From positions 1 through 55,687 of the forward strand of contig CAIYHQ010000107.1 of NCBI GenBank assembly GCA_903926075.1: a DNA stretch of 55,687 bases, read 5' to 3'. Shown here piece after piece: positions 1 through 55,687 of this stretch. The notes beneath the pieces were generated by a model, which was given only the letters and a program-made list of their open reading frames with translations, searched no databases and was not told where the DNA came from. Position 1 is the stretch's first letter; each line of letters opens with the position of its first letter. The translations under genes and the position numbers were made by a program. This DNA comes from an uncultured Methanomicrobiales archaeon (lineage in GTDB: Archaea > Halobacteriota > Methanomicrobia > Methanomicrobiales > Methanospirillaceae).

Positions 1-1
1 A

Positions 2-133
2 GCTGCGAATTTCTGCAGAGTGAGGGGATACATCTCAACAGTTAAAAAACATAATCTCCCTGTCCTGACTTCTATAATGAGGGCTTTCAAAGGCGAACCA
101 TTCATCCCATCAGCAGCTCATACATCACCCTGA
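2..133 (+). mobile_element. IS66-type transposase, C-terminal tail (partial)
   Basis: An open frame enters from the left edge and stops at TGA 131-133. The 43 residues contain RGYISTVKKHNLPVL followed by a short linker and FKGEPFIP. This resembles the end of IS66-family transposases, where an R-x-YIS-(T/L)-x-K motif is followed by a G-x-P tail. Everything upstream is outside the window, so I cannot say whether the element is intact. No terminal inverted repeat could be identified between the stop and the end of leuS at 163. It could also be an old remnant. Confidence 0.6.
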
Positions 134-162
134 ACAGTTACAAATTCTTTTTCTCTATTTTA

Positions 163-2937
163 TCACTCAATAATAATGACCGGTTTATATGGGATTGCAC
201 CTGCTGACTTTGTATGAGTACATTCATCAGCCCCTGTAATTATTACCGGAACTCCAAATTCTTCTTCAAGGAATTTCTTTGCCTCGTTAAATATACGCAT
301 CTCTTCAGGAATATTTGTCAATATATCAGATACAAGACCTGGTGGAAGCCGGTGAATATGGTTTGTGCAGGCTTTTACAACATCGACAATTTCTTTTCCC
401 CTCATCTTCATGTCTGGGATCTCCATGATGCTTTTTATTGCATTTCGTTTGTCTTCAAGCCCTGCAATAAGCGTAAAAACCTTCCATTTCCAATCAGGAG
501 TTATGCAGATAGTTATTGATTTAGGTGTTATCTGGATCAATTTAAGAATTGATTCAACGTCTTCTACAGTCCGAAGCAAGAGTTCTTCAGCAACTTCTGA
601 TTTTTTATTAACCTTATTTGCATTGTAATTGGGCCAGTCTGCATAAACAACAGGCCCTTCCCCAGATATTGCTTTCCACAAACCTTCTGCGGTGAATGGA
701 ATGATTGGAGTAAGCAATCTTATCCATACAGAAATGTATTCATTTAATACCGGGCTGCCACCTTTTCGCCTTTTATACCATTTCAAATCATTTTCAAGGC
801 CAAAATAAGCTTCCTGGAGTGCCTGACGGGTCTGGAAATTATTATAAAATTCTGTTGTTCTCTCTATTCTGTACTGCAAGCGTGACATAAGCCAGTCATC
901 AATTGGGTTAGGCTCATCAGTCATCTCCAGAGCATCCATAATGGTGTTCCATAGGCGCTCTATCTGTTTTCGTGTCGAGAGTACAAGCTCATTTCTCCAG
1001 TCAAAGTCCTGCCAGGGCTCAGCACTTCCTACGAGGAACATCCTCACAGTATCGGCGCCAAATTCTTTTACAGCATCCTCCAGCAGGAATACATTACCTT
1101 TTGATGAAGACATCTTAGCTCCATTGAGGAGACCCATGCCAAAAACGACCATCCCCTTTGGAAGAAGATTTTCGGGGAAAATAGAAACATGATGAAATAT
1201 CTGGAATGTAAGATGGTTTGAAATCAGGTCTTTTGCAGAAAATCTGATATTATACGGATACCAATAAAGGAATTCATCCCGGATTGATTTAAAGTCATGA
1301 TCCCCAGGAAGTTTTCCTGGCTCTTTTCCAAGGAAAATATAATCAAAGACCTGGGGCGTGAGATCATCAGGGGGAATTTGTCTGAGGTGGTGGGCTATTG
1401 TATAATATGCCATATAAATAGTCGAATCTGACAGTGGTTCAATCAGCCATCTGGGGTCCCATGGAAGTTTTGTTCCAAGACCTATTTTCCTTGTACATGC
1501 CCAGTCCTTTAACCAGTCTATTGTGCGCTCAAACTCAGTCCTGACTTCAGGAGGAACGATTTCCATCCGTGCGAGCTGTTCTTTTACTTCATTTTTCCAT
1601 TCTGTGTCGCTATACTGGAGGAACCATTGATCGTGAAGGATTTTAATGACCACATTGCTCCCGCACCGGCAGAAAATCTGACGGATATCAAATTCAAACA
1701 TCGTAACAGAATGGTATTCCTCTTTCATCAGGAGTGCAACGTCATCACGGGCTATTTTGACCGGTTTTCCTCCAAATTCAGGATATAGTGTCCCTTTTGA
1801 AAACTCGGCATTGTATAATTCCTGAGTTAATGAGTCGACTTTCGGGTCTCTTTGATCTTTTATACCTGCCCTGACAACCGCATCTTTTGCAGGTACAAAG
1901 CCGTAACCCTCAACTGTAATAAGTGATTTTGGGACTATAGAAAGATATTTTCCCTCATCCTGGAGGTCACGCAGTGCAATATAATCGAAAGGAGCGTGTG
2001 CCGGAACACTCATTACAATCCCTGTAGCCATATCAGGGTCTACAAAAACAGCCGGTAAAATGGGAACTTCGCCGCATAATGGATGTGATACAATTGAGTC
2101 AACAAGTGATGAACCTTTTATTTCTCCTTCAATACTGACTTCATGGTCCTGGTAGGAGAGTTTTACTGCTGCTTCCCTGCTTACAATCCACTTGGCCCCG
2201 TCAACCGTTACTTTTACGTAAGTGGTATCAGGATTGACCCAGATATTTGTAACTCCATAAATTGTTTCAGGACGAAGTGTTGCGGTTGGAATGAATGAAT
2301 CATTCCATTTGAACATTACAAGTGAAAATCTAAAAATTTCTGCTTTTTCACCTTCTAAAAGATCATGATCACCAACCGGGTTGTCACATTGTGGACAGTA
2401 TCTGACCGGGTGTGCCCCTTTTACTACATGACCAGCTTCTTTCAGATGAAGCCACTGCCACTCAATAAAGCGGCTATATTGCGGGTCTACTGTTGTGAAC
2501 TTTCTTCTCCAGTCAATCGAAAGACCGCATGAAGCCATAACACGGGCGTATTCATCACTGAAATATCTGACAATGGCGAGAGGCTCTTTGAATCTTTTTA
2601 ATTCATCTTCAGGCACTTTATAGAGGTTTTTATATAATTGAATCGCTTTTTCATCCCCATTCATTATCCTTTTTGAGATTCCTATAACCGGAGCTCCGGT
2701 TACATGAAAAGCCATTGGATAAAGGACTTCATACCCCAACATCCTGTAATATCGTGCGATGACATCAGGAACAATGTAGGTCCTGCCATGACCTACATGC
2801 ATAGCTCCACTCGGATAAGGATAAGCAACAGTCAGATAAAACTTATTTTTGGCAGAAGGATTTACTTCAAAAAGCCCCTGCCATAATTTTTTTGCATTTT
2901 CTTCAAGGATAACCGGGTCGAAACTCTCTTTTGTCAT
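163..2937 (-). CDS. leuS: Leucyl-tRNA synthetase, archaeal type
   Basis: Cytoplasmic class I aminoacyl-tRNA synthetase that charges tRNA-Leu with leucine. The 924-residue length fits archaeal/eukaryotic-type LeuRS. The HIGH motif is HVGH at residues 47-50 inside [17 protein letters not shown]. The KMSKS loop is KMSSSKGN at residues 608-615. A large CP1 editing insertion lies between them (around residues 200-400), with a zinc-type CPQCDNP segment near residue 184. The ATG at 2937 is the natural start, because the conserved [15 protein letters not shown] segment follows immediately. It lies 18 bases downstream of the PIN-ATPase gene and is probably co-transcribed with it. Its 3' end converges on the IS66 remnant. 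Confidence 0.97.
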
Positions 2938-2955
2938 TATCTTCCCTCTTGTGTT

Positions 2956-4854
2956 TTAGACAGGTCTAAGGCGGATAGCCTCCCCTTCGTTATAACGCCG
3001 GATCATTTCCTGAGAGATAGTACTATTTTTTGCAAGCAGAATCTCACCAGCTTCATTCACTGTTGCGGTAAAAAGATACTCTTTTCCTGCAAATACATCA
3101 ACAATTTTTCCAGTCTGATCCAGGGCAATAATTGTCAGGTTTTTCTTGTCTATTTTAATCCTTACACCATTTCCCTGTACTGTGTCAGATTCTACCTGAG
3201 GGGTATCACGAGGCTTTTCACGCTCGCCTTTGGGTCTGATATCGATTCCTACCCCTACTTTATTCACAATTGCAGCTATGTTTTTTCCGCCTTTGCCTAT
3301 TGCAGCAGGAACATCCTTATCATCAATGTAAACGACAGCTTTTGTATCTGATAGTCTCTCAACTTCGACAGTGCCGTCGGTGAACCTGCCTATCTCCCGT
3401 TCAATCTCAATTTCAAGGATCTGCCACTGTGTACTTTTTTCCATTTCAGGTTTCGCGACATCCGACTGTGGTACATCGGTTACTGGTAAATCGTTAGAAT
3501 GCTTAATGACATTTTGCGGCATGACCACTGTTTCAGGTCCATATTTGAAAATTTCAAGGTCTACCTTACCCGTATCAATGTTACGAATAAGTGTAACCGG
3601 CCTGCTGTCAAGCTCGGAAGGCATCCCTTCTGGTACTTTTATGGTAAACCTTACATCATAAACATTGGATATCTCTCCTTCTTTGAGACAAGCTATAGTT
3701 GTAATCACCTGTGGGATAACGCCAAAATCAATTCTGTCAGAAAAACGTTGAATTGCTTCAATAGCACCAATTGCATGCACTACTCCGACCATTCCTACTC
3801 CCGCAAGTCTCATATCAGAGAAAACTTCAAAGTCCTCATTTTTCCTTAGTTCGTCAAAGATGACAAAATCAGGACGTACAAGAAGGAGAAGATCTGCAGT
3901 ATTAACCATGCTTCCTTCAAGTGCTGTATATTGGGTAATATTATCAGGTACCTGAAGTTCCCTTGGAGCCTCCATTGTTTTTACGACATATCCCGAATCA
4001 GATAAATATGTTGCAACTGACTGGGCAAAAGTTGTCTTTCCTGAACCAGGAGGTCCAACTATAAGAAGTCCTCTTGGTTCATCGACAAGCCTGTTTTTTA
4101 TAAGTTCTGCTTTTTTGTAATCTTCCAGTGTTACTGTTACAATGGGACGGACCGCAGTTATCTCCATTCCATCGCTAAATGGTCTTCTCGTTATTGCAAT
4201 CCGCATAGTTCCAATCTGGACTACTGTGACTCCCCGTTTTTCAAGTTCAATGAATCCGTCAGGGTCCCTCTTTGCCCGTTCCAGGATTTCCTGGGCAAGG
4301 CCCTTTAGTTCATATTCTGATGAGGGTTGTTCACGTATCCTGACAAGTTTCATATCTTTTATAGAACCTTTTTTTGCAACAGGAGAGACTCTGTCTTTTA
4401 GATAAACTGCAATAGTATGCTCGTCAAAAAATTGATCAATCCCCAAAGGTGTAAAATTCTCTACCTGCGGTCTCAGGTAAATAACAGCAATACCTTTAGC
4501 TTTTGCAACTTCAGCCTGGACCATATCGCTTGTGATAAATGTCGCATCGTGCTCAATAGCAACTTTTCTTATAAGTGCGTCTATTTCACCGCCGCTTGCA
4601 AGTTTTACCTGTTCAAGGGTCGGACGTTCACCAACATAGGATATCTGTATTGTGCCTTCCTCAGAAAGACGACAAAGTGCCTGTAATTCATTCAGGCCGA
4701 GAAAACCAATCTCACGCCCTTGATTTGCCTGTGCTTCAAGTTCTGCCACCACCGCCTCTGGAATAATTATATGGGCTCCGGTGTATTCACCGGTCTGTAT
4801 CATGGAGGTGATACGGCCGTCAATGACCGCACTGGTATCTGGTACAAGTTTCAA
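2956..4854 (-). CDS. PIN domain - ATPase - KH domain protein (archaeal PINA-like)
   Basis: A 632-residue archaeal fusion. Residues 1-130 are a PIN nuclease-like domain with acidic residues at D6, E36, D92 and D110. Residues 260-410 are a secretion-ATPase-like P-loop domain with Walker A GPPGSGKT (267-274) and Walker B FVIFDE (330-335). Residues 505-545 are a KH fold with IGKGGKNI (519-526). A C-terminal PUA/TRAM-like tail follows. Sulfolobus homologues (PINA) have been described as hexameric ATPases acting on Holliday-junction-like DNA; an RNA role is equally possible given the KH domain. The start is TTG at 4854, supported by GGTGAG five bases upstream. Likely in one transcription unit with leuS. 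Confidence 0.9.
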
Positions 4855-4947
4855 AATATCTCACCATCTTATTAATTGTTATAATGGAATAAGAACTTCA
4901 CATAAAAAAAGCCAGATAAAGGCGACTTACCAAAAATTTTGTTATCT

Positions 4948-5307
4948 TTATTTTTTATATACTTTTACGGGGTCAAATATTGGTTTATAAAGCAAATTTC
5001 CCTCAATATCGCGGAAAAAACAACTTTCATACCCCTCATGGCAGGCTGCACCTGCCTGATTTACTAAATATAAGACCGCATCAGAGTCGCAGTCAACATG
5101 GATCTCAGTCACGGTCTGGAAGTGGCCGCTCTCTTCACCTTTTTTCCATAATTTTTTTCGGCTCCTGCTGTAATAATGAGCAAAACCTGTTATTTGCGTG
5201 AGATTAACTGCCTCTTCATTTGCATATGCCATCATCAGCACTGTTTTTGTCTTTGCGTCCTGCACAACGACAGGGATAAGACCTTCATGAAAATTTAGTT
5301 TTATCAT
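4948..5307 (-). CDS. hisI: Phosphoribosyl-AMP cyclohydrolase
   Basis: Third step of histidine biosynthesis: hydrolytic ring opening of phosphoribosyl-AMP. The 119-residue protein is a stand-alone HisI without the HisE pyrophosphohydrolase domain. The diagnostic metal-binding stretch HVDCDSDAVLYLVNQ is followed by GAACHEGYESCFF, giving the conserved Asp and Cys ligands. Its ATG (5305-5307) overlaps the TGA of the upstream peptidase gene as ATGA, so the two are translationally coupled although functionally unrelated. No other his biosynthesis gene is in the window; hisS at 12.8 kb is the tRNA synthetase. Confidence 0.96.
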   Translation of the reverse strand: MIKLNFHEGLIPVVVQDAKTKTVLMMAYANEEAVNLTQITGFAHYYSRSRKKLWKKGEESGHFQTVTEIHVDCDSDAVLYLVNQAGAACHEGYESCFFRDIEGNLLYKPIFDPVKVYKK

Positions 5308-6281
5308 ATTTTATACGGCAGAATAATTCTGATTAGAAGGTTTATAAGGTCTCCAGTCAGGACTGAACTTACCAGTCCAAAGGTGATAGGTAGGATGAAT
5401 GGAACACCATATGAGATCCAGACTTTTCCTGCTTGCCTGTAAATTTCTCTTTGGGCCTTGTATTCAAGAGGATATTCTTTTAAATACTTTGTATAAACTC
5501 GTTCTTTACCACTAATCATCCTTGTTACAGATTCAGTCAGTCCCAGATATCTACGCTCAATTGTGTCATCTTTAACAACAAAATCTTCCATTACAAATCC
5601 AAATGAATCCTGAATTTTATCACCATCTACAGGATATCCAATAAGTAGAAGAAGAAAAGGTGCCTTATTTCGTTTTATTATATTGTAGGCAAATAAAATA
5701 ACAGGAGCAATTAGATTTGCAATAACTGAATTTATAAGGACACTGTAAGGTAAGTACGGAACTGCAGGATAACCTGTTAATGGAAGCCAGGGATAAACAG
5801 GGAGTGTTAAAGAAAGGAAAATAAAAGCCCATGCGTCTGCCCCTCCGAAGAGGTGAAGTCTGCCGATAATATAGAACATAAACGTAAAGATAACCGACAT
5901 AATGATTAAGGCAAGGCAATCAGAAAATGAACCCATGGTAAAAATCTGAAAATATATCCACATCACGGCTGGGATGCTGACACAAACCATTGGCCCCCAG
6001 GTCCTGAAGGGAACTCTCCTTTCTCTGACATCAAGGACTGATGAATAGATGAGTGTAATGAGAATTGCAAAAGTGCTGAATATATATGGATTTTTTCCGG
6101 CAATAATAAGGATAACGACCAAAAAGACACCAATCAGCCAGAGCGGTACTTTGTCAAACCGCCTGAATGTGGTATTATCAGAGTTGAGAATAAGAATCAC
6201 CGAATAAATCAATAAAAAAATCAGATATATAATTAGATCCTGAATTGTGAAAACCAGGTCAGGAAAGGGAATATCAAACAT
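5304..6281 (-). CDS. Class III (A24) prepilin/preflagellin peptidase
   Basis: A 325-residue polytopic aspartic protease that cleaves class III signal peptides of archaellins and type IV pilin-like proteins. The two catalytic aspartates are visible as D84 in SSVLDVRERRVP and D149 in LFGGADAW (the GxGD-type motif). There are about six hydrophobic helices, and a cytoplasmic insert with charged residues lies between helices late in the protein. It is transcribed divergently from the secretion ATPase/TadC operon across a 151-base intergenic region, which suggests it processes the pilins assembled by that machine. I cannot decide between FlaK- and EppA-type specificity. Confidence 0.85.
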   Translation of the reverse strand: MFDIPFPDLVFTIQDLIIYLIFLLIYSVILILNSDNTTFRRFDKVPLWLIGVFLVVILIIAGKNPYIFSTFAILITLIYSSVLDVRERRVPFRTWGPMVCVSIPAVMWIYFQIFTMGSFSDCLALIIMSVIFTFMFYIIGRLHLFGGADAWAFIFLSLTLPVYPWLPLTGYPAVPYLPYSVLINSVIANLIAPVILFAYNIIKRNKAPFLLLLIGYPVDGDKIQDSFGFVMEDFVVKDDTIERRYLGLTESVTRMISGKERVYTKYLKEYPLEYKAQREIYRQAGKVWISYGVPFILPITFGLVSSVLTGDLINLLIRIILPYKI

Positions 6282-6344
6282 TATACTATTTTTTGGATGG
6301 ATATATTTACTATTCCTTTGCTTTGTTTACACTCTATAAAATCA

Positions 6345-6352
6345 TTTATATA
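6345..6352 (+). promoter_or_regulatory. Putative TATA box of the filament-assembly operon
   Basis: The tract TTTATATA lies 81 bases upstream of the ATPase start, within the 151-base divergent intergenic region (6282-6432). It is the best TATA-like element on the plus strand. Transcription would be expected to start near 6375, leaving a leader of roughly 55 bases. Inferred from sequence only. Confidence 0.4.
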
Positions 6353-6432
6353 ATTGAATTAGGAATTTAATTTCTATCAGGTAATACAAACGATCATTTT
6401 AGGGTGGATAAACACTAGTCTTTTTAATAAGG

Positions 6433-7974
6433 ATGAAAAAAATTCCGGATAATTCTCTGGCAAGAGTTGAAACGAAGGACCTGGAAGTAAAAAAATCAGA
6501 GTTATTTAATAAGGAATCCTTAAAAACTGTTGAATCCTATGTTGTCAATTATCCTTATGCCGAAGTTGAGATTCATTATGATGAGGCCCATAACCAGTAT
6601 TACTATCATGTGAATGAACCCTGGCTTAGCCTTTCTGAAAAAGATCTTTTCCAGTGTATTCGTGAATCATTATTTGACAATCTTGTTCTCTCGCGGAATG
6701 AATGCAATGTAATTGAAGCAATTCGCGAATTAAAAAAGGCATACATTAAAATTCTTTCAAAAATCAGGCCACCTGATGAAAATAACCTGTATAAAAGAAT
6801 GTTCTATTATTTACAGAGGGAATTTTTTGGTTTTGGTTTTGTAGATGCAATGATGCATGATCCTTTCATTGAAGATATATCATGTGATGGCGCAGGAAAA
6901 CCTATCTTTGTCTACCATATGAAGTACGAGTCCATGCGTTCAAATCTTATCGTCAAAGATTCTGGAGAACTGGATATGTATATTATGAGTACTGCCCAGA
7001 AAGCAGGAAAATATATATCAATTGCCGAACCTCTGGCCGATGCAACCCTGAATGATGGTTCCCGGATTCAAATGAGCCTTGGGGATGAGGTTACGGCACA
7101 TGGTTCGACATTCACGATTAGAAAGTTCCGGTCTGACCCGATTACACCTGTTGATCTGATAAACTCCGGGACCCTTACACCACAGGCACTAGCATATCTC
7201 TGGTTGTGTGTTGAGTCTGCGAAATCTTGTATCTTTGCCGGTGGGACAGCTTCAGGTAAAACAACATTATTGAATGCAGTTTCTCTATTTATCCCTCCAC
7301 AGTCGAAGATCGTCTCACTTGAAGATACCAGGGAACTCCGCCTTCCGCATGAAAACTGGATTCCGGCAGTTACACGTCATTCAGCAGATCTTTCAAGACG
7401 TGGAGAAATTGATCTTTATGATCTGCTCGTAGCCGCACTGAGACAAAGACCTGAGTACATTATTGTTGGAGAAGTCAGGGGTAAAGAGGCTCAGACTCTT
7501 TTTCAGGCAATGAATACGGGTCACGTCACATATTCCACAATTCATGCGGATACTGTGTCCGGAATTGTTTACAGGCTTGAAAATCCCCCGCTTTCAGTTC
7601 CCAGGACCATGTTGTCTTCCCTTGACCTGGTCTGTATTCAGGTTCAGGTTCGCATTGGTGGCAGGCGTGTAAGAAGAACCAAGCATATTATTGAGATTCT
7701 TGAAATTGATCCAAGGACACGCGAACTTATCACAAACGAAGTATTCAGATGGGAGCCTGACTCTGATGAACTGGTCTGGAGAGGCAGATCCTTTCTTCTT
7801 GATTTGATGACTGAAGAACGGACCTGGACTGCAAAGGTGATGCAGGAAGAGTTGAAACGGAGGGAAGAAACTCTTGTGTGGATGATGCAACATGATATCC
7901 GGACATACAGGGAGGTTGCAAAGACGATTGAATGCTATCTTTCAAACCCGCAGAACTTCTTCAGAGGTCGGTAA
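6433..7974 (+). CDS. Type II/IV secretion system ATPase (GspE/TadA/ArlI family)
   Basis: Cytoplasmic hexameric motor ATPase powering assembly of an archaeal type IV filament. In the 513 residues I see Walker A GGTASGKT (270-277), the Asp box LEDTREL (296-302), Walker B YIIVGEVRG (342-350) and the His box GHVTYSTIHA (363-372). The N-terminal ~130 residues form the usual membrane-protein docking domain. The stop codon is followed directly by the first TadC-like gene with no intergenic base, so coupling is likely. An ArlI (archaellum) identity is not supported, because no arlJ, arlH or archaellin genes are nearby. A Tad/Epd-like pilus motor is the better reading. Confidence 0.92.
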   Translation: MKKIPDNSLARVETKDLEVKKSELFNKESLKTVESYVVNYPYAEVEIHYDEAHNQYYYHVNEPWLSLSEKDLFQCIRESLFDNLVLSRNECNVIEAIRELKKAYIKILSKIRPPDENNLYKRMFYYLQREFFGFGFVDAMMHDPFIEDISCDGAGKPIFVYHMKYESMRSNLIVKDSGELDMYIMSTAQKAGKYISIAEPLADATLNDGSRIQMSLGDEVTAHGSTFTIRKFRSDPITPVDLINSGTLTPQALAYLWLCVESAKSCIFAGGTASGKTTLLNAVSLFIPPQSKIVSLEDTRELRLPHENWIPAVTRHSADLSRRGEIDLYDLLVAALRQRPEYIIVGEVRGKEAQTLFQAMNTGHVTYSTIHADTVSGIVYRLENPPLSVPRTMLSSLDLVCIQVQVRIGGRRVRRTKHIIEILEIDPRTRELITNEVFRWEPDSDELVWRGRSFLLDLMTEERTWTAKVMQEELKRREETLVWMMQHDIRTYREVAKTIECYLSNPQNFFRGR

Positions 7975-8916
7975 ATGGCTGCAAAAAAAAAATTTATAAA
8001 CCTGGCATTGACCTTATTTCAGTCAAATGTATTAAAACGAAAAAAAAGGTATAAAAAATTAAGAGAATCAATAAAATCCTCGCGAATGGAGATAAACTTT
8101 GAAGAATATCTTTGTACCGTCTATCTAGGAACAATTACTTTAGGATTTTCTTCATTCCTGTTATCCGGAATTTTTATATATTTTTCTGAAATGAAAATAA
8201 AAATTCCGTTTATCACATATGAAATTTCACAAATTATGTCATTTTTGCAAATCAGAATCGTTTTTTCTCTAATATCAGGTTTTTTTGTATCAGTTACCAT
8301 CGGTCTCTCATTTTTTGCAATTGCAATTATTTATCCTGGCTCTCTTGCGGGTGTCAGGGGAAAAAAACTTGATTCTTCTCTACCATATGCAGTTAATTAT
8401 TTATCCGCAATGTCAAGTGCCGGCATATCCCCTTCGCGAAGTTTCAGAATGCTTGGATATTCAACCAAGTACGGAGAAATCTCAAATGAAGTCCGTTACA
8501 TCATCCAGGAGATTGATATCCTCGGAAAAGATCTACCCGCAGCTCTATTGTCAGTTGCACAAACCACCGCTTCAAAACGGTTCAGAGAATTTCTATATGG
8601 TGCAGTTTCAGGTGTTCACGGTGGAAGTGATATCAGGGAGTACTTTCGGAACGTTGGAACCCGTTCAATAATTGAACGTTCGCAGGAACAACAAAGAATA
8701 ATCGATACAATGGGACTGGTTGCTGAATCTTACGTATCTGCGATGGTAGCTGGAACCTTATTTCTAATAGTGTTAGTATCTGTAATATCAGTTATTTCGT
8801 ATGAACGCATTCCGGTTTTTCTTACAGCAATTACCTATATTATTATCCCGCTTGGGACCGCTCTTTTTCTTTTGATAATCGATTCTCTTATGGGCAGCAG
8901 TGAACTGGGGATTTAA
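7975..8916 (+). CDS. TadC-like (GspF/T2SSF) membrane assembly protein 1
   Basis: A 313-residue integral membrane platform protein of a type IV filament machine. A basic N-terminus (many Lys/Arg in residues 1-40) is followed by hydrophobic segments near 50-70 and 90-125. The T2SSF core contains LPYAVNYLSAMSSAGISPSRSFRMLG, and two hydrophobic segments lie near 255-300. The conserved small-residue and Gly pattern and the position directly after the ATPase fit the archaeal ATPase-TadC-TadC arrangement. It starts at the base after the ATPase stop codon. Codon use is A/T rich compared with the r-protein region. Confidence 0.86.
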   Translation: MAAKKKFINLALTLFQSNVLKRKKRYKKLRESIKSSRMEINFEEYLCTVYLGTITLGFSSFLLSGIFIYFSEMKIKIPFITYEISQIMSFLQIRIVFSLISGFFVSVTIGLSFFAIAIIYPGSLAGVRGKKLDSSLPYAVNYLSAMSSAGISPSRSFRMLGYSTKYGEISNEVRYIIQEIDILGKDLPAALLSVAQTTASKRFREFLYGAVSGVHGGSDIREYFRNVGTRSIIERSQEQQRIIDTMGLVAESYVSAMVAGTLFLIVLVSVISVISYERIPVFLTAITYIIIPLGTALFLLIIDSLMGSSELGI

Positions 8917-8937
8917 GGAAATAATATTCAGGTCTCC

Positions 8938-9924
8938 ATGAAATTAAATGAATTTGCTTTTGACTCATATTCACCGTATGAAAAAGAAGTCATGAGAAAG
9001 ATTGAGAACTATGTTTTGCGCAGGGGGGATCTGGGACAATTTCTTGTCAATCCCTATGCCTACCTTACAACATCACCCCTACGAATCTGTCTTTGCACAG
9101 TTCCTGTCGCATTCTCTCTTGCTATAATAGCCGTTATCCTTGGCACCGCCAATTTCGGAGTAAATGCATTTATTAATGGTTATCTTGGGGAAAACATCTT
9201 TCTCATGATTACTCTCACAATTTTCATACCCGCGTCAATTGTGCATGAAAAAAGGGCAAAATTTGTGCGTGAGACATACAGGACCTTTCCGATATTGCTT
9301 CGCGATATGGCAGGTCTAATAGCAAGTGGAATGAATCTGCCGGCAGTGGTAATGGCAGTCACAAGAAATGAATATGGAAGTCTTGATCCTTTCCTTGAAA
9401 GGCTTGAACTGGAGATATCATGGGGAATCCCATTTATTATCTCATTTCGTCAATTCGGAACCAAAATTGGGACAATTGTAGCAGAAAGGGCAACAGAGCT
9501 CATTAGTGATGCACATGCTGCAGGAGGAGATGTCTCTCTTGCAATAAGGGATGCAGCAAATGAATGCGAAGAGATCTCGGCTCTTTTTGAGGACCGGTGG
9601 AACGGGATGATAATTTACATTGCAATTGTTTTTGTTGCATTTCTTGTTTTTCTCATGATCCTTGTGATTTTGACAACAACATTTCTCTCATCCATTGTTA
9701 GTCCTGGAAATGCAGGGAATTTACTTGCTTACGGTCAAAAAGGAGTTATAGACCTGAATATATACAAGAGGATTTTTTTTCACGCTGCCTGCATTGAAGC
9801 TATCTTCTCAGGTCTCTGTGCCGGTAAGCTTGGGACCGGAACTGTAAAAGGCGGACTTATTTATGCGTCTTTCATGCTCGGAATTGTTTGGGTTGTATTT
9901 TCTCTCTTTATTTTATTCAGATAA
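8938..9924 (+). CDS. TadC-like (GspF/T2SSF) membrane assembly protein 2
   Basis: The second platform protein, 328 residues, with hydrophobic segments near residues 50-75, 85-105, 220-245, 275-295 and 305-327. The cytoplasmic T2SSF core includes the segment [21 protein letters not shown], which matches the same core position in the first TadC paralogue. Paired TadC proteins are usual in archaeal type IV pilus loci, where they probably form a heteromeric platform. The gene ends in a tail-to-tail overlap of 8 bases with top6A (9917-9924). No pilin-like gene with a class III signal peptide is adjacent, so the substrate must be elsewhere. Confidence 0.85.
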
Positions 9925-11008
9925 TTCCCATGTCTGAAAGACGTCTTGGAAGATATTCCTTTGTTACAAAATCAAGCCCTCTTACCGCAAAAGCCTGCTG
10001 TTCTGTCTTGAGGTTAAGCGCAAGCTGGAGTTTTATCTCCTTACGCCAGTAATCTGTTTCGAAACGTGGATCTGTGAGTATTGATTTCAGGGCTGCAACA
10101 TCTTTCTCATTCAGGCTGTCAGATGGAAGATTATAATCTCTTATGTCAGATGGACTGACTCCAATAAATTTCGCTTTAGGCGTTGCCAGGAGTTCAGATA
10201 TATGTGCACTCTTAATTGCACCATAAGCAACACTTGCAAAAATTCTATATGACCAGGGATCACCATCTGTGAATACTGTAACCGGAAGGTTATACTGTTC
10301 ACTAAGGCGGTTTAGAACTCGCCGTGTGGAACGCGCAGGCTGACCTTTCAAGTGAACTAGTATTGCAGAATGCTCTTCATCAAAACCGTTCTCAATAAGC
10401 CTCGCATACATTCCTCCAGTTTCGATAGCAATAATTAATTTCGCATCGTGAGACTGAAACTCGAGAGTTTCAGTATTTGTGGGTATCTGATAACCTGCCT
10501 CGCCAACATCATCACGACAATGGATAATCCTCTCACCCCTCCTCGTTATCTCTTTTAGTTGAAGTGGGCCGAATATTGTGGCACCGTCTTCTTCGGGTCT
10601 TAAGTGGAAGCCCTCTCTCTGAACATCGGTAAGGATCTCAAGGTCTTCAATCAGGAAATTGCTTTCATCCTGGGCTGAAAACTTAGCTTTTTTCCAACCC
10701 TCTGATATGTAATACAATTCTCTCAAGGTTGAGGTGCGGTCTTCACGTATCTGTTGCTTCACAAATCCTATTACATATGCCATTCGCAGGAGATGAAGCG
10801 CGCTCTTTTCTGTTACAGCAGCTCTTAAACTCTCTTTTCCTCCATATTTCCAGACTTCAAGTGAGGAATTAAACTCAATATTTTGCTTTGTGCGTGTTGG
10901 AAGAGTAATAGATGGAACATCGCCGTTTATCATCTGGTCGTACCACATTTTTGCAATAGCAAAGAGTTTTTTTTCTGCAACCTGGTCGAGTTCCTTTTTT
11001 TTAGACAT
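9917..11008 (-). CDS. top6A: DNA topoisomerase VI subunit A
   Basis: Catalytic subunit of the type IIB topoisomerase that relaxes and decatenates DNA by a double-strand break with a covalent tyrosine. The 5Y-CAP motif RELYYIS contains the likely active tyrosine (about residue 100 from the chosen start). The Toprim domain has the acidic DGDPW motif ([13 protein letters not shown]). I chose ATG at 11008 (MSKKKELDQ), which overlaps the top6B stop by 8 bases; a TTG three codons upstream at 11017 is the alternative. It forms an operon with top6B and hisS. Confidence 0.96.
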
Positions 11009-12803
11009 CGAGGTCAATCACCACTTTCTTCTCTTCCGCAATACCTCTGACCTCAATAACACCCCTTGACTGGCCAGTGTACTCCATTATCCAGTTTGCA
11101 TGAGGTTCAAGGTGAAGTGTATAGACCCGGGTGAATTCGCCGTTCATTTCCTGAACAAAATCTGGAACAGGTTTTATATCAACCGCTGGGTCATGTGATA
11201 TTTCATAGAGTGAAATGTCAATGGGTTTCTCTGTATAGTTGACTGCTTCAATAATTACTTTAGAATTATCTGTTTTTCGTCTTACAACCAGTTTTTTCAT
11301 TATTCTCCCCTCAATCAGAGCTATGTCAGGGACAGGCAGATTTACAATTTCTCCTACCTTGCCAGCGATAAGGGGTATAATTGAACATAATGCTCTCGCC
11401 CTGTCTTCAGTAAGACGATTTTTATCTCTTCTTGAAAGAAAGTGTTTTAGATCGCGCCCAAGGTCCTGCAGTGCAAGGGTAATTTCCCTTTCAATCTCTG
11501 GAATCGATGCAACTGCATCTTTACTTTCACTTGTAAATGGAACATTTGTAGAGGCTAAGTGGACTAGAACCAGTAAAGGTCCGACAGGAAGCCCCTGTTG
11601 GCTTACTGAATAACTCTTCCAGTTAATATCGGCAATAGCCTGTGTTATTGAACAGGCACCCTGCTGATATAGGAGAGGGACACGGTTTGCGAACCTTAGT
11701 ATTTGCGCAGTTCCCTCGGAAGGAAGTTTGCCACCATATCCTATCGCAGCTTCCACAACAAACGGGTGACCACCTGAAACTGCGGGTGGGCGTGTTCTGG
11801 AACTGATGAAATCAAGTTCTATCTCCTTTTCAAGACCTTTTCGAATGAGTTCCTCACCTATCGGGGAGAGGCATTGTGAGGTGGGAGGTGCAGGGACCTT
11901 TACCTGCTGCATTGCCAAAAGCAATTGGTTAACCTGCTCATGACTCAGTGAATTTGCAGTTGTATCAGGGTGAATTTTGGATAAAGTAAGTATTTCATCA
12001 GCCGTCTTTTGGCCGACTCTGGAAAACGATTCAATTAGAAAATCCCTTGCATTGAGATTGCTGTACTTAATAATTCTTTTCAATTGTCCAAATTCAATCC
12101 CGTGAGGGTGCGGCTTTATTGAAAGAGCGCATTTGACCGGTTCATCACTGACACGCTCGAAAGAATATATTTCATCTTCAATCTCAGCCATAATCCTTGT
12201 ATGGGGATTGACAATAGATGTATATCGCAGGTAATCCAGCAAACGTTTCTTTGCGGTTAATGAGCCTTTGAATTCAAGTTCTACTCGTGTACCGTGAGTC
12301 CTGTCCCAGATGAACTCCTCTTTTAAGACAACATCTGGCTCATTTACCTCAATTGCTATCTGAATAAGAAATTTGTAGGCCGGGTTGTCAGAAGAAACTC
12401 TGGAAATAACAGAACTTGGTCTTCCGGTTGTTAACTGCGCATAGAGGACAGCCGCCGAGATTCCTATTCCCTGTTGTCCTCGTGTCTGTCGAATCTGATG
12501 AAATCGTGAACCATACAATAGCTTGCCAAATACAAATGGGACCTGTTCAGGTACAATACCTGGGCCGTTATCTTCAATTGCTACTTTAAAGAGTTCATTT
12601 GTAATTCTCTTTATGGAGATGTATATATCCGGAAGAAATTCTGCCTCTTCACAGGCATCAAGAGAATTATCAACAGCCTCTTTAATAGTTGTAATTATGC
12701 CACGTGTCGGGGAATCAAAGCCAAGAAGGTGTTTATTTTTTTCAAAGAATTCAGCTACACTGATACTTCGCTGCTCTTTTGCCAGTTTATCCGCGATTGT
12801 CAA
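11001..12803 (-). CDS. top6B: DNA topoisomerase VI subunit B
   Basis: ATP-binding GHKL subunit of topoisomerase VI; dimerises on ATP binding and drives strand passage. Bergerat-fold motifs are visible: EAVDNSLDA (N box), DNGPGI, and [11 protein letters not shown] (ATP lid). They are followed by the H2TH and transducer regions and a C-terminal Ig-like extension typical of methanogen Top6B. At 600 residues it is full length. The start is TTG at 12803, which lies inside the hisS 3' end (17-base overlap). The conserved start segment [14 protein letters not shown] follows at once, so no later start is tenable. Confidence 0.96.
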
Positions 12804-14028
12804 AACTTTTCATCCGTATTATGGCATCTTCGATTGAACAGAGTGACTGTTCTTTTGTTTTTAAATCTTTCAGAGTTACTTTATTCTGAAGTATCTCATT
12901 TTTCCCTATAATAACTGCATAATCCGCACCTTTTGATGCGTGAGTCATCTGTGCTCCAAGTCCGCGTGAATAGAGATCTATTTCAACAATGAAACCTGCA
13001 GCCCGTAATTCATTTGCGACAATAAATGCTTTATTTTCACCATCTGGGGTAAGTAATATTGCAACAACAGGCCCTTTTCTAGTGTTTGTCAGTCCCAGGG
13101 CCACGATTACCCTGTCAAATCCGATTGCAAACCCACATGAAGCGGTATCCTCCCCTCCGAACAGATGTGCAAGCCTGTATGCACCTCCTCCAAGAATCTG
13201 GTTCTCAGTGCCCAGTCCTTCTGCAAAGCCTTCGAAGACCATGCCTGTGTAGTAATCAAGACCACGGGCTATTCCTGGGTTAAGGGTGTATTCTATTCCT
13301 GAAGCATCAAGCAAGGAGAAGAAAGATTTAATGTCATCTTTTTCAGGTATGTCACCTGTAACCTGAAAGATTTCATCGAGTTGAGTCGCTTTAATAAGGT
13401 GGTTAAGGGAATCATAGAGGTCTATCAGTCCTTCAGATCTCAAGAAATCAATAAGTTGCTTTTCATCCCTTTTATCCAGAAATCCCATAATTTTATGACG
13501 TATTTCATGAGTCTGAGATTTGATTAGACTTCTGACAAATGATAAATTTCCAATTTCAAGAGTGTAAGAAAGGCCTGCAGATCTGATAATGGCATCTGCA
13601 AGCATAATCACCTCTGCATCCCCTCTTGGTGTCCCCGCTCCGATGAGTTCTGCTCCAAATTGCCAAAACTGGCGGTATCGTCCCTTCTGAGGTCTTTCAT
13701 ACCTGAAACAATCAGAAAAATAAAACCATCTCAATGGCCGTGGAAGAACTTTCGCTTCATTGACAAACATTCTCTGGACCGCAGCAGTTATTTCAGGTCT
13801 TAAGGCAAGTGCCCTTCCTCCTTTATCTTCAAACACGTACATTTCATTGAGAATACCCTGACCTGAACGGATTGTGAAGAGTTCGGCTTCTTCAAATACC
13901 GGAGTCCCTACTTCACGGTATCCCCATAAACCTGCGGTCTCACGCATCACATCTTCTATTGCTCTGCGCGGTTCCATCTCATCCGGGAGAAAATCCCGTG
14001 TGCCCCTGGGCCTCTGTAATATTGGCAT
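12787..14028 (-). CDS. hisS: Histidyl-tRNA synthetase
   Basis: Class II synthetase charging tRNA-His; 413 residues. Motif 1 lies in [12 protein letters not shown]...[14 protein letters not shown]. Motif 2 is in [28 protein letters not shown]. The histidine-specific segment is [12 protein letters not shown], and motif 3 is [13 protein letters not shown]. The C-terminal anticodon-binding domain starts around residue 320. It is the first gene of the hisS-top6B-top6A run; the overlap with top6B suggests translational coupling of a tRNA synthetase with a topoisomerase. Confidence 0.96.
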
Positions 14029-14041
14029 AATCTTAAAGTCT

Positions 14042-14353
14042 CTATAACTTTTTTATCGTCCGGGGTGTATTCCCTATCATTTTATCAAAAACAGACTCAT
14101 GCGTCCATATTTCCTCACGTTTCAACCGCCCCTGAAGATAGAGCGCAGCGAGAATAATTCCCAGACCCAAAATTTCAAGTTCTCCGGTTAAAAACCCAAT
14201 CCCAAGAATTCCGATCGCTCCATATACTACACCATAGTATGATGCCTTCCTGAATCCTGGAAGCCCTGTTCTCAAAAATATTCTTAGATCCCTCAGCCAG
14301 AGGAAAAAAACAACCGCTGCACCGAAATATCCGACATATAGAAGGTAACTCAT
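14042..14353 (-). CDS. Small membrane protein of unknown function
   Basis: A 103-residue protein with three hydrophobic segments (residues ~5-22, ~40-58, ~62-80) and a charged cytoplasmic-looking tail from about residue 84. I do not recognise the family. It stands directly upstream of hisS on the same strand (13-base gap) and is divergent from larB across only 59 bases, so it probably shares the hisS promoter. A role linked to DNA topology or tRNA charging is not implied by the sequence. Confidence 0.65.
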   Translation of the reverse strand: MSYLLYVGYFGAAVVFFLWLRDLRIFLRTGLPGFRKASYYGVVYGAIGILGIGFLTGELEILGLGIILAALYLQGRLKREEIWTHESVFDKMIGNTPRTIKKL

Positions 14354-14412
14354 CTTTTGTGTATCTATTAATAGGACCGTTGTACCATATGTTAATTATC
14401 GAGTGAAATCTA

Positions 14413-15186
14413 GTGAGAGAAAAGAACTTTGTCGAACTCCTGCTTCTTTTCAAAGAGGGAAATGTCTCAATTGATGAGGTCCTAGCAAAATTAAGGGTTT
14501 TGCGAGTTGAAGAAGTTGAAGGGATAGCTCAACTTGACCTTGGACGTGATGAAAGGTGTGGAATTCCTGAAGTTATACTTGCTGAAGGCAAGGACTTTGA
14601 ACATCTGAAGAAAATAATCGGGTCGCAGATAAGTACCAAGGGTAGAAGTATAATCTCAAGGATTGGAGGCAGTTCAGCCCGAAAAATTACAAAATGGTCA
14701 GATTCATATGGAATTATCTGTTCCTACAATAAAGACGGTAGAATCCTTGTCTGTAAAAAAGAATATGAACTGGAGAAGACTGGAGGGAAAATAGGTATAA
14801 TTACAGCAGGGACTTCAGATATCCGGGTTGCAGAGGAAGCTAAGGTCATTGCTGAAGAGATGGGGTGTGAGGTGATGACAGCTTATGATGTCGGAGCCGC
14901 AGGAATACACCGTCTTTTTCCAGCTATCAGGGATTTGTCAGAATCACATGCTCTTGTAGTTGCTGCCGGGCGTGAAGGAACTTTACCTGCTGTTGTTGCA
15001 GGCCTTACTGATATTCCGGTAATTGGAGTCCCTGTCAGCACCGGATATGGTTACATGGGGAGAGGCGAAGCAGCTCTTGCGTCAATGCTGCAATCGTGTT
15101 CAGTCGTTTCTGTAGTGAATATTGATGCAGGGTTTACAGCTGGTGCATTTGCAGCACGAATTGCAAATATGGTTGCTGTAAAATGA
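14413..15186 (+). CDS. larB: LarB-like NaAD carboxylase/hydrolase (PurE-like family)
   Basis: A 257-residue protein. Residues 40-62 carry a LarB-type segment ending [10 protein letters not shown]. From about residue 124 there is a PurE-like (N5-CAIR mutase superfamily) domain with [16 protein letters not shown] and a Gly-rich end [12 protein letters not shown]. In lactic acid bacteria LarB carboxylates and cleaves nicotinic acid adenine dinucleotide, the first step of nickel-pincer cofactor synthesis. The start is GTG at 14413 with GAGTGA upstream. It overlaps nadM by the sequence ATGA, which makes metabolic sense because nadM-type enzymes produce the dinucleotide. No larC or larE is in the window. 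Confidence 0.85.
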
Positions 15187-15689
15187 TCCGTGCATTCTAT
15201 GTAGGGAGGTTTCAACCTTACCATAATGGACACGAGGCCGTCCTTTCAGAAATATCAGAACATGTAGATGAGATAATTATTGGAATCGGCAGTGCCCAGA
15301 TCAGTCATGATATTGATAATCCTTTCACTGCAGGAGAGAGAGTTCTAATGATAACCAGATCCCTTGGACGTTTAAGTTGTCCCTTTTATGTAATTCCCAT
15401 TGAGGACTTACAGAGAAATTCGCTCTGGGTCGCGCATGTGCAGTCGATGTCTCCACCGTTTGATATAGTGTATTCTGCAAACCCACTCGTAGTAAGATTA
15501 TTTCAGGAATCTAATGTTAAAGTTGAGACACCTCAGATGTATGAAAGGGAAATTCTTTCAGGGACAGAAATAAGAAAGAGAATCCTGGGAGGTAAGGTAT
15601 GGCAAAAACTTGTCCCGGATGCGGTTTTACAGGTTATAAAAGAGATTGACGGGGAGAGGAGAATTATCGAGATTTCCCGTGAGGACTAA
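15183..15689 (+). CDS. nadM: Nicotinamide-nucleotide adenylyltransferase, archaeal type
   Basis: Transfers AMP from ATP to nicotinamide (or nicotinate) mononucleotide to give NAD or NaAD. At 168 residues it is the usual size for the archaeal hexameric enzyme. The nucleotidyltransferase signature is [13 protein letters not shown], with HNGH at residues 14-17. The second motif SGTEIRKRI is near residue 138. Its ATG overlaps the larB stop as ATGA, so the two are coupled. This is one of the more informative pairings in the window (see findings). Confidence 0.94.
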
Positions 15690-15705
15690 GGAGTCTGATG
15701 GCTAA

Positions 15706-15984
15706 ATGACAAAAAAAACAAATGATGATGAATATCGCATTATCCCTGTAAAAAACGGGAAGGTGGAATGCCTTATCGAGAAAATTGAACCCATCGAACG
15801 CTGTCGTTTCTGCGTGTTTTCGCGTTTTTTTCGTATTAAAGGTGAGGATGTCAAAGCCCCTGCACTTGCATTTTGTCCTCGGCATGGGGATGCAGATTGT
15901 ATTGATCTTTCAATGGTTGAATCAGTTATTTGTGGAGATAGAAAAGGAGAAGGGTTCATGAGTGTGCTGAACGTAATTTCATAA
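15706..15984 (+). CDS. Small cysteine-containing protein of unknown function
   Basis: A 92-residue protein, family not recognised. Five cysteines stand out: C-E-C-type spacing in VECLIEK, then RCRFC, then AFCPRHGDADC, which could bind a metal. Basic and acidic residues alternate, and no membrane segment or signal peptide is seen. It follows nadM by 16 bases on the same strand, so it probably belongs to the larB-nadM transcript. Its stop overlaps the 3' end of the convergent cobyric acid synthase gene by 6 bases. Two open frames on the opposite strand in this stretch look like shadows. Confidence 0.6.
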   Translation: MTKKTNDDEYRIIPVKNGKVECLIEKIEPIERCRFCVFSRFFRIKGEDVKAPALAFCPRHGDADCIDLSMVESVICGDRKGEGFMSVLNVIS

Positions 15985-17445
15985 TTTAGTTTTATGATTT
16001 GCGCCTTCCATAAATGAAAGGATAAAATCCATATTCACATTTTTTTCAAAAAGGTCTTTTAAATCATCATAGGGATCATTATCGAGTGAATCCAGGGGGA
16101 TATATTCCTTTCCTGTTTTTTCATGAAGGAATGACAAGAGAGCTTGTACCGCACACTTGTTCTGAAAAAGGCCATGAAGATATGTTCCCATTACAAGGCC
16201 ATCCTGTGACACGGCACCGTCTCCGAAAAAAGCTTCATCGTCACCTGTAAGATCTGTGGAACCCATATGAATTTCATAACCTGTAACATCACCAATCCTG
16301 TCAATCCAAGGAGGAACTGGTTTTGCGGTCCTTTTAACCTGTACTGTTGTCTTTTGGTATCCTGTGAAATGCGTTGTTACCCTTAACAGGCCAAGTCCTT
16401 TGTAATTTCCTTTTTTTGACTCTACACCACTATCTATAATCTTTTCGCCTAATATTTGAAAACCGCCGCAAATTCCAATTATTGGTATACCCCTCTCTCT
16501 CGCTCTGTATATTTCAAGGGCAGTACCTGAATCAATTATTGTCTGAAGGGCAACGATTGAATTTTTTGTTCCAGGAATTATTATGCAGTCAAAGGAATCA
16601 AGTGACATTCCCGGTTTTACAAATTCAAGATGCGCTGAGCGTAAAAGTAGTTCAAAATCTGTAAAGTTTGAGATATGGGGTAAGTTTATTACGGCTATCC
16701 TGATCCCACCTTCACAACCTACTTTCAAATCATAAATTGAAAGTGAATCTTCACTTGGGATATGAAGTGTCTGATATGGAAGCACTCCAAGGACCGGAAG
16801 ACCTGAAATCCGTTCAAGTTCTGAAATCCCCGTTTTAAATAGGTCTTGTTCTCCCCGAAATTTGTTCACGATGATTCCTTTTACAAAACCCTGGAGAGAT
16901 GGAGGGAGTAGCTTCAGGGTGCCATAAACCTGTGCAAAGACACCTCCTCTTTCAATATCAGCAACAAGTATCGCCGGAATTTTCAATTCATTCAGTAGCA
17001 GTGTATTTGCAATATCCCGTTTATAGAGATTCATTTCTGCAGCACCACCCGCGCCTTCGACTATAATATTAGTATATCTGAGTTTCAGTCTGTAATATGC
17101 CTCGACTGACTTTTTGAGGAGGACGTCAGTTTCTTTATAGTAATCACAAATATTGAGATCTTTATACGGTTCTCCAAAAAGAATAACCTGCGAAATTTTC
17201 TCTCCTTTTGGTTTAAGGAGAACAGGATTCATATCTTCATGTGGGGGGAGCAATGCAGCGGCTGCCTGAACTGCCTGAGCCATTGCTATTTCCTTTCCGT
17301 TCATTGTAACGAATGAATTAAGGCTCATATTCTGGGATTTAAACGGAGCCCCGGGTATGCCCCTGCTGACAATCGATCTCAATATAGCAGCGACTATTGT
17401 ACTCTTCCCGACATGCGAAGCTGTGCCAAGGACAAAAAGTGACAT
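15979..17445 (-). CDS. cbiP: Cobyric acid synthase (adenosylcobyrinic acid a,c-diamide amidotransferase)
   Basis: ATP- and glutamine-dependent enzyme amidating four carboxylates of the corrin ring in cobamide biosynthesis. The N-terminal dethiobiotin-synthetase-like P-loop is GTASHVGKST, followed by KSQNMSLNSFVT. The C-terminal class I-like glutamine amidotransferase domain has the nucleophile elbow GICGGFQILG and the late histidine in TYLHGLFQN. I place the start at ATG 17445 (MSLFVLGTAS), which has GAGAGG nine bases upstream; an in-frame TTG at 17469 would add eight residues. Methanogens need cobamides for methyl-H4MPT:CoM methyltransferase. Confidence 0.95.
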   Translation of the reverse strand: MSLFVLGTASHVGKSTIVAAILRSIVSRGIPGAPFKSQNMSLNSFVTMNGKEIAMAQAVQAAAALLPPHEDMNPVLLKPKGEKISQVILFGEPYKDLNICDYYKETDVLLKKSVEAYYRLKLRYTNIIVEGAGGAAEMNLYKRDIANTLLLNELKIPAILVADIERGGVFAQVYGTLKLLPPSLQGFVKGIIVNKFRGEQDLFKTGISELERISGLPVLGVLPYQTLHIPSEDSLSIYDLKVGCEGGIRIAVINLPHISNFTDFELLLRSAHLEFVKPGMSLDSFDCIIIPGTKNSIVALQTIIDSGTALEIYRARERGIPIIGICGGFQILGEKIIDSGVESKKGNYKGLGLLRVTTHFTGYQKTTVQVKRTAKPVPPWIDRIGDVTGYEIHMGSTDLTGDDEAFFGDGAVSQDGLVMGTYLHGLFQNKCAVQALLSFLHEKTGKEYIPLDSLDNDPYDDLKDLFEKNVNMDFILSFMEGANHKTKL

Positions 17446-17481
17446 ATTAGTGTACCTCTCAATATTCAACCGGTAAAATCT

Positions 17482-17709
17482 ATGGTTTTATTACCACTGC
17501 AACAATTTTTTCCTCTGATTGCAGGAGGATTTATAGCGTTTTTTTTTAGTGATTACCTGATTTCGTTTGTTTCTCTCTTCTTTCCAATATCTCCTGGACT
17601 TCTGAATATTGCAAGATTTTTATCTTTTATTCTCCTGTTTAGTATAGTTGTAATTACCATTGAGAAATGTCTTCGATTTCCCTGTTTTACGAGGCCAAAA
17701 ATTAAATAA
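17482..17709 (+). CDS. Possible small membrane protein
   Basis: A 75-residue open frame with two strong hydrophobic segments (residues ~8-33 and ~42-62) ending in a basic tail CFTRPKIK. It lies 24 bases upstream of the eIF1 gene on the same strand and 36 bases from the divergent cobyric acid synthase start. The ribosome-binding site is weak. Hydrophobic composition in an A/T-rich stretch can arise by chance, so this is a tentative call. If real, it would be the leader gene of the eIF1 transcript. Confidence 0.45.
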   Translation: MVLLPLQQFFPLIAGGFIAFFFSDYLISFVSLFFPISPGLLNIARFLSFILLFSIVVITIEKCLRFPCFTRPKIK

Positions 17710-17733
17710 AAACACCTGAAAGTATAATAAGAA

Positions 17734-18039
17734 ATGATTGGTGGTATATGTCCTAAATGTGGACTGCCGAAAGAACTCTGTATCTGTGAAGAAGTTGCAA
17801 AAGAACAGCAAAGGATAAGCGTAAAAGTCAACAAGCGCAGATATGGTAAAGAAGTTACAGTTATTGAAGGACTTGATCCTAATGACATTGACCTCGAAGA
17901 TCTTTCAAAATATATGAAAGGGAAACTTGCGTGTGGTGGCACTGTAAAAGGGACTTCAATCGAGTTGCAGGGTAATCACCGTGATCGGGTGATAAATTTA
18001 CTTTCTAATAAAGGATATTCTGTGGAAAATATTAGTTAA
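17734..18039 (+). CDS. Translation initiation factor 1 (SUI1/eIF1)
   Basis: A 101-residue archaeal aIF1 that binds the small ribosomal subunit near the P site and helps start-codon selection. The N-terminal [13 protein letters not shown] has the spaced cysteines usual in archaeal aIF1. The SUI1 core follows: [37 protein letters not shown], then [15 protein letters not shown]. Full length. Convergent with the zinc-ribbon gene 4 bases downstream. Confidence 0.96.
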
Positions 18040-18043
18040 TTGA

Positions 18044-18445
18044 TTAAAACCATTTTTTTCGCTTTTTTGGATGAACCATTGAGATAAGGTCCAGCATGTA
18101 GCTGCCCTCATCGTTAAGACGCACTACCCTGTCATCACTTTCAACAAGTTTATGAATATTAAGTTCGTAGGAGCCGGGTTCAATTATTCTAATACTCTCG
18201 ATAGGTGAATGAGTTCTGTCTTTAATGATTTCAGCTCTTTCATTCACAGGATTTCTATTGTCATATTCGTAGTTTCCCCTTTTTTTCAGAACTGGCCTTC
18301 TTATGTCGTCGCTGACTTTTTTTTCGGTTCTGGAAAGTTCACCAATAAAATAAAATTTCCTGCTCCCGCATTCCCTGCAGCCCGAAAAGAGTTCTGGGCT
18401 TTTTTCATCGTATTCTTTTCCACACTTTAAACATTTGTGCGGCAT
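18044..18445 (-). CDS. OapC/ArvC-like zinc-ribbon protein
   Basis: A 133-residue protein opening with a treble-clef type zinc ribbon (CLKCGKEYDEKS... CRECGSRKF), four cysteines in two CxxC pairs. A charged middle part follows, then a C-terminal conserved piece starting ESIRIIEPGSYELNIHKLVESDD (long stretch, residues ~95-125). This matches the archaeal DUF2072/OapC family, whose genes travel with DUF2073 and an Era-like GTPase. Third gene of the minus-strand set 19461 to 18044, starting 3 bases after the second. Haloarchaeal homologues (Arv proteins) have been linked to extracellular vesicle formation. That role is inferred here by homology. Confidence 0.8.
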   Translation of the reverse strand: MPHKCLKCGKEYDEKSPELFSGCRECGSRKFYFIGELSRTEKKVSDDIRRPVLKKRGNYEYDNRNPVNERAEIIKDRTHSPIESIRIIEPGSYELNIHKLVESDDRVVRLNDEGSYMLDLISMVHPKKRKKWF

Positions 18446-18448
18446 AAT

Positions 18449-18814
18449 TCACCGTGAGGAAACCCATGCACTGATCAGGTCACGTTCTTTCTTTATCATT
18501 TTCAGTTGATTTGCCGGACCAATAACCGTCATCCTGGGTTTATTGGCACCTTTCCCTACAAGTTTTGAAAATATACCCGTTCCCTCGTCTTTTGATGGAT
18601 AACTCTCAATTTCAAGGCCATTAAATCCATCCGGCAGGATTTCTAACATTGCCATTTCGATTAATGTACTCTGTTCCTCTGGGGAGAGCCCTCTTTCCAG
18701 AATTACAATTGTGCCTTTTCTCACCTGATCAAGAATAAGATGTACCTTTTCAATTGAGGTAAGGAGTGCGAGACGTTCTTCGGAAATCAGATCGATCTGG
18801 ATCCCTTCAATCAT
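18449..18814 (-). CDS. OapB/ArvB-like protein (DUF2073)
   Basis: About 121 residues. Contains SIEKVHLILDQVRKGTIVILERGLSPEEQSTLIE and a C-terminal GKGANKPRMTVIGPANQLKMI segment, characteristic of the DUF2073/OapB family. I chose ATG at 18814, which has AGGTGA just upstream. A GTG at 18823 overlapping the GTPase stop would add three residues. Middle gene of the OapA-OapB-OapC operon; the family almost always accompanies the GTPase gene upstream. No enzymatic motif is visible, so it is probably a partner or adaptor of the GTPase. Confidence 0.8.
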   Translation of the reverse strand: MIEGIQIDLISEERLALLTSIEKVHLILDQVRKGTIVILERGLSPEEQSTLIEMAMLEILPDGFNGLEIESYPSKDEGTGIFSKLVGKGANKPRMTVIGPANQLKMIKKERDLISAWVSSR

Positions 18815-18819
18815 TTTTG

Positions 18820-19461
18820 TCACCTGAACGTCCGGACCATATTATCATAGAGGTCTTCTACATTTTTTCCTTCGATAGACGAGACCGGAATAACAGGGTG
18901 TTGAGGAAATGCTCCCCTTATACGTTGAGGTACTGCATCAGGGAGGTCAATTTTATTTGCAACGATTACCACAGGAAGTTTTCTTGATTCAATGATTCCA
19001 ATCATCATGATATTGACCTGCATGAACGGGTCCTGTGTGCTGTCCATCATGTAAATCACTCCGTCTATATCTTCACGGAGCCAGTGCATTGCCTCAGCTA
19101 CTCCTTCGGTTGCCTCGCGTGCCCTTAAAATCGCTTCATCTTTTGTAATACCATACTCAAGGAATTCTTTATAATCAATCTTTGTTGTTACACCGGGGGT
19201 ATCAACAATATCAATTATTACGGTATGTCCTCGTGAATCCGTGATGCAAATGTCACTTTGGCGGTGTGCTCTCCGTGTCTCGTGGGGAATCTCGCTGACC
19301 GCGCCTATATTTTCACCAGTCCAATCAAGCGTTATCCTATTTGCAAGAGTTGTCTTCCCTGCATTGGGAGGGCCGTAAATTCCAATTCTATAGCGTTTTT
19401 TCCGAAAAAAAGACTTAATAATTGATGTGAAACCGGTTTTTGTCTGCGTTAGAATGTCCAT
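18820..19461 (-). CDS. Era-like small GTPase (OapA/ArvA-like)
   Basis: A 213-residue single-domain GTPase. G1 GPPNAGKT (30-37), G3 DTPG (87-90), G4 NKID (169-172) and G5 SSI (194-196) are all present, so GTP binding should be intact. The first 25 residues are basic and partly hydrophobic. First gene of the three-gene minus-strand operon. Related haloarchaeal GTPases (OapA, also called ArvA) are genetically linked to formation of extracellular vesicles; that function is known there and only inferred here. It is divergent from a four-gene CBS cluster across ~180 bases. Confidence 0.88.
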   Translation of the reverse strand: MDILTQTKTGFTSIIKSFFRKKRYRIGIYGPPNAGKTTLANRITLDWTGENIGAVSEIPHETRRAHRQSDICITDSRGHTVIIDIVDTPGVTTKIDYKEFLEYGITKDEAILRAREATEGVAEAMHWLREDIDGVIYMMDSTQDPFMQVNIMMIGIIESRKLPVVIVANKIDLPDAVPQRIRGAFPQHPVIPVSSIEGKNVEDLYDNMVRTFR

Positions 19462-19590
19462 CCTGTTCTGTACCTCTCCACCTTCAATACTTACGATATT
19501 GACACAGGATGATAAGATATCTATGTAATGATTTAATATTCAATTTAAATTCATTCGAATACCTGAATGATTCTGGGTTATGATCAAATA

Positions 19591-19598
19591 TTTTATAG
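19591..19598 (+). promoter_or_regulatory. Putative TATA box of the CBS cluster
   Basis: TTTTATAG preceded by A/T-rich sequence lies about 50 bases upstream of the ATG at 19645. It falls after an upstream in-frame ATG (19567), which therefore would not be in the transcript. This supports 19645 as the real start of the first CBS gene. Confidence 0.45.
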
Positions 19599-19644
19599 TC
19601 TCGAGCCCAAAGTGATTATCAAACCCGCAAGTGGAGGTGAAGAA

Positions 19645-20208
19645 ATGAAACAATATCCCGATTCAATGCGTCTCGACATCCAAATACCGATTACGGAGAT
19701 AATGAGGACAAATCCTACCGTCATTGGAATCAATGCAACGGTAGCAGAAGCAGCAGCAGCAATGTGCCGCGATGAAGTCGGTAGTTGTATTGTACTTAAA
19801 GGTACGATTCCCATAGGAATAATCACAGAACAGGACATAAACTGCAAAGTTGTTGCAAAAGATCTAAAACCAGGTGTAGTGAAGGTTCATGAGGTTATGA
19901 CCCAGCCACTTATCACCATTAATTCAGCAGAAACCGTTGAGGACGCCGCACATATGATGGTGAAGAAGAGTGTGCGTCGTCTCCCTGTTGTTGATGATAA
20001 GAACTGCGTCATCGGTATAATCACTGTACGGGATCTCCTCGCAACCTCTACTGAAATTAATGATGTTATGCAGGAACTCGTTGAAGTAAACCGTGATTAT
20101 TCGATGGAGATGAGTGTCTGTGACAGATGCGGTCAAATGTCAGATGACCTTGAAAAGGTCGATAATGTCTTTATCTGTGCATCCTGCCGTGATGAGGATC
20201 GTCTTTGA
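19645..20208 (+). CDS. Two-CBS-domain protein with C-terminal zinc ribbon
   Basis: A 187-residue protein with two CBS motifs forming one Bateman pair (ITEIMRTNPTVIGINATVAEAA and VHEVMTQPLITINSAETVEDAA) and a C-terminal ribbon CDRCG...CASC. CBS pairs bind adenine nucleotides or S-adenosyl compounds and act as energy sensors; the ribbon suggests contact with nucleic acid or protein. I start at ATG 19645, which has GGAGGTGA directly upstream. The longer frame from 19567 would include the promoter. It is the first gene of four, with the second starting on its stop codon (TGATG). Confidence 0.88.
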   Translation: MKQYPDSMRLDIQIPITEIMRTNPTVIGINATVAEAAAAMCRDEVGSCIVLKGTIPIGIITEQDINCKVVAKDLKPGVVKVHEVMTQPLITINSAETVEDAAHMMVKKSVRRLPVVDDKNCVIGIITVRDLLATSTEINDVMQELVEVNRDYSMEMSVCDRCGQMSDDLEKVDNVFICASCRDEDRL

Positions 20209-20963
20209 TGAAAAGTGTCCATGAATTCATGGTTGAGGTACCTCACCTCGTCATAGATGATACTGTAACCAAGGCCCGTCAGCTTTTAAGGGATGACATT
20301 TATCGTGAGATTTATGTTGTCGATCATAATAAGAAAATTATCGGATATATTGACATAAGCGATGTAATCAAGGTAGTTTCGACCAAATCAAATGTTACAG
20401 TTGGAGGATTTATCAAAGATGCTGCATTTATTTCTCCCAGTGCTCCAATTGAAGAAGCTGCAAAGCGCATGATCCTCTCAAGAACATATAGCGCTGCTAT
20501 CACTGACAACAATTGTAAATTTCTGGGTGGAGTCCTCCTTTCTGACATTTTCGCACCTCTTGTCGCAGCTCATTCACCAAAGAATCCGGTTTCGCGTTGC
20601 ATGACAAAACAGGTAACCTCTGCGTCGCCTGAAGATCCGGTTTCGAAGATGTACACACTCATAACAGAAAGCGGATATACCGCATTCCCTATAACCAGGA
20701 AAGGTGAAGTTGTAGGCATTATATCCCTGAGAGACCTTTTGAAACAGGGACGGTTAAGAGGAGCAATCGAGCGTAAAAACCTGTTAACTGTTGAGGAAGT
20801 TATGACAAAGCAGGTTATAACCATAAGTCCAGAAGCACCTCTTCTTCATGCAGTCGACCTCCTTGTGCAACATGACCTCTGTCAGGTTCCGGTTGTCGAA
20901 TCCGGAAAAATTGTGGGTATTATTGACCGACACGATATATTGAAGAGTCTCGCACTTCATTGA
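20208..20963 (+). CDS. Four-CBS-domain protein (cluster gene 2)
   Basis: A 251-residue protein made almost entirely of four CBS modules, opening VHEFMVEVPHLVIDD, VGGFIKDAAFISPSA, VSRCMTKQVTSASPE and VEEVMTKQVITISPE. Modules 3 and 4 keep the canonical (V/I)xxxMxxxVxxxxP pattern best; module 2 is the most diverged. No catalytic or membrane domain is attached. The ATG overlaps the previous stop by one base, so translation is coupled. Such stand-alone CBS proteins may be free ligand sensors; the ligand cannot be read from the sequence. Confidence 0.87.
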   Translation: MKSVHEFMVEVPHLVIDDTVTKARQLLRDDIYREIYVVDHNKKIIGYIDISDVIKVVSTKSNVTVGGFIKDAAFISPSAPIEEAAKRMILSRTYSAAITDNNCKFLGGVLLSDIFAPLVAAHSPKNPVSRCMTKQVTSASPEDPVSKMYTLITESGYTAFPITRKGEVVGIISLRDLLKQGRLRGAIERKNLLTVEEVMTKQVITISPEAPLLHAVDLLVQHDLCQVPVVESGKIVGIIDRHDILKSLALH

Positions 20964-21008
20964 AGTAAACAATTAAAAAAAGAAAATGTGCAGAACGGTG
21001 ATTTATTG

Positions 21009-21950
21009 ATGCATAATAATGATCGATCTATAAAGCAGGCAGATAAACTTTTAAAAATGCCGGGAAAGATGGATCGAGGTCCGGTTGATTTTAAATCTCA
21101 TATTGTAGAGAACGAGGGGGAGGTTATGGCGATTGCAAGTCATGATGTGATTTCAGTCCCCCAGACAATGAGCATTCAGGCTGCGGTTGAGACCATGACC
21201 GAATGGGGGGTGAGAAGACTCCCGGTTGTAGATGCAGGAACCCGCAGGATAAAAGGGATCATCGCCTCTGGTGATGTTATAAATTTCATGGGAGGTGGCG
21301 AAAAATTCAGACTTGTTACAGTGAAACATAATGGCAATTTCATTGCTGCAGTTAATGAAAGTGTCAGGGAGATAATGACAGGGAAAGTTGAAACCCTGGC
21401 GATCAGTTCATCCCTTGCTCTAGCTGTCTCAACTATTGTCACAAAAAAGATAGGCGGACTTCCTGTAGTCGATAACGAAGGCGTTCTCCGTGGTATCCTT
21501 ACAGAGAGGGATGTTCTCAAAGTGCTTCGAAACCAGAAAAGCACTCTCTTGGTAGAGGATATTATGAGTAAAAATCTTCGTGCTACCCATCCAGAGTGTA
21601 CAATTGGGAATGTAACACGTTCAATGAGCAATTATCGCTTTAGGAGGCTACCAGTAGTTAGTGATGATGTTCTATACGGGATAATTACGACAACAGATAT
21701 CGTCCGTTATCTGGGGAGTGGAAAGGTTTTTCGTGAACTTATTACCGGTGATGCTAAAGAAGTCATGGATGTATCTGTAAGAGAGCTTATTTCCGGAGAC
21801 CTTTATACTACAACTCCTGAAAAAAATATTAACGAGGTTGCCTGTATGATGTTATCAAAAAATGTTGGAGCAATGCCTGTTATTTCTGATTCACGCCTGA
21901 TTGGTCTGCTGACTGAATATGATCTTCTGAAAGCATTAATGAGAGTGTGA
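21009..21950 (+). CDS. Four-CBS-domain protein (cluster gene 3)
   Basis: A 313-residue protein. A polar N-terminal stretch of about 35 residues precedes four CBS modules, with motif starts near IASHDVISVPQTMSI, VREIMTGKVETLAIS, VEDIMSKNLRATHPE and VRELISGDLYTTTPE. Each ends with a G(I/L)(I/L)(T/S)xxD(V/L) signature (for example GILTERDVL and GLLTEYDLL). The ATG at 21009 is preferred because GGTGAT precedes it at good spacing; a GTG at 20988 would add seven residues. It is separated by 45 bases from gene 2 and 148 bases from gene 4. Confidence 0.87.
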   Translation: MHNNDRSIKQADKLLKMPGKMDRGPVDFKSHIVENEGEVMAIASHDVISVPQTMSIQAAVETMTEWGVRRLPVVDAGTRRIKGIIASGDVINFMGGGEKFRLVTVKHNGNFIAAVNESVREIMTGKVETLAISSSLALAVSTIVTKKIGGLPVVDNEGVLRGILTERDVLKVLRNQKSTLLVEDIMSKNLRATHPECTIGNVTRSMSNYRFRRLPVVSDDVLYGIITTTDIVRYLGSGKVFRELITGDAKEVMDVSVRELISGDLYTTTPEKNINEVACMMLSKNVGAMPVISDSRLIGLLTEYDLLKALMRV

Positions 21951-22098
21951 TTATGTATAAACGCATAAAATATTTGTGCGCGAGAAGATGAGTTAGCAAC
22001 ATTCGTGATCTTGTTTTCTTTAAGGAATCTGAGTTTCATGAGAATTTCAGATCAAATGAATAATAAAAGAGGAATGACATTATAAGGGAAGTATCAAT

Positions 22099-22875
22099 AT
22101 GAGCAATTCGCGCTGTATAAATGAAATTATGTCCAGACCATTTTCAATAGCAAAGTCTGCACCTGTAACAGAGGCCCTTGACAAGATGCTTGATGAGGGC
22201 GTGGACCCGTTAATCGTCGTCCATAATAATGGAGTAATTGGAACTATCTCACGTGAGAGCATAGCAATTTTGCTTGGGAGTAAAAGGAATTCACAGATAG
22301 CACCCACAAATATTCACGTTGCAAACTGTGTAGAGGAAGATTTTACAACCGTTTATCCTGATGAGGATATGGATATTCTTGTCCCTCTCCTTCAGAGATA
22401 TAAATTAGTCGTAGTTTATGACAAGGAGCATAACCTTATTGGTCAGGTTACATCCAAAGACCTGGTCTTAGGTATTGAACCCGAAGGGAATATTGCTGAC
22501 TATATCGAGAGAGTTCTTACAATTGACCCGGAAGAGCGTGTAATTCATGCAAGAAGGCGGATACTTGACGAGAAAATTCACAGATTTGTAGTTGCCCAAG
22601 AAGGTAAAATGGTAGGGATAATAACTGAGACTGATATTGCGACTGCTATGCGTAATTTCAGGAAGGACGTTGAAGATAAGCACCAGGATCATCGCATAAG
22701 AAACTTGATAGTCCGGGATATAATGACAAGTCCGGTAATATCCGTTGATGTTAAATCTGAACTTAAGGTTGCAATCACAATTATGAAAGAGAAAAATCTT
22801 AGTGCATTACCTGTAACTGAAAATGGAGCACTTTTAGGTATCATTTCCTGGGCATCTCTTGTTGCTCATATGTGA
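22099..22875 (+). CDS. Four-CBS-domain protein (cluster gene 4)
   Basis: A 258-residue protein with four CBS modules opening INEIMSRPFSIAKSA, VANCVEEDFTTVYPD, IADYIERVLTIDPEE and VRDIMTSPVISVDVK. Modules 2 and 3 are clearly degenerate in the M of the motif, while 4 is canonical and ends GIISWASLV. It is separated from gene 3 by 148 bases containing A/T-rich sequence, so it could have its own promoter (ATAAAATATT near 21965). Together the four genes hold 14 CBS modules. Confidence 0.86.
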   Translation: MSNSRCINEIMSRPFSIAKSAPVTEALDKMLDEGVDPLIVVHNNGVIGTISRESIAILLGSKRNSQIAPTNIHVANCVEEDFTTVYPDEDMDILVPLLQRYKLVVVYDKEHNLIGQVTSKDLVLGIEPEGNIADYIERVLTIDPEERVIHARRRILDEKIHRFVVAQEGKMVGIITETDIATAMRNFRKDVEDKHQDHRIRNLIVRDIMTSPVISVDVKSELKVAITIMKEKNLSALPVTENGALLGIISWASLVAHM

Positions 22876-22927
22876 CCCCTGAATGGTGACCCATTAATGG
22901 ATATCATTCCCAATTTTTTTAAACGAA

Positions 22928-23930
22928 TTGAGTGTATTTCTGACAAACCGTATACCTATCCTTCTCTTTTTATTTTATTTTTTTGATATTAGTGGCTAGA
23001 CGCCCTGATGCCCTTTTTTCAGCTCAGCCATGGGCAGAAGATGGGGGGGTTTTTCTTACTCAGGCAATATCGAATTCATGGGGTTCCCTGTTAATTCCAT
23101 ACGCAGGATATCTTCATACTTTTCCCAGGTTGCTAGCAATGATTTCATTAATATTTGGTTATCAAGAGCTCCCTTGTTTTTAAATCTGTGTTCAATATTC
23201 ATCAATTGTGGATGTTGCGCATATATCTTCGGAAAACAATTCAGATTTCTTATTAAAAATGACGGAATGCGTTTCATTATCCCTTTTTTTTCATCTGTCT
23301 TCCAATACCTGAAATCTATATGAATATTACAGGGGTTCAATGGTTTCTATTGATTTTTGTTACCTTGTGGTCATTAGAATTTTTTTTCAACACAGAGGAA
23401 TTGTTAAAAAAATCTTTGATCTTTTATTCATTGCAATTTTGAAAAGGAAAGAGTTCCGAATAGATTTTATGTTAATTTACCTGATAGTCACTTACTTTAT
23501 TATTATTATCTTTACCAGAAATGAATACCTGCTTCAATTCGCAACGAATTCTAACTCTGGCGGATTTCGTTATTCATTTTTTCCTATGTGCATTATTCTC
23601 ATTCTGATTTTCAGGCACATCGAAACATTTAAAACAGGGTCTTACAAAATTTTCCTGTTAATAGCAATACTTTTGATTTCGCTGAATTTAATTTATTGTT
23701 ATTCAATTCCATCATTTCATGATTATTATTTTTCTGAATTAACCTCTGGTTATACGCCAAATGGTCAGTATCTATGTACGATACCAATTAATCCAGATTG
23801 GAAATTTTCATTCCCTAGCGATTATTGTTATACCAATGAAAACAAAGCAATGAATTTTGATAACGGAAAATTTTATATGACTTATAATTTACGTCTGGTT
23901 CATAATTCAACTTCCTTGTCAATCAATTGA
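22928..23930 (+). pseudogene. Frameshifted polytopic membrane protein (RPDAL/WAEDG family)
   Basis: A single reading path is split among three frames. Pieces in order: a hydrophobic start from TTG 22928 (RIPILLFLFYF), then ARRPDALFSAQPWAEDGGVF and PYAGYLHTFPRLLAMISL, then LFLNLCSIFIN and DGMRFIIPFF, then IPEIYMNITGVQWFLLIF, then a C-terminal part from about 23390 with FATNSNSGGFRYSFFPM. The RPDAL, WAEDG, PYAGYLH and NITGVQW motifs recur in large membrane proteins that resemble GT-C glycosyltransferases. Four shifts are needed: at T7 (22978-22984), near 23168-23175, at T8 (23284-23291) and at T8 (23380-23387). Function presumably lost, unless slippage or phase change restores it. Confidence 0.75.
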
Positions 23931-23955
23931 TATCGAATCCGGCCAATATATCTAT

Positions 23956-24933
23956 ATGGAACCCAGAATTCCGGTTTCACCTTCAGAACGGATTGAGACA
24001 CTCCTATGTAATATGGCTCTCACCGGTTTTCAGGGCCGAAGAATAGGTGAAAGTTTCCAGGTCTGGCAGTCGATGATCGAGGATCCAGACTGTACAATAT
24101 TTCTTGGGTTGTCAGGTGCAATGATACCGGCCGGAATGCAGGAAATTCTTGTATCTCTTGTAAAAAATCATTATGTTGATGTTATCGTCTCCACCGGGGC
24201 TAATATTTTTCATGATATATGTGAACATCTCGAGGTCAGACATTATCTGGGTCATCACGAGGTGGATGACAACGAGCTTTTCTCCCAGGGCATTGACCGC
24301 ATATACGACGTATTCGCATATGAAAAAGAATTTCGCGATATAGATCTGAAAATAGCAGAGTTTTCAATAGAAAATTCTCCATTTAAAGGTTCTTCCCGAG
24401 AATATATAAAAAAATTTGGCGAATGGATGATTGATTTATCTGGTCATAATCATTCTCTGCTAGGTTCATGTATTGATGAGGGGATACCTGTATTCATCCC
24501 TGCCCTTTGCGACTCTTCAATTGGAATTGGGTTATTGATAGCGAGAAAAAAAGGTTCTGATGTTATTATTGATCAGATACTTGACATAGATGAAATTGTG
24601 AAATATGTTGAAAATTCTCAAAAGACCGGGGTCGTATATATTGGAGGGGGAGTTCCGAAGAATTTTATCCAACAGACTCAGGTAATATCTTCAATCCATG
24701 GAAAAGGAAATGAAGGTCATAACTATGCTATCCAGTTTACCACTGATGCACCACACTGGGGGGGTCTTTCAGGTTGCACTTTTGAAGAGGCTATAAGCTG
24801 GGGGAAGGAACACATCGAATGTAAAAAGGTTCAATGTTTCTGTGATGCTACAATAGCGCTTCCGTTTGTTGTGTCAGGTCTCTTAAGTGCGGGTGTAAAA
24901 AGGAAAAAAAGGCATAATTGTATAAATTTCTGA
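23956..24933 (+). CDS. Deoxyhypusine synthase
   Basis: NAD- and spermidine-dependent enzyme that modifies a lysine of aIF5A to deoxyhypusine. The 325-residue protein has GLSGAMIPAGM (NAD site region), SIENSPFKGSSREYI, the aspartate-rich HHEVDD, and GGGVPKNFIQQ with the candidate catalytic lysine at K235. A final TTDAPHWGGLSGCTFEEAISWGK segment completes the family pattern. Starts at ATG 23956, 25 bases after the last frame of the pseudogene. It is next to the translation-related r-protein operon, which fits its target. Confidence 0.95.
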   Translation: MEPRIPVSPSERIETLLCNMALTGFQGRRIGESFQVWQSMIEDPDCTIFLGLSGAMIPAGMQEILVSLVKNHYVDVIVSTGANIFHDICEHLEVRHYLGHHEVDDNELFSQGIDRIYDVFAYEKEFRDIDLKIAEFSIENSPFKGSSREYIKKFGEWMIDLSGHNHSLLGSCIDEGIPVFIPALCDSSIGIGLLIARKKGSDVIIDQILDIDEIVKYVENSQKTGVVYIGGGVPKNFIQQTQVISSIHGKGNEGHNYAIQFTTDAPHWGGLSGCTFEEAISWGKEHIECKKVQCFCDATIALPFVVSGLLSAGVKRKKRHNCINF

Positions 24934-25020
24934 TTGAAATGAAATCGACTTTTATAGACTCACCCGTCACCACAATGGTTATAACCTGCAATCGGCAATA
25001 TATTAGGAACCATTTATGGA

Positions 25021-25038
25021 GCAACACGGATGTGTTGC
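25021..25038 (+). other. Perfect 7-bp hairpin upstream of tRNA-Ser
   Basis: GCAACAC-GGAT-GTGTTGC forms a perfect 7-bp stem with a four-base loop, 28 bases before the tRNA-Ser. A second imperfect stem (GTGTC/GACGC) follows at about 25040-25057. The 133-base gap between deoxyhypusine synthase and the tRNA also holds TATA-like tracts at 24951-24957 (TTTATAG) and near 24996-25004. The hairpin may be part of a processed leader of the tRNA/r-protein transcript. Confidence 0.4.
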
Positions 25039-25066
25039 GAGTGTCGGTTAAGACGCGAAATTAGTT

Positions 25067-25151
25067 GTTGAGGTAGCCAAGCTTGGTATGGCGCAGGTTT
25101 GCTAAACCTGTGTCCCCCTGGGACTCGAGGGTTCAAATCCCTCCCTCAACG
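25067..25151 (+). tRNA. tRNA-Ser (GCT)
   Basis: Acceptor stem GTTGAGG/CCTCAAC with discriminator G at 25151. D stem GCC/GGC. Anticodon stem CAGGT/ACCTG with loop TTGCTAA, so the anticodon GCT is at 25101-25103 and reads AGC/AGT codons. The long variable arm GTCC/GGAC is typical of tRNA-Ser. T stem GAGGG/CCCTC around TTCAAAT. No intron, and CCA is not encoded. It lies 26 bases upstream of rps13 and may be co-transcribed with the r-protein operon. Confidence 0.96.
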
Positions 25152-25177
25152 CTTCGCGAATAAAATAGGGGATTCTA

Positions 25178-25633
25178 ATGGCAGAAGAAGAAGATATCAA
25201 GTATTTTGTCCGTGTCAGCAATACGGACCTGGTAGGTACAAAGTCAGTTATCGTTTCACTGACTGGAATTAAGGGCGTTGGTCGTCATACTGCTGCAACT
25301 ATTGCGTCACTAGCTGGTGTTGACAAACACGCGCTCATGGGAAAACTTGGTGAGGCAGATGTCGATAAAATCCGTGAGATTGTGGCAGATTACACGAACC
25401 GTGTCCCGATCTGGATGACAAACCGTCCTAAAGATGTGTATACTGGTGAAAAACGGCATATATTTGCAAACGACATCATGCTGACCCGTGATGATGATAT
25501 AAACATTCTTAAAAAAATCCGATGTTACAGAGGCATTCGTCATGAGACTGGTCAGAAAGTGCGGGGTCAAAGAACGAAGTCAACTGGCAGAACAGGTCTT
25601 ACTGTAGGTGTCAGGAGAAAGACTACACAATAA
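25178..25633 (+). CDS. rps13: Ribosomal protein uS13
   Basis: Small-subunit head protein that contacts the P-site tRNA and the large subunit. The 151 residues include the helix-hairpin-helix region [20 protein letters not shown] and the basic C-terminal signature [25 protein letters not shown]. First protein gene of the archaeal rps13-rps4-rps11-rpoD order, immediately after tRNA-Ser. Confidence 0.97.
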
Positions 25634-25644
25634 GGTGAGTGAAT

Positions 25645-26190
25645 ATGGGATATCCGGGAAAGAATCATAAATCATACCAGGCACCAAAACGCCCGTTTGA
25701 AAAGGCGAGAATTGAAGAAGAGACCAAGCTTGTCATTGAATATGGTCTCAGAAATAAGCGTGAAGTCTGGAAGGCCAGAAATTATACGAGAAAGTACAGA
25801 AGGGCCGCGCGTGACCTCCTGGCAATTCTCTCTACTGGAACAGATCCTGCACGCTTTGAAGCGAAAAAGAGTGAACTCATTGACCATATGCAGCGATACT
25901 CTCTTCTCGGTGCAGATGCAGGAATAGATGATGTTTTATCACTTAAAATTCAGCAGCCCCTTGAACGCCGACTTCAGACTCTCGTTTACAGGAAGGGACT
26001 TGCCCGTTCTCCCAAACAGGCACGACAGCTTATAACACATGGTCATGTTGCAATAAGTGGACGGCGGATCACAATTCCGGGCTATTTTGTCAAACGCAGC
26101 GAAGAAGAATCAATAGAATATTATGGGAAATCTCCATTTATTGAAGCAGCTCATGCTGAAAGGACACGAATCACCCGTGGAGGGCGCTGA
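25645..26190 (+). CDS. rps4: Ribosomal protein uS4
   Basis: Primary 16S-binding protein of the small-subunit body. The archaeal form starts [22 protein letters not shown]. The S4 RNA-binding domain is [35 protein letters not shown] near residues 105-145. I start at ATG 25645, which has GGTGAG upstream; an in-frame GTG at 25639 would add two residues. Spacing to rps11 is 2 bases. Confidence 0.97.
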
Positions 26191-26192
26191 AG

Positions 26193-26588
26193 ATGGCATC
26201 AGATAAAGAAAAGTGGGGAATTGCACATATATTCGCTTCATTTAACAATACAATAATTACTGTAACTGATTTATCGGGTGCAGAAACCGTTGCAAAAAGT
26301 AGTGGAGGCATGGTTGTAAAACAGGACCGAAATGAAAGTTCTCCATATGCTGCAATGCAAATGGCTGCTAATGTCGCTCAAGCTGCACAGGAAAAAGGCT
26401 TCGTAGGACTTCATGTGAAAGTAAGGGCACTTGGTCGTGGGAAACAGAGAAGCCCAGGTCCTGGAGCCCAGGCGGCGATAAGGTCCCTTGCACGTGCAGG
26501 AATCAGGATTGGTCGAATAGAGGATGTAACTCCGGTCCCTCATGATTCAATAAGAATTAAGGGCGGACGGAGGGGAAGGAGAGTCTGA
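26193..26588 (+). CDS. rps11: Ribosomal protein uS11
   Basis: Platform protein of the small subunit. The 131 residues contain [21 protein letters not shown] and the conserved [27 protein letters not shown] region and end with the basic [10 protein letters not shown] tail. Its TGA overlaps the ATG of rpoD as TGATG, so ribosome production and RNA polymerase assembly are coupled at translation level. Confidence 0.97.
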
Positions 26589-27424
26589 TGGAAAAAATCC
26601 CGTCTCTTCAATTCGAAAAAGAACCAATTGATAAAAATTCTGTCCGCTTTATACTGAGCAATTCACGGTCTGCATTTGCGAATGCCTGGAGAAGGGCAAT
26701 GATTAGTGAAGTACCTAGCTTTGCTATTGAGGACGTCAGAGTGTATGACAATACGAGTCCCCTCTTTGATGAAATTCTGGCACACAGGCTTGGACTCATC
26801 CCGCTCACAACCGGAGGGGACAATAACTATCTCTCACGAGCTGAATGTTCCTGCAATAATGAGGGGTGTGAAAAATGCACCGTAACTTTGACAATGAGTG
26901 TTGAAGGTCCATTGCTTGCCTGTTCGAAAAATTTGATCTCGCATGATCCGGATGTACAACCTGCAGATCCTGATATACCTATTATAAAACTTGCAAGTGA
27001 TCAGAAAGTTGTTGTTGAAGCACGGGCTATTCTGGACTATGGGAAAAGGCACACAAAATGGCAACCCACAACGGTTTGCGGCTATAAAAATTATCCTTCA
27101 ATTTCAATAGATGCAAGGTGTGACGGATGTGGGCAGTGTGTAGAGGAATGCCCCTGCGGTATCCTTGAAATATCTAAACGTAAGGTCCGTGTGATTGAAG
27201 ACAAACTCGATAAATGTGCACTTTGCAGACTATGCGAAAAAATCTGTATGAATTCAGGTATCGGTGACATGCCGGCAATTCATATTAGTACTGAAGAAGA
27301 CCGGTTTATCTTCAATGTCGAAGGCTGTGGTTCTGTCAGCACTGAAGAGATTATGAAACAAGGTCTGATGTTTCTAAAAAGAGAGGCAGACAGCCTTTCT
27401 AATGAAATCAGGGCACTATTGTGA
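26588..27424 (+). CDS. rpoD: DNA-directed RNA polymerase subunit D with two Fe-S cluster motifs
   Basis: Archaeal counterpart of alpha/Rpb3; with subunit L it seeds polymerase assembly. The 278 residues hold the dimerisation domain (IPSLQFEKE...ANAWRRAMISEVPSFAIEDV). An insertion has CSCNNEGCEKC (residues 87-97). A ferredoxin-like domain carries C178-C181-C184-C188 and C210-C213-C216-C220. Both motifs are complete CxxCxxCxxxC sets, so two 4Fe-4S clusters are possible. Many archaeal groups keep only one or none. This is seen directly; a redox role remains inference. Followed by rpl18e 10 bases later. Confidence 0.97.
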   Translation: MEKIPSLQFEKEPIDKNSVRFILSNSRSAFANAWRRAMISEVPSFAIEDVRVYDNTSPLFDEILAHRLGLIPLTTGGDNNYLSRAECSCNNEGCEKCTVTLTMSVEGPLLACSKNLISHDPDVQPADPDIPIIKLASDQKVVVEARAILDYGKRHTKWQPTTVCGYKNYPSISIDARCDGCGQCVEECPCGILEISKRKVRVIEDKLDKCALCRLCEKICMNSGIGDMPAIHISTEEDRFIFNVEGCGSVSTEEIMKQGLMFLKREADSLSNEIRALL

Positions 27425-27434
27425 GGGGAAAACT

Positions 27435-27797
27435 ATGAAGACGCGTGAAAAAACAAATCCTCAAATTAATGACCTTATTTCCTTCCTGAAGAAGGCATCA
27501 AGGGAAAACGGGGTGAACCTCTGGCAGGATATCGCATATAACCTTGAGAGGCCCCGGAAAAACTATGCAGAAGTGAATATCAGCAAGATCAATCGTTATG
27601 CAGCAGCAGGAGAGACAATAATTGTCCCTGGAAAAGTACTTGGGACCGGTATTATTGAGAATGCGGTATATGTTGCGGCACTGGATTTTAGTTCATCAGC
27701 AAATGACAAGATACTCAGTGCAAATGGAGAATGCATGACCATTAAAGACCTTGTATTGAAAAATCCGAAAGGGAGCCATATAAGGATTCTCAGGTGA
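27435..27797 (+). CDS. rpl18e: Ribosomal protein eL18
   Basis: Large-subunit protein of archaea and eukaryotes, about 120 residues. The core is [43 protein letters not shown], then [10 protein letters not shown], and the C-terminus is KGSHIRILR. The true start is ATG 27435 with GAGGGG upstream. A longer frame from 27402 would run inside rpoD and is rejected. Ends GTGA, leading into rpl13. Confidence 0.96.
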
Positions 27798-27802
27798 TAG
27801 AA

Positions 27803-28225
27803 ATGGTAACACTAGTCAATGCAGATGGTCTGCTTCTGGGACGTATGGCAAGTATCGTTGCAAGCCGTGCGTTACATGGAGAGAAGTTTCTCATAGTGAA
27901 TGCAGAGAAGATTGTTATATCAGGAAGCCGCGCAAGGGTTTTATCAAACTATGGAATAAAAAGGAGTCGTGGTTCCCGTGAAGGAGGACCCTTCTTCCCA
28001 CGGCGCCCTGATCATATTGCTAAGCGTACCATTCGTGGAATGCTTCCTTATAAGAGGGAGCGTGGTATTGCCGCGTTGAAATCTATAAAAATTTATGTCG
28101 GAATCCCGAATGAACTTGTTGGCAAGGAATTTATTACGATAGATGAAGCACATATCAACAGGCTCAACAATCCTCAGTTTATCACACTTGCAGCTGTGAG
28201 CACATTCCTTGGGGCAAAATTTTAG
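27803..28225 (+). CDS. rpl13: Ribosomal protein uL13
   Basis: Early-assembly large-subunit protein. Contains [20 protein letters not shown] and [25 protein letters not shown], both family landmarks. I choose ATG 27803 (AGGTGAT directly upstream); the GTG at 27794, overlapping the rpl18e stop, is the alternative and would add three residues. Part of the rpl18e-rpl13-rps9-rpoN-rpoK block. Confidence 0.96.
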
Positions 28226-28240
28226 GGAGAAGTGTGAAGT

Positions 28241-28642
28241 ATGACAAAGACCTTAAATACGAGTGGAAAAAGAAAGACTGCTATCGCAAGGGCAAAAGTA
28301 AAGAGCGGAAATGGGATGGTACGCGTTAATTCTGTGCCACTTGATATATATGGCACAGAAATTATGCGGATGAAAGTCTCTGAGCCTATTGTCCTGTACC
28401 CTGCAGGGATTGAAGGTATTGATGTCTCCATTGATGTACGTGGTGGGGGAAGTATGGGCCAGGCCGAAGCAGTGAGGACTGCACTTTCACGGGCAATCCT
28501 TCAATGGCATAATGATCCTGGTATAAAAGACCTCTATCTCACTTATGACCGCACACTGCTCGTGAATGATTCAAGGCAGAAAGAGGCAAAAAAACCTCAT
28601 GGTCGTGGTGCGAGAAAGAAATTCCAGAAATCATATCGTTAA
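28241..28642 (+). CDS. rps9: Ribosomal protein uS9
   Basis: Small-subunit head protein whose C-terminal tail reaches the P-site tRNA. The 133 residues start with TSGKRKTAIARAKVKSGNGMVRVN, include VDVRGGG-type GGGSMGQAEAVRTALSRAI and finish with the basic ARKKFQKSYR tail. Followed by rpoN after 14 bases with a good GGAGAAGG ribosome-binding site. Confidence 0.97.
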   Translation: MTKTLNTSGKRKTAIARAKVKSGNGMVRVNSVPLDIYGTEIMRMKVSEPIVLYPAGIEGIDVSIDVRGGGSMGQAEAVRTALSRAILQWHNDPGIKDLYLTYDRTLLVNDSRQKEAKKPHGRGARKKFQKSYR

Positions 28643-28656
28643 ATTAAGGAGAAGGA

Positions 28657-28845
28657 ATGATTCCAGTCCGGTGTTTCACCTGTGGTAAAGTTGTTTCAAC
28701 TAAGTATGAGGAGTATAAAGCCCGTCGGGATGAGGGAGAGGACCTTAAAGCGGTCCTCGATGACCTAGGATTAGAACGCTATTGCTGCAGGCGTATGCTC
28801 CTTACCCACAAAGAGATCATTGACGAATTAACTCCTTATCAGTGA
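28657..28845 (+). CDS. rpoN: DNA-directed RNA polymerase subunit N (Rpb10 homologue)
   Basis: A 62-residue zinc protein. It begins [20 protein letters not shown], with CxxCG, and has the paired cysteines in [15 protein letters not shown], the zinc-bundle pattern of Rpb10. It binds the polymerase assembly platform together with subunits D and L. The tRNA-Pro acceptor stem begins at the very next base after its stop codon. Confidence 0.97.
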
Positions 28846-28920
28846 GGGGTCGTGGGGTAGCCTGGACTATCCTATGGCGTTCGGGACGCTGTGACCTGAG
28901 TTCGAATCTCAGCGACCCCA
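28846..28920 (+). tRNA. tRNA-Pro (CGG)
   Basis: Acceptor GGGGTCG/CGACCCC with discriminator A at 28920. The anticodon stem TGGCG/CGCTG has two wobble pairs and encloses loop TTCGGGA, so anticodon CGG is at 28882-28884 and reads CCG. The T arm is TGAG-TTCGAAT-CTCA. No intron and no encoded CCA. It abuts the rpoN stop without a gap, so mRNA cleavage at the tRNA 5' end would leave rpoN with no 3' untranslated region. Confidence 0.93.
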
Positions 28921-28948
28921 TTCATTTTACTAAAATTCGGGGCATACG

Positions 28949-29116
28949 ATGCAAAAATATAGTCGATATGAGAGAGCGAGGATCATTGGAGCCCGTGCGC
29001 TTCAGATCTCGATGGGAGCTCCGGTTCTCATTGTGACGACACGGATCGATCCCCTCGACATCGCTATCGAAGAGTATGATAAGGGCGTGATACCCATTAC
29101 CGTTAAGAGACGATAA
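28949..29116 (+). CDS. rpoK: DNA-directed RNA polymerase subunit K (Rpb6 homologue)
   Basis: A 55-residue gene that is easily missed because of its size. The translation [20 protein letters not shown], then SMGAPVL, then [22 protein letters not shown], is the conserved core of Rpb6/omega. It promotes polymerase assembly and stability by clamping the largest subunit. It ends at TAA 29114-29116, 62 bases before rps2. The archaeal order rpoN-rpoK-rps2 is kept. Confidence 0.95.
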
Positions 29117-29178
29117 TATTAAAGAAGGGGTATTGAACGAATAATTGAATTAACTGACTTAAACAAAGAGGAGATCAA

Positions 29179-29790
29179 ATGATACAAGAAAATGAGATGC
29201 AGATTGAATTAAAAGAGCCACTTGTACCGGTAGAAGATTACCTTGCAGCCGGAGTGCATATTGGCACACAACAGAAAAGCAAAGATATGAAGGACTTCAT
29301 TTACAGGGTCCGTAATGATGGACTGTATATCCTTGATATCCGTCGCACTGATGAAAGGATTAAGACAGCAGCAAAGTTTCTCAACCAATATAATCCTGCA
29401 AATATTCTTGTAGTGACATCACGTCAGTACGGTCAGTATCCTGCAAAGAAATATTCAGAGATGATTGGGGCAATGTCAATGATTGGACGATTTATTCCAG
29501 GCCTTCTGACGAATCAGAACCTTAACGGTTATATTGAACCAGAAGTTGTCCTTCTGACCGACCCAATCGGAGATGCACAGGTAATTCGTGAAGCCGTTCA
29601 GAGCGGAATTCCAGTAGTTGCACTTTGTGATACAAATAATATGACAAGTTATGTCGACCTAGTCATTCCAACAAATAATAAAGGTCGCAAGGCTCTTTCA
29701 ATGGTCTATTATCTTCTCACAAAAGAGATGCTTCGACTTCGCGGGATAACAACTTCACTTACACCTGAAGATTACGAGACTGATATTTAA
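29179..29790 (+). CDS. rps2: Ribosomal protein uS2
   Basis: Small-subunit protein; the archaeal form of 203 residues. Landmarks: [46 protein letters not shown] and [17 protein letters not shown]...[17 protein letters not shown] lies before the ATG at 29179. In several other euryarchaea an enolase gene sits between rpoK and rps2; none is present here. Confidence 0.97.
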
Positions 29791-29811
29791 TATATAAACG
29801 GACACTTTGCG

Positions 29812-30603
29812 ATGGGCATCCGCCGTTGTGCAGTTGCAGGAGCATTTTATCCTGCAGAGGCTTCTCAGCTTCTGCAAGTACTAGACCTCTTTTTCCAGAA
29901 AGAGAGAAGCCATAATATTTCTGCCTTTGGCATTGTATCACCCCATGCAGGGTATATTTACTCTGGAGTTACTGCAGCCTGTGCTTTTAATGCAATTCCT
30001 GAAGACTTTGATGGAACTTTTGTTGTTATAGGTCCAAGTCACAGGGGATCCGAAACATGCATATCGGTTGATAACTGGGAGACTCCGATAGGAACACTGA
30101 TACCTGATCAGGACTTTTTGGATGCACTAAAGATTCCATCCGATTCTTTCTCACACAGGAATGAGCACTCTCTGGAAGTACAGATGCCATTTATTCAATA
30201 TCGTTATCCCAATGCACGAATAGCTCCAATTATGATGGGGAATCAGAATGAGAGGAGTTCATTATCACTTTCAGGAAAAATTCTTTCTGCAGTAAAAGAT
30301 ACTGAGCGTAATGTAAAAATTATAGCTTCGAGTGATTTTTCACATTATGTGCCCAAAGAAAAGGCAGTGCGGGATGATGGCTATGCTATTATGGCACTGC
30401 AATCACTAAACGTTCCTCTTTTTTATCATAGAATCCGCGAAAAGAATCTTTCAGTTTGTGGTTATGGGCCCATTTCGACTATGGTGCATGTTGCAAAGGA
30501 ACTCGGTGCAACAGAGGGAAAACTTCTCCAATATGCAACAAGTGGCGAAGTCACAAATGAATTTTCAGAAGTTGTAGGATATGCAGCTATAGCGGTGGTC
30601 TAG
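29812..30603 (+). CDS. MEMO1-family protein (AmmeMemoRadiSam protein B-like)
   Basis: A 263-residue protein related to human MEMO1 and to class III extradiol dioxygenase-like folds. It starts IRRCAVAGAFYPAEASQLL; further landmarks are GIVSPHAGYIYSGVTAACAF, FVVIGPSHRG, HRNEHSLEVQMPFIQY and IIASSDFSHYVP. The conserved histidines of the possible metal site are in PHAGY, SHRG and HSLE. The biochemical role in archaea is unknown. It lies between rps2 and mevalonate kinase in the same transcription direction; the stop codon TAG is followed directly by the TTG of mvk. Confidence 0.9.
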   Translation: MGIRRCAVAGAFYPAEASQLLQVLDLFFQKERSHNISAFGIVSPHAGYIYSGVTAACAFNAIPEDFDGTFVVIGPSHRGSETCISVDNWETPIGTLIPDQDFLDALKIPSDSFSHRNEHSLEVQMPFIQYRYPNARIAPIMMGNQNERSSLSLSGKILSAVKDTERNVKIIASSDFSHYVPKEKAVRDDGYAIMALQSLNVPLFYHRIREKNLSVCGYGPISTMVHVAKELGATEGKLLQYATSGEVTNEFSEVVGYAAIAVV

Positions 30604-31473
30604 TTGGCAACTTGGAGTGCACCAGGAAAGGTATTTCTCTTTGGTGAGCATGCAGTTGTTTATGGGAAGCCGGCAATAGCGATGGCAATAAAACCCCGTG
30701 TTTTTGTCACAGTCAGGAGGAGTAAAAATCCGCATTCTTCCCGTTCGCCATACATTGACAGTTGTTTTGAGGAGACGGGTGTTAAAGGAAGTGTCTATAT
30801 TCATTCTCAACTTCCAAGTTCATCCGGCCTTGGGTCGTCTGCAGCAGTCACAGTTGCAACATTGTCTGCAATTAACGATGAATTTGACTTAGGATATTCT
30901 GTAGAGAAAATAGCCGATATGGCATTTGGTATAGAGAAAAAAGTGCAAAAAGGGAAAGCAAGCCCTACTGACACTTCGGTTGTCACATTTGGGGGTATTG
31001 TTTTTATTACGGACGGATCACGGAGACGTCTTCCACCTGAACAATTTAACATTGTTGTCGGTAATTCTCTTATCCCCCACAACACAGCAAAAATGGTTGA
31101 ATCTGTGGCTGATTTTAAAAAGCGATATCCGACAATTTGCGAACCCCTGATGGATTCAATTGGTGCTCTTACCATCTGTGCACTACATCAAATGGGTGAC
31201 CTTCCCAAACTCGGGAGATTAATGAATGTTAATCATTCACTATTGGAGTCCCTGGGTGTCGGCCACCCGGCAATAACCCGGATGGTCCTTGCATCACGGG
31301 CAGCAGGAGCATTTGGAGCAAAAATTACAGGAGCCGGAGGAGGAGGCTGTATGATAGCACTCTGTGCAAAAACCTTGAAAGGTCATGTTGAAGGTGCAAT
31401 TGAATCGTGTGAAGGGAGGGCTATGAGCACTACCCTCGACACACAGGGAGTCAGAAAAGAGAAAGATGTCTGA
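30604..31473 (+). CDS. mvk: Mevalonate kinase
   Basis: GHMP kinase that phosphorylates mevalonate, for archaeal ether-lipid isoprenoids. The 289 residues contain SAPGKVFLFGEHAVVYG, the Gly/Ser-rich ATP loop LPSSSGLGSSAAV (residues ~70-82) and the C-terminal GAKITGAGGGGCMIAL. The start is TTG at 30604, directly after the MEMO stop. The final 8 bases overlap the isopentenyl phosphate kinase gene. In archaea, mevalonate 5-phosphate is then processed by a decarboxylation route ending at isopentenyl phosphate. Confidence 0.96.
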   Translation: MATWSAPGKVFLFGEHAVVYGKPAIAMAIKPRVFVTVRRSKNPHSSRSPYIDSCFEETGVKGSVYIHSQLPSSSGLGSSAAVTVATLSAINDEFDLGYSVEKIADMAFGIEKKVQKGKASPTDTSVVTFGGIVFITDGSRRRLPPEQFNIVVGNSLIPHNTAKMVESVADFKKRYPTICEPLMDSIGALTICALHQMGDLPKLGRLMNVNHSLLESLGVGHPAITRMVLASRAAGAFGAKITGAGGGGCMIALCAKTLKGHVEGAIESCEGRAMSTTLDTQGVRKEKDV

Positions 31474-32230
31474 TATTATACTCTTGAAATTAGGTGGAAG
31501 TGTTCTCACTGATAAAAGTAAACCTGGAGCCATAAGAAATTCAGTAATTTCGTCTATAGCCGCTATAATTGCAAAAGCTCGTATTACTCTTCTTCTTATC
31601 CATGGTGCAGGTTCATGTGGCCATCCGGAAGCAATGGAATACAGGATAATGGAAGGTGTCACAAGAGAGAATTTTAAAGGTATTCTCACTACACATGAAG
31701 CTGTAAGTAAACTTAATTCAGAAGTAGTAAATGCTTTACAAGTAGCGGGGGTGCCTGCACTTGGAATTGCCCCGCTAACTTTCTGTATATCAGAGGACAG
31801 GGAACTTATATCCTGCGATCCTTCTGCAATTCAAAAACTTATTGAAATAGGTATAACTCCAGTAATTCACGGGGATGTTGTAATGGATAGAAAATTGGGA
31901 GCAACTGTAATATCAGGTGATCAGTTAATTAGTTTCATTGCACCCAGAATAGGCGCTTTTAGAGTAGGTCTTGCAACTGATGTTGAAGGTGTTCTGTCAG
32001 AAGGAGTTGTTGTCCCAATTATCTCTCGAGCAAACTTAACACAGATCAGTATAAAAGGTTCAGTTAATACAGATGTAACCGGTGGTATGCAGGGTAAAGT
32101 GAATGAACTTCTAAAATTAGCTGATTCAGGTGTGACTTCCAACATTTTCCATATTTCACGCATTAGTGACTTCCTTTTCGGGCTCCCTCATGGTGGGACT
32201 ATTATTAGGAGTGAGTTAAAAAATGGATAA
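31466..32230 (+). CDS. Isopentenyl phosphate kinase
   Basis: Amino acid kinase family enzyme making isopentenyl diphosphate from isopentenyl phosphate in the archaeal modified mevalonate pathway. The 254 residues open with LKLGGSVLTDKSKPG and include LIHGAGSCGHPEA with the substrate-contacting His of this family. The sequence ISGDQLISFIA and the Gly-rich VTGGMQGKVNELL complete the fold. It overlaps mvk and fni by 8 bases each, which suggests tight coupling. Confidence 0.95.
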   Translation: MSDIILLKLGGSVLTDKSKPGAIRNSVISSIAAIIAKARITLLLIHGAGSCGHPEAMEYRIMEGVTRENFKGILTTHEAVSKLNSEVVNALQVAGVPALGIAPLTFCISEDRELISCDPSAIQKLIEIGITPVIHGDVVMDRKLGATVISGDQLISFIAPRIGAFRVGLATDVEGVLSEGVVVPIISRANLTQISIKGSVNTDVTGGMQGKVNELLKLADSGVTSNIFHISRISDFLFGLPHGGTIIRSELKNG

Positions 32231-33302
32231 ACCGGAGAACCTCACTTCGTCACGAAAGCTTGATCATATACGAATATGCATGAACCAAAATGTTGAGACT
32301 GATGGAGCTGGATTTTCTGACGTCTTCCTTGTCCATAATGCATTGCCCGAATGTAACATGGATAATATAAAACTTTCAACAAGGTTTCTGGGTCATAAAA
32401 TTGAGAGCCCTCTTTTCATAGCAGCAATGACTGGTGGACACCCCGGGACAATTGAAGTAAATAGGAGGCTTGCACGGGCTGCCGAAAAATTCGGGCTTGG
32501 AATTGGCGTTGGTTCACAGAGAGCCGCTCTGGAAGATCCCTCTCTTGAAAACACATTTTCTGTTGTCCGTGATGAGGCCCCGGATGCATTTGTGGTCGCA
32601 AATATTGGAATAGTCCAGTTGCGAGACCATGGTCTGAAGTGGGCTGAGCGTGCAATAGAGATGATAGATGCTGATGCAATAGCAATTCACCTGAACTTTC
32701 TCCAGGAGGCAGTGCAACCTGAAGGGGACCATGATGGGTCCGGTTTAGTTGATGCTCTGACAGATCTGACTTCGTCAATTGATTTACCAGTAATCATGAA
32801 GGAAACCGGTTCTGGTATCTCATATGAGACTGCAAAACGAGGTCTTGGGGCCGGAGTTTCAGCAATAGAGACTGGTGGATTTGGTGGAACATCCTGGGCT
32901 GTGATAGAACGCGAACGGGCAAAGGAGCGAAAAAGTTTAGGAGACGATGTACGGATACTCCTTGGTGAAACTTTCTCAGATTGGGGAATTCCAACTGTAA
33001 TGAGTCTTCTCGAAATTGCTCCATTAAATTGTCCACTGATTTCAACCGGTGGACTACGTAGTGGTCTTGACATTGCAAAATCCGTCGCTATGGGTGCCTC
33101 ACTATGTGGTATGGCACTTCCATTGCTGCGAAGCGCCGTAAAGAGCGAATCAGCTCTTGAAGATAAAATCTTACAAATAAATAAAGAATTAAAGGTCGCA
33201 ATGTTCCTGACCGGGTCTGAATCCATCAATAAACTGAAGAGCGCCCGAACAATTCTCACGGGTAAGACCCTTGAACTGACCAAAAGAAAAAAGGAGGAAT
33301 AA
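32223..33302 (+). CDS. fni: Type 2 isopentenyl-diphosphate delta-isomerase
   Basis: FMN- and NADPH-dependent enzyme interconverting IPP and DMAPP. The 359 residues start SSRKLDHIRICMNQ. They include AMTGGHPGTIEVNRRLARAA, IGVGSQRAAL, HLNFLQEAVQPEGD (catalytic region), VIMKETGSGIS and LISTGGLRSGLDIAKS, as in the TIM-barrel family. Its 5' end overlaps the kinase gene; RNase J starts 2 bases after it. A 300-codon open frame on the opposite strand here is taken as a shadow. Confidence 0.96.
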   Translation: MDKPENLTSSRKLDHIRICMNQNVETDGAGFSDVFLVHNALPECNMDNIKLSTRFLGHKIESPLFIAAMTGGHPGTIEVNRRLARAAEKFGLGIGVGSQRAALEDPSLENTFSVVRDEAPDAFVVANIGIVQLRDHGLKWAERAIEMIDADAIAIHLNFLQEAVQPEGDHDGSGLVDALTDLTSSIDLPVIMKETGSGISYETAKRGLGAGVSAIETGGFGGTSWAVIERERAKERKSLGDDVRILLGETFSDWGIPTVMSLLEIAPLNCPLISTGGLRSGLDIAKSVAMGASLCGMALPLLRSAVKSESALEDKILQINKELKVAMFLTGSESINKLKSARTILTGKTLELTKRKKEE

Positions 33303-33304
33303 CA

Positions 33305-34642
33305 ATGGATATTGAAGTATTTGCGGTGGGCGGTTACGACGAAGTGGGTCGGAATATGACTGCAGTCCGCTGTGGAAAAGAGATAGTAATATTCGATATG
33401 GGCCTGCGTCTCGATCAGATAATGATGAATGAGGATGTAGAGGTCGAGAACATGCATTCGCTTGATCTTATCCAGATAGCGGCTATACCGGATGATACGA
33501 GTATGAATACTCTTGAAGGAACGGTTAAAGCAATAGTATGCTCTCATGGACATCTTGATCATATCGGTGCAGTCCCAAAACTTGCACACAGGTACAATGC
33601 TCCCATCATCAGTACTCCCTACACTACTGAATTAATAAGGCAGCAAATAGCTTCTGAGCAGAAGTTTGGTGTAAACAACAAATTATTTGCATTAAAGCCA
33701 GGTCAAAAATATACTCTTTCCCAATACCTGACAATTGAATTCATCCGGATGCAGCATAGCATAATTGATACGGCGATGGTCGCACTTCATACGCCAAGAG
33801 GGGCAATTATCTATGCCTGCGACTTTAAACTTGACCGTACACCTGTAATCGGTGACCCCCCGGACTTTTCCCGCCTCCGTCAGATTGGAAAGGAGGGAGT
33901 TCTCGGGGTAATTGTTGAAAGTACTAATATTCATCTGATGGGTCGTTGTCCAAGTGAAAGAATAGCACGAAGTCTTGTACGTGATACTATCACTTCATAT
34001 GAGGATGATAAAAATTCTATAGTTGTCAGTTCTTTTTCTTCTCACATTGCAAGAATCAAGACAATAGCAGAATGTGCTCACGAAATAGGAAGAAAACCAA
34101 TTTTACTTGGAAGGTCAATGGAACGATATGCATCAGCCGCCGAACAGATGAAACTTGTTAGTTTTCCTGATACTACAAGCATGTTTGGTAACCGTAGAAC
34201 GGTTGACCGGATCCTCAGACGTCTTATGAAAGGAGGAAAGGATAAATATCTCCCTATTGTTACTGGTCATCAGGGGGAACCAGGGTCCATTCTGACCCGG
34301 ATAGCTGCATGTGACACACCTTTCAAAGTTGAGAAGGGGGATAAAATAATGTTTAGTGCAAGAGTCATTCCAAACCCTACCAATATAGGAAACAGGTACC
34401 TTCTTGAGAAACGGTTGATGATGTCTGGTGCGAGGATCTTTGAAGACCTGCATGTGAGCGGTCATGCATATCGTGAAGATCATTATGAATTTATCGGTAT
34501 TCTTCAGCCACAGCATATAATTCCGGCGCATGGGAATGTGAACCTTACATCAGGCTATGTGGGATTTGCAAAAGAACTAGGGTACACTTTTGACAATGAT
34601 CTCCACATGATGTCAAACGGACACAGGATTATTTTAAAATAG
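33305..34642 (+). CDS. Ribonuclease J, archaeal
   Basis: A metallo-beta-lactamase/beta-CASP ribonuclease, 445 residues, acting as 5'-3' exonuclease in euryarchaea. The signature HGHLDHIGA is at residues 81-89. A later metal-ligand region includes IYACDFKLDRTPVIGDPPD, and the beta-CASP motif is near IVVSSFSSHIARIK. The C-terminal HVSGHAYREDHYEFIG and IIPAHGN motifs complete the metal site. Its position inside the isoprenoid operon between fni and idsA is known for other euryarchaea and places RNA decay with lipid synthesis. Confidence 0.94.
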   Translation: MDIEVFAVGGYDEVGRNMTAVRCGKEIVIFDMGLRLDQIMMNEDVEVENMHSLDLIQIAAIPDDTSMNTLEGTVKAIVCSHGHLDHIGAVPKLAHRYNAPIISTPYTTELIRQQIASEQKFGVNNKLFALKPGQKYTLSQYLTIEFIRMQHSIIDTAMVALHTPRGAIIYACDFKLDRTPVIGDPPDFSRLRQIGKEGVLGVIVESTNIHLMGRCPSERIARSLVRDTITSYEDDKNSIVVSSFSSHIARIKTIAECAHEIGRKPILLGRSMERYASAAEQMKLVSFPDTTSMFGNRRTVDRILRRLMKGGKDKYLPIVTGHQGEPGSILTRIAACDTPFKVEKGDKIMFSARVIPNPTNIGNRYLLEKRLMMSGARIFEDLHVSGHAYREDHYEFIGILQPQHIIPAHGNVNLTSGYVGFAKELGYTFDNDLHMMSNGHRIILK

Positions 34643-34653
34643 AGGGTTTCACA

Positions 34654-35616
34654 ATGGAATTGCAGGAATACCTTCTAATAAATGCAGAAATGATTGACAG
34701 GGTAATTGAGAGCACTTATGGATGTTTATCTGGTGAACTTGGAAAAGCAAGCGCACATCTTCTCCTTGCCGGAGGAAAACACCTTCGACCTGCTCTTTTC
34801 TCTCTTTCCGCAGACGCTTGTGTGAAAGGGAGTTCGAAATCCCTTGTCCCTGCAGCTCTGGCTCTTGATCTCACTCATACTTTCACTCTTATTCATGACG
34901 ATATCATGGATGGAGATTCGTCAAGGCGTGGTGTCCCGACAGTTCATACGAAGTGGGACGAGTCAACGGCAATTCTTGCCGGAGATGTGTTATATTCCCG
35001 TGCGTATGAATCTATTTGCTGCGCAACAGCTTCTGAAGAATCGAAGGTACGTGCAATCTCAATGCTTGCACGTACATGTGTTGAAATTTGTGAAGGCCAG
35101 TTTCTTGATATGTCATTTGAGAAAATGGCAGATGTAACCGAAAGTGAGTACCTGGAAATGATTCGAAAAAAGACCGGAGTTCTATACGCAGCCGCTGCAG
35201 GGATGGGAGCTATACTTTCAGGTGGAAAAAAAGAATATTCTGATAGTCTTTACAATTATGGAATCAACATTGGAATGGCTTTCCAGATACAGGATGATTT
35301 AATTGACCTTGTCATCCCGGCTGAAGTTAGTGGTAAAGACCGGGCCTCCGATATAAGGGAGGGAAAAAAGACAATAATTGCGATTAAAGCGCTAAAAGCC
35401 GGATTTGATCTCAGACAATACAAACGTAATCTTAGTGAATCCGAGATAGATTCTGTTATTGAAAAATTAAATTCTCTCAATGTTTTAGAGGAAGTAAAAA
35501 CGGTATCACAGGACCTTGTTGATGAAGGTATAAAACTTCTTGATATTCTCCCTGACTCAATGGAAAAGCGGCTGATTATCGGGATCGGTAATTACTTTAT
35601 CAACCGGGGGCATTAA
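34654..35616 (+). CDS. idsA: Trans-isoprenyl diphosphate synthase (GGPP synthase-like)
   Basis: Condenses IPP with allylic diphosphates to give C20 (or C15/C25) chains for ether lipids. The first Asp-rich motif DDIMD is at residues 82-86 within LIHDDIMDGDSSRRG. The second is QDDLIDL near residue 215, followed by the lysine-rich GKDRASDIREGKKT. At 320 residues the length is typical. Residue F77, five before the first motif, suggests a limited chain length such as GGPP, but product length cannot be proved. It is 11 bases from RNase J and 2 bases from gltX. Confidence 0.95.
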   Translation: MELQEYLLINAEMIDRVIESTYGCLSGELGKASAHLLLAGGKHLRPALFSLSADACVKGSSKSLVPAALALDLTHTFTLIHDDIMDGDSSRRGVPTVHTKWDESTAILAGDVLYSRAYESICCATASEESKVRAISMLARTCVEICEGQFLDMSFEKMADVTESEYLEMIRKKTGVLYAAAAGMGAILSGGKKEYSDSLYNYGINIGMAFQIQDDLIDLVIPAEVSGKDRASDIREGKKTIIAIKALKAGFDLRQYKRNLSESEIDSVIEKLNSLNVLEEVKTVSQDLVDEGIKLLDILPDSMEKRLIIGIGNYFINRGH

Positions 35617-35618
35617 GG

Positions 35619-37316
35619 GTGACAGATGAAGAAATTTCAGAGCAGGTTCTCTGGATTGCTCTTGAAAATGCCAAAAAACATTCGGGACCTCCGAACAAGG
35701 GAGCGGTTCTGGGTGCAGTTTTGGCAATGCATCCGGACCTGAAACCGAAAGCAAAAGAAATATCGTCTTTGGTCTCTCTCTCCTTAAAAACAGTTGAATT
35801 AATGGATGAATCCGAGAAAAATGAAAAACTGGGTTACCTGGATAATAAATTTTCCAAAAACAGGATAAGCAAAAGCGTTAAGGAAAAGGAAAGAAGACTG
35901 CCTCAGTTACCATTTTCAGAAAAAGGGGTAGTAATGCGATTTGCGCCAAACCCGAGCGGTCCACTTCACCTTGGGCATGCAAGGGCTGCTCTCCTCAATG
36001 ATGAATATGTGAGGGAGTATGGTGGGAAGTATATATTAAGAATTGAGGATACTGATCCCAAAAGGGTTGACCCGGATGCATACAGGACAGTACTGGAAGA
36101 TATTGACTGGCTGGGTCTCCAGATAACTGATGTAGTCTATCAAAGCTCTCGTCTGTCCCTTTACTACGAAAATGCAAGACAATTGATAGAGATTGGCGGT
36201 GCTTATGCATGCACATGCGACAATGAGGAATTCCGCTTACTGAAAGGTCGAAAAGAAGTCTGTCCATGTCGAAGTCAGAGTGAGAAAGAAACGCTTGATC
36301 TCTGGGATAAAATGGAGGAGGGATTTTTTAAGGAGGGAGAGATATCTCTTCGTTTAAGAACTCAGATTGACCATCCAGATCCGGCAATGCGTGATTTCCC
36401 ACTCTTTCGGATTCTTAATTCACCCTCGCATCCCAGGGTAGAAGCACATCTCTATCCACTCATGAATTTCTCTGTTTCAGTTGATGATCATTACCTAGGG
36501 GTTACACATGTAATCAGGGGAAAGGACCATATTGCAAATACCTGCAGGCAAAAATTTATTTTCGATTATTTTGGGTGGCAAATCCCCTATTACCGTCATT
36601 ATGGGCGAATGGGAATTGAGGGGGTTGTCCTCTCAACGTCTGACATAAGGAAGGGAATTAATGAAGGGCGGTATACGGACTGGGATGATATAAGGCTTGG
36701 AACTTTAAGAGCCCTTGGCAGGAGAGGAATAACTCCCGCTGCAGTCAGAAGGGCAGTTCTCGAGATTGGAATCGGTGAGACCGATATACAATTTTCATGG
36801 GAAAATCTTTTTGCAAAGAATAAAGAGATTATCGACCCGGTATCCCACCGTTATTTTTTTGTACCTGACCCTGTTGCAGTTAAAATATCAGGTACAAAGC
36901 CAACAATAGCTAAAGCAAGCCTCCAACCTTCGGACCCGTTACAGGGAAGCAGGAATATTGCATTTCACGATACAGTCTATATTCCATCAGTAGAATTGAA
37001 CAGGAAAATTGAATATTTACGGCTCAAAGACCTTTTTAATATCCTGATAAAAATTGAAGATGGAACCATCTCGGCAGAATATGCAGGGAACTCCCTTGAA
37101 GAAGCACGATCAAAAAAAGCACCGATTATTCAGTGGCTTCCATATGAAGAAAATGTGCCCTGCACCCTCCTTACTCCTGAAGGTGTTGTGAAAGGTCTTT
37201 GTGAGCAGGGAGTGTTAAATGAAACAGGCAAAGAGGTCCAGTTCGAACGTGTTGGATTTGTAAAAATTGATAAATTTGACAAAGGTGAGATAACAGCTTA
37301 CTTCACCCATCGCTGA
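35619..37316 (+). CDS. gltX: Glutamyl-tRNA synthetase, archaeal type
   Basis: Class I synthetase, 565 residues, of the archaeal/eukaryotic branch. It charges tRNA-Glu (and possibly tRNA-Gln for amidation by GatDE). An archaeal N-terminal extension of about 100 residues precedes RFAPNPSGPLHLGHARAA with HLGH (117-120). A zinc-like CTCDNEEFRLLKGRKEVCPC segment lies at 198-217. The KMSKS-type loop is VLSTSDIRKGI (residues 337-347): aspartate stands where lysine is common. Beta-barrel anticodon domains follow. The start is GTG 35619. Last gene of the operon, converging on the histidine kinase. Confidence 0.95.
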   Translation: MTDEEISEQVLWIALENAKKHSGPPNKGAVLGAVLAMHPDLKPKAKEISSLVSLSLKTVELMDESEKNEKLGYLDNKFSKNRISKSVKEKERRLPQLPFSEKGVVMRFAPNPSGPLHLGHARAALLNDEYVREYGGKYILRIEDTDPKRVDPDAYRTVLEDIDWLGLQITDVVYQSSRLSLYYENARQLIEIGGAYACTCDNEEFRLLKGRKEVCPCRSQSEKETLDLWDKMEEGFFKEGEISLRLRTQIDHPDPAMRDFPLFRILNSPSHPRVEAHLYPLMNFSVSVDDHYLGVTHVIRGKDHIANTCRQKFIFDYFGWQIPYYRHYGRMGIEGVVLSTSDIRKGINEGRYTDWDDIRLGTLRALGRRGITPAAVRRAVLEIGIGETDIQFSWENLFAKNKEIIDPVSHRYFFVPDPVAVKISGTKPTIAKASLQPSDPLQGSRNIAFHDTVYIPSVELNRKIEYLRLKDLFNILIKIEDGTISAEYAGNSLEEARSKKAPIIQWLPYEENVPCTLLTPEGVVKGLCEQGVLNETGKEVQFERVGFVKIDKFDKGEITAYFTHR

Positions 37317-37399
37317 ACCTTTTTCGTGCGATATTTAACAAATAATGAGGAAAGAATGCATTGTTTTTCTCTCTATTTGACTATCATGAATTATTTCAG

Positions 37400-39352
37400 T
37401 CAATTGTTTTTTTCTCTATGTTTAATTGTAAAAAAGAACGTTGCCCCTTCATTAATAACGGATTCTGCCCATACCAATCCACCATGACGGGAAATAATTC
37501 GTTTTACAATTGCAAGACCCACGCCTGTTCCAGTGAAATCGTCCTGACTATGAAGCCTGGAAAAGACAAGGAAAAGTTTTTTAACATTTGCCATATCAAA
37601 CCCAGCACCATTATCTTTTACAAAGTACACAGGTAAACCGTTTTTCTGTGTAGATCCAATAATTACTTTAGGTTTCTCTACTTTATTTGAAAATTTCAAA
37701 GCATTTGAAAGCAGATTTTCGATAACCTGGCCAATTAGTAACGGGTCACCATAACAGGGCGGAAGTTCCTCAATTGTCACAATAGACCGTATATCAGGGT
37801 ACTGGTTTGATAAAAGTTCGACTTTGTCCTCAACTACCTGATTAAGGTTGACCGTCTCTCTTTTTAGTTCATACCTGCCAATTCTTGAAAATTGAAGAAT
37901 ATTATCTATAAGTATCTCCATTCTTTTTACGTTTTCAAAAATACGCATAAGGCTATGAAGACCGTCTTCTTTAAGGCACTCTTTGTAGTCTTCTTCAATT
38001 ATCCTCGCAAATCCATCTATAACCCTTATTGGTGCTCTGAGATCATGCGATATTGAGTAACTAAAAGATTCAAGTTCACTGTTCATAGTTTCAAGTTCTT
38101 CTGTACGTTTTTTAACCCTTGATTCAAGTTCTATATTCATTGATAATATTTGCTCTTCGCTTTTCTTCAGTTTCTCTTTTTGCTCTTCAAGTTTTTCGAT
38201 GTTCTTCTTGAAATGTGAGACCATATTGTTAATGCTTTTACTTAACTGGTGAAATTCATAGGAATTTGTCTGTGAAATATAGTGATCAAGGTCTCCGTTT
38301 GAGATCTGGGTTATATCATTCACAATTGTATTAATCGGCTTTACTACTCTTTTTGTGACATAAAGAACAATTCCGACCGAGAATAATATTGCAAGTATGC
38401 ATATAATTAAATAGAGGAAAAAGTGTTCATTTTGTATTTTCTTAATTTTTGCAACATCATAAGTGATAACCGCTACCTCACTTGCATCGCTTCCAACCTT
38501 CTCGTCACTTAAGTCGATATAAAGATATTTGAATAGTTTCTGACCATCAGGGCTTATTTCTTCAGTAATTTTTTTGTCATGGGAAAAAGTTATTACTTTT
38601 TGTGAAATAGAAGGATCAGAAACATTCATCTGACTTTGCCCTTCGACTTTATTCCCAAAGATATTGAATAGTTCGATATCACGGATATATGGATTTAGTA
38701 ACTTAATGTCATCTATTATTTTTGAATTGTTCTTTGCAAACCTGCTTCTGTCAGGTATAAATTTTTCTGGTATAAGCCCAAGTTCAAGGATATATTTGTG
38801 GTCCGGGGTAGGCATGTATCCAAATTTTCTCAGGTTTCCGGATAGTACCTCACTGGAGATTCTATCTGGGAAGAAGCCCTGCGTCCCTCTGATATTATCG
38901 AGATAAGATGCAAATTCAGGAGCAATTTTCCTGAAATCCAAATTTAATTCTGGTGTATATGTAGCAAATTCAATTGCATCCGAAGAATTAATAATATAAA
39001 GGTCTATTTTGTCATTCATCTGTTTTTTTAATGCCACCAGATCAATCTTATCTGGTGAACCATTACTTTTATTGTAAGCATCCATAAATAACGGAAATTC
39101 GTCCCCAAGTTCAGAATTTAGTGAACTATCATATAGTTTTAGTCCGGCGTCCATCAGTTGAAGAGATTCTACCAGATTATATTCTGATGAAAGTTTTTGG
39201 TTATTTATTCCTTCACTCAATAAGATAGAAGTCTGCAGGTAGCTAATGACAATAATACTCGTAATTATTATGAATAAAACTATGAAGATCCATTTAATAA
39301 GTTCATGAGAAAAAGGGGGTCTGATCGGAGTTGATCTCAACCGGAACTTCAT
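37400..39352 (-). CDS. Membrane sensor histidine kinase
   Basis: A 650-residue sensor. TM1 (21-41) and TM2 (311-333) enclose an outer domain of about 270 residues that resembles a Cache-type ligand pocket but is not identified firmly. HAMP (332-385) is followed by a coiled coil (385-430). HisKA has the phospho-acceptor H436 in YSISHDLRAP. HATPase has the N box ENLLSN (545-550), G1 DNGAGF (580-585) and G2 GTGVGLAI (608-615). All catalytic motifs look intact. No response regulator is adjacent. It is convergent with gltX across an 83-base gap and divergent from the small secreted protein. Confidence 0.93.
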   Translation of the reverse strand: MKFRLRSTPIRPPFSHELIKWIFIVLFIIITSIIVISYLQTSILLSEGINNQKLSSEYNLVESLQLMDAGLKLYDSSLNSELGDEFPLFMDAYNKSNGSPDKIDLVALKKQMNDKIDLYIINSSDAIEFATYTPELNLDFRKIAPEFASYLDNIRGTQGFFPDRISSEVLSGNLRKFGYMPTPDHKYILELGLIPEKFIPDRSRFAKNNSKIIDDIKLLNPYIRDIELFNIFGNKVEGQSQMNVSDPSISQKVITFSHDKKITEEISPDGQKLFKYLYIDLSDEKVGSDASEVAVITYDVAKIKKIQNEHFFLYLIICILAILFSVGIVLYVTKRVVKPINTIVNDITQISNGDLDHYISQTNSYEFHQLSKSINNMVSHFKKNIEKLEEQKEKLKKSEEQILSMNIELESRVKKRTEELETMNSELESFSYSISHDLRAPIRVIDGFARIIEEDYKECLKEDGLHSLMRIFENVKRMEILIDNILQFSRIGRYELKRETVNLNQVVEDKVELLSNQYPDIRSIVTIEELPPCYGDPLLIGQVIENLLSNALKFSNKVEKPKVIIGSTQKNGLPVYFVKDNGAGFDMANVKKLFLVFSRLHSQDDFTGTGVGLAIVKRIISRHGGLVWAESVINEGATFFFTIKHREKNN

Positions 39353-39429
39353 ATTTATTTGTATAATTTTAACTTTTTAATATCTTTTGAATTAGCTGAA
39401 TATTTTGTTCAGATAATATTATTTGTATA

Positions 39430-39452
39430 ATTGTGGTTGACTATACCACAAT
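39430..39452 (+). promoter_or_regulatory. Inverted repeat (operator candidate) before a TATA box
   Basis: ATTGTGGT and ACCACAAT form a perfect 8-bp inverted repeat with a 7-base spacer (TGACTAT). It ends exactly where a TATA-like element begins. The position overlaps the BRE area of the secreted-protein promoter, so a bound factor could block or recruit TFB. Two copies of the direct repeat TATTTGTATAATT flank the region on the left (39356-39368 and 39420-39432); the second touches this palindrome. Confidence 0.5.
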
Positions 39453-39461
39453 GTATAAAAG
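39453..39461 (+). promoter_or_regulatory. TATA box for the secreted-protein gene
   Basis: GTATAAAAG is the best TATA-like element in the 203-base divergent region between the kinase (minus) and the secreted protein (plus). It would give a transcript start near 39480 and a leader of about 75 bases before ATG 39556. The palindrome at 39430-39452 abuts it. Confidence 0.45.
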
Positions 39462-39555
39462 ATAGTTATGCATGATATCTCATATATTAATTATTTTAAT
39501 TGAAGTGTTACCAGAAACTGGCTTTTCATGTTCAATTGAAGAGGGATGAGATTTC

Positions 39556-40038
39556 ATGTATTTAAAAAAGATATTATTGCTAGTGATATGTTCTGTTGTC
39601 GTTTGTATAGTATGCAGTGCCAACCCGGTTGGTTTTAGACAGGGCGGGGTGCCATCTGGAGTCTCTACTCAATTATTTTTGAGTGATTCTGGTTCCCAAC
39701 TTAATGATCATCATATCTTGAAAAATCTTAATGCAGCTACACCTACTAAAACCACAAGAGTCACTCATACTCCCAAAGTTTCAGTGACTTCAGGTTCAGC
39801 AGACAATCCGTATTGGGGAATAATGCTTGTTGCCCAGTTTATGTCAGCAAATAAAAGCGAAATTGCAGATATCAGGTTCAACATAACAATTACAATACCG
39901 GTTATAACAAATATACCTAATACAACAAAAAAAGTAGCAACAAAAACAACATCGAAAATAACTGTCAAACAAAGTGTTAAAGTGGTAAATGTAACCCCTG
40001 CCGTGAATGTAACTCGAACATTAATTATTTCTCCATGA
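39556..40038 (+). CDS. Small secreted Thr-rich protein of unknown function
   Basis: A 160-residue protein with an N-terminal hydrophobic signal segment (basic KK at 4-5, core residues 6-20) ending near CSANPVG. The mature part is rich in Thr, Asn and Ser. Several N-x-S/T sequons are near the end (NIT, NVT), and the Thr/Lys-rich stretch TTKKVATKTTSKITV looks like a stalk or wall-attached tail. No known domain is recognised. Its start ATG has GAGGGATGAG upstream. It lies 62 bases before the PKD-TPR gene in the same direction, so both may respond to the same promoter. Confidence 0.7.
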   Translation: MYLKKILLLVICSVVVCIVCSANPVGFRQGGVPSGVSTQLFLSDSGSQLNDHHILKNLNAATPTKTTRVTHTPKVSVTSGSADNPYWGIMLVAQFMSANKSEIADIRFNITITIPVITNIPNTTKKVATKTTSKITVKQSVKVVNVTPAVNVTRTLIISP

Positions 40039-40099
40039 AGACGAATCAAATCATCCCGGCAAATCAAAGTGTTAGCTGGATAAAATTAATTTAGGCACC

Positions 40100-41350
40100 A
40101 TGAAGAAGGATTGGCTGGATAAAAAACGCGTTTCTTTTTGTTTTTTACTCTTCATCCTTTTTTTTCCAATAATAGCCGGTGCTGTTAGTCCAATACAGGC
40201 GAGTTTTTCGTTCAGGCCTATAAGAGGTGATGCACCCCTGACTGTTTACTTTTCAGGGACTTCAAATGCCAATATTGAAAGTTGGATTTGGGAATTTGGT
40301 GATGGTACATCTCTTGATCAAATGAAACCTTCTCATAATTATACCCGTCCCGGGTCATATAGAGTGAAGCTTACTGTGAGTAATAAGGAGGGTAGTTATA
40401 CTGCATACTCAAAACAGCTAATCACAGTATATGGTAAAGGAAACCAGTCATATATGGCATTACCTGAGAACTCAAACATAGAAAATAATCTCTGGTTTGA
40501 ATCAGGAATTGAATTTTTAAAGATAGGTGATTATTCTAGTGCCAACCGATGTTTTACATCATTAATAAACTTAGAATTAAAAAACGACTCTGCATATTAC
40601 TACGAGGGAGAGTCACTTTACGGATTAAAAGAGTACAGTAAAGCATTAAAGGCGTATGAGAAAGCCCTTACATTGAATCCCACAAATGCCAGTTACCTGT
40701 TTGCAATAGGAAAAGTTGAGAATTCTCTTGGCCAATATAAGGACGCAATAAAATCATTTGAAAAAGCCCTGAAAATTAATTCATCATTAATAGATGCATA
40801 TGCAGGTCTTGCTGATGCAAAGATGAACTCAGGTGACATGGAAAATGCGATATTAAGTTATAGGTATGCAATTAATTTATCTCCGGATAACCCTGTTTAC
40901 TGGATGAATTATGCAATGTCTTTGTATAAAAGTGGCCAATACAACCCTGCCCTGCCCTGGTTTGAGAAAGTTGTCAATGTTTCACCTGATAACGAAGAAG
41001 CTTTTTTATTTCTTGGAAATAATAAATACAGGCTCAATGATTATAATGGCTCAATAGACGCCTATTCCAGAGCAATTCTATTAAACCCAGGAAACAAACT
41101 GAACTGGCAATACAAGGGTAGAAGTCTTTTCACTCTTGGACAATATGACGAAGCTCTGTTTTGTTTTGAGAAAGCATTGGAAATTGATAAAAGGGATGCA
41201 ATTCTCTGGCAACTGAAAGCAGATGCACTCTATAAATTAGGTCGTTTAACGGAAGCACGTGATAGTATTGATCGCTCCCTCGTGTTACAGCCGGAAAATC
41301 CTTTTGCATGGAAAGATAAGTCATTAATTGAGACAGAAATTGTGAAATAA
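40100..41350 (+). CDS. Secreted PKD-TPR repeat protein
   Basis: A 416-residue protein: signal or anchor segment (residues ~10-30), one PKD domain (~33-113, with FGDGTSLDQMKPSHNYTRPGSYRVKLTVSN), then about eight tandem 34-residue TPR units (~128-410), for example SKALKAYEKALTLNPTNASY and DEALFCFEKALEIDKRDAIL. PKD domains are common in surface proteins of methanogens; TPRs mediate protein contacts. A PKD domain in front of TPRs on the outer side is a notable combination. It may display a binding scaffold at the cell surface. The 3' end is 8 bases from the convergent TIR gene. Confidence 0.88.
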   Translation: MKKDWLDKKRVSFCFLLFILFFPIIAGAVSPIQASFSFRPIRGDAPLTVYFSGTSNANIESWIWEFGDGTSLDQMKPSHNYTRPGSYRVKLTVSNKEGSYTAYSKQLITVYGKGNQSYMALPENSNIENNLWFESGIEFLKIGDYSSANRCFTSLINLELKNDSAYYYEGESLYGLKEYSKALKAYEKALTLNPTNASYLFAIGKVENSLGQYKDAIKSFEKALKINSSLIDAYAGLADAKMNSGDMENAILSYRYAINLSPDNPVYWMNYAMSLYKSGQYNPALPWFEKVVNVSPDNEEAFLFLGNNKYRLNDYNGSIDAYSRAILLNPGNKLNWQYKGRSLFTLGQYDEALFCFEKALEIDKRDAILWQLKADALYKLGRLTEARDSIDRSLVLQPENPFAWKDKSLIETEIVK

Positions 41351-41358
41351 GGTTAAAT

Positions 41359-42504
41359 TCAGGAGCCAGAACCGCTATCAGAACCGCCTGAACTGTCATC
41401 ATTTCTTTTGTTTGGATCAAGAGTCCGGTATACCACAGGAGCTTTAAGAAATACCATCGATATAGCGTGGGTATTACTGATTTCTTTTTTGGCTGTAACT
41501 GGCATAGGGACTGCGTTTAATAGATATTGACCAGATATGAACGTAACATTGTTCGTATTCCATAGGTAATTCCAGGTGCCGTCCTGTCCGACATCTGTTT
41601 GGATAAATGAATCTGGTAGATTGCTATCAACGAGAATGGAAAAGTTTTGCAGGTTTAATCTGGATTCAGGCAGAGAATTACCTGTAACATATAGATATGT
41701 TTTTTTACTTACCGTATTTTTCCCTGTAATCTGGATAGGATCGCCCACATTAAAAACATTGTCTCTTCCAGTCGAAATAGTGATGGAGCCATTAAGGTTT
41801 AACAACTGCTCAGTGGGTGTTGCAATTATATGTTGTGTTTCGATAGGTGAGGATCGGTTTGAGGCGGATGAAGGAGAAGTATTTAGTGAATTGATTCTAT
41901 CCTGGGAAATAGTTCGGCCTGGCAAGGTACTGTAAATTGCAAATGAAGCGATAGATATGATAAGGATTATAAAAACTATCCATAGCCGTTTATTGTAAAA
42001 AAATAAATATTTCGTTTGCTCACTCTTTTGTTTCTTACTCAAGTCAGTTTTGTTGTCGACTATAACTTGACTCATCTCTCCGTTAAGATGTTTTTTAATG
42101 TTCCTGATAAGTTGTGGAAAGAATTGATCGGGTGAACCTTTAAACGCATCAAACCATTGGGAAGTTGCGCAATAATATTCAAGACTTTTTGAAGGTTCGA
42201 TATCCTCTATCCGGATAGGTATGAGGATCAAATCTTTTTTAACCGCTCTCTCTACCTCGCGGATAACATGTTTTGATTTATTTGAATTACTTGATAGAAG
42301 TAAGAGCATCATTTTGCTGTTATCTATCCCGTGGATTATCTCTCCTGCGTAGTCTTTTCCTGGACTTATATCTCTAGGTGCGATAAAAACTAAAAATCCT
42401 GATTTTTCGAGTAGATCACAGAGATTAAAGGCAATATCTTTGTCGACAGAGGCGTAACTAATGAAGATTTTTAACTTATTTTCTTCAACATCACCAGTAT
42501 TCAT
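41359..42504 (-). CDS. TIR-domain membrane protein with outer beta-type domain
   Basis: A 381-residue single-pass protein. Residues 11-140 are a TIR fold: KIFISYASVDKDIA (start), VFIAPRDISPGKDY (BB-loop region), MMLLLLSSNSNKSKHV and REVERAV. E83 or E85 there is the candidate catalytic glutamate of NADase TIRs. A transmembrane helix spans ~173-193. After a Ser/Thr-rich linker, residues 236-355 form a beta-rich segment with GDPIQITGKN and LYVTGNSLPESRLNL, resembling archaeal surface domains. The tail is Gly/Ser/Asp rich. The gene is 6 bases after the FTR gene and may be co-transcribed with the purine genes. Enzymatic activity is not proven by sequence. Confidence 0.85.
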   Translation of the reverse strand: MNTGDVEENKLKIFISYASVDKDIAFNLCDLLEKSGFLVFIAPRDISPGKDYAGEIIHGIDNSKMMLLLLSSNSNKSKHVIREVERAVKKDLILIPIRIEDIEPSKSLEYYCATSQWFDAFKGSPDQFFPQLIRNIKKHLNGEMSQVIVDNKTDLSKKQKSEQTKYLFFYNKRLWIVFIILIISIASFAIYSTLPGRTISQDRINSLNTSPSSASNRSSPIETQHIIATPTEQLLNLNGSITISTGRDNVFNVGDPIQITGKNTVSKKTYLYVTGNSLPESRLNLQNFSILVDSNLPDSFIQTDVGQDGTWNYLWNTNNVTFISGQYLLNAVPMPVTAKKEISNTHAISMVFLKAPVVYRTLDPNKRNDDSSGGSDSGSGS

Positions 42505-42510
42505 TCATAA

Positions 42511-42801
42511 TCACTTCTTTTCAAAGAAAAGATGGCAGTGACAATTTCCCTCTTTTTTTATCTCATCACGGTGAAAAGCACACGGACAGATAATCTCTTT
42601 ATCCTGTTCTTTATCACCGCTTCGCAACCGACAAGGACAATATTGCTCGCCATACTTTACTTTATTACGCAAAAGTCCTTTTATTACAATTTCCAAACGT
42701 TCAGGATCCGGATTAAGGATATAACCATTATTAGTTGCATATTCCCCGGCCCAGTTTAAAATTTCTTTTCTTCGTTCAGACTCTGAAATATCGTCAGTCA
42801 T
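42511..42801 (-). CDS. Ferredoxin:thioredoxin reductase catalytic subunit-like protein
   Basis: A 96-residue protein with the FTR catalytic-chain cysteine pattern: CPC (55-57), CPC (72-74), CHC (87-89). These supply the [4Fe-4S] cluster and the adjacent redox disulfide that passes electrons from ferredoxin to thioredoxin. No variable-chain subunit is adjacent, as is usual for archaeal FTR. It lies 12 bases downstream of purQ and 6 bases upstream of the TIR gene on the minus strand. Possible role: redox control of methanogenesis enzymes via thioredoxin. Confidence 0.88.
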   Translation of the reverse strand: MTDDISESERRKEILNWAGEYATNNGYILNPDPERLEIVIKGLLRNKVKYGEQYCPCRLRSGDKEQDKEIICPCAFHRDEIKKEGNCHCHLFFEKK

Positions 42802-42813
42802 TTTAATGTTTCC

Positions 42814-43515
42814 TTATTTTTTGCTATTCTCGATATGGTCCCGCATCGAAGTAAAGATTTTTATTCCCTCGTTTGAACCAAGAAGAAGTTCTGATGCCCT
42901 TTCTGGATGTGGCATCATGGCTAGGACATTTCCAGAATCTGATAAAACGCCGGTAATCCCGTGCAATGAACCATTTGGGTTAGAAGAATTTCCATTATCT
43001 CCATTTTCATCACAAAAAGTAAATACAACATTTTCTTTTTCACTAAATCCAGAACCCTTCACCTCATCAACAAGAAATCTCCCTTCTTTATGGGCTATTG
43101 GTAGTGATATCACTTCTCCTGCGTTAAAATTTTTAGTGAAAGGTGATTTATTGTTTTTTACTTTAAGAGATACCCGTTTGCATATAAAAAGGTTTGAAAT
43201 GTTTGTTGTAAATGTCCCAGGGACAAGACCAGACTCTGCACATATTTGTGCACCGTTACATATACCCAGTACGAGTTTTCCTTTTTTCGCATGGTCTATA
43301 ATATCATTCATAATTGGTGTCCTTGCTGCAATTGCCCCGGCTCTTAGATAATCTCCATATGAAAATCCACCCGGAAGAATTATTGCATCATAATCACGAT
43401 TAAGGCGTTCTTTATACCAAATAAGGTCGGTCTCTATGTTGAGTAGATCACTCAATACATAATGAGTATCCCGGTCACAGTTGCTCCCACCGAACTGGAT
43501 GACCGCAAATCTCAT
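42814..43515 (-). CDS. purQ: Phosphoribosylformylglycinamidine synthase subunit PurQ
   Basis: Glutaminase subunit of FGAM synthase, which supplies ammonia to PurL. The class I amidotransferase fold shows FAVIQFGGSNCDRDT at the start, LPGGFSYGDYLRAGAIA and GICNGAQIC with the nucleophile cysteine. The final MMPHPERASE carries the catalytic His/Glu. The 233-residue length is typical. Its ATG overlaps the purS stop (ATGA). No purL is in the window. Confidence 0.96.
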   Translation of the reverse strand: MRFAVIQFGGSNCDRDTHYVLSDLLNIETDLIWYKERLNRDYDAIILPGGFSYGDYLRAGAIAARTPIMNDIIDHAKKGKLVLGICNGAQICAESGLVPGTFTTNISNLFICKRVSLKVKNNKSPFTKNFNAGEVISLPIAHKEGRFLVDEVKGSGFSEKENVVFTFCDENGDNGNSSNPNGSLHGITGVLSDSGNVLAMMPHPERASELLLGSNEGIKIFTSMRDHIENSKK

Positions 43516-43757
43516 CTTATTACCTCAATAGAATAATTATGAATAACCGGATTCGCCAGGAGCTTTTTACACATAAGGTCAGCCTGGATAGTTGCATCCT
43601 CAGTTGTGTCTGCTTCTATCTTAAAAGTAAACAGGCGTGCTGTATGGAATCCCGACGCCTTAAAACCGAGATTATCCAAGGCTTTTTCAATGGTTATTGC
43701 TTCCGGATCAAGCATACCTGTTTTTAATTCTACTTTAATTTTTGCAGTGTATTCCAT
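43512..43757 (-). CDS. purS: Phosphoribosylformylglycinamidine synthase subunit PurS
   Basis: An 81-residue small subunit that docks PurQ onto small-type PurL. Landmarks: KIKVELKTGMLDPEAITIEKALDNLGF and the C-terminal CKKLLANPVIHNYSIEV. Lies between purC (6 bases) and purQ (overlap). The gene set purC-purS-purQ covers two steps of de novo IMP synthesis. Confidence 0.95.
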   Translation of the reverse strand: MEYTAKIKVELKTGMLDPEAITIEKALDNLGFKASGFHTARLFTFKIEADTTEDATIQADLMCKKLLANPVIHNYSIEVIR

Positions 43758-43763
43758 GAACTT

Positions 43764-44474
43764 TCACTCATCTGTGATTATTCTTTGCGCAACTATATGG
43801 TAAGTAGTCATAACATCCCCTTTTTCAAATCTGTATACATCCTTGTCAAGAGACTTACGTGTTCCTTCTTCCCATATTCTCATTGAATCCATACTAATCT
43901 CATCACCAACTGTCAGTTTATCGTAGCACCATCCAAATTCAAGTTTAAAATCGACCAGGGTCAGATTGCATTTTTCGAGATGACTCTTCAATACTGAGTT
44001 GACATGATGTGCTATCTTTTTTATCAGGGTCAACTCTTCAGATGTGATGATATCAAGTGCAATTATTAATTCATCATTAAGCATCGGGTCATGGAGACTG
44101 TCATCCTTATAATCGATAACAATTATCGGAGGATGGAAGGGTTTACCCTCAGTAAATGGATAATTTCTCACAACAGAACCTGCAGCAACATTTCTTACAA
44201 TAATTTCAAGCGGGAGCATTTTCAACTCTTTTACGCGCATGAGTCCATTGTCTTCCATCTTCAGGAAATGTGTATCTATCCCGTTTCTTTCAAGTAACCG
44301 GAAAATAAAAGCTGATACCTTTGCATTTATACTGCCTTTTCCTTGGAGTTCATCCTTTTTGCCTCCATCAAAAGCAGTAATATCATCTCTGAATTCAATC
44401 AGGTACTCATGGTCAGTTTCAGATCTGTAAACTGACTTTGCCTTTCCACTGTACAGGGGGGCTTTTTCTGTCAT
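43764..44474 (-). CDS. purC: SAICAR synthetase
   Basis: Joins aspartate to CAIR in purine biosynthesis. The 236 residues start with LYSGKAKSVYRSETDHEYLIEFRDDITAFDG. Also present are GIDTHFLKM, VRNVAAGS and the C-terminal DFKLEFGWCYDKLTVGDEISMDSMRIW region, all typical. Its ATG overlaps the cofG stop (ATGA), so purine and F420 synthesis genes are translationally coupled here. Confidence 0.96.
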   Translation of the reverse strand: MTEKAPLYSGKAKSVYRSETDHEYLIEFRDDITAFDGGKKDELQGKGSINAKVSAFIFRLLERNGIDTHFLKMEDNGLMRVKELKMLPLEIIVRNVAAGSVVRNYPFTEGKPFHPPIIVIDYKDDSLHDPMLNDELIIALDIITSEELTLIKKIAHHVNSVLKSHLEKCNLTLVDFKLEFGWCYDKLTVGDEISMDSMRIWEEGTRKSLDKDVYRFEKGDVMTTYHIVAQRIITDE

Positions 44475-45460
44475 TTTACTTCCTGCTCGTTAATTAGTTT
44501 CGCATTCAGCTCTTTTATTAGTGGTGCGATTAAAGGTGAGAACCAACCTTTTTCTATGTATCTTGGATAAATACATAACCTCTCTTGCAATTTCACTGGG
44601 GCTATTGCATTCAGCAATTCAATCTCGGTTGGCCAGGGATGTTCAGGATTGATATGGTCTGAGGTAAATGGCGATATTCCACCAAGATCATTCGCTCCAC
44701 ATTCTATCAGGACTTTTGGGTCAAAAAGATTCGGGGCCACCTGCACTGCAACATCCTGGGGCAGGATATCGCGTGCAAGCTGAATCGTGTCACACATTAT
44801 CTCCCTTTCAGGGCCGGTTCTATCTTGCATCCCGGTTCTTTCTTTCGGACAGAAGTTCTGAATAATTACCTCCTGGATATGGTTGTATTTACGGTGAAGA
44901 TTTGCTATCTCAAGAAGCGATTGAATTCTGTCATCCCTTGTTTCTCCTATTCCTACAAGTATACCGGTTGTAAAAGGAATTCTCAATTGACCCGCCTCTT
45001 CTATCATCCTTAAACGGATTTTTGGATTTTTTCCAGGAGAATCCGTATGCGCTGGTATATCTGCAGTCGTCTCAAGCATGAGCCCCATGCTTGCATTGTA
45101 GGGTTTTAATTTCTCCATCTCTGTATAAGTGATGACTCCTGCATTTGTATGAGGAAGTATTCCATATCTTATACTTTCTTTTGAAAGTTCGATGCAGAAA
45201 TCAAGAATTGACTGGAACCCGAGTCCTGAAAGTAGGTTAAGAAATCCAGGAACTTCCTCCGGATGTTCTCCAAAAGTAAAAAGGGCTTCAGTACAGGACC
45301 TCTCTTTACCTAGTTCAAGGAGTCTTCTTACTTCTTCCTTGGATAAAAGGCACCCCTCCTGTATACCTGTCCGAAATGAACAGTAGTGACAGTTGTTTCG
45401 ACAAACAGTTGTGAGCGGAATAAAGAGATTTCGTGAAAAAGTGACTCTCTTTCTATCCAT
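44471..45460 (-). CDS. cofG: FO synthase subunit CofG (radical SAM)
   Basis: Radical SAM half of 7,8-didemethyl-8-hydroxy-5-deazariboflavin (FO) synthase, which makes the chromophore of coenzyme F420 with CofH. The iron-sulfur motif CRNNCHYC has CxxxCxxC spacing inside TTVCRNNCHYCSFRTG. ALFTFGEHPEEVPGF and QEVIIQNFCPKERTGM follow. The 329 residues are full length. CofH is not in the window. First gene of the minus-strand cofG-purC-purS-purQ-FTR-TIR series. Confidence 0.95.
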   Translation of the reverse strand: MDRKRVTFSRNLFIPLTTVCRNNCHYCSFRTGIQEGCLLSKEEVRRLLELGKERSCTEALFTFGEHPEEVPGFLNLLSGLGFQSILDFCIELSKESIRYGILPHTNAGVITYTEMEKLKPYNASMGLMLETTADIPAHTDSPGKNPKIRLRMIEEAGQLRIPFTTGILVGIGETRDDRIQSLLEIANLHRKYNHIQEVIIQNFCPKERTGMQDRTGPEREIMCDTIQLARDILPQDVAVQVAPNLFDPKVLIECGANDLGGISPFTSDHINPEHPWPTEIELLNAIAPVKLQERLCIYPRYIEKGWFSPLIAPLIKELNAKLINEQEVK

Positions 45461-45573
45461 TATATAGAAATTTTACAGGTTCAGACAAAAAAGGTTCTTG
45501 CATTATATCAAAACCAAAGAATGTCATTAAAGAAACGAAGCAATTTTAAGAGAACCCAGCGCATTTTCATGCG

Positions 45574-46197
45574 ATGTCAGTTAAAGCGGTTATCCCTTGG
45601 AAACCCGCGAATCCTAAGACCCGCCTTTCAAATTGTATGGGGAGGGAAGAACGCGAGGTTTTTGCGCGCTGTATGCTTGAAGATGTTATTGAAGTTATCG
45701 TCTCTGCAGGTTGTGCCCCCTTCCTGCTCTCAACACATGAATTTGCCTACCCTGATTGTCCATTGGTCATCGATACGAGAGACCTTAATGCCGCTCTGAA
45801 TTCATACCTTGAAAAAAACAAAGAACCATTGCTGATAATTATGGCAGACCTCCCACTTGCAGGGCGCGAGGGAATAATACAGTTAATCACAAGCGATACA
45901 GATATCAGCATCGTTCCAGGACGTGGTGGGGGTACGAATGCCCTATTTATCAATCCTGGGAATAAATTCCGTGTGAATTACTATGGTTCTAGTTTTCTAA
46001 AACACATCGAAGCAGCGAAAAATGCAGGTCTCTCAATAAAAATAATTGATAGTTTTTTACTCCATACAGATATTGATGAAGAGGAAGACCTTGTTGAACT
46101 TTTCATTCATGGTAACGGAAAAAGCAAGGAATTCCTTAAAAATCGAGGTTTCACTTTAAATTCAGAACATGGCCGGGTTGGTCTCAGGAGAACTTAA
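45574..46197 (+). CDS. cofC: 2-phospho-L-lactate guanylyltransferase CofC
   Basis: Activates 2-phospholactate (or a related compound) with GTP for F420 assembly. The 207-residue nucleotidyltransferase opens AVIPWKPANPKTRLSNCMGREER; further landmarks are MLEDVIEV, IIMADLPLAG and IVPGRGGGTNALFI. The 113-base divergent region toward cofG has the TATA-like CATTATATC near 45500. I start at ATG 45574; an upstream ATG at 45521 is in another frame. Convergent with cofE after 24 bases. Confidence 0.94.
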   Translation: MSVKAVIPWKPANPKTRLSNCMGREEREVFARCMLEDVIEVIVSAGCAPFLLSTHEFAYPDCPLVIDTRDLNAALNSYLEKNKEPLLIIMADLPLAGREGIIQLITSDTDISIVPGRGGGTNALFINPGNKFRVNYYGSSFLKHIEAAKNAGLSIKIIDSFLLHTDIDEEEDLVELFIHGNGKSKEFLKNRGFTLNSEHGRVGLRRT

Positions 46198-46221
46198 GTG
46201 AATAAGGTTAAAAAAGCCCTG

Positions 46222-46992
46222 CTAAAGATCGGGTCTGAAAGTTCCAATAAATAGGCATTCAGAAGGAAGTATTGTCTCTATACCTGAACTGCGTGTCAAT
46301 GGAAGTCCAAGTCCCCGTATTAGTGCCACTGGTGTTGATTCTGCGGCCTCACCCATCACAATCTCTGCGGCTGACACAATATTGTCTGCTATTGCACGTT
46401 TTGTAACTAATAATTCCCTGTTAAAAAGGTCAAAATTACCACGGTCGTCAATAACTGAATCAATTCCGTAGCAGCCTATAGCTACCCCTGCAGATCCAAC
46501 TCTTAACGGGTGGGTCCGGCTGTCTCCGACAATAACGGCAATTTGAACTTTAAAAATCTTTTCAAGTTCATTTGCAATACGTTCTGCACTTTTATCCGGG
46601 TCTGCAGGTAGAAGCACCACTGATCCAGGAGGTGCATTTGAGTGATCAACACCAGCATTCGGAAGAAGTGTCCCGTTCTTTAAAGAAAGTATGAACCCAG
46701 GAATTCCACCAATGACCGAATCGCTTTCATTTAGTACAACCTGAGCAAATTCAGGCTCTATCTTGTATTGCTTTGCAATAATGCAAGCTTCACGTGAGGG
46801 TATTACTTTGTCCAGTTCTATAATGTTCCCTTCAACTGTTGCGAGAGGTGACTCGGCAATGACAATAATATCGCCTTGCTCGAGTGTCTTTGCTTCTGAA
46901 GACCTGATTGAATCTGCAAGAATTAGAGAAATCTGTGAGCCTTTCGTGAGGAGTGGAGTTTTTATTCCGTATAATCTAAAAAAAGAGTTCAT
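46222..46992 (-). CDS. cofE: Coenzyme F420-0:L-glutamate ligase CofE
   Basis: Adds glutamates to F420-0 using GTP. The 256 residues include LILADSIRSSEAKTLEQGDIIVIAESPLATVEG, GFILSLKNGTLLPNAGVDHSNAPPGSVVLLP, VIVGDSRTHPLRVGSAGVAIGCYGI and GEAAESTPVALIRGLG, all hallmarks of the CofE fold. Its ATG overlaps the stop of the dihydropteroate synthase-like gene upstream (ATGA). With cofC and cofG, three steps of F420 synthesis sit within 3 kb. Confidence 0.96.
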   Translation of the reverse strand: MNSFFRLYGIKTPLLTKGSQISLILADSIRSSEAKTLEQGDIIVIAESPLATVEGNIIELDKVIPSREACIIAKQYKIEPEFAQVVLNESDSVIGGIPGFILSLKNGTLLPNAGVDHSNAPPGSVVLLPADPDKSAERIANELEKIFKVQIAVIVGDSRTHPLRVGSAGVAIGCYGIDSVIDDRGNFDLFNRELLVTKRAIADNIVSAAEIVMGEAAESTPVALIRGLGLPLTRSSGIETILPSECLFIGTFRPDL

Positions 46993-47801
46993 TTTCTCTT
47001 ACCTGCCGCCTCGAAAACCTTTATACAATCAACTGTTTCAGGTACATCGTGAGTACGAATAATATTGGCACCGCCGTTCAGGATCATCATGGTAAAAGCA
47101 AGGCTCCCAGCAAGGCGCCCTTCCGGGGGTCTTCCGGTTATATCTCCTATGAATGATTTTCGTGACAGGGCACCAAGGAGTGGGCGCTTATATTTTTTGA
47201 AGACTGAAAAATCAGTACAAATTGAAATGTCAAGTTCCGGGCCTCGTTCATTAGACCAGCGCCCAATTCCTGGGTCCAGAATGTAACTTTCAATTTTATA
47301 CTGGATACAACGCTCCTCTACAAGCATCAGTGCATACAGGACCTCTTCAAATGATTTTGGATCACCAGGTTCTCTTTTTGCTGCCATAACAACCGGGGAC
47401 AGACCTGAATCGGCAATCATTCTGGCATAATCAGGGTTTGACAGACCTCCGATATCGTTAATGGCATTAATCTCATAATGAAGTGCGGCCCTAAGTACTT
47501 CAGGCCTTGTAGTATCAAGCGATAAAGGGATATCTATGCCCTTAAGTTCTTCCAAAGACCGTTTTACTCTTGAAATTTCTTCATTAACAGGTATTACTGA
47601 TGTATCTGGGGCTGTGCTGCGTGCGCCAATATCAATAATGTCTGCACCCCCTTCGATCAGTGAAACAGCCATTTTATGAACATTTTTAGGTGGCGCATAT
47701 GATGGGCGAAAAAAAGATTCAGGGCTGCAATTTATTATACCCATAACTCGAATCGGGTAATTTTCACCAATCAGCAGATTGGAAATTAAACAGGAATGCA
47801 T
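46989..47801 (-). CDS. folP: Dihydropteroate synthase-like protein
   Basis: A 270-residue TIM-barrel protein with DHPS motifs: VMGIINCSPESFFRPSY (first motif), SLIEGGADIIDIGARSTAP (second), then LSLDTTRPEVLRAAL and NAINDIGGLSN. C-terminal YILDPGIGRWSNERGPEL and LLGALSRKSFIGDI complete the pterin and phosphate sites. In methanogens such proteins could act in folate or in H4MPT-type pterin synthesis; the sequence does not decide. It overlaps folD by 16 bases and cofE by 4. Confidence 0.88.
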   Translation of the reverse strand: MHSCLISNLLIGENYPIRVMGIINCSPESFFRPSYAPPKNVHKMAVSLIEGGADIIDIGARSTAPDTSVIPVNEEISRVKRSLEELKGIDIPLSLDTTRPEVLRAALHYEINAINDIGGLSNPDYARMIADSGLSPVVMAAKREPGDPKSFEEVLYALMLVEERCIQYKIESYILDPGIGRWSNERGPELDISICTDFSVFKKYKRPLLGALSRKSFIGDITGRPPEGRLAGSLAFTMMILNGGANIIRTHDVPETVDCIKVFEAAGKRK

Positions 47802-48628
47802 GACTGGAGGCCCGATGCAAGCAGAGTGTTTTCAATAAGAGAAAGGATAGTCATTGGGCCTACACCTCCCGGAACTGGTGTTAGGGCACCCGCTTTTTTT
47901 GAGACACTATCAAATTCCACATCGCCATGCACTTTCCCCTCTATTCTTGTAATCCCCACATCAATAACTACAGTCCCTTCTTTTATCATACTACCTTTCA
48001 AAAAATCAGCCTTACCAACAGCACTTACAATAAGATCTGCGTTCATTAATTTTTGTTCAATATTGCGTGTTTTACTGTGACAGATTGTAACAGTTGCATC
48101 TGATAGAAGGAGAAGTGCAGACATCGGTCTTCCAACATCTGTGCTACGACCTATTACAACCGCATCCAGGCCGCTAACATTAATATTATAAGTTTTTAGG
48201 AGTGTCATAATTCCTTTTGGAGTGCAGGGAATAAATCCGGGATTGCCTGAGATTAATAATCCCTGATTTAATGGATTAAATCCATCAATGTCTTTTTTTG
48301 GCTCAACCGAACTGAGAATTACTGATGTTTCAATATGTTGTGGAAGAGGTAGTTGGACAAGAATTCCATTGACTTGTGGATCCTGATTCAGGTCATTAAT
48401 GACTGAAAGAAGCGAGCTCGTAGTTGTTGACTCCGGGAGGTCAATCCTCGTAGATCTAATCCCGACTTCCTCGCAAGTAGTATGTTTCATTTTAACATAA
48501 ATCTGCGAACCTGGATCAGATCCAACAAGTACTGTGACCAGATGTGGTTTATATTCAACATCATGAAGCCTGTTTTTAATTATCTGTAACCTTTCAGCTG
48601 AAACCCGTTTACCATCAAGCATTATCAT
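47786..48628 (-). CDS. folD: Methylene-tetrahydrofolate dehydrogenase/cyclohydrolase
   Basis: Bifunctional NADP-linked enzyme interconverting methylene-, methenyl- and formyl-tetrahydrofolate. The 280 residues contain YVKMKHTTCEEVGI with the catalytic lysine motif YxxxK, GILVQLPLPQHI, PKKDIDGFNPLNQG, VVIGRSTDVGRPM and the end TPVPGGVGPMTI. The ATG is at 48628; a second in-frame ATG two codons on is possible. It lies 2 bases after glyA, so serine-derived C1 units feed directly into FolD. Confidence 0.95.
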   Translation of the reverse strand: MIMLDGKRVSAERLQIIKNRLHDVEYKPHLVTVLVGSDPGSQIYVKMKHTTCEEVGIRSTRIDLPESTTTSSLLSVINDLNQDPQVNGILVQLPLPQHIETSVILSSVEPKKDIDGFNPLNQGLLISGNPGFIPCTPKGIMTLLKTYNINVSGLDAVVIGRSTDVGRPMSALLLLSDATVTICHSKTRNIEQKLMNADLIVSAVGKADFLKGSMIKEGTVVIDVGITRIEGKVHGDVEFDSVSKKAGALTPVPGGVGPMTILSLIENTLLASGLQSCIPV

Positions 48629-48630
48629 AA

Positions 48631-49869
48631 TTATTCAGGGTAGAGCGGAAATTTTTTTGAAAATTCAGTTACTTCTGTTTTAATTCGGTTAATTTCAAAA
48701 TTATTATTCACGTCCCTTAAAACTGTGGTAATCCATTCTCCAATTATAGGCATATCTTGCTCTTTCATGCCCCGAGTTGTTATGGTAGGTGTCCCGATTC
48801 GAAGTCCGCTTGTTACAAAAGGACTTCTCTGTTCATTTGGGATTGTATTTTTATTCACTGTAATCCCTGCTTTTCCAAGGGCAATCTCGGCTTCAAGTCC
48901 TGTTAAACCTAAAGATGAAAGGTCAAGAAGCATAAGGTGATTGTCTGTACCTCCCGATATCAACCGAATTTCATTTTCTATGAGACATTCGGCAAGAGCT
49001 TTTGAATTTTTAACTATCTGGATATTATAATCCCTGAATGACGGTTTTTGTGCTTCTTTGAAACAGACGGCCTTAGCAGCGATGATATGCATAAGTGGTC
49101 CCCCCTGCATGCCTGGAAAAACCTGTTTATCAATGTTCTGCGCATCTTCTTTTCTACAAAGTATCGCTCCACCCCTTGGGCCGCGTAGGGTTTTGTGAGT
49201 TGTGGTAGTAGTAAAGTCTACGATATTTACCGGAGACTGATGGACTCCGGTAGCACAAAGTCCGGCAATGTGAGCAATATCTGCAACAACTCTTGCACCT
49301 ACACCCTCGGCAATCTCCTGAAATGCTTTAAAATCAATATTTCGTGGATAGGCGCTTGCGCCACAAACAATTACCTTAGGTCTGGATTTTCGCGCAATCT
49401 CTTCAATAACTCCATAATCAAGGGTCTCAGTTTTCAGGTCGACTCCATAGTGAGTGACGTTAAAGAGACGGCCACTAAAATTAACAGGAGAACCGTGGGA
49501 CAGGTGACCTCCCTGAGCCAAGCTCATACTAAGGAGGGGGTCGCGAACGTTCATACAGCCGAAGTATACTGCCATGTTTGCCTGTGTTCCGGAGTGTGGC
49601 TGAACATTTGAATGTTCTGATCCAAAAAGAGAATTCAGGCGCTCCCGGGCAAGGTTTTCGGCCATATCATGAAATTCACACCCCCCATAATATCTCTTGC
49701 CAGGATAGCCCTCAGCATATTTATTAGTCATTATTGACCCCATTGCTTCGAGAACAGCCCGTGAAACGAGGTTTTCTGATGCGATGAGCTCAAGTCCGTT
49801 TAGTTGTCGTAATCGCTCCTTTTCTATTATATCTGCGATTTCACTATCTGTGTCCCCAAGGTAAGACAT
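48631..49869 (-). CDS. glyA: Serine hydroxymethyltransferase
   Basis: PLP enzyme converting serine to glycine with transfer of C1 to a pterin. The 412-residue protein has [51 protein letters not shown] and [11 protein letters not shown]. The lysine segment is [18 protein letters not shown] (the PLP lysine is in [11 protein letters not shown]). Motifs are intact. It is probably the first gene of glyA-folD-folP-cofE and divergent from the coiled-coil/smc group across ~165 bases. Confidence 0.97.
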
Positions 49870-50039
49870 GGATAGAAAGGTCGACTTTCAAGGGTAATAC
49901 TCTTTCCAGAATAAAAAAAAGGAATATCTCTCTCACCAATCACAAGAAATATAGGATACTATCGGCAATATTCTCTAATCAATAAGGATTTTTTACACAT
50001 ATAGAAAATTTAGGTTATCACGGTAAATGAGGTTTGAAA

Positions 50040-50525
50040 ATGCTTGAAGATACAGGAGAAAAAATTGAGAATCCTGAGCGCATTAATGTGCTTGAAAGAA
50101 GGATAAGAGACCTTGAGGCACTGGTAAAGGGGCTTACAGATGAGATGCTTGATCTAAAATCCATTACCCGCAGACTTTCCAAGACCTATGATGACCGGGG
50201 ACCATATATTGTAAGAGATCGAACGGTCCCTGAAAGACCAGAGACCGTTATCCTCCCAAAACTCAATCAAAAACCACAAACACAACCGCAAACCCCTGGA
50301 GATATTGAAACCGAAAAAAAAGAAGAAAAACAAGAGATGGCAATGATTATGGGTCCCAATGGTACTCTTCATCCTGAGGAGCGAAAACCTAACTCAGATT
50401 ATATCATAGCTTCAGCAAAATATCATAAAAAAAGTGAAGAGGGTAGACGCGAGAAAGTGGGATCTGAAAAAAAATCCATGTTAATAATTGCAGAAGAGGA
50501 CGATTTGAAAGAAAAAGGGAATTAG
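50040..50525 (+). CDS. Coiled-coil protein of unknown function, upstream of smc
   Basis: About 161 residues. Residues ~12-50 form a predicted coiled coil (INVLERRIRDLEALVKGLTDEML). A low-complexity Pro/Gln/Lys-rich linker follows, then a basic C-terminus. I do not recognise the family. The ATG at 50040 has GAGG upstream at good spacing; a TTG two codons earlier is possible. It ends 12 bases before smc and reads in the same direction, so it is likely in the smc-scpA operon and could be an accessory chromosome-segregation factor. Its promoter may be the ACATATAG tract at about 49997. Confidence 0.7.
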   Translation: MLEDTGEKIENPERINVLERRIRDLEALVKGLTDEMLDLKSITRRLSKTYDDRGPYIVRDRTVPERPETVILPKLNQKPQTQPQTPGDIETEKKEEKQEMAMIMGPNGTLHPEERKPNSDYIIASAKYHKKSEEGRREKVGSEKKSMLIIAEEDDLKEKGN

Positions 50526-50537
50526 GAGCCGCAACTT

Positions 50538-53500
50538 TTGCATATCACAGAACTTGAGATTGAGAACTTCAAGTCTTTTGTGAAGAAGGTTAAAATACCT
50601 TTTTTCAATGGTTTTACTGTTATATCCGGGCCAAATGGGTCAGGGAAAAGTAACATTATAGATAGTCTGCTGTTTGTTCTCGCTTTATCCGGTTCAAGGA
50701 CTCTCAGGGCTGAAAAATTAACCGATCTAATTAACCTGAATTCAGGGAAAAATGCAGCTGAAGTATCTGTAACTTTTTCAGACGGGACCAAAATCCGAAG
50801 GCGGATCAAAAAGACTCATGCAGGATATTACAGTTACAATTATCTTAATGAGCGCTACTGCAAACAGAGTGAAATTACCGAGCACCTTGCACGGAATGGG
50901 ATCAGGCCGCATGGATATAATATTGTGATGCAGGGGGATATCACACGCATAATAGAGATGAGTGACCTTGAAAGGCGACGTGTCATTGATGAAATTGCAG
51001 GTGTTGCAGAATTTGATGAAAAACGTGACCAGGCCTTGTCAGAGCTGGAAATAGTTCGAGAGAGAATTGAGAGGGAAGAATTGCTACTCTCTGAACTCGA
51101 GTCACGAAAACGTGAACTGGAAGTTGAACGTGATCAGGCTTTAAAATACAAGCAGTTACAGGAGAGACTTGCTGTTCTTGAATCCTGTAAAATAGCAGCA
51201 GAACTCAGGGAAAAAGAAAATGAGTTCTCTTTACTTTTAAAACTAAAGGGAGAGAAAGAAGAGGAACTTCGAGTACTTATCGCTGACAAGGGGATAGAAG
51301 AGAATGAAACCGAGTACCTTAAAGGTGACTTAAAAGAGCTGGATTCAGAGATCTCAAGGAAGAGCGGAGAAGAATATTTACGGATAATTTCTTCGTTAGA
51401 GGAATCCAAGTCAGAAATTAAATTATGTGAGAGGACCATTTCTAGCCTCAAGAAGGAAAAAGAAGCACTATTTTCTGAAAAAAATCAGGTTTATCTTGAC
51501 ATAAAGCGTGCAGAACAACGTGTAAATGAATCTTCTGAACAGATAAGAACACTCTCGATAGACCGTGCGAACCTGGCGATGGAGGTAGCTGCACTCAGAG
51601 CCCATCGCGAAAAAATCGAAAAAGAGATTTCAAACCTTGGTAAAGAAGATGAATTGCGTAAAAATGAGTTATTCATAGCCCTTGGTGAAATTGAGTCCAA
51701 AAAGAATGAGAGAGCAGTAAAAATTCGTGAACAGGATATCGAGATAGAAAAGAGCAGGATGCGAACATCTGCAAATGAAAGGCTCGAAGTCTCAAAATAC
51801 AAGATTGGAGAAGATGTGAATGAACGTAAAAGTCTCATTTCCACAATTGAAAGTAGTATTAGTGCACTTGAAAGTGAAAAAGAGTCAATTATTCCAAAAT
51901 TTCATGAAAGTGAGAGAGAAGTTTATAAGAAGAAAGCTGAACTTGAAGACTTGAGGCGGGAATATAGGCAAATCGATCAGAAATATCATAGAATTGAAGC
52001 CCAGCAGCAGATTAGAGGAGAGACCTTTGGAAGAGCACTCGAATATGTACTTGGGATGGATGGAGTTTATGGAACCATATCACAATTGGGAAAAGTTCCG
52101 CCAGAATTTGGAATAGCATTAAATATCGCAGCTGGAGGGAAACTAAACCACGTTGTCTGCACTGATGACAGAGTTGCATCTGAAGCGATAGTAAGTTTAA
52201 AAGAGAGTCGTCTTGGCAGAGTTACGTTTCTCCCTTTAAATAAAATGAACCCGCCTCCACTTACACCAATTTTGAAACCAGGTGCAATAGATTATGCTGT
52301 AAATCTTATTGAATTCAGAAATGAATTCAGGGATGCATTCAGGGTAGTGTTTGGGCAGACTGTTATTTTTGATACCCTCGCAAATGCAAGGTTGCAAATA
52401 GGTCAGTTCAGGATGGTGACTCTTGATGGAGAACTTCTTGAAAGGAGCGGTGCAATGACAGGGGGGTCCATTAAAAAGGGTATTTCTGGATTTGGGGTAT
52501 CGGTTGAAGATGATTTAATTAAGGTAAGATCTGAACTTGAAACTTTTGCGAGAAATATTCAAGAAAAGGAATCTTCATTTACCCAGATTGATCTTCAGGT
52601 TCAAAATATGCGGATACGAATTGCAGAGATCGATCAAAAACTGCAGGGCGACAAAATTCTTCTGAATGATTATCTTGGGCACCTGGCATCGCTTGAGGAA
52701 GAACAAAGATCAATAGAGGAGCAACTTGTCTCTATTATCACTGAGGGACAAAACGGAGCAGTGAACCTTGTTTCCCTTGAGAAAATTATCAATAAGTTCA
52801 ATAAGGAGATAGAAGAAAAAGCCCGAAAAATCTCTAACATTCAAAAATCTCTTGAAGAAACAGGCATCCCGGAACTAACTGAAAGACATGAGAATATACG
52901 AAAAGAGATGGATGACGCAGAACGGAGGCAGCGAAAGAAAGAATCCGACATCAATGACAACCAGAATGAACGTCTTCATTTCCAGAGCAGAATAAAAGAG
53001 ATGGAACGGGAGCAAAAAAGGATTGAAGACCAGATAACTAACATAGACATTGAAAGTGAAAGACTCATTGTTCAGATAAAAAATCATGAACAGGTCATTA
53101 TCTCTCTTGAAGAGAGACAGCAGGCTTTTTCGAAGGAACTCTCTCATCTTAGGGAAAAACGTGGAGCAATTGTTCAGGATATTGAAACTCATGAAAGGCA
53201 TCTTATCGAAATTGATTCATTGAAGGAAAGAATTCTCATCCAGGTCAGTATGCTCGATGAAAGGAGGGACGTCCTCCTTACTGAAATTTCCAAACTGAAT
53301 GAAGCAGCGCATGGTGTTGAAACAGACCTTTCAATAACTGAAATTGAGAGTGAGATTGTAGAGGTATTAAGTTTAATAAAAAGACTGGGAAATGTCAATA
53401 TGCGTGCGATTGAGGACTTTTCGCGTGTAGTTGAAAAGATTGGAGAAAGGGCGAACAAGAAGGACATCCTCTCAAGAGAACGCGCAGGTATCATTAACCG

Positions 53501-53978
53501 GATAGATACTTTCGAGAAAATGAAATTAGAAGCATTTAATAGTGCATTTAATGCTATAGATTTAAATTTTCGGAAAATATTTGCAAGGCTCACAAACGGG
53601 ACTGGAAACCTTCTGCTCGAAAACAAAGATGACCCTTTTTCCGGAGGTCTCTCTTTTGGAGTCCAGCCCCGTGACAAGAAAGTTCATCTGCTGAGCTCTT
53701 TGAGCGGAGGAGAAAAATCTCTTGTTACGCTTGCTTTTATTTTTGCGATTCAACAGCATCTGCCAGCGCCGTTCTATGCATTTGACGAAGTGGATATGTC
53801 TCTAGATGGAACGAATGTTGAAAATATCGCGCAGATGATATATGAACTAGCAGGAGAATCACAATTTATCATCGTTTCTCTTCGGAAACCTATGATTGAG
53901 AAGGCTTTGAATATTGTCGGAGTGACACTCAAGAGCGATAAAAGTACATTAGTTACAGGGGTTAGATCCAATGCCTGA
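50538..53978 (+). CDS. smc: Chromosome segregation protein SMC
   Basis: A long coiled-coil ATPase, 1146 residues, of condensin type. Walker A GPNGSGKS is at residues 31-38. The hinge region is about 500-640 (with LNIAAGGKLNHVVCTDD). Signature LSGGEKS is at 1055-1061 and Walker B FDEVD at 1082-1086. Two coiled-coil arms flank the hinge. The start is TTG 50538 with TAGGAG upstream, and MHITELEIENFKSF is the normal SMC beginning. It overlaps scpA by 8 bases. Confidence 0.97.
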   Translation: MHITELEIENFKSFVKKVKIPFFNGFTVISGPNGSGKSNIIDSLLFVLALSGSRTLRAEKLTDLINLNSGKNAAEVSVTFSDGTKIRRRIKKTHAGYYSYNYLNERYCKQSEITEHLARNGIRPHGYNIVMQGDITRIIEMSDLERRRVIDEIAGVAEFDEKRDQALSELEIVRERIEREELLLSELESRKRELEVERDQALKYKQLQERLAVLESCKIAAELREKENEFSLLLKLKGEKEEELRVLIADKGIEENETEYLKGDLKELDSEISRKSGEEYLRIISSLEESKSEIKLCERTISSLKKEKEALFSEKNQVYLDIKRAEQRVNESSEQIRTLSIDRANLAMEVAALRAHREKIEKEISNLGKEDELRKNELFIALGEIESKKNERAVKIREQDIEIEKSRMRTSANERLEVSKYKIGEDVNERKSLISTIESSISALESEKESIIPKFHESEREVYKKKAELEDLRREYRQIDQKYHRIEAQQQIRGETFGRALEYVLGMDGVYGTISQLGKVPPEFGIALNIAAGGKLNHVVCTDDRVASEAIVSLKESRLGRVTFLPLNKMNPPPLTPILKPGAIDYAVNLIEFRNEFRDAFRVVFGQTVIFDTLANARLQIGQFRMVTLDGELLERSGAMTGGSIKKGISGFGVSVEDDLIKVRSELETFARNIQEKESSFTQIDLQVQNMRIRIAEIDQKLQGDKILLNDYLGHLASLEEEQRSIEEQLVSIITEGQNGAVNLVSLEKIINKFNKEIEEKARKISNIQKSLEETGIPELTERHENIRKEMDDAERRQRKKESDINDNQNERLHFQSRIKEMEREQKRIEDQITNIDIESERLIVQIKNHEQVIISLEERQQAFSKELSHLREKRGAIVQDIETHERHLIEIDSLKERILIQVSMLDERRDVLLTEISKLNEAAHGVETDLSITEIESEIVEVLSLIKRLGNVNMRAIEDFSRVVEKIGERANKKDILSRERAGIINRIDTFEKMKLEAFNSAFNAIDLNFRKIFARLTNGTGNLLLENKDDPFSGGLSFGVQPRDKKVHLLSSLSGGEKSLVTLAFIFAIQQHLPAPFYAFDEVDMSLDGTNVENIAQMIYELAGESQFIIVSLRKPMIEKALNIVGVTLKSDKSTLVTGVRSNA

Positions 53979-54708
53979 AGACCCAGTAGAGATACTTGTC
54001 AGGATGGCTGAAAAAAATGAGATTGATCCATGGAATATTGATATTGTCGAGGTTACAGACCGATTTTTAGAGGAGCTTGGAAACAGAAGTGAACTTGATC
54101 TCAGGTTATCAGGCCGTACACTTTTTTATGCGGCAACTCTACTACGAATCAAATCAGATTATCTTGAAGAGATAGCCTGGGGGATAGCAGACGACGAAAC
54201 ACCTTTTGAAGAAGAGATCTTTCAAAAAAATTTCTCATCTGAGTCCGGGGATCCGATTGATCAGTTTGAACATGAAATCTCGCGCAGGCTTGAGAGAAAA
54301 AGAATGCGAAACCGGCCTTTCACTCTCCAGGAACTAATCCTTGAATTGCGATTTGCAGAGCGGGAGGAAAGAAGGAATAAAAGAAAGGAATTTTCAGACT
54401 TTCCTGACTATTGTAATACTGATGATATTATTGGAATTGCTCATGATGAAGGATACCGGGACTTAGCATTACTTCTTCACTCTTTTTGCGTATCCAAGTC
54501 CAATGAATCTGAAACTTTGACTCTTAGCATGCTTGTAAAAGAACTAGGATGGTCAAGAGTTGATGTGTATATCCCTCTTCTTTTTCTAATGCACGAGAAT
54601 ATGGTTGAAATCTGGCAGGAAAAGTTTTATTCGGATCTTTATATAAATCTATCCGAAATCAATTTGAATATTTCAGAAAGTATGCGCAATGTTGATATAG
54701 AAGCCTGA
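53971..54708 (+). CDS. scpA: Segregation and condensation protein ScpA
   Basis: Kleisin that bridges SMC heads. The 245 residues show the N-terminal PVEILVRMAEKNEIDPWNIDIVEVTDRFLEEL and the helix LSGRTLFYAATLLRIKSDYLE, then an acidic linker. The C-terminal winged-helix segment begins around LSMLVKELGWSRVDVYIPLLFLMHENMVEIWQ. It starts inside the smc 3' end (8-base overlap). No scpB follows; the rRNA promoter region comes next, so ScpB, if present, is elsewhere. Confidence 0.94.
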   Translation: MPEDPVEILVRMAEKNEIDPWNIDIVEVTDRFLEELGNRSELDLRLSGRTLFYAATLLRIKSDYLEEIAWGIADDETPFEEEIFQKNFSSESGDPIDQFEHEISRRLERKRMRNRPFTLQELILELRFAEREERRNKRKEFSDFPDYCNTDDIIGIAHDEGYRDLALLLHSFCVSKSNESETLTLSMLVKELGWSRVDVYIPLLFLMHENMVEIWQEKFYSDLYINLSEINLNISESMRNVDIEA

Positions 54709-54844
54709 CCAACATTATAACCTCGCGTTCAGCTAGGTGGCCTTTAAGGTCGCTTAAACTGCTGGAAAAAGCGAATTCGTTTGTTATGACAGTTCTTTTT
54801 GGAAACTGCATTATGCGCATCTAAAAACCAAAGAAACAAAACTG

Positions 54845-54852
54845 TTATATAC
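54845..54852 (+). promoter_or_regulatory. rRNA promoter P1, TATA element
   Basis: TTATATAC followed by an A-rich stretch and a conserved ACAAATATG...ACCCAA downstream block. This is the first of two tandem copies. The expected transcript start is about 25 bases downstream, near 54875. Confidence 0.6.
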
Positions 54853-54944
54853 AAAGGAAACAAATATGTAAAACCCAATCTAACTTCAATGCAATATGCA
54901 GATAAGAAGTAAACAATGTTTGTTGGAACGTAACACAGCAACTA

Positions 54945-54952
54945 TTATATAC
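54945..54952 (+). promoter_or_regulatory. rRNA promoter P2, TATA element
   Basis: The same TTATATAC octamer exactly 100 bases after P1. It is followed by ACAAACATATAAGATCCCAA, which aligns without gaps to the P1 downstream block with few changes. The expected start is near 54975, giving a leader of about 195 bases before the 16S. Confidence 0.6.
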
Positions 54953-55062
54953 GATTGGGACAAACATATAAGATCCCAAACCAAGTAAGAAATTACTATG
55001 TTTATTCTGACTGAATAAATGTTAAATGGGGAGGGTGAAAATAAATATAACCCCTGTGGTGG

Positions 55063-55099
55063 AGAACCAAAACGGGCCGTCTCGAACGGTATTGGTTCT
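55063..55099 (+). other. Leader stem-loop upstream of 16S rRNA
   Basis: AGAACCAA (55063-55070) pairs perfectly with TTGGTTCT (55092-55099), and inside it CCGT (55077-55080) pairs with ACGG (55086-55089) around a CTCGA loop. This is an interrupted hairpin in the rRNA leader and may take part in processing or antitermination. Confidence 0.55.
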
Positions 55100-55168
55100 G
55101 ACGTTGATACTGGTAATGCGGAAATTTGTTCAATAACCGCTAATTCCGATAAGTCTTGTGTGCATCAA

Positions 55169-55687
<519 letters not shown>

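Follow-up and report, generated by a model that had tools for sequence, protein, structure and literature searches.

To our knowledge, the known prokaryotic TIR defences sense infection within the cell. Thoeris is one such comparison: the TIR domain described here is homologous to that of ThsB (PF08937, 25 bits), and it scores 43.3 bits against the type III Thoeris protein ThcB4 (NF058526), for which the cut-off is 220. We considered a soluble effector of a known system and set it aside: PADLOC matches are at the domain level only, and no SIR2_2 (ThsA-type) protein, a partner by which Thoeris would be recognized, was found in the source genome, a MAG-like assembly of 134 contigs that is 97% complete.

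Membrane receptors offer a different comparison. Members of the IL-1 receptor family have an Ig-like ectodomain, a single transmembrane (TM) helix and a cytosolic TIR domain (PMC7075850). The protein considered here, encoded in a 55,687-nt stretch of DNA from an uncultured Methanomicrobiales archaeon (contig CAIYHQ010000107.1, hereafter the window), is like them in the sense of working alike only: it is Ig-like outside, with one TM helix and a TIR domain inside, but the N- to C-terminal order is opposite, the S-layer Ig-like fold recognized by Foldseek shows no sequence kinship to animal Ig domains, and there is no animal adaptor pathway. With Toll and the Toll-like receptors it shares the single TM helix, the cytosolic TIR domain and an RDxxPG motif of the BB-loop type, and its best Foldseek match is Hydra TRR-2; it lacks their LRR ectodomain, and its TIR domain is N-terminal (residues 13-131) rather than C-terminal after the TM helix. 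The initial annotation had described the topology as Toll-like, which holds for the cytosolic TIR domain, the single TM helix and the outside domain but not for the order, which is reversed in this type II protein. It belongs to the TIR_2 family (PF13676) and to the membrane-anchored subfamily of TIR_2, not to the Toll family and probably not to the IL-1 receptor family.

The third comparison is with the S-layer glycoproteins of the MEMAR_RS02690 type (NF041431; the one encoded by this genome at L078:1369-3966 and, by description, Mhun_2263 of Methanospirillum hungatei), to which the ectodomain is homologous. Relative to these, the TIR protein is without signal peptide, DUF3821 and PGF-CTERM, and has a TIR domain added.

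Architecture of the protein

Taken together, the sequence and the structural models show a predicted single-pass, type II, receptor-like TIR protein, with a cytoplasmic TIR domain, one TM helix and an extracellular Ig-like domain (Table 1). The parts and their order are well supported; ligand, activity and any role in defence we infer. The open reading frame (ORF) has 381 codons, starts with ATG, contains no internal stop, and lies on exactly the strand and coordinates first reported for it.

Table 1. Features of the TIR gene and its neighbors, in window coordinates
Feature	Position	Strand	Basis
TIR - TM - S-layer Ig-like domain gene, whole	41359..42504	-	ORF call; 381 aa
Cytoplasmic TIR domain, residues 13-131	42112..42468	-	PF13676; AlphaFold2; Foldseek
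Glu83 codon, candidate catalytic residue	42256..42258	-	alignment of relatives; AlphaFold2 model
Single transmembrane helix, residues 176-194	41923..41979	-	hydropathy; match to L003 runs through helix
Ser/Thr/Asn-rich extracellular linker, residues 195-237	41794..41922	-	sequence
S-layer Ig-like ectodomain, residues 238-359	41428..41793	-	NF041431; AlphaFold2; Foldseek
Asp/Gly/Ser-rich C-terminal tail, residues 360-381	41362..41427	-	sequence
Ferredoxin:thioredoxin reductase beta-like (FTR) gene	42511..42801	-	PF02943, E=1e-23
Exported PKD + TPR protein	40100..41350	+	hydrophobic N-terminus; PKD_4 + 7 TPR
Membrane histidine kinase	37400..39352	-	HAMP, HisKA, HATPase_c

An N-terminal TIR fold had been proposed from the sequence, and Pfam, AlphaFold2 and Foldseek all agree with it. 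The TIR_2 profile matches above its gathering cut-off and over the whole domain (79.3 bits against a cut-off of 28, E=4.2e-22, profile positions 1-120 of 122), and the AlphaFold2 model, built with 30 relatives, has a mean pLDDT of 88 and a pTM of 0.84. Foldseek matches this model with probability 1.00 to TIR structures including Hydra TRR-2, human SARM1, AbTir and SPARTA TIR-APAZ (PDB entries 4w8g, 7anw, 7uxu and 8i87). In a profile search of the 3.14-Mb source genome, this was the sole TIR_2 protein.

The catalytic residue had been suggested to be Glu83 or Glu85. Of the 112 relatives aligned, 111 have Glu at position 83 and 67 at position 85, which rules out the latter and leaves E83 as the likely catalytic Glu of the domain, as far as the alignment can tell. 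In the model, E83 sits in helix 78-89, between strands 65-70 and 93-98, and the Glu essential for TIR NADase activity has been placed in a helix of this location (PMC7075850). Trp117 is invariant in the aligned relatives (112/112). At the neighboring position, which is the Trp of S-x-W in the animal and Cat1 TIR domains that were aligned, however, the alignment of this TIR_2 subfamily has mostly His or Gln; since E83 is conserved but this position is not, NAD+-cleaving activity is plausible, and we would put it no higher.

A single TM helix is present where one had been predicted (about residues 173-193), the best 19-residue hydropathy window being 176-194 with a mean of 2.53. Because the protein has only this one helix and no signal peptide, the TIR and C-terminal domains must lie on opposite sides of the membrane, and the earlier placement of the TIR domain inside and the beta domain outside is upheld. 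The charge bias in this protein alone is weak, with 3 against 2 Lys/Arg in 15 residues and the TIR side higher. Across the 82 single-span members of the subfamily, with TM helices called by hydropathy window rather than by a trained predictor, the TIR side of the helix is richer in Lys/Arg in 71 and poorer in 5 (p=5e-16, for sequences that are related and hence not independent). The topology is thus type II, with the TIR domain inside at the N-terminus and the ectodomain outside at the C-terminus, the reverse of Toll and IL-1R. The linker beyond the helix has N-glycosylation sequons at residues 208 and 216.

The S-layer ectodomain

The C-terminal domain had been described as beta-rich, at residues 236-355, and of unknown kind. 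It starts at residue 238 and ends near 359, and its AlphaFold2 model (21 relatives, pLDDT 85) is an Ig-like sandwich of seven strands; its identity as an S-layer domain is new here. Residues 238-359 align with positions 390-511 of the 819-position NCBIfam model NF041431 (S_layer_MEMAR) (E=1.8e-19, 69.7 bits; E=2.1e-19 in a search of the source genome). The Foldseek matches listed for the ectodomain include Ig folds and the S-layer protein of Haloferax volcanii (7ptu), and the latter has the highest query-normalised TM-score among them (TMq 0.54). A search by sequence found no credible solved structure for the ectodomain family, a match to ExpZ being spurious. The TIR protein is not itself an S-layer protein: full membership of S_layer_MEMAR would need 600 bits rather than 69.7, only positions 390-511 of the model are covered, and a Pfam search found no match to DUF3821 or PGF-CTERM.

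NF041431 also matches one true S-layer glycoprotein in the source genome (865 aa, contig C50, 1022.7 bits), and, with the N-terminal part of the model only, two further proteins. With the TIR protein as query in the same genome, the S-layer glycoprotein is the sole match besides the query itself, and this domain was found there only in these two proteins. In the glycoprotein it occupies residues 424-541, between DUF3821 (33-242) and the C-terminal PGF-CTERM. This layout of DUF3821 and PGF-CTERM is shared with the M. hungatei S-layer protein Mhun_2263, which has six Ig-like domains, D1 and D2 corresponding to DUF3821, and in which D4-D6 take part in both intra- and inter-hexamer contacts (PMC11641113). 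Comparison of positions with Mhun_2263 suggests that the homologous domain in the archaeon's own S-layer glycoprotein would be the fourth Ig-like domain, D4.

Identity between the ectodomain and this domain is 26% (26-33% with S-layer domains generally), which rules out a recent copy of the genome's own S-layer domain and means that the contact residues may have changed. In relatives, related domains are also present in small exported proteins, so that domains of this type are not specific to the lattice. The ectodomain offers a concrete candidate for what is sensed, and on its sequence the protein is a candidate sensor of damage to the coat or of attaching viruses.

A subfamily of membrane-anchored TIR proteins

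TIR_2 membrane proteins of bacteria and Methanomicrobiales share the motifs CWIAPRD, PG, REVERA/RELT and HW/QW with this protein, and likewise have one TM helix, the TIR domain inside and an ectodomain outside; the S-layer domain is a feature of this protein, found in no other TIR_2 membrane protein examined. Scored with a subfamily HMM, the TIR_2 proteins of Methanomicrobiales split into two classes, and this protein, with 151.9 bits and its TM helix between TIR domain and ectodomain, falls in the class of at least 110 bits. The 30 Methanomicrobiales proteins of that class comprise 12 with the order TIR-TM-x, 11 with x-TM-TIR and 7 without TM. For 83 proteins from named genomes, which span many bacterial phyla and some Methanomicrobiales, the figures are 56, 3 and 20, with a further 4 multi-TM proteins; these fractions are not a census, because motif matches were used to draw the named sample, of which the 80 best loci were retained.

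Single-span proteins thus make up 82 of the 113 subfamily members sampled. The initial annotation had expected prokaryotic TIR proteins to be mostly soluble effectors, whereas in this subfamily membrane anchoring prevails, and the TIR/TM/ectodomain layout whose presence in relatives was in question is found in other Methanomicrobiales. Since most members are single-span and their ectodomains differ, the receptor-like layout characterizes the subfamily. The ectodomains include TPR, PKD, Stig1-type cysteine repeats, Sel1, Bmp/PnrA, DUF6273, DUF4189, PPC and choline-binding repeats, as well as others without any named domain; judged by sequence, they are exchangeable on a widespread TIR-TM part. 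Several archaeal members are in the Toll order (signal peptide, TPR, TM, C-terminal TIR) and so nearer to Toll in layout than this protein; loci L011, L013, L016, L017, L021, L022 and L005, which have this arrangement, are spread across several Methanomicrobiales families.

An S-layer domain and a TIR domain were found in one protein in 1 of 232 genomes of the order Methanomicrobiales. Searches of 393 genomes from across the phylum and of the named loci gave no second example, and peptide patterns yielded no full-length relatives in the genome and viral contigs searched. We found no description of a TIR-S-layer fusion, or of prokaryotic TIR receptors of this layout, in the open-access literature, an absence that is not proof because subscription papers were not covered. 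The closest TIR-TM relative (locus L003, genome G081) matches at 43% over residues 13-192, a stretch that takes in the TM helix; beyond that its ectodomain is unrelated, as module exchange predicts. In a TIR tree this domain has a long end branch, and the nearest rows are bacterial sequences and L003. Because the tree has few columns and the end branch is long, it gives only a weak hint that the TIR-TM part may have been transferred from bacteria and later acquired a surface domain native to the archaeon.

Genomic setting

The stop codon of the FTR gene lies 6 nt ahead of the start of the TIR gene; the two are probably co-transcribed, and the TIR gene may be read from a housekeeping operon. 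The order purS - purQ - FTR (42511-43757 in the window) is kept as a unit in 27 of 29 relatives (L202-L230) with no TIR gene behind it, and the TIR gene is absent at the matching operon in all 29. This conserved unit pairs an FTR-type protein with FGAM synthase subunits.

In one relative, L217, FTR and gltX are convergent and about 50 bp apart. Here they are separated by 5.1 kb (37400-42504), a segment missing in L217 that contains the membrane histidine kinase, a small exported protein, the exported PKD-TPR protein and the TIR gene. The absence of this segment from L217, and of a TIR gene behind purS-purQ-FTR in relatives, marks the TIR gene as accessory. The PKD-TPR gene is convergent with the TIR gene, and its product is a possible partner of the TIR protein. 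There is no defence island around the TIR gene, whose neighbors are purine-synthesis genes, the kinase and surface proteins. A conserved partner gene was also looked for beside TIR genes: PAS/kinase neighbors recur, but several of these loci represent a single orthologous locus and kinase genes are common, so we claim none.

Possible functions

The reading that we favor, tentatively and with a probability of roughly 0.4, is that this receptor-like TIR protein reports disturbance of the S-layer and acts through NAD+. The ectodomain would lie in the S-layer or directly beneath it, kept in place by contacts like those between S-layer Ig-like domains. Disturbance of the lattice, for instance by a virus using the S-layer as its receptor, would let the TIR proteins move or cluster; the clustered TIR domains, brought together as in other TIR assemblies, would then cleave NAD+, and either its depletion or an ADP-ribose signal would stop growth or virus replication. 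The coat would be a sensible thing to guard, since a haloarchaeal tailed virus uses an S-layer glycoprotein as its primary receptor (PMC10384203). A bolder version, which we regard as rather doubtful, is a prokaryotic surface immune receptor of the guard or integrated-decoy kind, in which a domain of the cell's own coat, a likely docking site of viruses, is wired through the membrane to a TIR enzyme, this protein being one of a large undescribed class of bacterial and archaeal TIR receptors with exchangeable ectodomains.

The evidence can be arranged in other ways. The ectodomain copies a single S-layer domain and sits on an effector-type TIR in a subfamily whose members exchange ectodomains; with a haloarchaeal S-layer protein known as a virus receptor (PMC10384203), it could be an integrated decoy, a bait copying the virus-bound part of the S-layer, so that virus binding rather than lattice disturbance would trigger the TIR domain. 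This is unlikely: the host has no virus known to bind the domain, which would sit below or within the coat, and 26-33% identity is low for the mimic of a current self protein. An envelope-stress or environmental sensor without a role in defence, its TIR domain serving as scaffold or signaling module together with the histidine kinase and the exported PKD-TPR protein, is somewhat improbable, about on a par with the bolder version above. The genes share the approximately 5-kb accessory segment, and several subfamily ectodomains (Bmp solute-binding-like, TPR, PKD, choline-binding) resemble those of ordinary sensors, but the genes differ in strand and do not form one operon, no domain connects TIR and kinase, and a near-invariant Glu at the catalytic position would be superfluous in a pure scaffold. 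That the protein merely anchors the S-layer or spaces it from the membrane, with an incidental or degenerate TIR domain, seems more improbable than either: an S-layer domain with a TM helix would make a plausible anchor, and PGF-CTERM with a spacer is what normally holds the S-layer in this group (PMC11641113), but the genome's own S-layer protein already has PGF-CTERM, the TIR domain is intact with its active-site pattern, and since no other genome of the order was found to have the gene, its product is not structurally required. Least likely is a misjoining of a TIR-TM gene and an S-layer fragment during assembly or gene fusion; the combination is known from a single 134-contig assembly, but its reading frame is uninterrupted over 381 codons, the ectodomain is no fragment of this genome's S-layer gene (26% identity), and TIR-TM-ectodomain is the normal layout of the subfamily.

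If a TIR domain does read the state of the S-layer, as in the favored reading, an archaeon would possess an immune receptor working from the outside in, with IL-1R/Toll-type parts assembled there independently. The TIR-TM-ectodomain layout was common across the bacteria and Methanomicrobiales surveyed, so that the question of prokaryotic cell-surface TIR receptors can be tested on many natural ectodomains.

Other TIR loci

Eight further loci (L008, L009, L010, L014, L035, L083, L147, L151) encode a conserved TIR-TM protein whose ectodomain, of about 145 aa, forms an unnamed family of its own (motif YRS...VNTV...TRSDGT...GTRGTDRIQVIV...; no Pfam match). They are apparently one orthologous locus, adjoining ThiL-like genes. 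The protein of L240 (genome G248) has a signal-peptide-like N-terminus followed by what looks by eye like a glycan-binding domain of LamG/concanavalin type, a TM helix and a TIR domain. One Methanomicrobiales genome has an island of at least five TIR_2 proteins in 20 kb, including frames of 1868 and 1030 codons (L081; G033:C1 198400-218300), and at another locus (L097; G094:C62) three TIR proteins, 641-760 aa long, are encoded in tandem; they have one or two TM helices at the C-terminus and TIR domains of the more distant class. An 8.3-kb phage record from human faeces (MT836910.1, positions 1548-2006) encodes a TIR domain 42.5% identical to residues 3-161 of the protein described here.
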